Shown here: in pieces, positions 1 to 33,524 of the stretch
How positions within the stretch are numbered: the first letter of the stretch is position 1
Layout: each line of letters starts with the position of its first letter
Source of the DNA: a bacterium
GTDB lineage: Bacteria; Vulcanimicrobiota; Vulcanimicrobiia; Eremiobacterales; Eremiobacteraceae
Reading direction: 5' to 3'
DNA: 33,524 nt
Assembly (NCBI GenBank): GCA_902812405.1
Contig: CADDZI010000026.1
Coordinates: 1-33,524 of the forward strand
The notes under the pieces: model-generated
Told to the model about the DNA's origin: nothing
Seen by the model: only the letters and a program-made list of their open reading frames with translations
The model's database searches: none
Made by a program: the position numbers and the translations under genes

Positions 1-90
1 GGACTGCGCTTGGCCGGCAGCCGGGCGCTTGCGCCGGTATCGCGGCGGCGGGGTGCCGGACGCAGGGGGCACGCCGGCCAAGCGCAGTCC
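1..90. repeat. Two-branched inverted repeat at window start
   Basis: Bases 1-18 (GGACTGCGCTTGGCCGGC) are the exact reverse complement of bases 73-90, so the 90-bp unit can fold into an 18-bp stem. Inside it, 21-37 forms a smaller imperfect hairpin (CCGGGCGC / GCGCCGG around TT). The unit lies just upstream of the CDF transporter gene and codes for nothing I recognise. The inner GCGCTTGCGC core resembles the dispersed palindromes near 1120-1362 and 11267-11451, but the outer arms differ. It may be a member of a palindromic repeat family, or a terminator for a gene lying outside the window. Confidence 0.6.
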
Positions 91-145
91 ACACCGTCGC
101 AAGCCAATCCCGGCGGAATCATCGGGCTTTTAGCGGAACTGCGTG

Positions 146-1099
146 ATGACCATGGCGACGGTTCCGCGGAGCAGGCCTCCCCAGAGTCGTAACGCCGGCG
201 ACGCGCTGCGGCTGACCGGCCAAGCGCGCCTGCGGGCGCTGCGGGTGCCGCTTGCGACCAACGCCCTGCTGGTTGCCGCCAAGGTGGTGGTGTGGCTTGC
301 GTCGGGGTCGGTCAGCGTCCTCTCTGAAGCCGTGCACTCGGCAGTCGACATGCTCGTGACGGGCTTGCAGCTGGTTTCGGTTCGCGTCGCCGCCCGCCCG
401 GCCGATGAAGACCACGCGTATGGCCACGGGAAGTTCGAGAACCTGGGCGCCGCCGCGGAAGCTGTTTTCATCTTGGCTGCAGCCGGGATCGTCATCGGAC
501 AAGTCGTTGCCCGGTTGCATGCACCCGCACCCCTGCGACCCGCCGGCCTGGATGCCGGCATTGTGGTCATGGCCCTCTCGGCGGTCGTCAACGCAGTCGT
601 GTCCAGAGGTCTGGCCCGCACGGCACGAGCCGAAAACTCACCCGCCCTGATGGCAGAGGCCGCACAACTGGGCGCCGACGTGTGGACGGCGGCGGGGGTG
701 GCGGCCGGGCTGATTGCCGTGCGCCTGAGCGGCATTGCGCTCATTGATCCCCTCATCTCGGCGATGATCGCCGGTCTCATCGTCAAGTCCGCGTACGACG
801 TCACCGTGCGAGCGTTCGTTGATTTGACCGATCGCGCGCTGCCGCGCGAGCAGGAAGATCTCATTCGCAGCATCATCGAGAGTCATCGCGACATCTTCAC
901 CGGCTACCACAAGTTGCGGACCCGCCGCTCGGGTGCCGGTGAGTTCATCGATTTCCATTTGCAGATGGCTGGGGATGTGCCGTTGGCGCGAGCCCATGAC
1001 CTGTCGGACATCATCGTTGCAGACATCAAGCGCGCCCTGCCCCGCGCGCACGTGCTGATTCACCTGGAACCCGAGGAGGGCCCGGACACCCCCGTCTGA
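146..1099 (+). CDS. Cation diffusion facilitator (CDF) family metal transporter
   Basis: This is an inner-membrane divalent-metal/proton antiporter of the CDF family, about 317 residues, the usual length. The membrane domain spans roughly residues 35-225. It is followed by a cytoplasmic metal-sensing domain with the usual DLTDRALP junction and a C-terminal His-rich strand (residues about 235-310). The first metal-site helix has SEAVHSAVDM, giving H65-x3-D69 (numbering from the GTG at 143), and the loop motif HAYGHGKFE is present. In the second metal-site helix the usual H-x3-D is Q175-x3-D179, because the His codon is replaced by CAA. The metal cannot be told from sequence; Zn, Fe, Co or Mn are all possible. 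GTG 143 and ATG 152 are alternative starts; ATG 146 has GGA eight bases upstream. No operon partner is visible. Confidence 0.9.
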   Translation: MTMATVPRSRPPQSRNAGDALRLTGQARLRALRVPLATNALLVAAKVVVWLASGSVSVLSEAVHSAVDMLVTGLQLVSVRVAARPADEDHAYGHGKFENLGAAAEAVFILAAAGIVIGQVVARLHAPAPLRPAGLDAGIVVMALSAVVNAVVSRGLARTARAENSPALMAEAAQLGADVWTAAGVAAGLIAVRLSGIALIDPLISAMIAGLIVKSAYDVTVRAFVDLTDRALPREQEDLIRSIIESHRDIFTGYHKLRTRRSGAGEFIDFHLQMAGDVPLARAHDLSDIIVADIKRALPRAHVLIHLEPEEGPDTPV

Positions 1100-1119
1100 T
1101 CGGGAAGTTGTTTACCGCT

Positions 1120-1362
1120 GGTCGCGCGAGCGCGATCGCTTCGCCATTCCAGGAATGTAGCGGCCGCGCTCGGCGTGGCCGACAGAACGTCACGCTCGGG
1201 AGCGTTGCAGGACGTAACGTTTCTCTCGGTCGCGCAAGCGCGACGGTCGGCTAAAGCCGACCGCTACGACGCGTCGCAAAATGCGGTCCGGCGTTCGGTC
1301 TCGCAAGCGCGACGGTCGGCTAAAGCCGACCGCTACCGCGGTCGCGCACGCGCGACCGCTAC
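1120..1362. repeat. Cluster of five dispersed palindromic (REP-like) units
   Basis: The 265-bp gap between the CDF gene and the peptidase gene is filled by short palindromes. The units lie at about 1120-1140, 1157-1181, 1228-1266, 1297-1336 and 1338-1362. The core is GGTCGCGC(AA/GA/AC)GCGCGACC, usually followed by GCTAC, or in the reverse sense preceded by GTAGC. Two units (1228-1266 and 1297-1336) are composite: the core is followed by a second hairpin, GGTCGGCTAAAGCCGACC, and then GCTAC. The same family recurs at 11267-11451 and 33497-33520. A 12-base string, ACGTCACGCTCG, at 1187-1198 also recurs at 33473-33484 beside the last unit. This looks like a non-autonomous intergenic repeat family; no transposase is nearby. 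Confidence 0.85.
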
Positions 1363-1364
1363 CT

Positions 1365-2642
1365 TTATGCGGCGACCGCGCCGGCTGCATCTTGGGCCGC
1401 GCTGTAGGCGCCGATCGCGCGCGCGAAGTCACGCCCGTGCACGGCATCGTAGAAGTCGTTGTGGGTTTCGACGACGCCTTGGTCGGCCCACGAATCGTAG
1501 AGATCACGTGTCACCGGCAGGTGGACTGTCGGCCCGACGGCATCCGTGTAGGAAGCGTGGAAGGGCCCGAAGTGTGAGGATTCCTTGTGGGCCAGCACCA
1601 GGCCGGCGACGGCATCGGCAGCCCTGTGGGCGGCATCGCGGATGTCGCGGGGCAGCCTGTCGTCGCCTGCCAGAGCCTCATACGCAGCGATGGCCGGCCG
1701 GTCGGCGTGCCACGGCATGCCGGCCGAATGATCGAAGCGCACCATGCCGTGCACCGATCGAAGGTCGGAGCGGATTTCCCGCCGGGCCTCGCTGCCTTGG
1801 GCATTGTTGGGAAGCCCGGCAACCGAGCGGTTGAGCGCACCGACGGCTTCCCGCACGGCGGCGATCTTCGACGGATCCAAATCAAAAACATCAAAGGCCG
1901 CCGCCGGGTGGTAGGCGTCTGCGCTGCTGCCGTAGCGCGTCCGCATCGTGACGTCAACCGCTTGTTGCGGCCAGCCATCGCCCTGGGTCAGCACGTCGGC
2001 GAATGCCGCCGACGGGACGCCGGGCGCCAGCATCGTCTCGGGTGAGGCGGCCAAATAGCGAACCCCGCTGTGGGAGAGCGTGTCGCAAAACCCTACGGTT
2101 GCCATCAGGCATTGGTTGGCCAGAACGCCGGTGATGGAATCGTCGGCGCCCGGGAACTTCTTGTGAAAGGCCGCCCGACCGTCGCGGATAGCGCCCGCGA
2201 TATCCTGCAGCGACATGAAGCCGCCCGAACTGTCGGCTTCCAATCCGCCGCCGTCGCCGCCGCCGTGGTCGACAAGGTCGATCCACACGTCGGCTTTCGC
2301 AAATCGCGGATCGGTCGCCCGTGCTTCGAGAGTTTGCTCAACGAACGCGGCGAGCGTCTGACGGTCGGACATGTCGGCCGGTGCGGTAATCCGCGTAATG
2401 TGTTGCTTGCCGTCTTCGATCGTCGACCACTCGGTGCGCAACTGGCGGGCGACAAACGGCGGCCGCGGCAGCCGCGTTGTGTCTTCGGCGACGACCTTGA
2501 GCGCCGGGTTGGCGGCCGTCGTCTTGATGAAGTCGGTGACGTTGCGTTCCTGGACGGCGTCCAAGTTGTTGTCGCCATCCCGGAAGACGCCAAACACGAC
2601 GGGGTGCAGCGATGCAGGGTCCGTAGCGGCAATCTGGAGCAT
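1365..2642 (-). CDS. Clostripain-like cysteine peptidase (family C11)
   Basis: The 425-residue product looks like a clostripain/C11 (clan CD) cysteine peptidase. The N-terminus has the family's opening strand and a DGDNNLD motif (residues 22-28). The expected catalytic pair is visible: His126 in DLVDHGGG after a hydrophobic strand, and Cys178 in ANQCLMATVGF, matching the family's DACLM-type motif. A conserved-looking SPETMLAPG segment follows near residue 200. There is no signal peptide or membrane segment, so the protein appears cytoplasmic, unlike secreted clostripain. It starts at an ATG seven bases after a perfect AGGAGGT, so it is probably well translated. It stands alone on the minus strand beside palindromic repeats. 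The C-terminal 170 residues are not recognisable. C11 peptidases usually cut after Arg or Lys, but the target here is unknown. Confidence 0.75.
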   Translation of the reverse strand: MLQIAATDPASLHPVVFGVFRDGDNNLDAVQERNVTDFIKTTAANPALKVVAEDTTRLPRPPFVARQLRTEWSTIEDGKQHITRITAPADMSDRQTLAAFVEQTLEARATDPRFAKADVWIDLVDHGGGDGGGLEADSSGGFMSLQDIAGAIRDGRAAFHKKFPGADDSITGVLANQCLMATVGFCDTLSHSGVRYLAASPETMLAPGVPSAAFADVLTQGDGWPQQAVDVTMRTRYGSSADAYHPAAAFDVFDLDPSKIAAVREAVGALNRSVAGLPNNAQGSEARREIRSDLRSVHGMVRFDHSAGMPWHADRPAIAAYEALAGDDRLPRDIRDAAHRAADAVAGLVLAHKESSHFGPFHASYTDAVGPTVHLPVTRDLYDSWADQGVVETHNDFYDAVHGRDFARAIGAYSAAQDAAGAVAA

Positions 2643-2649
2643 GGTCCCG

Positions 2650-2696
2650 ACCTCCTGCGGGTGGCGCCCTTATCCCACGCGCCGCAGGTCCGTCAA
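2650..2696 (-). promoter_or_regulatory. Promoter and Shine-Dalgarno of the C11 peptidase gene
   Basis: On the minus strand TTGACG (2696-2691) is followed after 16 bases by GATAAG (2674-2669), a plausible but imperfect sigma-70 promoter. A perfect AGGAGGT at 2656-2650 lies seven bases before the ATG at 2642. The predicted untranslated leader is only about 20 bases. Confidence 0.45.
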
Positions 2697-2839
2697 GGCC
2701 ACCCCGCCAAGAGGCGGCAGGCGCATCGGCCGGCTCGTCTCACAAAGTCGCCGTTGTGCCGCTGCGCGGCCTGCGCGCGCAGCCCATTTTCGGTGCCAGG
2801 CGTCGCCGGTACCGACGGAGGTGGAGCGTGGTGCCAGCC

Positions 2840-3358
2840 ATGACGAAAGCCGATCTCGCGAAGCTGATCCGGTCCATCCCCGATTTCCCCAAACCCGGCA
2901 TCCTCTTTCGCGACATCACGCCCTTGCTCAAGGATCACAAAGGTTTCGAGGCCGCCGTGGATTTGCTGTGTGTCGAGCTCCCGACGCCGGTAGACTACGT
3001 CGTGGCCATCGAGGCGCGCGGCTACCTGCTCGGCGCACCCCTTGCCTACCGCCTGGGAGCGGGTCTCATCCCCGTGCGCAAACCCGGCAAGCTGCCGTTC
3101 ACCACCCTGCGTGAGGATTACGTGCTCGAGTACGGCACCAACTCGCTCGAAGTGCACAGCGACGCGCTCGAGCGCGGCAACCGCGTCATCATCGTCGACG
3201 ATCTGTTGGCGACGGGCGGCACGGCGGCCGCCACGAAAACGCTCATTGAACGTTTGGGCGGCCAGGTGTTGGCCGCGGGTTTCTTGATCGAACTGGCCGC
3301 CCTCGGTGGGCGTGCAAAGCTGGAACCAACCCCGGTCAAAACGCTGTTAACGTACTAG
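2840..3358 (+). CDS. apt: Adenine phosphoribosyltransferase
   Basis: Apt makes AMP from adenine and PRPP in cytoplasmic purine salvage. The 172-residue product has the family's usual length and motifs. These are an N-terminal IRSIPDFPKPGILFRDITPL segment, EARGYLLG near residue 57, and the PRPP-binding loop IIVDDLLATGGTA near residue 118. In-frame GTG codons at 2828 and 2831 are closer to the GGAGG at 2817-2821 and could be the true start, adding three or four residues. The gene is followed by a tandem repeat and then rel; an apt-rel order is common in bacteria and links purine salvage with (p)ppGpp metabolism. Confidence 0.95.
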   Translation: MTKADLAKLIRSIPDFPKPGILFRDITPLLKDHKGFEAAVDLLCVELPTPVDYVVAIEARGYLLGAPLAYRLGAGLIPVRKPGKLPFTTLREDYVLEYGTNSLEVHSDALERGNRVIIVDDLLATGGTAAATKTLIERLGGQVLAAGFLIELAALGGRAKLEPTPVKTLLTY

Positions 3359-3366
3359 AGGCCACC

Positions 3367-3418
3367 GGCACAGGCAGTCGGCACAGGCAGTCGGCACAGC
3401 CAGTCGGCACAGCCAGCC
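3367..3418. repeat. Four tandem copies of a 13-bp repeat
   Basis: The unit GGCACAGGCAGTC occurs at 3367-3379 and again exactly at 3380-3392. Diverged copies follow at 3393-3405 (one change) and 3406-3418 (two changes). The period is not a multiple of three and the array sits just after the apt stop codon, so it is non-coding. Nothing else is recognisable between it and the rel promoter at about 3585. Arrays like this can change length by slippage. Confidence 0.85.
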
Positions 3419-3584
3419 CGCACAACCGGCCCGGGCCGGCCTGGGGCGCACACGGCATCTCGCTTGTCTTCCTTGCAGAGAGCCTGCGGGCCCCGCGGGG
3501 GCGGGCGCTGTGGCGCAAGGCGGACAGCGTCGTTACCGGAGGCCGCAAAATCGAGTGCCGAATGCCCAATGGAAGCGGGAACGC

Positions 3585-3614
3585 TTGCTTGCCCGGGCGT
3601 AGAAGGCCTAGAAT
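3585..3614 (+). promoter_or_regulatory. Candidate promoter of rel
   Basis: TTGCTT at 3585-3590 and TAGAAT at 3609-3614 are separated by 18 bases. The -10 box matches TATAAT at five of six positions; the -35 box is weak. Transcription would begin about 42 bases before the rel ATG. No strong Shine-Dalgarno is visible before that ATG. Confidence 0.4.
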
Positions 3615-3663
3615 AGACTAAAGACCCAGCCAAAAGCGGGACAGGCGGCGGCAGCAAGTTCTC

Positions 3664-5835
3664 ATGGCGACCAATTTTCAGGAACTCCTCGAGCGGGTCC
3701 GCACCTACCATCCCAACGTGGATGCGCAGTGGCTGGAGAATGTCTACACCTTTGCCGAGCAAGCCCATGACGGCCAAACCCGGGCTTCCGGCGACAGTTT
3801 CATATCCCACCCCCTGGCCGTTGCGTCCATCCTGGCCGAGCTCGAAATGGACCCGCAGAGCATTGCGGCCAGCCTCCTGCACGACGTCGTCGAGGACACA
3901 ACCGTCTCCCTCGACGAGATCGAGCGCCGGTTCGGGACCGAGATCGCCTCTTTGGTCGAGGCGCTGACCAAGCTGACCAAGATCCCCTATCAGACCAAGG
4001 AAGACGTCCAGGTCGAGAACTTGCGCAAGATGTTCTTGGCGATGGCCAAAGACATCCGCGTCATCATCATCAAGCTGGCCGACCGCCTGCACAACATGCG
4101 TACGCTGGCCAGCCTGCCGCCGGCCAAGCAGAAGACGATCGCGCAGGAGACGTTGGAGATTTACGCGCCGCTGGCTCACCGCCTGGGCATCTACAAGATC
4201 AAGTGGGATCTCGAAGACTTGGCGCTGCGGTACCTGGAACCTCAGGTGTACCGCGAGATCGCGGAGAAAGTCGCCAAGCGGCGTGCCGACCGCGAGAAAA
4301 TCGTCGCCACGATCATCCACGAGGTCGAACGGCGTTTCGCCGAAGCCGGCCTGCGGGCCGAAGTCTCGGGCCGCCCCAAGCACTTCTACTCCATTTACCA
4401 GAAACTCCAAAGCGGCAAGGACTTTTCGGAAATCTACGACCTGAGCGCAATTCGGGTCATCGTCGAGTCGGTCAAAGATTGCTATGGCGCGGTGGGCATC
4501 ATCCATAGCCTCTGGACGCCGCTTCCCGGACGTTTCAAAGACTACATCGCGATGCCCAAGACGAACGGCTACCAATCGCTGCACACGACCGTCATTGGGC
4601 CGGGCGGTGATCCCATCGAGATCCAAATCCGAACGCGCGAGATGCACCGCACGAGCGAATACGGCATCGCCGCCCACTGGCGCTACAAGGAAGGCGGGGC
4701 TGGCGACGAGTTCGACCGCAAGCTGGCCTGGCTGCGCTCCCTCCTGGAGTGGCAGGAGGATATGCGCGACAGCCGCGAGTTCATGGAGAGCCTCAAGCTC
4801 GACCTGTTCAACAGCCAGGTCTTCGTCTTCACGCCCAAGGGCGACGTTATGGGATTCCCGGCCGGGGCGACGCCCATCGACTTCGCATACCACATCCACA
4901 CCTCGATCGGCCACCACTGCACGGGGGCCAAGATCAACGGCCGCATCGTCCCCCTCGACTACCAGCTGCGCAACGGCGACATCTGCGAGGTGCTCGTCAA
5001 CAAGAACAGCCCCGGGCCCTCGCTCGACTGGCTGGCGGTCTGTAAGACGTCCAGCGCCAAGCACAAGATCAAGCAGTGGTTCCGCAAGAACCGGCGCGAG
5101 GAGAACATTGCGGCCGGACGCGAGGTGTTCGAGCGCGAGGTGCAGCGCAACCAGCTGGGTGCCGTGGCCACCCAGCAGTTTTTGGCCCAGCTGGCGGCGC
5201 GCTTCAACTGCCCGACGGTTGACGACCTCTATGCCGGCATCGGCTTCGGCGACATCTCGGTGGCTGCGCTTGTCAACCGGCTGCGCGAGGCGGTCAAGCG
5301 CGACAAGGTCGTTCCCCTGCCGCTGGAACGCCAGACGCCGGGTCTGCGCAAGACCGCACCGCGGAGCGGGTCGGGCGTGCGGGTGCGCGGGGCCGACAAC
5401 ATGCCGGTGCGGTTCGCACGCTGCTGCACGCCGGTGCCGGGCGATGCGATCATCGGCTTCATCTCGCAGGGCAAAGGCATCTCCGTTCACCGCGTCAACT
5501 GCCCCAACGTCGCCAGTCTGAGCACGCAGCCCGAGCGGCTCATCGACGTCATTTGGGATACCTCGCCCAGCGACTCGCACGTCGTGGATATTGAAATTGA
5601 CGCCCTCGACCGGCCGGGTTTGCTCCAAGACATCATGGGGGTCCTGTCCGAACAGAAGACCAACGCGACCGCGGTGACGGCGCGCGTCAAGCGCGACCGC
5701 ACGGCGATCATCGCGTGCAGCCTCCAGATTCGCGACCTCGATCACCTCAGCACCATTCTCAACAAGGTCAACCGCGTGCGCGACGTGCGCAGCGCGTACC
5801 GGGTGACCAAGCGCGAAGTCCACGCTGGCAGCTAG
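3664..5835 (+). CDS. relA: Bifunctional (p)ppGpp synthetase/hydrolase, Rel/SpoT family
   Basis: This is the long Rel enzyme of the stringent response, which makes and degrades (p)ppGpp at the ribosome. The 723 residues show the full domain order. First is an HD hydrolase domain with ISHPLAV (H49), LLHDVVEDT (H73-D74) and KLADRLHNMRTL. Next is a synthetase domain around residues 235-345, with RFKD at 290-293 and TNGYQSLHTT. A TGS domain follows near 387-448, then a Cys-containing zinc-finger-like region (RFARCCTPVPGDAI ... VNCPNV), and a C-terminal ACT domain. The intact HD motif together with RFKD, rather than the ExDD of synthetase-only RelA, indicates a bifunctional enzyme. It is the only gene of this family in the window and is followed by dtd, a common neighbour. 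Confidence 0.97.
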   Translation: MATNFQELLERVRTYHPNVDAQWLENVYTFAEQAHDGQTRASGDSFISHPLAVASILAELEMDPQSIAASLLHDVVEDTTVSLDEIERRFGTEIASLVEALTKLTKIPYQTKEDVQVENLRKMFLAMAKDIRVIIIKLADRLHNMRTLASLPPAKQKTIAQETLEIYAPLAHRLGIYKIKWDLEDLALRYLEPQVYREIAEKVAKRRADREKIVATIIHEVERRFAEAGLRAEVSGRPKHFYSIYQKLQSGKDFSEIYDLSAIRVIVESVKDCYGAVGIIHSLWTPLPGRFKDYIAMPKTNGYQSLHTTVIGPGGDPIEIQIRTREMHRTSEYGIAAHWRYKEGGAGDEFDRKLAWLRSLLEWQEDMRDSREFMESLKLDLFNSQVFVFTPKGDVMGFPAGATPIDFAYHIHTSIGHHCTGAKINGRIVPLDYQLRNGDICEVLVNKNSPGPSLDWLAVCKTSSAKHKIKQWFRKNRREENIAAGREVFEREVQRNQLGAVATQQFLAQLAARFNCPTVDDLYAGIGFGDISVAALVNRLREAVKRDKVVPLPLERQTPGLRKTAPRSGSGVRVRGADNMPVRFARCCTPVPGDAIIGFISQGKGISVHRVNCPNVASLSTQPERLIDVIWDTSPSDSHVVDIEIDALDRPGLLQDIMGVLSEQKTNATAVTARVKRDRTAIIACSLQIRDLDHLSTILNKVNRVRDVRSAYRVTKREVHAGS

Positions 5836-5913
5836 CCCGCGCGGGTGGCTAGGCGCGATGCCCGGCGAATGCGGCCCGTGCGGCGCCCGTTCGAGTTAGC
5901 CCGCGCGGGTGGC
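5833..5913. repeat. Direct repeat straddling the rel stop codon
   Basis: The 17-base string TAGCCCGCGCGGGTGGC occurs at 5833-5849, where its TAG is the rel stop codon, and again exactly at 5897-5913. The offset is 64 bases. Each copy contains the palindrome CCCGCGCGGG, and similarity continues weakly on the 3' side (GCGCGAT in both). It may be a local duplication or paired operator-like sites upstream of dtd. Confidence 0.6.
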
Positions 5914-5988
5914 CGTGCGCGATATATGCGGCATGTGCGCTCCAGCCGGGTGCAGGTCACCGGGCGGCCGGGGTGCTAGGCATACCGC

Positions 5989-6438
5989 GTGCGGGCGGTC
6001 GTCCAGCGCGTCAGCAGCGCGAGCGTGGACGTGGCCGGTGAGCGTAGCGCTGCCATCGGCCCCGGGTTTTTGGTCTTGGTCGGCGTGGGTTGCGAGGACG
6101 AGCCGGCCGACGCCGCCGCACTTGCCGCCAAGGTTGCGGGCCTGCGCATCTTCAATGACGAGAGCGGCGCGATGAACAAGGATCTCAAGGATGTGGCAGG
6201 GGCGGTGCTGGCCGTCTCGCAGTTCACGCTGTACGGAGACGCCCGCAAGGGACGCCGTCCCAGTTTTATTGCCGCCGCCAAGCCCGAGCAGGCCAAGCCG
6301 CTCTTTGAAGCGTTTGTCAGACACCTGCGCGAGGCGGGCCTGGCCGTCGAAACTGGCGTGTTCGGCGCCAGTATGCGCGTGCAGCTGGTCAACGAGGGAC
6401 CCGTCACGATCTTGCTCGATTCGAGGAAGGCTTTTTGA
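5989..6438 (+). CDS. dtd: D-aminoacyl-tRNA deacylase
   Basis: Dtd hydrolyses D-aminoacyl-tRNAs (and Gly-tRNA-Ala) in the cytoplasm, keeping D-amino acids out of translation. The 149-residue product has the standard length and both signature motifs: SQFTLYGD near residues 78-85 and NEGPVT near 134-139, which forms the cross-subunit Gly-cisPro active site. It begins with GTG at 5989, giving the canonical [13 protein letters not shown] start. Its TGA overlaps the TTG start of the next gene (shared TTGA at 6435-6438), so the two are probably translated as a coupled pair. That partner is an alanine racemase, the main source of a D-amino acid, which makes functional sense. Confidence 0.95.
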
Positions 6439-7532
6439 GACCACACCTCGTGCTCCACACGGACGCCGTTCGCCGCAATGTCGCGGCCTGGCGGGCGTAC
6501 CTGGGGGGGCGGCCCGTCTGGGCGGTCGTCAAATGTGATGCGTATCGGCTGGGGGCTCCTGCCGTTGCGCGCGCCGCTCTCGAGGGCGGTGCCCAGCGCC
6601 TGTGCATCGTGGAGATCGAGGAGGCGCGCTGTCTGCGCGAGGCGCGTATCGGTGCGCCGATCGTTCAGGTCGCAGCAACCCCTCGTGGGGATTGTGCAGA
6701 TGCCGTAGGTCTGGGCATCGTCGCGGGCATCGGCAGCTGGGAGGATGCCTGCGAGCTCAGCCGTGCAGCCCGTCAGTCTGGGGCGACGGCCCACGCCCAC
6801 GTGGCCATCGAAACCGGAACCGGATGGTGGGGCATACCGTGGCGCGAGGCCTCGGCTTTTGCCCGGCGCGTATCCGGGTTGGAAGCCGTGCGCTGGGAAG
6901 GCGCCTGGACTCACATCGCGGGCAAAGAGGCGATGCCGGCGCAGGCACAACGTTTCGCAGCCGCCGTGGCCGCGTTGCGCGAAGGCGGCCTTGAGGTCCC
7001 CATCGAGCATGTCGCGAGTACCGGCCCGGCCCTGTGGGGATGGCCCGATGGACCGGTGCGCTTGGGCATCGGTATGTACGGCTCGCTGCTCGATAGCAGC
7101 ATCGTGGCGAATGCCCCGGGGTTGCAGACGGCGGTCGAGCTGCGCGCACCGGTCAGCGCCGTACGCCGCTTCGAAGAGCCGACGGCGCTCGGATACGGGG
7201 GCACGTACACGGCCGATGCCGGGGAAACCATCGCCACACTGCGCATCGGATACGGCGAAGGTCTGCCCAAGACGCTGTCGGGCCGCGGCAAGGTTCTCCT
7301 TGCCGGTGCTCTGTGTCCGATCGTCGGCGCTATCGGCATGAACTTCACGATGGTCAGCTTGCCCGCGGGCCTTGAGGTCCGGCCGGGGGACGAAGCCCTC
7401 CTCGTGGGCGATGTTGCCGGCATCCGCTTGGACGACGTTGCCGCGGCGGCCCAGATGATCCCGCACAACCTTCTGACGACGCTTGGTGCGGGCGTGCCGG
7501 CCGTTGCGGCGGAGAGGACGGGGCGCGCCTAG
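6435..7532 (+). CDS. alr: Alanine racemase
   Basis: Alr is a fold-type III PLP enzyme that interconverts L- and D-alanine for peptidoglycan. The 365-residue product carries the PLP lysine in AVVKCDAY (K33), THIAGKE, the PLP-contacting arginine in RLGIGMYG (R209), and the second catalytic base in GYGGTY (Y254). It ends with a C-terminal beta domain ([24 protein letters not shown]). Some motifs are diverged: AYRLG for AYGHG, STGP for the usual NS motif, and MN for MD. It starts with TTG overlapping the dtd stop codon. Its TAG stop lies within CTAG (7529-7532), which also supplies the stop of the convergent gene. Other D-amino-acid racemase activity is possible, but alanine is the likeliest substrate. 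Confidence 0.88.
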
Positions 7533-8116
7533 CCCTGTCGTGCGTCCGGCTGGAGTTCGGCTGCAACCAGCTGCTTCAGCCGCGCCAGAGAGAGCGGGCC
7601 AGCCACGTTCGCGCGTACGATCCCCTGGGAGTCCACGACGAAGGTGGCCGGGATATAGTGGACACCCAGCACGTGTTCGCTCAGGTGCCGGTCGTCAATG
7701 TACAAGGGGAAATGCCAGTCATAGGTCCGGGCAAACTGGTATACGGTGATCGGATACTCTTCTTGGTCGATGCCGACGATGTCGACGGGTCGGCCTGCCT
7801 CGGCACGCGAGAGCGCGGCCAGAATCGGAGCTTCGGTGATGCAGTCCGGGCACCAGGTTGCGAAGACGTCGATGACGAGGACGCGCCCCGGTTTGGGCCG
7901 GATTGCCGACGAGACTCCCGTGATGCTGGTGAGGCGCAGGTCCGGTAAGGGCGTGCCCGGGTCGAGGTGGGGGCGTTGATACACCGGGCCAGGTCCAAAC
8001 AGTGCCTCCCGCAGGATGTACTTGATGCCCTCACGCTGGCGCACGGCTAGGACCGCCGCCGCAATCGCGGCGGCGACGACAAGGACGACGACGAGTCCAC
8101 GGAGCGGCCGCGGCAT
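7529..8116 (-). CDS. TlpA-like membrane-anchored thiol:disulfide oxidoreductase
   Basis: The product has an N-terminal hydrophobic segment (LVVVLVVAAAIAAAVLAV) acting as a signal anchor. A short linker follows, then a thioredoxin-fold domain of the TlpA/ResA type, facing the cell exterior or periplasm. The active site is WCPDC after the strand RVLVIDVFAT, and the cis-proline motif is YIPATFVVD. This type keeps cysteines reduced in exported proteins, for example during cytochrome c maturation, but no such gene is nearby. ATG 8116 gives a basic N-terminus directly before the anchor. An ATG at 8164 would add 16 polar residues and is less likely. The stop codon shares the CTAG palindrome with alr. 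Confidence 0.88.
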   Translation of the reverse strand: MPRPLRGLVVVLVVAAAIAAAVLAVRQREGIKYILREALFGPGPVYQRPHLDPGTPLPDLRLTSITGVSSAIRPKPGRVLVIDVFATWCPDCITEAPILAALSRAEAGRPVDIVGIDQEEYPITVYQFARTYDWHFPLYIDDRHLSEHVLGVHYIPATFVVDSQGIVRANVAGPLSLARLKQLVAAELQPDARQG

Positions 8117-8270
8117 AGTCTCTGGGTTCTGTGCGTCGCGCACGCGCTCATGCCCGGTTCGCACTCATCCACATGTCGCTCACCGCCGCTTCGCCACCCC
8201 TGCACAGACTTATGCACATCCGCCGCAGGATGGAACGCGGATACTGTACCGCCAGTGAAGGTGGCATGCC

Positions 8271-8300
8271 TTGTCACGGCGCAGAAGCGTGTGATATACT
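8271..8300 (+). promoter_or_regulatory. Strong extended -10 promoter of the rpsF-dnaB operon
   Basis: TTGTCA (8271-8276) and TATACT (8295-8300) are separated by 18 bases. Each hexamer has one mismatch to consensus, and the -10 box is preceded by TG (8292-8293), making an extended -10. It is the best sigma-70 promoter in the window and would start transcription near 8307, about 95 bases before rpsF. Confidence 0.75.
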
Positions 8301-8313
8301 GACCCGGGCTTGC

Positions 8314-8330
8314 CGGGCACATTCTGCCCG
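8314..8330 (+). promoter_or_regulatory. Leader hairpin upstream of rpsF
   Basis: CGGGCA (8314-8319) pairs with TGCCCG (8325-8330) around the five-base loop CATTC, just after the predicted transcription start. It is followed by a pyrimidine stretch (TTTCCTTCCT). It could be a leader element for S6:S18 feedback control or a weak attenuator. I could not match it to the known S6:S18 binding motif by eye. The rest of the leader (8331-8402) is GC-rich with no clear fold. Confidence 0.35.
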
Positions 8331-8402
8331 TTTCCTTCCTGCTCGTTCGCCGCGATGGCGGCCGGAGGAGCCATACGCCCAGAGGGAGGCAGCGCTCAGC
8401 GC

Positions 8403-8684
8403 ATGTCACGTTACGAAATCACGTATATCGTCCGCCCCAGCTTTGAGGATCCGCAGGTGGATGAACTTGCCGCGCACTTTTCGCAAGTCGTGCAAAGTCA
8501 GGGCGGCGAGGGCGTCGAGCTGGAACGCCTGGGGCGCAAACGCCTGGCCTACGACATCAAGAAGGTGCGCGAGGGCCACTACGTCTGCATGAGGTTCACC
8601 GGCAGTCCCGATGCCGCCAAGGAAGTCGTCCGTCAAATGCGCCTCCACGACGACGTCCTGCGAGCTCTCCTCATCCGCTTGTAA
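8403..8684 (+). CDS. rpsF: 30S ribosomal protein S6
   Basis: S6 binds the central domain of 16S rRNA together with S18. The 93-residue product begins MSRYEITYIVRPSF and has the family's LERLGRKRLAYDIKKVREGHY segment and the LLIRL end. The start is the ATG at 8403, with GGGAGG at 8384-8389, a rather long 13-base spacing. An ATG at 8310 would add a non-homologous N-terminus inside the leader. It heads the rpsF-ssb-rpsR-rplI-dnaB block seen across bacteria and has only the short basic end, without the acidic tail found in Escherichia coli. Confidence 0.96.
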   Translation: MSRYEITYIVRPSFEDPQVDELAAHFSQVVQSQGGEGVELERLGRKRLAYDIKKVREGHYVCMRFTGSPDAAKEVVRQMRLHDDVLRALLIRL

Positions 8685-8697
8685 AGCGAGGTTGATC

Positions 8698-9126
8698 GTG
8701 GCTGGTTCCTATAATCGCATCGTGCTGGTCGGCCGGCTGGTGGCCGACCCCGAGTTGCGACAGACCCAACAGGGCATCCCCGTGACGTCATTCCGCATTG
8801 CCGTCGACCGGCCGAAGAGCAAGGACGGTGAGAAACAGACCGACTTCTTCGGCGTCAGCATCTGGCGCCAGCGCGCCGAGCGTGCCGCCGAGTTCCTGCA
8901 AAAGGGCCGGCTCGTGCTCGTCTCGGGCCGGGTTCAGATCCGCGAGTACACCGATCGCGACAACAACCGCCGCACGGCGGTCGACGTCGTGGCCGACGAT
9001 TTCCAAATGCTCGATTCGCGGCCGGGTGCGGATGCCCAGGCTGCGGGCCGCGCTGCGGCGCCCAGCGCCGGAAACGACCTGCCGGAGTACGAATACAATC
9101 CGGCAGACGAGGAAGTTCCCTTCTAA
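8698..9126 (+). CDS. ssb: Single-stranded DNA-binding protein
   Basis: SSB coats single-stranded DNA in replication and repair and recruits partner proteins through its tail. The 142-residue product has one OB fold (residues about 4-108; YNRIVLVGRLVADPELR, then FRIAVDR and a RLVLVSGR strand). A short flexible linker follows, then the conserved acidic tip DEEVPF. It starts with GTG at 8698 behind GCGAGG, 13 bases after the rpsF stop. It lies between rpsF and rpsR as in many bacteria, so its level is tied to ribosomal protein expression. Confidence 0.96.
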   Translation: MAGSYNRIVLVGRLVADPELRQTQQGIPVTSFRIAVDRPKSKDGEKQTDFFGVSIWRQRAERAAEFLQKGRLVLVSGRVQIREYTDRDNNRRTAVDVVADDFQMLDSRPGADAQAAGRAAAPSAGNDLPEYEYNPADEEVPF

Positions 9127-9159
9127 GACGACGCGCGAGAGACCGCGCGAAGGAACAGC

Positions 9160-9423
9160 ATGGCAAACAACAAAAAGCAAGGCGCCGCCAAACGTAAGGT
9201 GACCAAAGAACGCAAGACGAAACGGAAGTCCTGTGGCCTGTGCGCCGAGAAGGTGACGGGCCTGGACTACAAAGACACGCTGCGCCTGCGCAAGTACATC
9301 ACGGACCGTGGGAAGATCGTGCCGCGGCGCATCTCTGGCACGTGCGCCAAGCACCAACGCCGGCTCACCGAGGCCATCAAACGTGCCCGGATCATCGCTC
9401 TTTTGCCGTTCACGGCCGAATAA
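9160..9423 (+). CDS. rpsR: 30S ribosomal protein S18
   Basis: S18 pairs with S6 on the small subunit platform. The 87-residue product has a basic N-terminus, then [35 protein letters not shown], and [21 protein letters not shown], all typical of S18. The Cys-x2-Cys pair and a third Cys before KHQRR suggest a zinc-binding (C+) form of the protein. It starts with ATG at 9160 after a GAAGGA-type ribosome binding site. Confidence 0.97.
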
Positions 9424-9426
9424 GCG

Positions 9427-9873
9427 GTGAAGGTCATCCTGTGCGCCGACGTGCGGGGCGTGGGGAAGGCGGGAACGGTTGCCGAGGTCTCGGACGGCTA
9501 CGCCCGCAACTACCTCCTTCCCAAGGGACTGGCGCAGGAGGCGACGGCCGGCAACCTGGCGCAAGCCCAAGCCCGGCGTGCCGCGGCCGCCAAGCGTGAG
9601 GAGAAGATGCTGGCCGAGGCGCGTGCACTGGCGGCGCGCTTGAGCGGCGCGCCGCTGCTCGTCTCGGCCAAGGCCGGCGAACGGGGCCGCATCTTCGGCG
9701 CCGTCACCAACGCCGATATCGCCGAAGCCCTGCAGGCCGCCCACGGCGTGGCTTTGGACCGCCACAAGGTTGAACTTGCGGAGCCGATCAAGACGTTGGG
9801 CGACCACGAGGTGCTCGTGCGCCTGGCGCCGGGCGTGACCGCCAAGGTCACCGTGCGCGTCGGCGCCGCCTAG
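9427..9873 (+). CDS. rplI: 50S ribosomal protein L9
   Basis: L9 binds 23S rRNA near the L1 stalk and spans between ribosomes. The 148-residue product has the N-terminal KVILCADVRGVGKAGTVAEV segment, the GYARNYLLPKGLA motif, a central helix and the C-terminal domain (GRIFGAVTNADIAEAL). It starts with GTG at 9427, three bases after the rpsR stop codon. No independent Shine-Dalgarno is visible, so it is probably translated by coupling. Confidence 0.96.
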   Translation: MKVILCADVRGVGKAGTVAEVSDGYARNYLLPKGLAQEATAGNLAQAQARRAAAAKREEKMLAEARALAARLSGAPLLVSAKAGERGRIFGAVTNADIAEALQAAHGVALDRHKVELAEPIKTLGDHEVLVRLAPGVTAKVTVRVGAA

Positions 9874-9896
9874 AGTCCTTCGACGAGGAGGCGCAG

Positions 9897-11252
9897 GTGC
9901 GCGCGATGGTGACGATACCCGCCGAACGGATCCCGCCACAGAACCTCGAGGCCGAGCAAGCCGTCTTGGGGGCGCTCATGGTGGATCGCGAGTTGGCGCC
10001 CATCGTCAGCGAGATCGTGCGCACCGCCGACTTCTACGCGCCGCACCATGCGACGATTTACAGTGCCATTCTCTCCCTCTACGAACGCGGTGAGCCGATC
10101 GACAAGGTCTCGGTCAGCGAAGAATTGCGCCGGCGCAAGGTGCTGGACGATGTCGGCGGCGTGGACTACATCAGCCAGCTTCTGAACACCGTCCCCACCG
10201 CCGCGTCCGCCGAGTACTACGCGCGCATCGTCGCCGAGAAGGCCATCTTGCGTGCCCTCATCGTGGCCGGCGGGCGCATTGCCGGCAAGGCCTTCGAACA
10301 GCCGGAGAACGTCGAGGAGGTCGTCGACGAGTGCGAACGGATGATCTTCGAGATCGGACGGCGCTCCGCCGGCGGCTTCACCTTGGTACGCGAGCTCCTC
10401 AAGCCGGCCTTCGAACGCATCGACACGCTGTACCACCAGCGAGGCACGGTGACCGGCGTGCCGTCCGGGTTTCGCCGCCTTGATCAGTTCACGACTGGGT
10501 TCCAGCCCGGCGAGCTCATCATCATTGCCGCCCGCCCCTCGATGGGCAAGACCTCGCTGTGCCTCAACATCGCCATGAACGCCGCCAAGGGTGCGGGTAA
10601 GAAGGTGGCGGTCTTCTCGCTCGAGATGAGCAACGATCAGCTCGTGCAGCGCTTCTTGAGCATGGAGGCGCGCATCGACGCCCAGAGCCTGCGCACCGGC
10701 AACATTAAGGATAAGGAGTGGGGTGACATCACCCGGGCCATGGGCGTCCTGGCCGAAGTCCCGATCTTCGTCGACGACTCCCCCGCGCTTGCGGTGAGCG
10801 AGGTGCGCTCGCGCTCGCGGCGTCTCGCGGCGACGGCGGGCCTGGACCTCATCATCATCGACTACCTGCAGCTGCTGCGCTCGCCCAACCCCAAGATGAC
10901 GAGCCGGGTCGAGATCATCGACGACATCTGCCGGAACCTGAAGGCGCTGGCCAAGGAGCTCAAGGTGCCGGTCATTGCGCTGGCCCAGCTCAACCGCTCC
11001 CCCGAAGCGCGCAACGACAAACGTCCGTTGCTTTCGGATCTGCGCGAGTCGGGCGGCATCGAGCAGGAAGCGGACGTCGTGGCGTTCATCTACCGCGACG
11101 ACTACTACAATCCGCCGACGCCCGAGAACGAGAACATCGCCGAGATTAACATCGCCAAGCAGCGCAACGGCCCGACGGGTGTCATTCAGCTTCGCTTCGA
11201 CAAGCGCTTCACGTCGTTTGCCGATCTCGACACCGAACACAGCGAGTTCTAG
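9897..11252 (+). CDS. dnaB: Replicative DNA helicase DnaB
   Basis: DnaB is the hexameric 5'-3' helicase at the replication fork. The 451-residue product has the N-terminal primase-interacting domain (IPPQNLEAEQAVLGALM) and a RecA-like motor. The motor shows Walker A ARPSMGKTS, the FSLEMS segment, Walker B LDLIIIDYLQLL, and the arginine-finger region (QLNRSPE ... LSDLRESGGIEQEAD). The C-terminus includes KQRNGPTG, as expected. No intein is present. The GTG at 9897 is five bases after AGGAGG (9886-9891) and fits better than the ATG at 9906. It ends the rpsF operon and is followed by repeats. Confidence 0.96.
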   Translation: MRAMVTIPAERIPPQNLEAEQAVLGALMVDRELAPIVSEIVRTADFYAPHHATIYSAILSLYERGEPIDKVSVSEELRRRKVLDDVGGVDYISQLLNTVPTAASAEYYARIVAEKAILRALIVAGGRIAGKAFEQPENVEEVVDECERMIFEIGRRSAGGFTLVRELLKPAFERIDTLYHQRGTVTGVPSGFRRLDQFTTGFQPGELIIIAARPSMGKTSLCLNIAMNAAKGAGKKVAVFSLEMSNDQLVQRFLSMEARIDAQSLRTGNIKDKEWGDITRAMGVLAEVPIFVDDSPALAVSEVRSRSRRLAATAGLDLIIIDYLQLLRSPNPKMTSRVEIIDDICRNLKALAKELKVPVIALAQLNRSPEARNDKRPLLSDLRESGGIEQEADVVAFIYRDDYYNPPTPENENIAEINIAKQRNGPTGVIQLRFDKRFTSFADLDTEHSEF

Positions 11253-11266
11253 CCTGACGCGGCGTC

Positions 11267-11451
11267 GGTCGCGCAAGCGCGACCGCTACTGATCAGGCAG
11301 GACGGGTCGCGTAGCGGCCGCGCTCGCGCGGCCGCTGGGACGTTGCACCTTGGCGTCTCGAACAGGCTACGTTCTGCCGGTCGCGCAAGCGCGACCGCTA
11401 CGCGCGGTGGTGCAAGGCCGACCGCTACACCGGTCGCCCAAGCGCGACCGG
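11267..11451. repeat. Second cluster of dispersed palindromic repeats
   Basis: The 328-bp gap between dnaB and the tRNA holds four palindromes. They are GGTCGCGCAAGCGCGACC plus GCTAC at 11267-11289; GTAGC plus a GCGGCCGCGC / GCGCGGCCGC palindrome at 11311-11335; the first type again at 11379-11402; and a degenerate copy at 11430-11451. A half-copy, GGCCGACCGCTAC, lies near 11416-11428. Units 11267-11289 and 11311-11335 are in opposite orientation. This pairing resembles the head-to-head arrangement of REP sequences. Bases 11452-11580 show nothing recognisable. Confidence 0.85.
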
Positions 11452-11580
11452 TGCGACGAGGAAGAGCGGTGCCGACGCATGACAGGAAGGGTTTCGCCGG
11501 TCGGGGCGACGTACCGATTCAGGCGGATACGCTTGCCGGTCCGCCGAAGTCACGGGCCGACGCACTGTGCGCTCCGGCAT

Positions 11581-11652
11581 GCCGACGTAGCTCAGTGGTA
11601 GAGCAGCGGTTTCGTAAACCGCGGGTCGTCAGTTCAAATCTGACCGTCGGCT
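11581..11652 (+). tRNA. tRNA-Thr (anticodon CGT)
   Basis: The 72-base gene folds as a standard cloverleaf. The acceptor arm GCCGACG pairs with CGTCGGC, and T is the discriminator base. The D arm is GCTCAGTGGTAGAGC. The anticodon stem GCGGT/ACCGC encloses the loop TTCGTAA, with anticodon CGT reading ACG (Thr). The T arm is GTCAG-TTCAAAT-CTGAC. The CCA end is not encoded, so it must be added by a nucleotidyltransferase. Confidence 0.96.
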
Positions 11653-11683
11653 CGCTCTCTCTTGGCCGTCACGCAAGGCTTCG

Positions 11684-13354
11684 ATGAACCCACACCCCTC
11701 AACCCACCTCCGGTTCGCGCTGCTCGGCGCACTCGTCGCGGTCTTCCTCGCCGGGCCGGGCTGCACAAAGGTCGGGACGAACACCGCTGGTACGAGTGGG
11801 CTGCATCCATGGACGATCCCCGGGGTGCTGCGCATGGCCGGGGTAGCCCAGCCCGACAACCTCAACCCGCTGCTCGGAAACCAGCAGATCGAGGTCGACC
11901 TCTCGATGTTTTGGGCCGGCTACCTCTTCAACTGGAATGATCGCAACCAGCTCGTTCCCGAGCTTGCAACCGAGGTCCCGACGCTCGCCAACGGCGGCAT
12001 CAGCCGGGACGGCCTGTCGATTACGTACCACCTGCGCAAGGGCGTCCTGTGGCAGGATGGCGCGCCGTTTTCGGCCGACGACGTCATCTTCACATGGCAG
12101 GCCATCAACAACCCGCGCAACAACGTGCAAACCCGCATCCCGTACGACAGCGACTACATTGCGAACATCGAGAAGAAGGACGAGTACACGATTGTCGTCC
12201 ACCTCAAGCGCCCCTTCGCCCCGTTCGTCAACACGTTCTTCACAATGTCCTCCACGCCGTACCCCATCCTGCCCAGGCACCTTTTGGCACGCTACCCGGA
12301 CATTAACCACGTTGCCTACAACCAAAAGCCGGTCGGCACGGGTCCGTTCATGATTGAGGAGGTGCGGCCGGGCAGCCTGATCCGCATGGTTGCCAACCCG
12401 CGCTACTGGCGCGGGCCGCCCCACCTCAAAGAGTTCGACTACGCGATCATCCCGGACGAAACGACGATCCTCACCCAGCTGCGCACGCACGAACAGGACA
12501 TGGAGTACAACGCACCGGCGTCGCAGGCGCCGAGTCTGGCCGGCATTGACGGTGTCCGTATCTACCTGACGCCGTTCACGCAGTATCGCGAAATCGCGCT
12601 GAATCTCGAAAATCCCATCCTCAAGGACGTCCGCGTCCGTCAGGCCCTGGCGTACGCGATCGACCAAAACGAACTCATCCGCACCGTCTCGCATGGCGTC
12701 GACATGCCCGGCGACAGCGATCAGCCGCCGTTTTTGTGGGCTCACAGCAACAACGTCCAGCGCTACCCCCACGACCCGCAGCGCGCGGCACAACTGCTGG
12801 ATGCGGCCGGCTGGCGCCTCGGCCCGGATGGCTACCGCTACAAGAACGGGCAGCGCCTGGTCTTGGGTATGTCGGGGACGACGGGTTCGGATGAGACGCG
12901 CAACCTGGAACAGGTCGTGCAACATGAATGGCGCGCCGTGGGCGTGCAGGGCGTCATCAAAAATTATGCCTCTGACCTGTTCTTTGCAGGCTACAACTTC
13001 GGCGGCATTATCCAAGGCGGAAAGTTCGATACGGCGTTCTACTCGTGGATCAACGGTATCGACCCCGACGACTCCACCCTCTTCATGTGCGACCAAATCC
13101 CGCCCAACGGCCAGAATGCATACCGCTTTTGCGATCCGCAACTGGACGCGGCCGAACGTGTGGCGTTGAGCCACTACGACCAGGCGACGCGCAAGGCGGC
13201 CTACGATACGATACAGCGCATCCTGAGCCGCGAGGAACCGCTGATCATCATTTGGTACGTTCGCCGCCAGGACGTCGTCAACTCCGATCTGAAGAACTAC
13301 CGTCCCGCGCACGCGGTCACAACCTTCTGGAACACCTGGCAATGGGCCATGTAG
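11684..13354 (+). CDS. Peptide/nickel-type ABC transporter substrate-binding lipoprotein
   Basis: The 556-residue product is a family 5 extracellular solute-binding protein, the type that delivers peptides or similar solutes to an ABC importer. The N-terminus has a signal peptide (LRFALLGALVAVFLAG) ending in GPGC (Cys27), an imperfect lipobox, so it is probably a lipid-anchored surface protein. The mature part shows family features: MAGVAQPDNLNPLL, LRKGVLWQDGAPFSADDVIFTW in two parts, a GTGPFMIEE segment, and LKDVRVRQALAYAID. No permease or ATPase genes adjoin it, so the transporter it serves must be encoded elsewhere. It begins 31 bases after tRNA-Thr, with no clear Shine-Dalgarno. The substrate is unknown. 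Confidence 0.9.
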   Translation: MNPHPSTHLRFALLGALVAVFLAGPGCTKVGTNTAGTSGLHPWTIPGVLRMAGVAQPDNLNPLLGNQQIEVDLSMFWAGYLFNWNDRNQLVPELATEVPTLANGGISRDGLSITYHLRKGVLWQDGAPFSADDVIFTWQAINNPRNNVQTRIPYDSDYIANIEKKDEYTIVVHLKRPFAPFVNTFFTMSSTPYPILPRHLLARYPDINHVAYNQKPVGTGPFMIEEVRPGSLIRMVANPRYWRGPPHLKEFDYAIIPDETTILTQLRTHEQDMEYNAPASQAPSLAGIDGVRIYLTPFTQYREIALNLENPILKDVRVRQALAYAIDQNELIRTVSHGVDMPGDSDQPPFLWAHSNNVQRYPHDPQRAAQLLDAAGWRLGPDGYRYKNGQRLVLGMSGTTGSDETRNLEQVVQHEWRAVGVQGVIKNYASDLFFAGYNFGGIIQGGKFDTAFYSWINGIDPDDSTLFMCDQIPPNGQNAYRFCDPQLDAAERVALSHYDQATRKAAYDTIQRILSREEPLIIIWYVRRQDVVNSDLKNYRPAHAVTTFWNTWQWAM

Positions 13355-13449
13355 GCCCAAGGAATCCGCAGCCTGCGCGGCGCATGGGAGGTGCGTAACG
13401 TTTCCTCTAGCCGGGGTCGCTTTTGGTGCAACCTCAAGGAGTGGTTTGT

Positions 13450-13710
13450 ATGGGCATATTAACATGGATCATCGTCGGCATCATCGCAGGCTTCCTGGCA
13501 CGCCTGGTCATCAAGGGCGAGGGACCGGGCGGCATCATCGGTGACCTCATCATCGGCATCATAGGGGCGCTCATCGGCGGCTGGGTCTTCAATTTGTTTG
13601 GCCATCCGGGCGTCACCGGGCTGAATATCGGCAGTATCATCGTCGCCTTCGTCGGTGGCGTGATTTTGCTGTTGATCTTGCGGCTCGTCACCGGCAAGCG
13701 GACGGCGTAA
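13450..13710 (+). CDS. Small GlsB/YeaQ/YmgE-family membrane protein
   Basis: The 86-residue product is almost wholly hydrophobic, with three membrane segments (residues about 2-18, 28-47 and 55-76) and a short basic tail (RLVTGKRTA). The glycine-rich pattern IIAGFLARLVIKGEGPGG, then GDLIIGIIGALIGGW, is characteristic of the GlsB/YeaQ/YmgE (transglycosylase-associated protein) family. These are small envelope proteins often induced by stress, and their exact role is unclear. The start is the ATG at 13450 with AAGGAG eight bases upstream; an in-frame codon at 13423 would add a non-family N-terminus. It stands between unrelated genes. Confidence 0.88.
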   Translation: MGILTWIIVGIIAGFLARLVIKGEGPGGIIGDLIIGIIGALIGGWVFNLFGHPGVTGLNIGSIIVAFVGGVILLLILRLVTGKRTA

Positions 13711-13727
13711 ACCCCGTCGGCGGGACT

Positions 13728-13751
13728 GGTGCCGCGAGGTAAAACGGCACC
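13728..13751 (+). terminator. Weak hairpin after the GlsB-like gene
   Basis: GGTGCCG (13728-13734) pairs with CGGCACC (13745-13751) around a ten-base loop containing AAAA, in the 67-bp gap before the amidohydrolase. No T-tract follows, so termination is doubtful. It could instead be part of the next gene's leader. Confidence 0.25.
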
Positions 13752-13777
13752 TGCGTCGCCAAGAGTGAGGGCACGCC

Positions 13778-15295
13778 ATGCTCTCACTGTTCGTCAACGC
13801 CGACATCCTCACGCTCGACCCGGGGCAACCTCGGGCGCGCTGTCTGCTGGTCCGCGACGGACGCGTCGAGAAGGTGCTCGAGGAGCGGCCCACCGGCTTG
13901 GGCCGCGGCGTCCAGGTCGTAGACTGCGCCGGCGGGGCTATCGTCCCCGGTTTCCACGACTGCCACATGCACCTCACTGCGACCGGCCTGGTCCACGGAC
14001 CCCACAATCTCGGCGATTGCCGTAGCCTAAGCGAGCTCTTGGGGCGAGTGGCGGATCTCGCCCGCAGCGACGCGCTCGTCTATGCCGGTAACTTCGACGA
14101 AAGCCGTCTGACCGAGGGCCGCGCGCCCACGCGCCGGGAGTTGGATACCGCGGGATCCGGCAAACCGGTCCTTCTCAGCCGCGTCGACGGTCACTCCTGC
14201 GTCGCCAACACGGCCGCGTTGGATGCCCTGGGCATCGACCTCGGGCGTCCGGAAGTCGAACGCGACGCTGCGGGAGAACCGACCGGCCGGCTCATCGGAC
14301 AGTTGAGCTATGCCGCACAGTACGACTACGTCAAGCTCCTGCCGGTCAGCACGCACCGCCGCGCCGATCGCATCGCGGCCCAGGCCGCCCTGGGCGCCGG
14401 CATCACGACCCTCCACAACGTCATCGAAGGAGATGCCTCGTACGAGGAGCTTGCAGAAATCTACATCGATAACGCCGTCTTACCGGTGCGCGTGATCTCC
14501 AAGTCGTGCACGACGAGTGTCCCCAAAGTCAAGCGTCTGGGAGGGCGCATCTTCGGCGGCGACATCTTTGTCGACGGTTCCATCGGGTCGCGGACCGCCG
14601 CGCTCTCGGACGACTATCGCGACGGACGCGGGCGCGGACTGCTCTACCTGGATTGGCGCGATCTTGCGGACCTCTTTCACGAGGCCGCGGAAAGCGGTCT
14701 CTCGCCGGGCGTCCACGCCATCGGTGACCAGGCAATCGAGCAAGCCCTGACCGCCTGGGAAGAGGTGGCCCGCCGGCGCGGCTCGCTTGAAGGGCTGCGA
14801 CCCTCCATCGACCATTTCGAAATCGCGCGGCCCGATCACATCCGCCGCGCAGCGGCGCTGGGTGTCTTCCTTTCGATGCAGCCTGCCTTCGATTACCTGT
14901 GGGGCGCGCCGGGCGGGATGTACGAGCAGCGCCTCGGCCTCGAGCGCGCGCAGGCCATGAACCGCCTAGGCAGCGCACTGCGCGCGGGCTGCGTGCTGTG
15001 CGCCGGCTCGGACAGCCCGGTGACTCCCTTGTCCGCGCTGCTCGGCATCCACGCCGCCGTCAACCACTACCAAGCCGGCGAACGTCTTGACGTGCAGAGC
15101 GCGCTGCGGGCCTACACGGCGGACGCCGCCCGCCTGGCTTTCCTGGAAGACCAGTGCGGTGTGCTGGCCGAGGGCAAGCTAGCGGATTTCGTCGTCCTCG
15201 ATAAGGCTCCCGACCGGGTTCCGCCGGAGGCGATCAAGGACATTCGGGTGCAGATGACGGTAGTGGAAGGAGAGCTCCGCTATCGCGCCGCCTGA
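13778..15295 (+). CDS. YtcJ-like metal-dependent amidohydrolase
   Basis: The 505-residue product belongs to the amidohydrolase superfamily, YtcJ/Amidohydro_3 branch, which are cytoplasmic metal-dependent hydrolases of C-N or similar bonds. Visible motifs are an N-terminal beta-sandwich strand (NADILTLDPG), the metal-binding H63-x-H65 in GFHDCHMHL, DGSIGSRTAAL, VHAIGDQAI with a likely metal His, SIDHFEIARPDH, and GSDSPV with the catalytic Asp. The C-terminal sandwich (GVLAEGKLADFVVLDK) completes the fold. The substrate cannot be told. The stop codon is 17 bases before a PLP-dependent dehydratase-like gene, so the two may be co-transcribed in amino-acid or amide catabolism. Confidence 0.88.
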   Translation: MLSLFVNADILTLDPGQPRARCLLVRDGRVEKVLEERPTGLGRGVQVVDCAGGAIVPGFHDCHMHLTATGLVHGPHNLGDCRSLSELLGRVADLARSDALVYAGNFDESRLTEGRAPTRRELDTAGSGKPVLLSRVDGHSCVANTAALDALGIDLGRPEVERDAAGEPTGRLIGQLSYAAQYDYVKLLPVSTHRRADRIAAQAALGAGITTLHNVIEGDASYEELAEIYIDNAVLPVRVISKSCTTSVPKVKRLGGRIFGGDIFVDGSIGSRTAALSDDYRDGRGRGLLYLDWRDLADLFHEAAESGLSPGVHAIGDQAIEQALTAWEEVARRRGSLEGLRPSIDHFEIARPDHIRRAAALGVFLSMQPAFDYLWGAPGGMYEQRLGLERAQAMNRLGSALRAGCVLCAGSDSPVTPLSALLGIHAAVNHYQAGERLDVQSALRAYTADAARLAFLEDQCGVLAEGKLADFVVLDKAPDRVPPEAIKDIRVQMTVVEGELRYRAA

Positions 15296-15311
15296 GACTG
15301 CCGGCCGCGAC

Positions 15312-16292
15312 GTGCCCGCGGTGCCCGTGCAACCCATTACTCTGGCCGAGGTCGAAGCCGCCCGCGAACGTATTGCCGGCATCGCCGTGCGCACGCCGCT
15401 GCTGCGCCTGGAGATACCCGGCCGAGACGGCGACGCGCCCGACGTGTGGCTGAAACTTGAAAATCTACAGCCGATCAACGCCTACAAGTTGCGCGGCGCG
15501 GCCAACGCCATTGCGTGTCTGCCTCAGGACCGGCGGGCGCACGGCGTGTGGACGATCAGCGCGGGCAATGCCGGACAGGGTGTCGCCTACGCCGCTCGGG
15601 CCGCGGGCATACCGTGCACGGTCGTGGCCATCGAGACGGCGCCACGCTCGAAGTTGCAGCGCATGGAGGCATTGGGGGCGCGGATCGTGACCGCCTCGTA
15701 CGATGCCTGCTGGCAGGCCTTGGACGAACGGCGTTTTCCCGGCGTCGAGGGAACCTTCATTCACCCCTTTGACGACCATGACTTTATCGCCGGGCACGCA
15801 ACTTTGGCGCTCGAAATTTTGGAAGATCTAGCGGACTGCCGGGCCATTGTTGCGGCGATCGGCGGCGGCGGCCTCATCACCGCCATTGGGTCGGTCACCA
15901 AAGCGCTGCGCCCCGAGGTGCGGGTGATCGGGGTTGAACCCCAGACCGCGGCGCCCGCGGCACTGAGCGCTGCGCGCGGCTCGCCCCAGGTGTTCGAGGC
16001 GTGGCAGGCGTCCTTCGTGGACGGCGCGGGCGGCAAGAGCATGTTCCCCCGCATGTGGCAGCGTATGCGGCCGGTCGTCGATGATTTCCTCACGGTCAGT
16101 TTGGAGCAGACGAAAGATGCCATGCGTCTTCTGGCGCGCCACGCCCGGGTCGTCGCCGAAGGCGCGGGTGCTCTGCCGGTTGCGGCTGCACTCTCGGATC
16201 GAGCCGGCACGGGTCCGGTTGTCGCCGTCGTCTCGGGCGGCAATATCGACCTCGACGTCTACTGCGGCATCATTGCATCTGCAGGCGGTTGA
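15312..16292 (+). CDS. Threonine/serine dehydratase-family PLP enzyme
   Basis: The 326-residue product is a fold-type II PLP enzyme of the threonine ammonia-lyase/serine racemase group. The PLP lysine is K59 in NAYKLRGAANAI, where the family norm is SFKxRGA. The cofactor-phosphate loop is GGGGLI, and SAGNAGQGVAYAAR replaces the usual SSGNHAQG. The C-terminus has VVSGGNIDL. There is no ACT-type regulatory domain, so it resembles the catabolic short form. The diverged active-site loops mean the substrate may not be threonine. It starts with GTG 15312, closely follows the amidohydrolase, and overlaps the convergent Nudix gene by 23 bases at its 3' end. Confidence 0.82.
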   Translation: MPAVPVQPITLAEVEAARERIAGIAVRTPLLRLEIPGRDGDAPDVWLKLENLQPINAYKLRGAANAIACLPQDRRAHGVWTISAGNAGQGVAYAARAAGIPCTVVAIETAPRSKLQRMEALGARIVTASYDACWQALDERRFPGVEGTFIHPFDDHDFIAGHATLALEILEDLADCRAIVAAIGGGGLITAIGSVTKALRPEVRVIGVEPQTAAPAALSAARGSPQVFEAWQASFVDGAGGKSMFPRMWQRMRPVVDDFLTVSLEQTKDAMRLLARHARVVAEGAGALPVAAALSDRAGTGPVVAVVSGGNIDLDVYCGIIASAGG

Positions 16293-16827
16293 GGTAATCC
16301 AGCGCCGTGTAGATCGAAGCGACGTGGCTCTGCGCGCGGACGTGCCGGCGCCGCACTTGTTCGAGCACCTCGTCGAGCGGCACGAGCAGGGTGTCCACCT
16401 GCTCGGTCGCCTCGGGGCGCGGCGTCCCCTGTGGCACCGCGCCGCGCGCAATGAAGAGCGTGAAGCGGCCGGTGGAGCTCGTGGGATCGGTTGCAAATTC
16501 CGCCACGCGTTCGAAGACCGGCGCTACGTAGCCCGTCTCCTCTTCAAGTTCGCGGCGCGCGCAGGCTTCGGCGTCTTCCCCGGGCTCGAGCATGCCGGCC
16601 GGGAGCTCGAGCACGAGGTCGCCGATCCCGTGTTTGTACTGACGCGTGAAGACCACCTCGTCATCGGGGGTGATGGCAAACGTCACGGAGAAGCCGGCAT
16701 GTTCGCGCACGTAGTACGATTCGACAACCGAGCCGTCCGGCAGGCGGCAAGCGTCCCGGCGCAAGCGGTACCACGGCGACTCGACGACGTACTCGGAGGA
16801 GAGAATTTCCCACTTGCGTCCGGCCAT
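16270..16827 (-). CDS. Nudix hydrolase, ADP-ribose pyrophosphatase-like
   Basis: The 185-residue product has a complete Nudix box (pattern GX5EX7REUXEEXGU), read here as GMLEPGEDAEACARRELEEETGYV in two parts (GMLEPGEDAEA, CARRELEEETGYV). It is preceded by VFTRQYKHGIGDLVLELPAG. The ELPAG lead-in and overall layout match the ADP-ribose/nucleoside-diphosphate-sugar pyrophosphatases (NudF-like), which act in the cytoplasm on nucleotide derivatives. The ATG at 16827 is preceded by AAGGA at a five-base spacing; upstream in-frame ATGs (16863, 16905) would add a non-conserved N-terminus. Its last 23 bases overlap the convergent dehydratase gene. Confidence 0.88.
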   Translation of the reverse strand: MAGRKWEILSSEYVVESPWYRLRRDACRLPDGSVVESYYVREHAGFSVTFAITPDDEVVFTRQYKHGIGDLVLELPAGMLEPGEDAEACARRELEEETGYVAPVFERVAEFATDPTSSTGRFTLFIARGAVPQGTPRPEATEQVDTLLVPLDEVLEQVRRRHVRAQSHVASIYTALDYLNRLQMQ

Positions 16828-17121
16828 GGAGTCCTTGTTTCGCGCCCGCAGCCGGTCTGCCATCCCCTGCGCGCCGCCGAATGCCGGGACGGATGCTGCG
16901 GGCATGACATGTCGCTTGCGGTGTAGCCGCCCTGCAAGGAGCGACCGGCGTCCGAGACGGCAGACCGCGCATCGTCGGGTCAGTCAACCGGTCTGGCAGG
17001 GCAAACCGTTTGGCCGTCTGATTCGTCATATCCGGCGAGCGGCGGCTGTTCGCCCTACGGCCGCCGCTCTCCACAGGCGTCCCGGCACGGCAAAAGGCCG
17101 ATAGTGGTAGGTAGGGACGCC
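16828..17121. other. Divergent intergenic region with a 10-bp inverted repeat
   Basis: This 294-bp gap separates the minus-strand Nudix gene from the plus-strand ABC transporter pair. GAGCGGCGGC (17037-17046) and GCCGCCGCTC (17060-17069) form a perfect 10-bp inverted repeat with a 13-base spacer. It could be a regulator-binding site or a 5' leader hairpin for the transporter. I see no clear promoter and no coding signal in either strand. Confidence 0.4.
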
Positions 17122-17904
17122 ATGCCGCAAGTTCTCATCGAGGTCGACCGGCTCACCAAGAGTTTCGGCGCGACCAAGGCCGTGGACGGGATTAGCTTCG
17201 AGGTCTACGCAGGTGAGATCTTCGGCTTCCTTGGGCCCAACGGGGCGGGCAAGACGACGACGATCAAGATCCTCACCGGGCTTCTGACGCCGACCTCGGG
17301 CCGGGCACGCCTGGGCGGGTTTGACGTCGTGCGCCAGCCGCTGGCCGCCAAGCGCATCCTGGGCTACGTACCGGATGAACCAAACGTGTACCAGAAGCTG
17401 ACGGCGGTCGAGTTTTTGGATTTCGTCGGGGACGCCTATGGCATGAGTGCGCGGCAGAAGGCGCTCCGGATTGGAGAACTCCTCGCGCTTTTCGGTCTGG
17501 ACGGGGCTGCCGGCGACTTGTTGGGATCGTACTCGCACGGCATGAAGCAGAAGGTGCTGCTGTGCGCGGCCTTCCTCCACGATCCCAAAATCTATATCCT
17601 CGACGAACCCACCGTCGGCCTCGATCCGCGCAGCGCGCGTCTGCTGAAGACCCTGCTGCGCGAGGTCACGGCGCGCGGCGGTGCCGTCTTCATGTCCACC
17701 CACATCATGGAGATCGCACAGTCTCTGTGCGACCGCGTGGCGATCATCAATCGTGGACGCATTGCGGCGGCGGGCAGTGTCCTGGAACTACAACGCCTCA
17801 GCGGCGAGCGGACTCTCGAGGATGTCTTCCTGGGTCTCACTGACGGCGTGACCGGCACGGGCATGGCCGCAGCGGCGCGCGGGCCGCTGCCCGAAACTCC
17901 GTGA
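17122..17904 (+). CDS. ABC transporter ATP-binding protein
   Basis: The 260-residue product is the cytoplasmic ATPase of an ABC exporter. It has Walker A GPNGAGKTTT near residue 38, a Q-loop-region YVPDEPNVYQKLT segment, and the signature SYSHGMKQKV (a variant of LSGGQ common in ABC-2 and drug/bacteriocin exporters). Walker B is IYILDEPTVGLDP and the switch His is in STHIME. The start chosen is ATG 17122; GTG 17104 is an alternative. It is followed by a permease whose GTG start overlaps this gene's TGA, so they form one transporter. The cargo is unknown. Confidence 0.93.
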   Translation: MPQVLIEVDRLTKSFGATKAVDGISFEVYAGEIFGFLGPNGAGKTTTIKILTGLLTPTSGRARLGGFDVVRQPLAAKRILGYVPDEPNVYQKLTAVEFLDFVGDAYGMSARQKALRIGELLALFGLDGAAGDLLGSYSHGMKQKVLLCAAFLHDPKIYILDEPTVGLDPRSARLLKTLLREVTARGGAVFMSTHIMEIAQSLCDRVAIINRGRIAAAGSVLELQRLSGERTLEDVFLGLTDGVTGTGMAAAARGPLPETP

Positions 17905-19517
17905 CGCTCGATCTCGGTCCGTCGTGCGCCCGGCGCCGCGGCGCAATCGAGGAGACGATGTTGCTGTGCGCGGCGCTGCTGCGGCAGCGCTACCTCGCGG
18001 CGCGCCGCGACTGGGCGGGCCGTCTCGTGTACGTCGTCGCCGCCGCGGCGGGCGCGGTGCTCTTTGCCTGCATCGCACTGATGTCATATGCGGGTGCCGC
18101 CTATCTGCGCCACGCCCACGCACAAGCGCTTTTGGTCAGCATTCCCGCCTGGGCGTTTCTCGTCTATCTGTTCACCGACGTCTTCATCGCTTTCGGTCAG
18201 GCGTTGGGCGATCTCTACCTGGCGGCGGATGTGCCGGTCTTGCTCGTCATGCCGCTGCGCACGGCGAGCATCGTCGTGGCCAAGTTCGTGGCCGGCGTCG
18301 TGACCAACGAAGTCTACGTGTCGGCCTTCCTCGTGCCGTTCGTCCTGGGGTACCTGACCGGCGCCGCCGCAGCCTGGTGGTCGTACCCTTTGGCTCTCCT
18401 CGGGGTAGTCGTCTTTCCGGCGCTCCTCTACGCGGCGTTGGCCAGCGTCACGATCGTCGTCTTGCGCTACGTGCGAGCCGACAAAGCCAAAGAGGTTTTG
18501 TGGCTGTGCGGCGCCGTCGTGCCGACGATCTTCTGGGTCGTAAGCTTCTGGGGCGTCGCGCGCGCCAACGGCGATATAACGACGCTGCAGCTGCCCGCCG
18601 CGCCGTCCTGGCTGCCCAGTACCTGGGTCGGCGACCTCGTTGCGGCGGGTGCGACACACGACGTCTGGCCCGCGGTCGGGTGGTTTGCCTTCCTTCTCGC
18701 CACGACCGTGGTTGCCTGTCCGGTCGCCCTGGCGTTCATCGCGCGCGGTTTCCTGCGTGGGTACAGCGAGGCCGCGACGAACCCGCCGGCCGTCCGCCGG
18801 CGCGCCGGTCACTTCGGCCGATCCTCCGCGCTGCGGGCACTCGTCCGCAAGGACGTGCGGACGTTCCTGCGTACGCCGCAGCTGTGGTTTGGACACATCA
18901 CCGCCTTGGGTTTTATCGCCTACCTGCTCGTCGGTCACCGCGCCCAGACACCCATCTTGCCTCTCACGGTCCAGCTGGCGATGGTTCAACTTGGTTTTGT
19001 CGCTATGCTGGCGGGTCTCAACCCGGGGATGACCGCGCTCTCGCTGGAGCACGCCGCCATCTGGCTTCTCCGTTCCCTGCCCCTGTCCGCGGCCGATATC
19101 GTCGGCGACAAGCTTGCAGTCGCGTGGGGCCAAACGGCGATTCTCGTCTGCGCGGGCGGCCTCGCCCTGTGCTACGGCTACCATTTCGACGCGCCGCACA
19201 CGCTCGCCGTCGTTGTCTTCGGCCTGCTCATGGCCGCTGTATCGGTAGGTTGTGGTCTGGCGTTTGACGCAACCTATCCATCCTTTCAGTGGGATAACCC
19301 CAACGCGATCAACCGCGGCATCCGCATGGTCATGCCCTTTTTATCGAGCATCGCCGTGCTGCTGGCATGCGCGCTCGTGCTGGGACTTGCCCGCGTTGCT
19401 CTCCACGGGGCTGCCGGGGTTCTCGTCGGCCTGGCTGCAAGTGCACTGCTGGCGGCCGCCGTCGTCCGGGCCAACGTTCGCCGTGCCCTGCAGCGCGTCG
19501 CCTGCTTGGAGCCGTAA
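17901..19517 (+). CDS. ABC transporter permease
   Basis: The 538-residue product is an integral membrane protein with about a dozen hydrophobic segments. These include VYVVAAAAGAVLFACIALM near the N-terminus, a cluster in the middle, and a last group ending before the basic tail RANVRRALQRV. The central cytoplasmic region is basic (RRRAGHFGRSS). It lacks a recognisable family signature beyond general resemblance to large ABC-2-like exporter permeases. Its GTG overlaps the ATPase stop codon (GTGA at 17901-17904), which argues for coupled translation and a shared transporter. An ATG at 17958 would give a shorter N-terminus starting just before the first membrane helix, and is a credible alternative. 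Confidence 0.8.
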   Translation: MTLDLGPSCARRRGAIEETMLLCAALLRQRYLAARRDWAGRLVYVVAAAAGAVLFACIALMSYAGAAYLRHAHAQALLVSIPAWAFLVYLFTDVFIAFGQALGDLYLAADVPVLLVMPLRTASIVVAKFVAGVVTNEVYVSAFLVPFVLGYLTGAAAAWWSYPLALLGVVVFPALLYAALASVTIVVLRYVRADKAKEVLWLCGAVVPTIFWVVSFWGVARANGDITTLQLPAAPSWLPSTWVGDLVAAGATHDVWPAVGWFAFLLATTVVACPVALAFIARGFLRGYSEAATNPPAVRRRAGHFGRSSALRALVRKDVRTFLRTPQLWFGHITALGFIAYLLVGHRAQTPILPLTVQLAMVQLGFVAMLAGLNPGMTALSLEHAAIWLLRSLPLSAADIVGDKLAVAWGQTAILVCAGGLALCYGYHFDAPHTLAVVVFGLLMAAVSVGCGLAFDATYPSFQWDNPNAINRGIRMVMPFLSSIAVLLACALVLGLARVALHGAAGVLVGLAASALLAAAVVRANVRRALQRVACLEP

Positions 19518-19550
19518 ACGCCGCGTCAGCGCCCGCCGCGCCGCGGGAAT

Positions 19551-21404
19551 ATGGCCCGTACAGGCGCCAAGTACCGTGGCGTGATAGGCGGTTCTCCCTG
19601 GTATATTCTCCATAATTTGAGTCAGAGCGAAAAACGCCCGCCCCCGACCCGGGTGGACTGGCGGCGCATCGCGCGCTACTTCGCGCCCTACTGGCGCTAC
19701 GAAATCCTCATCATCGCGGCCATTGTTGTGACGAGTTCGCTGGGCCAGCTGCCGCCTCTGTTTACCAAATGGATCATCGACGGAGCGATTGCACGCAAGG
19801 ACGTGACGCTTTTGGCGTGGCTCGTCGGCGGTATGGTCGCATCGGCGCTGGCGGCCGCCGCCATCGGCGCCGGGCAAGGATACCTCAACGCCTACGTCGG
19901 CGAAGGCATCATGCGCGACATGCGCGATGCCTTGGTGCGCCATCTGCACCGCATGCCGCTCTCGTTCTTCACCGCGACCAAGACCGGCGAGATCATGAAC
20001 CGGGTCTCCAACGACGTCGACGCCATCGACAACGTCGTCACCGGGACGCTCGTCACGATCGTCACCAACGTCGTCGTCATCCTGACGACGTTGGTCGCCA
20101 TCTTCTGGCTGGACTGGCGCCTGGCGCTGCTCTCCCTGGCGGTCGTCCCCGTCATGGTCGTTCCACTGGCGCCGGTTGGCAAGACGATGTATGCCATCCG
20201 CAAGCGCACGCGCGAGCAGCGCGACCGCATCGAGAGCTTGCTGCAGGAGACGCTCTCCCTGTCCGGCGTGACGCTCATGAAGTCGTTCGTGCGCGAAAAG
20301 GAGGAAGCCGAGCGCTTCCACCGTGCCGGCACCGAGCTCATGAACCTCGAGATACGGCTGGCTCTCGTCGGCCGCTGGTTTGTGGCGCTCATCGGAGCCT
20401 TGGTTGTCGTGGGGCCGGCCCTCGTCTGGCTGGGCGGCGGATGGCTTGCCATCCGCAGCGGGCTTGGCGTCGGCACGATCGTCGCCTTCGTCGCGTACCT
20501 GGCGCGCCTGTACGGTCCGGCCTCGGCACTGGTGGGCGTCCAAATGCAGATCGTCAGCGCCTTCGCAGTGTTCGAGCGCATCTTCAGCTACCTCGACATG
20601 ACGCCCGAGGCTCCCCAACGACCGGATGCGCAGCCGCTGGTCGCGCCGCGCGGCGAGATCGAATTTTCTCACGTCACCTTTGGGTATGTCCCCGACCGGC
20701 CGGTGCTGCGTGACGTCTCGTTTCGCGCGCAGCCCGACATGCTCGTTGCATTCGTCGGCCCCACCGGTGCGGGTAAGACGACGATCATGAACCTCGTGCC
20801 CCGTTTCTACGACCCCCAAGAGGGCCGGGTCCTCATCGACGGCCACGACGTGCGCGATCTCAGCCTGGCGTCGCTGCGGGCCTGCATCGGCATCGTCACC
20901 CAAGAGACCTACCTCTTTCATGCCACCATCGCCCAAAACTTGCGCTACGGCAAACCCGACGCAAGCGACGAGGAACTGCTGGCTGCGTGCCGGACCGCCA
21001 ACTTGGCCGGCGTCATTGCCGCCCTGCCCGACGGACTGCAGACCGTCGTCGGCGAGCGCGGTCATCGCCTCTCCGGGGGCGAGCGTCAGCGCCTGGCGAT
21101 CGCGCGCGTCCTCCTCAAAGATCCGCGCATCCTCATTTTGGATGAAGCGACCAGTTCGCTCGACTCGGTCTCCGAGCAGTTGATCCGGGATGCCCTGGTG
21201 CCCCTCATGCGAGGACGCACCAGCCTCGTCGTTGCGCACCGCCTCTCGACGGTTTTGCGTGCCGACGTCATCAATGTTCTCGACGGCGGGCGCATCGTCG
21301 AGTCCGGCCGGCATGCCGAGCTCGTGGCGCGCGGCGGGCTCTATGCCCGCTTGTACGAGGCCCAGTTCTTCACGGGCGACGAGCCGGCGGGCGTCGCCAT
21401 CTAG
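19551..21404 (+). CDS. ABC exporter, MsbA/BmrA type (fused membrane and ATPase domains)
   Basis: The 617-residue product is a half-transporter that works as a dimer. A six-helix membrane domain (residues about 45-335) has the FFTATKTGEIMNRVSNDVD coupling-helix region. It is followed by an ATPase domain with Walker A GPTGAGKTT, Q-loop QETYLF, signature LSGGERQRLAIAR, Walker B ILILDEATSSLD and switch His AHRLS. It resembles lipid or multidrug exporters, and the substrate is not predictable. The first 22 residues from ATG 19551 are unlike the family. An extended -10 promoter at 19602-19607 lies inside that stretch, so translation may really begin at TTG 19617 or GTG 19653. Confidence 0.92.
   Translation: MARTGAKYRGVIGGSPWYILHNLSQSEKRPPPTRVDWRRIARYFAPYWRYEILIIAAIVVTSSLGQLPPLFTKWIIDGAIARKDVTLLAWLVGGMVASALAAAAIGAGQGYLNAYVGEGIMRDMRDALVRHLHRMPLSFFTATKTGEIMNRVSNDVDAIDNVVTGTLVTIVTNVVVILTTLVAIFWLDWRLALLSLAVVPVMVVPLAPVGKTMYAIRKRTREQRDRIESLLQETLSLSGVTLMKSFVREKEEAERFHRAGTELMNLEIRLALVGRWFVALIGALVVVGPALVWLGGGWLAIRSGLGVGTIVAFVAYLARLYGPASALVGVQMQIVSAFAVFERIFSYLDMTPEAPQRPDAQPLVAPRGEIEFSHVTFGYVPDRPVLRDVSFRAQPDMLVAFVGPTGAGKTTIMNLVPRFYDPQEGRVLIDGHDVRDLSLASLRACIGIVTQETYLFHATIAQNLRYGKPDASDEELLAACRTANLAGVIAALPDGLQTVVGERGHRLSGGERQRLAIARVLLKDPRILILDEATSSLDSVSEQLIRDALVPLMRGRTSLVVAHRLSTVLRADVINVLDGGRIVESGRHAELVARGGLYARLYEAQFFTGDEPAGVAI
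19599..19607 (+). promoter_or_regulatory. Extended -10 promoter within the 5' end of the exporter ORF
   Basis: TGGTATATT places an extended TG motif directly before TATATT (19602-19607), a five-of-six match. No convincing -35 box is seen. Transcription would start about 19614, two or three bases before the in-frame TTG at 19617, so the message could be almost leaderless and the ATG at 19551 would not be used. Confidence 0.35.
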
Positions 21405-21465
21405 CCGGCCGGGCGGGTACGATGTGCCGTGCAGGCCCCGGCCCGCCCATCCAGAACGGCTCTCC

Positions 21466-21966
21466 ATGCCGGCCCACGAACCGCCGACGACCCAGGAGAT
21501 CATCAGCCTCGACGCGCAGGCAAAGACCTCGCAGGCGCGCATCGTCACCGATCGCGGCGACATGGTCTTCACATTTTTCCCGGGCGAAGCGCCGGTGACG
21601 GTTGCGGCGTTCATCAAACTCGCGCGAAGCGGGTTCTACGACGGGCTCACCTTCCATCGGGTCGTGCCCGGCTTTGTCATTCAAGGCGGATGTCCGCTCG
21701 GCACGGGCACGGGTGGCCCGGGCTACAACCTCAAGGCCGAATTCAACGCACAGCCTCACACAGCGGGTGCGGTCGCTATGGCGCGGGCACAATCACCCGA
21801 CTCCGCCGGATCACAGTTCTACGTCTGCCTAGAGGACGCGCGTTTTCTCGACGGCCAGTACACGGTCTTCGGCCATCTCATCTCTGGCCTAGATGTTGCA
21901 CGCACGATTGCACCCGGGGACGTCATGCGCAAAGTCGTCATCGAACCGCTGCTTGACGTGAAATAG
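21466..21966 (+). CDS. Cyclophilin-type peptidyl-prolyl cis-trans isomerase
   Basis: The 166-residue product is a single-domain cyclophilin, which speeds prolyl isomerisation in folding proteins. The key motif FHRVVPGFVIQGG carries the catalytic arginine. It is followed by GTGTGGPGY, AMARAQSPDSAGSQFYV, and FLDGQYTVFGHL, where bacterial cyclophilins often have Leu/Gln instead of the Trp that binds cyclosporin. There is no signal peptide, so it is cytoplasmic. The start is ATG 21466, 61 bases after the ABC exporter stop; an in-frame GTG at 21424 is less likely. Confidence 0.93.
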   Translation: MPAHEPPTTQEIISLDAQAKTSQARIVTDRGDMVFTFFPGEAPVTVAAFIKLARSGFYDGLTFHRVVPGFVIQGGCPLGTGTGGPGYNLKAEFNAQPHTAGAVAMARAQSPDSAGSQFYVCLEDARFLDGQYTVFGHLISGLDVARTIAPGDVMRKVVIEPLLDVK

Positions 21967-22233
21967 CCTGCGGCGCGCGGACCCGTTGGGACAGGCCTAA
22001 GGCGGCACTCTGTGGGGCAGGTCGTCCCTCGTTGCGTGTCCGGACGGCACGACAGCCGCGCGGGAGAATCCGGCACATCCCTACCCGTGGCGTGCAGGCA
22101 ACGGCACACGTGACGAGACGATCCCACGACAAACGGCACAGGCGCGCGCAGGGCTTGCGGGCGGCCTGTCTAAGGCGCGCAACGACCACGCGCAGGTGCG
22201 TCTGTCCGCGAGCGAGGTACAGGTCGTTCGGCG
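21967..22233. other. Intergenic region upstream of sdhA
   Basis: This 267-bp gap holds no gene I can support. GACAGGCC followed by TAAGGCG at 21990-22004 is echoed at 22163-22177 by GGCCTGTC followed by TAAGGCG; that is, the same 3' word after a reverse-complemented 5' word. The gap must contain the sdh promoter, but I see no strong -35/-10 pair. Confidence 0.3.
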
Positions 22234-23913
22234 ATGATTGTTGACCATGACGTAATCGTGCTCGGGGCGGGTCTGGCCGGCATGCGTGCCGCGCTCGAGG
22301 CCGCCCGCAACGGCGTCAATGTCGCAGTGGTGTCCAAGGTCCACCCGGTGCGCAGCCACTCGGGAGCCGCGCAAGGCGGCATCAACGCCGCGCTGGCGCC
22401 GGGTGATTCGTGGGAAATCCACGCTTTCGACACGATCAAGGGCAGCGACTACTTGGCCGACCAGGACGCGGTCGAGATCATGACCCGCGAGGCGCCCCAG
22501 GACATCATCGAACTGGAGCACATGGGCGTCATCTTCTACCGGGATGAGGAGGGCAAGCTGGGCACGCGTGCCTTCGGCGGCGCTTCCAAAGCCCGGACCT
22601 ACTTCGTCGGCGACATTACGGGGCAAGCCCTGCTGTACACGCTCTACGACCAACTCCTCAAGGCCGGCGTCAAAGTCTACGAAGAGTGTTTTGCGACCGC
22701 GCTCTACATGGCGGGTGGCGAGTGCCGGGGGGTCACCGCCATCGACATGCTCAGCGGCGAGCTGAACCTGATACGGGCCAAAGCGGTTATCATTGCAAGC
22801 GGGGGCGCAGGGCGCCTGTACGAGCCCAGCACGAACGCACTGATCTGCACGGGTGACGGCATTGCGCTTGCCTACCGGGCGGGTGCGCCGCTCATGGACA
22901 TGGAGATGGTCCAGTACCACCCCACGACGCTGAAGGGTTCGGGCTTCCTCATGACCGAGGCCGCCCGCGGCGAGGGCGCCTACCTGCTCAACAAAGACGG
23001 CGAGCGTTTCATGCAGCGCTATGCACCCAAGATGATGGAGTTGGCGTCGCGCGACGTCGTCTCACGGGCGGAAACCATCGAGATTGCCGAAGGCCGGGGC
23101 ATTGACGGCAACGTTCTGCTCGACCTGCGTCACCTCGGGCGCGACGTCATCCTCACCAAGCTGCCGCAGATCCACGAGATTGCGCTCGACTTTTTGGGCA
23201 TCGACATGATCACGGATCCGGTACCCGTGCGCCCGGGCATGCACTACATGATGGGAGGCATCCGCACGGACGTCCACGGGGCGACATCCATCCCCGGCCT
23301 GTATGCGGCCGGTGAGTGCGCCTGCGTCAGCGTCCACGGCGGCAACCGGCTGGGCGCCAACTCCCTGCTCGACACGCTGGTCTTCGGACGACGTTCGGGG
23401 CGCGCCGCAGCCGAGTATGTCCGCCGCACCTCGCCGACCGCCACGGGCGAGGATTTTTTGGCCGCCGAACAGCGGCGCATCGCAGACCTCATGGCGCGCC
23501 CATACGCCGGCGAGACGCACGCCCGCCTGCGCCTGGAGTTGGGCACGCTCATGGACGCCAAAGTCGGCGTCTACCGCAATGAGGAAGGCCTCATGGAGGC
23601 CCTGACCGGCGTGCACGAGCTCAAGCGCCGCTACGGCCTGGTCGCCGTGGGCGACAAGGGTCGCATCTATAACCAGGCCCTGACCTTCGTGCTCGAGCTG
23701 GGGTACCTGCTGGACTGCGCGGAAGCGGTCATCCACGGCGCCCTGACGCGGAAGGAAAGCCGCGGGGCGCAGGCGCGCACCGACTTCCCGCAGCGCAACG
23801 ACGCAGAGTGGCTCAAGCATATCCTCATCACGCACAACGACGGCGGACCGCCGCGCATTGATTTTCAGCCGGTCACGATCACCAAGTGGCAGCCGCAAGA
23901 ACGGACGTACTAA
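22234..23913 (+). CDS. sdhA: Succinate dehydrogenase/fumarate reductase flavoprotein subunit
   Basis: SdhA oxidises succinate to fumarate (or the reverse) with covalently bound FAD. The 559-residue product has the dinucleotide fold [18 protein letters not shown], the FAD-linking histidine H42 in [36 protein letters not shown] in two parts, and [11 protein letters not shown] with substrate-binding Arg and His. [12 protein letters not shown] and the C-terminal helical domain also match. There is no twin-arginine signal, so it faces the cytoplasm, unlike the periplasmic Mfr enzymes of Campylobacter. It is the first gene of sdhA-sdhB-sdhE; the sdhB ATG is four bases after its stop. Confidence 0.95.
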
Positions 23914-23917
23914 GAGT

Positions 23918-24922
23918 ATGAAGTGGACGATTGAAGTCGGACGCTACGATCGCACCGCCGGCGACGGACGGGGTGAGGTCCGCTCGTATCCGCCGCCATA
24001 CGAGAACGCGCCGCAGCGCCGGTACCAGACCTTCGAGGTCGACCTGCCGGACCACGCCATGGTCCTGGATGCGCTCATCGCGATCCGCGAGTACCAGGAT
24101 GAGAGCCTGGTCGTCCGTTGCGCCTGCCGCAGCGCCATCTGCGGCTCGTGCGGCATGTGGATCAACGGCGCGGCCCGCCTGGCCTGCATTACCAAGTTGC
24201 GTGAGGTCGCCCGGGATGGCAAGGTGACGGTCGAGGCGCCGCCCTCCATGCCGGTGGTCCGCGATCTGGTGTGGGACATGACGCCGTTTTGGCAAAAGAA
24301 CCGTGCGGTGCTGCCGTGGCTGGAGAACAAAGAGCCGGTGCCGCAGGGCGAAGAGTACCGCGTCCCCAACGCCGCCATGGAAAACCTCATCCAGGAAGTC
24401 AGCTGCATCTCATGCGGCGTGTGCGTCATGGACTGCGAGTCGTTCGCGGTCAATCCGGATTTCCTGGGGCCTGCGGCGTTGGCCAAAGCCTACCGCTACG
24501 TCGCCGATCCACGGGATGCAAAAACCCACGAGCGCCTGGGACGCTACAGCCAGCCCAACGGCGTCTGGGATTGCACCCATTGCTACGAGTGCGTCGCCAA
24601 GTGCCCCAAGGGCGTGGCGCCGATGGAGCAGATCCTCAAGATCCGCAAGCTGGCGGTGGAAGCCGGCTATCGCAATAACTCCGGCACGCGCCACGCCGTC
24701 GCCTTTGCCGAGTCGGTGGCTCATAGCGGGCGGCTCAACGAGCTGACCTTGATGCCCAAATCCTTCGGCCTGTTCAACATACGGGCGCAGCTGCAGTCGC
24801 TGCCGGCCGCCTTCAACATGCTGCGTGCCGGGAAGCTGCCGCCGCTGCTCCATCCCAAGGTGCCGCACGTCGAACGCATCAAGGCTATCTTCAAGAAAGT
24901 CGGGGGCATGTTCTCGTCATGA
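23918..24922 (+). CDS. sdhB: Succinate dehydrogenase iron-sulfur subunit with HdrC-like C-terminus
   Basis: SdhB passes electrons from FAD through three iron-sulfur clusters. The plant-type [2Fe-2S] ligands are C70, C75, C78 and C90. The next cluster motif is C163-x2-C166-x2-C169-x3-C173. The last motif is C219-x2-C222-x2-C225-x3-C229, with a fourth Cys (C222) where classical SdhB has a non-Cys residue. This suggests that the usual [3Fe-4S] cluster is a [4Fe-4S] here, as in type E enzymes. The 334-residue protein is about 90 residues longer than classical SdhB. The extra C-terminal part resembles HdrC-like helical segments. The start is ATG 23918; the TGA overlaps the sdhE ATG. Confidence 0.93.
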   Translation: MKWTIEVGRYDRTAGDGRGEVRSYPPPYENAPQRRYQTFEVDLPDHAMVLDALIAIREYQDESLVVRCACRSAICGSCGMWINGAARLACITKLREVARDGKVTVEAPPSMPVVRDLVWDMTPFWQKNRAVLPWLENKEPVPQGEEYRVPNAAMENLIQEVSCISCGVCVMDCESFAVNPDFLGPAALAKAYRYVADPRDAKTHERLGRYSQPNGVWDCTHCYECVAKCPKGVAPMEQILKIRKLAVEAGYRNNSGTRHAVAFAESVAHSGRLNELTLMPKSFGLFNIRAQLQSLPAAFNMLRAGKLPPLLHPKVPHVERIKAIFKKVGGMFSS

Positions 24923-25803
24923 AGGTTGCGTTCTGGCCGGGCTGCGTCTCCAAGGGGGCCTGCCCCGAGCTCTACGTTGCGATGCAGAAAATCGCGCCGG
25001 TTTTGGGTTTGGAGTTGATGGAACTCTACGAGGCGCCGTGCACGGGCGCCGGTGTGCTCTCCGAGCAAAACCCGGAGCTGGCGTACTCGCTCAATGCGTT
25101 GACGCTGGCCATGGCCGAGCAGATGGGCGCCGACCTCATGACGATCTGCAGCACCTGCCAAGGCGTGCTGAGCGGGGCGCAGTACCACCTGACGCGGGAT
25201 GAGGCTCTGCGCGAGCGTGTCAATCGCACGCTGGCCGACAGCGGTTTCCAATACCGTGGCACGGCCAGGGTCAAGCACCTTTTGTGGCTTCTCGTCGAGG
25301 ATGTCGGCTTGGACCGCGTGGCAGGTCTGGTCAAGCGCCGGCTGAGCGGCCTGCGTGTGGCGCCCTTCTACGGCTGCTACATCCTGCGGCCGGAAGAGCA
25401 CCTGGGTCTGCGCGAGAAACCCGAACGCGCGACCTACTTGGAGAAGATCATCGAGCTGGTCGGCGCGACGCCGGTTGAATACCACGGGAAGAGCAAGTGC
25501 TGCGGCTTCCCGATGCTGACGTTCAATCGGGAGGTCTCGCTCAAGATGGCGGGCAAGCACCTGTTGGAAGCCAAGAGCAAGGGTGCGGATGTGCTCGTGA
25601 CGCCCTGCCCCTTGTGCCACCTCAACCTGGACGGTCAGCAACCGGATGCGGCCCGCGTCGTCAAGGAACCCATCGGGACGCCGATCTTCCACCTGCCGCA
25701 ACTGTTGGGTCTGGCCTTCGGCTTTGAGCCGGCCGAGCTGCGGCTCAATCACCACGTCGTCAACACGCGTCTGGCGCTGGAGAAGGTCGAGCTCAAAGTA
25801 TAG
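24919..25803 (+). CDS. sdhE: Type E succinate dehydrogenase subunit with two CCG (HdrB-like) domains
   Basis: This 294-residue protein replaces the heme-containing membrane anchors of ordinary succinate dehydrogenase. It has two CCG domains related to heterodisulfide reductase subunit B. The second is complete: C153, C194-C195, and C230-x2-C233. The first has C9, C41, then Thr42 where the second Cys of the pair should be, then C77-x2-C80. It contains no transmembrane helix but has amphipathic stretches that could bind the membrane face and pass electrons to quinone. It is translationally coupled to sdhB through ATGA. No sdhC, sdhD or sdhF homologue follows. Confidence 0.9.
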   Translation: MKVAFWPGCVSKGACPELYVAMQKIAPVLGLELMELYEAPCTGAGVLSEQNPELAYSLNALTLAMAEQMGADLMTICSTCQGVLSGAQYHLTRDEALRERVNRTLADSGFQYRGTARVKHLLWLLVEDVGLDRVAGLVKRRLSGLRVAPFYGCYILRPEEHLGLREKPERATYLEKIIELVGATPVEYHGKSKCCGFPMLTFNREVSLKMAGKHLLEAKSKGADVLVTPCPLCHLNLDGQQPDAARVVKEPIGTPIFHLPQLLGLAFGFEPAELRLNHHVVNTRLALEKVELKV

Positions 25804-25847
25804 GGCGCCAGGCCGCGCCCCCGACGTGAGCGTGCGCGAGAGATTCC

Positions 25848-25862
25848 ACCGCCGACGGCGGT
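25848..25862 (+). terminator. Short hairpin after the sdh operon
   Basis: ACCGCC and GGCGGT form a six-base-pair stem with a three-base loop (GAC) about 45 bases after the sdhE stop codon. It is GC-rich but lacks a T-tract, so it is only a weak terminator candidate. Confidence 0.25.
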
Positions 25863-25995
25863 CAATCGAAGTACGGGTACAACGCCCCCGCCCGCAAGCC
25901 CGGTTATCCAAAGCGGTCCGCAACCGGCCTGTCATACCACGCCGCAGCCTCGGTGGCTAAGCGCAGCCGCGGGGTTTCCCGTCCTGGGCGCAGTC

Positions 25996-26004
25996 TGCTA
26001 TAAT
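25996..26004 (+). promoter_or_regulatory. Extended -10 promoter of the molybdenum hydroxylase genes
   Basis: TGCTATAAT at 25996-26004 is a perfect TATAAT preceded by a TG extension. No good -35 box lies 17 bases upstream (TTTCCC region). Transcription would begin near 26011, about 48 bases before the small-subunit ATG. Confidence 0.55.
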
Positions 26005-26058
26005 CTTTCCGCGGATGGAACGGTCGTTCGATGAGCTGAACGCGGGGTGCACACGATC

Positions 26059-26559
26059 ATGACGGTTGCGCCGCCCAAAATCTTGTTGCAGCTACGGGTT
26101 AACGGCACCGACATGGCCTGCGCCGCTCACCCCAACAAGACACTGCTCGAAGTGCTGCGTGAAGACCTCGGCTTGACGGGCACCAAGCACGGTTGTGAGA
26201 TGGGCCACTGCGGAGCCTGCACCGTGTTGCTGGACGGTCGCCCGGTCTTGAGTTGTCTTGCACTGGCGGTTGAAGCCCAAGGCCATGAGATTCGCACCGT
26301 CGAGGGCTTGGCACACGGACCACACCTGCATCCGCTCCAGCAGACCTTTGCGGAAACCGGGGCCGCCCAGTGCGGGTACTGCACGCCGGGCTTCCTCATG
26401 ACTGCGGCCGCGTTGCTGGAGACGACGCGCACTCCGAGCGAAGCCGACATACGTCAGGCCATTGCCGGCAACTTGTGCCGGTGCACCGGCTACACCAAGA
26501 TCGTCGAAGCCATCGCGCTGGCGGCCGAGCGGATGCGGGAACAGGCCGAGCATGTCTGA
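26059..26559 (+). CDS. Molybdenum hydroxylase small subunit, two [2Fe-2S] clusters (HcrC/CoxS-like)
   Basis: This is the electron-transfer subunit of a xanthine dehydrogenase-family enzyme. The 166-residue product carries a plant-ferredoxin-type [2Fe-2S] site (C46, C51, C54, C66; GCEMGHCGACTVLL) and an alpha-helical [2Fe-2S] site (C105, C108, C140, C142; QCGYCTPGF and LCRCTGYTKI). The length and motif order match HcrC, CoxS and similar proteins. It is followed, with an eight-base overlap, by the molybdopterin-binding subunit. The medium subunit that should complete the enzyme lies 5.2 kb away at 31802. ATG 26059 is preceded by GGGG; GTG 26047 is an alternative. Confidence 0.93.
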   Translation: MTVAPPKILLQLRVNGTDMACAAHPNKTLLEVLREDLGLTGTKHGCEMGHCGACTVLLDGRPVLSCLALAVEAQGHEIRTVEGLAHGPHLHPLQQTFAETGAAQCGYCTPGFLMTAAALLETTRTPSEADIRQAIAGNLCRCTGYTKIVEAIALAAERMREQAEHV

Positions 26560-29023
26560 GGCGGACCTGAGAGCTGTCTCCACCAACACGAATCCCGATG
26601 GCGACGCGCGGCCGCCGGCGCCGGCGCACGACCCGGCATCAGTCGTGGTGCGTGCGCCTCAGATGACGCCCGACAAACCCGAAGGTTTCTTCATCGTCGG
26701 CAAAGCCACGCCCAAAGTCGATGCCTACGGCCGGGTGACGGGGGCGGAGCGCTTTGCCGACGACATCGCGTTGCCCAACATGCTGTTCGGCAAGATGGTG
26801 CGCAGCACGCAGCCGCACGCACGACTGACGCGGGTGGACGTACGCCGCGCCCTGACCCTTCCCGGCGTCGTGGCCGCGGCGACGGGAGCGGATCTGCGCG
26901 TGCGCTACGGGATTTTGCCCTCCAGCCCCGACGAGACGGTGATGGCGGTGGAGCGCGTCCGCTACGTCGGCGATCCGGTTGCCTGTATCGTGGCCGAAGA
27001 CGAGGTGACCGCCGAAGAGGCATGTGCCCTCGTGGAGGTCGGCTACGAACCGTTACCGGCCATCATGACGATTGACGACGCCCTGCGCACCGATTTGCCG
27101 CAGATTCACCCCAATCCGCGGCGCGCGGATAACGTCCACAAGGAAGTCCATCTGGAGTTTGGCGACGTCGAGCAAGGGTTTGCGGCGGCCGACCGGGTCT
27201 TTGAGGACGAATACTTTTTCGAAGGGACGACGCACGCGCCGATCGAGCAGCATGCGGTTGTCGCCGACTACGGGCCGGACGGCAAGCTGACGCTGTGGTG
27301 CTCGACGCAGACGCCGCACTACCTCCACCGCATCGCGGCAGCGGTGCTCGGACTGCCGGGCAGTCACGTGCGGGTGATCGCGCCGCCGGTCGGCGGGGGC
27401 TTCGGCGGCAAGACCGAGCCTTTTGCCCACGAACTGGCCGCCGGATTCATGGCGATGAAGACCGGCCGGCCGGTGAAGATGACGCTGACGCGCGAAGAAG
27501 TTTTCTACGCCCACCGCGGCCGCCATCCGGTGCGTTTCAAACTGCGCACCGGCGTCAAAAACGACGGGACGATCACCGCGGTCCACCTCCAGACGTGGCT
27601 CGACGGCGGCGCGTACGGATCATACGGGGTCGCTACAACGTACTACACGGGCGCCTTGACGCCCGTCACCTACAAGATCCCGGCCTACAAGTTCGACGGG
27701 TGCCGCGTCTTCACGAACAAGCCGCCGTGCGGCCCCAAGCGCGGTCACGGCACGACGCAGCCGCGCTTTGCGATCGAAAGCCAGCTCGACAAGATAGCGG
27801 ATGCGCTGGGCTTGGATGCCGCCGAGTACCGCAAGCGCATCGCGGTCGAGCCCTCCTCGAAGACGGTCAACGGCTTGCGGATCACGTCGTGCGGTCTGCC
27901 CCAATGCCTGGATGCGGCCGCGGCGCGCACCAACTACGCCGCCAAACGCGGCCGCCTGCCGCGCGGCAAGGGTATCGGGCTGGCGGCCAGCGCCTACCTG
28001 TGCGGCGCGGGGCTGCCCATTTACTGGAACGCGATGCCGCAATCCGGTGCGATGGTCAAGATCGACCGCGGCGGCGGGGTGACGGTTTTCTGCGGAGCCA
28101 GCGACTGCGGGCAGGGATCCACCCACATGCTGGCGGCGATCGTCGCCGAGACGCTCGGCACTGACGTCACCGACGTTCGGGTCTGCTACGGCGACACGGA
28201 TCTGACGCCGGTGGACCTGGGCTCGTACTCCAGCCGCGTTACCTTCATGGCCGGCAACGCGGCGCGCCAAGCCGCCCTCACGCTGCGGGCGCAGCTGGCA
28301 AACGCCGCCGCCGCAAAGTTGGAGTGTCCGCCGCAGCGGCTGGGATTCGGGCGGCGGCGCGTCTTCTGCCTCGATGATCCCGCGCGCAGCCTCACGTTCA
28401 TCGAAGCGGCGCAGCTGGCCGAGGCGGAGTTCGGTACGCTGGCCGCCGTGGGCAGCTACACGCCGCCCGCGCTGGCGGCAGGCTACAAGGGGTCGGGTGT
28501 TGGGCCGTCGCCGGCCTACTCCTACAGCGTGGCGGTTGCCGAGGTGGACGTAGATCTCGAGACCGGTCAGGTGCAGGTGGAGAAAATAACCTTGGCACAT
28601 GACGTCGGGCGGTGCATCAACGCGGACTCGGTCGAAGGCCAGATCGAAGGCGCGGTCTACATGGGCTTGGGCGAAGCGCTCATGGAGGAGTGGCCGTTTC
28701 GGGCCGGCGAGCACAAGACGCCCAACCTCTTGGACTACAAGACGCCGACGAGCCTGGATACGCCGCCGATCGAAGCGATCATCATTGAGACTGATGATCG
28801 CGAAGGTCCGTTTGGCGCCAAAGAAGCCGGACAAGGACCGCTCAATCCCGTCATCCCCGCCATTGCCAATGCGGTGGCGGATGCGATCAAAGCTCGCATC
28901 CACTCCACGCCGATCACGCCGGAGAAGGTGCTCAAGGCGCTGGATGCAACGTCCGGCGCGCCGCTGCGTCTGAAACCTTCGGCCGCGAGCCGTCCGCAGC
29001 CGCCGGTTCCCGCCTCGCCCTAA
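26552..29023 (+). CDS. Molybdopterin-binding large subunit, xanthine dehydrogenase/4-hydroxybenzoyl-CoA reductase family
   Basis: The 823-residue product binds the molybdenum cofactor and holds the active site. It has the a/b hammerhead domain (VGKATPKVDAYGRVTGAERF), GGGFGGKTEPFAHEL, the PKRGHGTTQPRFAIE segment with the conserved Arg, the CGQGSTHML loop, and a C-terminal GAKEAGQGPLNPVIPA motif. In that last motif the family normally has an essential Glu (GxKxxGE); here it is Gln761 (codon CAA at 28832-28834). With the [4Fe-4S]-bearing medium subunit at 31802 the set is closest to 4-hydroxybenzoyl-CoA reductase, but the Gln makes the reaction uncertain. The stop overlaps the convergent tyrA stop in CTAA (29020-29023). 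Confidence 0.85.
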   Translation: MSEADLRAVSTNTNPDGDARPPAPAHDPASVVVRAPQMTPDKPEGFFIVGKATPKVDAYGRVTGAERFADDIALPNMLFGKMVRSTQPHARLTRVDVRRALTLPGVVAAATGADLRVRYGILPSSPDETVMAVERVRYVGDPVACIVAEDEVTAEEACALVEVGYEPLPAIMTIDDALRTDLPQIHPNPRRADNVHKEVHLEFGDVEQGFAAADRVFEDEYFFEGTTHAPIEQHAVVADYGPDGKLTLWCSTQTPHYLHRIAAAVLGLPGSHVRVIAPPVGGGFGGKTEPFAHELAAGFMAMKTGRPVKMTLTREEVFYAHRGRHPVRFKLRTGVKNDGTITAVHLQTWLDGGAYGSYGVATTYYTGALTPVTYKIPAYKFDGCRVFTNKPPCGPKRGHGTTQPRFAIESQLDKIADALGLDAAEYRKRIAVEPSSKTVNGLRITSCGLPQCLDAAAARTNYAAKRGRLPRGKGIGLAASAYLCGAGLPIYWNAMPQSGAMVKIDRGGGVTVFCGASDCGQGSTHMLAAIVAETLGTDVTDVRVCYGDTDLTPVDLGSYSSRVTFMAGNAARQAALTLRAQLANAAAAKLECPPQRLGFGRRRVFCLDDPARSLTFIEAAQLAEAEFGTLAAVGSYTPPALAAGYKGSGVGPSPAYSYSVAVAEVDVDLETGQVQVEKITLAHDVGRCINADSVEGQIEGAVYMGLGEALMEEWPFRAGEHKTPNLLDYKTPTSLDTPPIEAIIIETDDREGPFGAKEAGQGPLNPVIPAIANAVADAIKARIHSTPITPEKVLKALDATSGAPLRLKPSAASRPQPPVPASP

Positions 29024-29814
29024 CGCGCGGCAGGCGTCCCGCGCGCCTCCAACTTCCGAGCGGCATCTTGCATCGATCGGGCAAGCCCGCGCAGCTCGCG
29101 GGCGATGTGATGGCGGTTGGCATCCAGAATCGGTTCCCACATCGAGGTACGGCTGCGAGTCAGTCGCAGCAGCTCGCACGCGACCGGCCCGCATAGGTCC
29201 GTCATGCGGCGCGGCGAGTCGCGCCCCCGCAGCCGCGCGGCAAAAAGCCACGCCACGACCTGCGGCAGGTGCGAGGTGAGAGCAAGGATGCGATCGTGCG
29301 TGGCCGCGTCGAGGGGAACCGGCTGCGCCCCCAAGGATGCAAGGAAACGAGAGGCCTTGCGGTTCAGGGCGGCGCAAGCGGTGGGCACGTAGGCCCAAGG
29401 CCGGCCTAAAAACAGATCGGCACGCGCCGCCGCGGGGCCGCCGTGCGTTCCCCCCGCCAAGGGGTGGCTGCCGACGAAACCCGCGACACTTCGGCCAATA
29501 CGCTGAACGGGGACTTTGACCGAGGCGACGTCCAGGATCACGTTCGCCCGCTGCGGCGGATGAACGCGCAGGTACGCCAATTCCGCCAGCGTTGCCGGCA
29601 GCGGTACGGCAAGGACAATGACATCACACCGGCTGTAGAGGAAGGCCCGGCTGACAACCGCGTCCAGAGCACCTCGCCGCCGCGCGCGCTGCGCAGTGGC
29701 GCGTCGCAGGTCGTAGCCGGCGACGTACCAGCCGGCGCGGCGTGCGGCCAGCCCTACCGAGGCACCGATCAGCCCCGTGCCGACGATTCCCAAGATCCGC
29801 TGTCGGCGCGTCAC
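29020..29814 (-). CDS. tyrA: Prephenate (arogenate) dehydrogenase
   Basis: TyrA makes the tyrosine precursor 4-hydroxyphenylpyruvate (or tyrosine from arogenate) in the cytoplasm. The 264-residue product has the NAD(P)-binding GIVGTGLIGASVGLAARR near the N-terminus, VILDVASVK, GSHPLAGGTHGG carrying the conserved His, and LTSHLPQVVAWL with another conserved His. It has no ACT or chorismate mutase domain; mutase activity is provided by the adjacent aroH. It starts with GTG at 29814 overlapping the aroH TGA (GTGA). Its stop shares bases with the large-subunit gene coming from the other side. It is the last gene of aroF-aroH-tyrA. Confidence 0.9.
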   Translation of the reverse strand: MTRRQRILGIVGTGLIGASVGLAARRAGWYVAGYDLRRATAQRARRRGALDAVVSRAFLYSRCDVIVLAVPLPATLAELAYLRVHPPQRANVILDVASVKVPVQRIGRSVAGFVGSHPLAGGTHGGPAAARADLFLGRPWAYVPTACAALNRKASRFLASLGAQPVPLDAATHDRILALTSHLPQVVAWLFAARLRGRDSPRRMTDLCGPVACELLRLTRSRTSMWEPILDANRHHIARELRGLARSMQDAARKLEARGTPAAR

Positions 29815-30179
29815 GTGGAGGGCGCAGCCAAGTCCGGTCGCAGGGTGGCAGCTCGTCCCAAGTACACGTGCCGTGCCGTGGCCGTGCCGTTTGTGTTGAT
29901 GAGAATGAGGACGCGCAGCACGCGCCTGAGAGCACCGGGCACATCGATCTCGGTGAACGACAGCATCGGAACGTCATGCCAGCCCAGCTCACGGGCCGCA
30001 CGGGCCGGAAAGGCGGCTCGCAGATCAGGCGTCATGCTGAAGAGCGCGCACACGACGTCGTCGATCGCGAGGCCGTTGCGGGCGATCATTTCCGCAAGCA
30101 GACGGCGCGTGGCGGCTGCGATGGCCTGGGGGTCATCGCTCGCGACGTCAATCGCACCGCGGATGCCGCGCACCTTCAT
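29811..30179 (-). CDS. aroH: Chorismate mutase, AroH (monofunctional) type
   Basis: AroH rearranges chorismate to prephenate. The 122-residue product matches the trimeric Bacillus subtilis-type enzyme. It begins [12 protein letters not shown], and has [20 protein letters not shown], a basic strand [12 protein letters not shown] carrying the active-site Arg, and the C-terminal [15 protein letters not shown]. It is clearly different from the all-helical AroQ type. The ATG at 30179 overlaps the aroF TGA (ATGA), and its own TGA overlaps the tyrA GTG, so the three genes are translationally coupled. Confidence 0.95.
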
Positions 30180-31009
30180 GCCTCAACCTGGTGCGCGTCG
30201 AACACCGGGATGCGCGCCAGCTCGGCCGTGATGCGCGCAAAGTCCTCGAACGTCAGGGCCTGCTGACCGTCGCTCTTGGCCTGCGACGGAGCGGGATGAA
30301 CTTCCAACAGCAGTCCGTGCGCGCCGGCGGCCTTTGCCGCCCGGCACAGTGGTCCAATCCAGCGCCGTACGCCGACGCCGTGGCTGGGATCGACGAACAC
30401 CGGCAAGGCGGTGCGCTCGCGCAATACGGGTACCGCAGAGAGGTCGAGTGTATTGCGCGTCGCCGTCTCGAAGGTGCGGATGCCGCGCTCGCACAGGATG
30501 ACACGCGGATTGCCTTCGGCCAAGATGTATTCGGCAGCCAGCAGCAACTCCTCAAGCGTGGCCGAGAAACCACGCTTGAGGAGCACGGGGCTTTCGGTGC
30601 GCCCGACGGCGCGCAACAGATCGAAGTTTTGCATGTTCCGGGCTCCGATCTGAAGGACGTCGACCTGGGCGGCCATGCGCGGCACGTCCGCAGCGTTCGT
30701 TACCTCACTGACGGTCGGTAATCCGAAGGCTCTGCCCGCTTCCGCCAGGAGCATGACGCCGTCCCAACCCAAGCCTTGAAAGCTGTAGGGACTCGTGCGA
30801 GGTTTGAAAGCGCCCCCGCGCAGCATGACGGCGCCGCTTGCCTTGACGGCGGCGGCGGTTGCAAAGATCTGTTCCCGTGACTCCACGGCACACGGGCCGG
30901 CGGCAATAACAAACTCACCGTCCGCGACGCGAATGTTGCGGATATGGAAACCGCCGCCGGTGCCGGCCGGCGGACGCTCCACCCACCGTGGGCGGCAGAT
31001 CTCGGACAT
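30176..31009 (-). CDS. aroF: 3-deoxy-7-phosphoheptulonate (DAHP) synthase, type I-beta
   Basis: This enzyme condenses phosphoenolpyruvate with erythrose 4-phosphate, the first step of the shikimate pathway. The 277-residue product shows [65 protein letters not shown] and DPSHGVGVR, all typical of the AroA-beta/KDO8P synthase-like group. It has only about 30 residues before the barrel. It therefore lacks the ferredoxin-like domain of the Thermotoga enzyme and the AroQ fusion of Bacillus, the usual feedback-inhibition modules. Control may instead come from the attenuator upstream. A GTG at 31012 directly precedes the ATG; GGGAGG at 31026-31021 serves either. It is the first gene of the aro operon. 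Confidence 0.95.
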
Positions 31010-31044
31010 CACGTGCCTACCTCCCGTGCGGCCGTAGGAAACGA

Positions 31045-31076
31045 CGAAGCCCTCACCTCGGCGGGTGAGGGCTTCG
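31045..31076 (-). terminator. Attenuator hairpin in the aroF leader
   Basis: On the minus strand CGAAGCCCTCACC (31076-31064) pairs perfectly with GGTGAGGGCTTCG (31057-31045) around a six-base loop, giving a 13-bp stem. It is followed by TCGTTTCC, a short and imperfect T-tract. It lies 23 bases after the leader-peptide stop and about 33 bases before the aroF start. Its 5' arm (31070-31064, CCTCACC) can instead pair with GGTGGGG at 31121-31115 in the leader-peptide coding region, which would prevent termination. Confidence 0.8.
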
Positions 31077-31099
31077 CGCCCGGCCGTCTCGTCAGGCCG

Positions 31100-31180
31100 T
31101 CAACGCAAAGGCGTCCCCACCGGCCGGATTGGCCAGCCGTAGCGGTAATAGGACGCCCACGCAGCCTGATGCATCATCAT
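31100..31180 (-). CDS. Aromatic-rich leader peptide of the aroF-aroH-tyrA operon
   Basis: The 26-codon frame runs from the first of three consecutive ATG codons (31180) to TGA at 31100. Residues 8-16 are W-A-S-Y-Y-R-Y-G-W: two Trp and three Tyr in nine residues, the hallmark of a transcription-attenuation leader peptide. The RNA of codons 8-10 (GGCGTCC, 31157-31151) can pair with codons 22-24 (GGACGCC, 31116-31110). The overlapping GGTGGGG (31121-31115) can pair with the terminator's 5' arm. A ribosome waiting for charged tRNA-Tyr at codons 11-14 would mask the first segment and free the second. No strong Shine-Dalgarno precedes it, but the predicted promoter would make it nearly leaderless. 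It does not overlap the VOC gene. Confidence 0.75.
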   Translation of the reverse strand: MMMHQAAWASYYRYGWPIRPVGTPLR

Positions 31181-31189
31181 GTAGCCATC

Positions 31190-31218
31190 ATGAAACCAAA
31201 AAGCCGCGGGCTTGTCAA
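31190..31218 (-). promoter_or_regulatory. Candidate promoter of the aro operon leader
   Basis: A perfect TTGACA (31218-31213) is followed after 17 bases by TTTCAT (31195-31190), a four-of-six -10 match; CATGAT at 31192-31187 is a less well spaced option. Transcription would start near 31183, two or three bases before the leader-peptide ATG. Confidence 0.45.
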
Positions 31219-31309
31219 GGGTTTGCCGCGCCGCGCACGCAAAAATGGATGCCAGGCCACGCAGGGGGGCGCCGCCGGGCCCAGCGCGGGTGGCGCAGCT
31301 GAAAGCACC

Positions 31310-31798
31310 ATGAATGTGAAATTGAATCACGCCGTCCTGAAGGTCCGCGATCTGGATCGGGCCGTGGCTTTCTATCGCGACCTGCTGGGGTTCGAGGAGG
31401 TTGCCCGAGCCGGTCACCAGATGGTCTTCCTGCGAGCCGCGGGTTCGCTCAATCACCACGACCTGGGATTTCTCCGCGTCGGCCCTCACGCGCCCTCACC
31501 GGCCGAATCCGGGGTGGGATTGTTCCATCTGGCGTGGGAGGTACCGGCCATCGAGGATCTCGTCACAGTGCGCCGTCGTTTGGCGGAGCAGGGGTGCTTG
31601 AGCGGCGAGAGCGACCATGGTGCGACCAAGTCGGTATACGGCGTCGATCCGGACGGCAACGAGTTTGAAGTGATGTGGATGGTGCCGCGCGAGCTGTGGG
31701 GTGAGTACGCCTCGCAGGCGCCGACTCGCCCCTTGGATCTTGACGCCGAACTGCGCCGCTTCGGCACGCAGGCTGCGACGACAGCCGAGCAGAGTTAG
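31310..31798 (+). CDS. VOC-superfamily protein (glyoxalase/extradiol dioxygenase fold)
   Basis: The 162-residue product has the paired beta-alpha-beta-beta-beta modules of the vicinal oxygen chelate superfamily. It opens MNVKLNHAVLKVRDLDRAVA, with likely metal ligand His7. The second module has GLFHLAWEV with His73, and the last strand VDPDGNEFEVMW provides Glu120. A metal site of two His and one Glu fits extradiol dioxygenases and glyoxalase/epimerase members alike; the length suits a single-domain member. It is three bases upstream of the [4Fe-4S]-containing hydroxylase medium subunit, so they are probably co-transcribed and might act on the same aromatic or acyl-CoA pathway. The reaction is not predictable. 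Confidence 0.85.
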   Translation: MNVKLNHAVLKVRDLDRAVAFYRDLLGFEEVARAGHQMVFLRAAGSLNHHDLGFLRVGPHAPSPAESGVGLFHLAWEVPAIEDLVTVRRRLAEQGCLSGESDHGATKSVYGVDPDGNEFEVMWMVPRELWGEYASQAPTRPLDLDAELRRFGTQAATTAEQS

Positions 31799-31801
31799 GC
31801 C

Positions 31802-32788
31802 ATGTTGCGCCTGCCGCCTTTTGCTTACCATCCTGCTGCCAGCCTGGAGGACGCGGTGGGGATGTTGGCTCGTTACGGGTGGCGGGCGCTCGTCGTCTCC
31901 GGGGGCACCGATCTCTTCGCCAACATGAAGCAGCGGCTGTTCACGCCGGAGGTCGTCGTCGGGTTGAGGCCGCTGCGCGAGCTGTCGTACGTTCGTGCGT
32001 CGGAAGGCGGGGTCGCAATTGGCGCTCTTACCACGTTGACCCACATTGCGGAGGATCCCGTCATTGAGAGCCGCTATCCAGCCCTGCACGAAGCGGTATC
32101 GGTCATTTCAACCCCGCAACTACGCAACATGGGGACACTGGGCGGCAATATCTGCCTCGACACGCGGTGCAATTACTACAACCAAGACTACGACTGGCGC
32201 CGCGCGCTGGGATTTTGCATGAAAAAGGACGGCCAGGTGTGCCGGGTCGCACCCAAGAGTCCGACGTGTGTCGCCGTCAACTCGTCGGACAGCGCTCCGG
32301 TCCTCATCGCGTACGGGGCGACGCTGCGTCTGGCCGGCCCGGAGGGCAGGCGCGAGGTGCCGGCTGCCGAGTTCTTCCGCAACGACGGCATGCGGCCGTG
32401 GTGCAAACGCCCGGACGAAATTCTTACCGAGGTGCGCCTCCCCGCCCTGCCCGCCGGCACGCGGGCCGCATATCGCAAGTTGCGCTTGCGCAACGCGATT
32501 GATTTCCCGATCCTCGGCGTCGCTGTCATGCTGCAAGTCGAGGCCGGTGTGTGCGTGCGGGCGCGCGTCGTGCTCAACGCCGTTGCGTCCAAGCCGGTGG
32601 AAGTACCGGATGCCGCCGCGGCCCTGGTCGGCACGGATCTCAATCCACGGGCTTTGGATGAGGCCGCGGACGCGGCCTATGCGGCGGGCAAGCCGCTCGA
32701 CAATACCAGCGGTTCCATCCCGTATCGTAAGCGCATGCTGCGCGTGTTTGCCCGCCGGGCACTTGCGGCGTGCGCGCCGGGATCCTAA
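31802..32788 (+). CDS. FAD-binding medium subunit with [4Fe-4S] insert (HcrB-like)
   Basis: The 328-residue product is the FAD subunit of a molybdenum hydroxylase: VVSGGTDLFANMKQ and IGALTTLTHIAED, then TPQLRNMGTLGGNICLD around the flavin. Between them and SAPVLIAYGA it has an insert with four Cys (C123, C139, C147, C156; TRCNYYNQDYDW, GFCMKK, QVCRVAPKSPTC). This insert is the signature of 4-hydroxybenzoyl-CoA reductase beta subunits, where it binds an extra [4Fe-4S] cluster; ordinary CoxM/XdhB subunits lack it. It should partner the small and large subunits at 26059-29023, but is separated from them by the aro operon. It follows the VOC gene by three bases and is 25 bases before an alpha/beta hydrolase. 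Confidence 0.9.
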   Translation: MLRLPPFAYHPAASLEDAVGMLARYGWRALVVSGGTDLFANMKQRLFTPEVVVGLRPLRELSYVRASEGGVAIGALTTLTHIAEDPVIESRYPALHEAVSVISTPQLRNMGTLGGNICLDTRCNYYNQDYDWRRALGFCMKKDGQVCRVAPKSPTCVAVNSSDSAPVLIAYGATLRLAGPEGRREVPAAEFFRNDGMRPWCKRPDEILTEVRLPALPAGTRAAYRKLRLRNAIDFPILGVAVMLQVEAGVCVRARVVLNAVASKPVEVPDAAAALVGTDLNPRALDEAADAAYAAGKPLDNTSGSIPYRKRMLRVFARRALAACAPGS

Positions 32789-32813
32789 GAGAACAGCCGG
32801 CATAGCCAGCGTC

Positions 32814-33458
32814 ATGAATACCCGGCACGCGGAAGTGGCGATCGACAGCCCGGCCGGTCCGCTTGCCGCACTCGAACACGTACCGCCTGGGGCGCGTGGC
32901 ATCGTGATCTTCGCCCATGGCAGCGGCAGCAGCCGGCTTTCCCCGCGCAACCGGTATGTCGCGGGCGAACTTGCGGCCGGAGGCTTCGCAAGCCTGCTGC
33001 TGGATCTGCTGACGCCGGCGGAGGAGGCGTTGGACAGGCACACGGGCCGACTGCGCTTTGACGTGGGGCTGCTCGCCGAGCGCGTGGCGTTGGCGCTTGA
33101 GTGGTCCCGGCAGCGCTGGCCCGAGCTGCCCGCCGGCCTGTTCGGGGCAAGCACCGGTGCTGCCGCGGCGCTCGTCGCCGCTGCCGAACGGCCTTCCGAC
33201 GTTGCAGCCATCGTGTCGCGCGGCGGACGGCCGGATTTGGCGGGACCGGCGTTGCCGCGCGTGGCTGCGCCCACGCTGCTCATCGTTGGCGGTAACGATG
33301 ACGTCGTGCTGCGGCTCAATCAAGAGGCAGCCGCACGGATGCGCTGTCCGCACGAGCTGCGGATCATCCCGGGTGCAGGCCACCTGTTTGAAGAGCCCGG
33401 CACCCTTGAGGCGGTGGCGACGCTGGCGCGCGACTGGTTTGCGCGCCATCTCGCCTAA
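32814..33458 (+). CDS. Alpha/beta hydrolase, dienelactone hydrolase-like
   Basis: The 214-residue product is a single-domain alpha/beta hydrolase. An oxyanion-region strand, GIVIFAHGSGSSRLSPRN, is followed by the nucleophile elbow GLFGASTGAAAAL (Ser in GxSxG). The acid is in IVGGNDDVV and the His in GAGHLFEEPG. It resembles short hydrolases annotated as dienelactone hydrolase family, sometimes found fused to phosphoribosyltransferases; no such fusion is present. It has no signal peptide. It is probably the last gene of VOC-medium subunit-hydrolase. The ester or thioester it cuts is unknown; a link to aromatic-CoA turnover is only suggested by neighbours. Confidence 0.85.
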   Translation: MNTRHAEVAIDSPAGPLAALEHVPPGARGIVIFAHGSGSSRLSPRNRYVAGELAAGGFASLLLDLLTPAEEALDRHTGRLRFDVGLLAERVALALEWSRQRWPELPAGLFGASTGAAAALVAAAERPSDVAAIVSRGGRPDLAGPALPRVAAPTLLIVGGNDDVVLRLNQEAAARMRCPHELRIIPGAGHLFEEPGTLEAVATLARDWFARHLA

Positions 33459-33496
33459 CCCGGCGGTTCGCGACGTCACGCTCGTGGGGCAAGTCC

Positions 33497-33520
33497 GTAG
33501 CGGCCGCGCTTGCGCGGCCG
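33497..33520. repeat. Single palindromic repeat near the window end
   Basis: GTAG followed by CGGCCGCGC-TT-GCGCGGCCG is a further copy of the dispersed palindrome family seen at 1120-1362 and 11267-11451, with nine-base arms. Its upstream flank at 33473-33484 (ACGTCACGCTCG) matches bases 1187-1198 beside the first cluster. The window ends before any following gene. Confidence 0.8.
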
Positions 33521-33524
33521 ACGG

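Follow-up and report, generated by a model that had tools for sequence, protein, structure and literature searches.

In Escherichia coli, the pheA (pheL), pheST and trp (trpL) leaders are composed of four RNA segments, which form a 1:2 pause hairpin, a 2:3 antiterminator and a 3:4 intrinsic terminator, with the regulatory codons lying at segment 1. The locus described here, upstream of an aroF-aroH-tyrA operon, is laid out in the same way; unlike it, the E. coli leaders use a Shine-Dalgarno sequence and sense Phe or Trp. In E. coli, TyrR controls the tyr genes. In the trp attenuator of Sinorhizobium meliloti (peTrpL/rnTrpL), the leader ORF opens at the transcript start or beside it, as is predicted for the present locus, but that attenuator is for Trp only. 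Additional roles in trans have been described for the S. meliloti leader peptide (PMC7298713).

In Corynebacterium glutamicum, the AroR leader (Phe-Tyr-Phe) precedes aroF and, according to the account of Neshat et al. 2014 given in PMC11802643, responds to Phe and not to Tyr. In that account, as at the present locus, an aromatic-codon leader peptide lies ahead of a DAHP synthase operon; a stalled ribosome raises transcription there, as is proposed here. The present leader differs in belonging to another phylum, in combining Tyr and Trp codons without Phe, and in preceding an operon with chorismate mutase and tyrA. Some small ORFs of leader type in C. glutamicum are found on leaderless transcripts (small-RNA survey, PMC4046766). 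In a 2005 survey of actinobacteria (PMC1262725), leaders were described for trp, ilv, leuS and cys, whereas Phe and Tyr operons yielded no RNA element; T-boxes were named as the tyrosine RNA control elsewhere. These leaders illustrate leader-peptide control outside the proteobacteria, and the Cys-rich ones resemble those of sulfur genes in the phylum studied here; however, the actinobacterial cys leaders lack obvious terminators, whereas the Eremiobacterota Cys leaders have them. A 2010 survey of terminators (PMC2965389) presented a histidine leader in bacilli and knew of no earlier leader peptide beyond the proteobacteria and actinobacteria.

The literature searched, a scope that excluded most subscription papers, contains no attenuator from the Eremiobacterota and no description of a uniform leaderless design with Tyr/Trp specificity. 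The mechanism is known; as far as this search extends, the phylum and the Tyr/Trp specificity are without a description, and tyrosine is not established as the amino acid sensed by a ribosome-mediated attenuator.

Anatomy of the leader and its operon

The window, the whole 33,524-nt stretch analysed, is contig 26 of a 2.32-Mb MAG (97% complete) of Candidatus Eremiobacterota, the group that also provides the closest named relatives of the window DAHP synthase. Mis-binning of the contig was ruled out. Its RelA/SpoT is plainly that of family f1, with 74-83% identity to f1 copies versus about 53-71% to others, and because every full-length f1 copy outscores all non-f1 copies, the contig is assigned to its stated family. 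It carries a tight minus-strand operon, aroF-aroH-tyrA (31012-29020), and upstream of this a complete attenuator anatomy spans 31218-31036 on the same strand. From 5' to 3', promoter-like hexamers are followed after 9 nt by ATG ATG ATG at 31180, a 26-codon frame, a hairpin, a weak U-tract, GGGAGG and the aroF start:

31190-31218, minus strand: putative sigma-70-like promoter (consensus match), -35 TTGACA at 31218-31213, 17-nt spacer, -10 TTTCAT at 31195-31190
31100-31180, minus strand: leader peptide ORF of 26 codons, MMMHQAAWASYYRYGWPIRPVGTPLR*, with W8, Y11, Y12, Y14 and W16
31151-31157, minus strand: segment 1, GGCGTCC, pairing with 31116-31110 (pause hairpin or anti-antiterminator; 1:2 duplex -36.7 kcal/mol)
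31104-31126, minus strand: segment 2, the 5' strand of the antiterminator, CGGCCGGUGGGGACGCCUUUGCG, pairing with 31077-31060 (-24.5 kcal/mol)
31060-31077, minus strand: segment 3, the terminator 5' arm and part of the loop, common to the antiterminator and terminator pairings
31045-31076, minus strand: predicted intrinsic terminator hairpin of 13 bp, CGAAGCCCTCACC / CGCCGA / GGTGAGGGCTTCG (-30.8 kcal/mol)
31036-31044, minus strand: weak U-tract 3' of the hairpin, UCGUUUCCU by sequence, often TTTTTT in relatives
31020-31025, minus strand: Shine-Dalgarno sequence of aroF, GGGAGG, outside the terminator hairpin
30176-31012, minus strand: aroF, DAHP synthase, 278 aa (PF00793, E 5e-74)
29811-30179, minus strand: aroH, chorismate mutase type I (PF07736, E 2.6e-40)
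29020-29814, minus strand: tyrA, prephenate dehydrogenase (PF02153/PF20463)

The original prediction had drawn the 26-codon frame (31180-31100) with its five aromatic codons, the pairing of segment 1 (31157-31151) with GGACGCC at 31116-31110, and a perfect 13-bp hairpin at 31076-31045, and each of these was recovered. The pairing that it proposed for the antiterminator, GGTGGGG at 31121-31115 with CCTCACC at 31070-31064, is also present, although it was drawn too short: the duplex runs from 31126-31104 to 31077-31060.

A transcript start at about 31183 is predicted from the consensus match and the recurring layout. The leader ORF may begin at the ATG at 31180, 31177 or 31174, without a Shine-Dalgarno sequence, and covariance model R2, from whose training the window was left out, aligns to the leader from 31177 onwards. 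Because the promoter-like element ends 9 nt 5' of the ATG, the ORF is probably leaderless, with a 5' UTR of some 0-3 nt. It is short and rich in codons of the product type (Tyr/Trp), and it has no Phe codon of the kind on which an AroR-type sensor would depend. The TTTGCG motif immediately 5' of its stop forms the lower part of the antiterminator, and both this motif and the CGG of segment 2 are kept in the alignment of relatives. A predicted intrinsic terminator lies ahead of the first structural gene, with a poor U-tract (UCGUUUCCU).

The aroF start, GTG at 31012 or ATG at 31009, lies shortly 3' of GGGAGG. Translational control by masking of this Shine-Dalgarno sequence is rejected as drawn, because GGGAGG at 31025-31020 lies beyond the hairpin. 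The hairpin was also considered as the terminator of a divergent plus-strand gene and dismissed, there being no T-run on that side. A 129-aa frame (31489-31100, minus strand) that encloses the leader frame is mechanical and runs antisense to a glyoxalase-like gene.

The window AroF has neither an N-terminal regulatory extension nor a fused PheA, in agreement with the earlier view of it as a DAHP synthase without a regulatory domain. The accompanying suggestion that attenuation could be the main control goes too far, since another DAHP synthase, this one with an N-terminal extension (L002), is encoded in the genome. The operon sits inverted within a molybdenum-hydroxylase-like cluster (region 26047-33000), with genes for the 2Fe-2S and large subunits (26047-29023, plus strand) on one side and a gene for the FAD-binding subunit (31802-32788, plus strand), together with an adjoining glyoxalase-like gene, on the other. 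This placement would fit an insertion.

Folding, covariation and the computed switch

Folding of the 171-nt leader, proposed earlier as a check, gave a minimum free energy of -88.8 kcal/mol against -71.9 +/- 4.6 for shuffled sequences (z -3.66; 0/200 shuffles). The switch itself was modelled by masking 30 nt around a ribosome, a mask size that is assumed. With the A site anywhere from codon 8 to codon 16 (W8-W16), 21-24 pairs between segments 2 and 3 are expected (22.8 at W8 and 21.2 at W16), falling to 2.8 at P17. With no ribosome on the leader, the figure is 6.8 and the 1:2 pairing takes over. A stall is therefore computed to free an antiterminator that is mutually exclusive with the terminator, and the claim that stalling at the aromatic codons favours antitermination is borne out in these folds, which switch after W16. 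When 29 leaders were treated in the same way, 153 of 160 aromatic residues lay 5' of the codon at which the antiterminator collapses; shuffling of the residues placed a mean of 110 before the switch and never attained 153 (0/2000).

RNAalifold applied to a first alignment returned only four pairs, all in the antiterminator, as genus g47 had its terminator arms misaligned by about three columns. This was corrected in a second alignment, from which g47 was left out. In the homologous leaders, 95% of cells in the terminator helix are paired and two-sided changes are seen in six of 12 pairs; the covariation score of the helix was matched by none of 500 shuffles. At column pair 137:149 the window has A-U and its relatives G-C, and the antiterminator partner can still pair (U-A versus U/C-G). 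The antiterminator pairing is present in 73% of cells versus at most 47% for slid versions, and no excess of covariation was found for it in the aligned relatives. In the window, the antiterminator duplex is modestly better than its shuffles, 68 of 2000 being equally stable, and cognate pairing of segments 2 and 3 is slightly better than non-cognate pairing in 19 of 29 leaders, which was not taken as proof. The antiterminator thus appears conserved, at a level short of proven.

Related leaders, codon choice and the origin of the operon

Some 30 leaders ahead of aromatic operons across the phylum have in common the frame, the block of aromatic codons, segment 2, the terminator and the spacing of the promoter. 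In other genera, homologous leaders precede pheA::aroF-aroH-tyrA, aroF-aroH-pheA, aroH-tyrA (as in genus g14) and aroH-aroF-tyrA. In nearly all of them TTGAC is followed by a spacer of 16-18 nt, a -10 hexamer, some 8 nt more and then ATG or GTG; this layout is found ahead of many PheA::AroF fusions of f3, a different family within the class, and, in two genomes (G082, G083), ahead of an unfused aroF-aroH-pheA operon. The peptides of relatives include MLTNRSLASAYYYYFCRPPGRLGFVCA, MTTRSTTFAYAYFSRPSGSAGGRVRAR and MNRMFSYAYSFYFGGPLGRLGVVCA, each followed by a terminator. Within the window's own family, genome G010 has MSQNVVRRYYWWLERGG ahead of aroH-aroF-tyrA, with the codons YYWW. When the leader was used in a DNA similarity search against 149 phylum genomes, the matches were no more than short and marginal (about 20-30 nt), and the case for homology was therefore built on the position of the operons and on a covariance model. 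With the window excluded, 18 homologous leaders went into this leave-one-out model, which gives the window element a score of 32 bits (E 1.9e-5 over the whole 2.3-Mb genome); the runner-up in that genome reaches 15 bits, leaving the window element as the only good match.

The window genus is represented by a single genome in this analysis, a model search of its order left 12 of 14 genomes without a match, and the leader is absent from most genomes of its own family. In genus g45, no leader was found in the sequence upstream of the PheA::AroF operons (L104, L107, L108, L110, L111), where the attenuator may have been lost or replaced. The expectation that related genomes would keep the frame, the aromatic codons and the pairing thus holds for most relatives of the operon, but fails for g45 and for most of the window's own family. 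An Rfam scan of the window at the gathering threshold matched a tRNA elsewhere and no leader model, and a permissive scan of ten loci, including that of the window (L001), gave two matches, both far below gathering and neither in L001.

The leaders of relatives carry mostly Phe and Tyr codons, whereas those of the window and G010 carry Tyr and Trp with no Phe. It had been suggested that a Tyr-weighted leader with aroF-aroH-tyrA might be undescribed in this kind of organism; a Tyr weighting is not peculiar to this genome, Tyr/Phe leaders being the norm in the phylum and occurring also ahead of DAHP synthases in some spirochaetes and clostridia, and it is the combination of Tyr with Trp in the absence of Phe that is peculiar to these two. 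Leaders of operons with pheA have on average 2.0 Phe, 3.0 Tyr and 0.8 Trp codons, versus 0.7, 3.1 and 1.3 in operons without it. A Phe codon is present in 24/27 of the former versus 4/7 of the latter, a trend linking Phe codons to pheA (Fisher p 0.086, for sequences that are not independent). PF00800 (prephenate dehydratase) was absent from all 14 genomes of the window's order, the same search being positive in 14/14 control genomes; the order would therefore either import phenylalanine as an auxotroph or use an unrelated dehydratase of another family.

The DAHP synthase of the order-level relatives (14 genomes) is another one, no more than 59% identical to that of the window. The window AroF is instead 68-78% identical to f3 copies, most of them C-terminal halves of PheA::AroF fusions. 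In the AroF tree it is nested in the f3 clade (support 100/98), which suggests transfer, and the second DAHP synthase of the genome groups with f1. The best matches of AroH are likewise f3 copies (up to 64%, against 46-54% within its own family), and TyrA is 42-53% identical to f3 copies versus 39% to G010. The operon was thus probably obtained from an f3-type lineage of Eremiobacterota in which pheA is fused to aroF. In the simplest history that we infer, an f3-type operon would have been transferred together with its leader, and pheA and the Phe codons would have been lost.

Matches to the first covariance model were found in 61 of the 149 phylum genomes, and they extend beyond the aromatic operons. 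Leaders precede ilvB (MFAHTLVLVVVVLISRSAMDRYGLATA), ilvC, leuA (MLVTSLLLLALALVGRSASNRLGLTTA), a homoserine/threonine operon (MSSAFTLATITMLGSVSDRRWMATA), threonine deaminase, trp (MYLVRWCVNWCSDHPGGW), aroA (MSARAYSYRYYGCTVPVPVELGVA), a branched-chain aminotransferase and sulfur genes (MQYVLCCCPCRCFGDSVGPA; MPNQYCLMAMCICCLPSRDRRASA). The window genome has a single match to the model, although its trpE bears an attenuator-like leader of its own, MNPYLARRWWRTCPLRKPAVRR*, with tandem Trp codons, a strong terminator and T6.

L224, L225, L227, L228, L230-L232, L235-L237 and L240-L279: leaders of the same architecture before ilvB, ilvC, leuA, ilvA, thr, ilvE, aroA and sulfur genes, the codons being Val/Leu/Ile, Thr, aromatic or Cys/Met to match
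G000:C9, upstream of trpE 41466-42218 (minus strand), corresponding to L239, reverse complement about 717-855: trpE leader, hairpin GCAGCGGGCCTGA/CAGCA/TCAGGCCCGCTGC followed by T6, directly 3' of rplQ

Over 64 leaders, the class of codon tracks the class of operon, the downstream genes being named partly from recognisable N-termini and partly through family searches. Val, Leu and Ile make up 43% of residues in ilv/leu leaders, Cys and Met 23% in sulfur leaders, and aromatics 20-27% in aro/trp leaders versus 4-8% elsewhere (0/20000 label shuffles for the aromatic difference). Both common descent and convergence are compatible with this set. Cys/Met-rich leaders with terminators occur at L243, L245, L249, L251, L253, L256, L258, L263 and L267, upstream of genes for ABC substrate-binding proteins, a PAPS-reductase-like gene, a TauE-like exporter and a peroxiredoxin, and are candidates for a cysteine attenuator regulon.

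Proposed mechanism and competing readings

It is highly probable, in our judgement, that the leader is a ribosome-mediated transcription attenuator through which charged tRNA-Tyr controls aroF-aroH-tyrA, with tRNA-Trp as a second signal. The RNA would start some 0-3 nt 5' of the leader ATG, and the 26-codon peptide would be made by leaderless initiation. When Tyr-tRNA and Trp-tRNA are ample, the ribosome would reach the stop codon and mask 31126-31104, so that 31076-31064 would pair with 31057-31045 and RNA polymerase would terminate near 31040. Under shortage, a ribosome stalled at W8, Y11, Y12, Y14 or W16 would mask segment 1, leaving 31126-31104 free to pair with 31077-31060 and allowing read-through into aroF. 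On an untranslated leader, the 1:2 pairing would form and termination would be favoured. Promoter use, leaderless translation, termination and the amino acid sensed are all read here from sequence, and codon content alone does not prove the last of these, because the Phe-Tyr-Phe AroR leader of C. glutamicum reportedly responds to Phe but not to Tyr.

The same attenuator might instead respond mainly to tryptophan, or to whichever aromatic tRNA is scarcest, AroF being raised for tryptophan synthesis. W8 and W16 flank the Tyr block, a stall at either would free the antiterminator (22.8 and 21.2 expected pairs), and the other f1 leader, that of G010, reads YYWW. However, Tyr accounts for three of the five regulatory codons, two of them adjacent, the operon contains tyrA and no trp genes, and trpE carries a WW leader of its own at another locus; a mainly tryptophan signal thus seems unlikely, though it deserves some weight. 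Much less probable is a hairpin that works without a ribosome switch, as a constitutive partial terminator or a Rho-related or RNA-stability element, with the aromatic codons incidental. Such a reading would accommodate the weak U-tract and an antiterminator covariation no greater than sequence conservation gives, but not the restriction of aromatic codons to the stretch 5' of the switch in 29 leaders, nor the same architecture, with V/L/I, C/M, T or W codons, ahead of other amino acid operons. That a short ORF and a GC-rich hairpin should have come together by chance in a 68% GC stretch is scarcely credible. The genus is represented by a single genome, GC-rich sequence folds readily and the mechanical ORF list abounds in spurious frames, yet the leave-one-out model picks out the element alone in 2.3 Mb (E 1.9e-5), the folding departs from shuffles (z -3.66), and the homologous leaders contradict an accidental origin.

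The tyrosine-responsive attenuator favoured above would be one of a phylum-wide type whose regulatory codons vary with the operon. More tentatively, and with the chances somewhat short of even, we propose that one stereotyped leaderless design is the common platform of the phylum for operons of Tyr, Phe, Trp, Val/Leu/Ile, Thr and Cys/Met, its codons being swapped per operon, and that the window Phe/Tyr version was retuned to Tyr/Trp after moving into a lineage that lacks prephenate dehydratase, with a tyrosine-sensing ribosome-mediated attenuator as the outcome. The operon, f3-derived on this view, lacks pheA in an organism lacking PF00800, behind a leader lacking Phe codons. Leader-peptide attenuation, so far chiefly proteobacterial and actinobacterial, would here be organised across an uncultured phylum, in a design joining operon-specific codon exchange to probable leaderless initiation. 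The contrast of Phe/Tyr leaders where pheA is present with Tyr/Trp leaders where prephenate dehydratase is absent would constitute a natural experiment on sensor retuning, and a few dozen codons may suffice to show the amino acid logic behind an operon of an uncultured bacterium.

Outside the phylum, short Phe/Tyr-rich frames followed by terminators lie upstream of DAHP synthase genes in spirochaetes (L060, L079, L091) and clostridia (L078, L090, L095, L097), with leader peptides such as MKQNLFSSSYYYFYFTI and MKPKSFGFGYFYFYYYGNNIMN. These are apparently independent aromatic attenuators.
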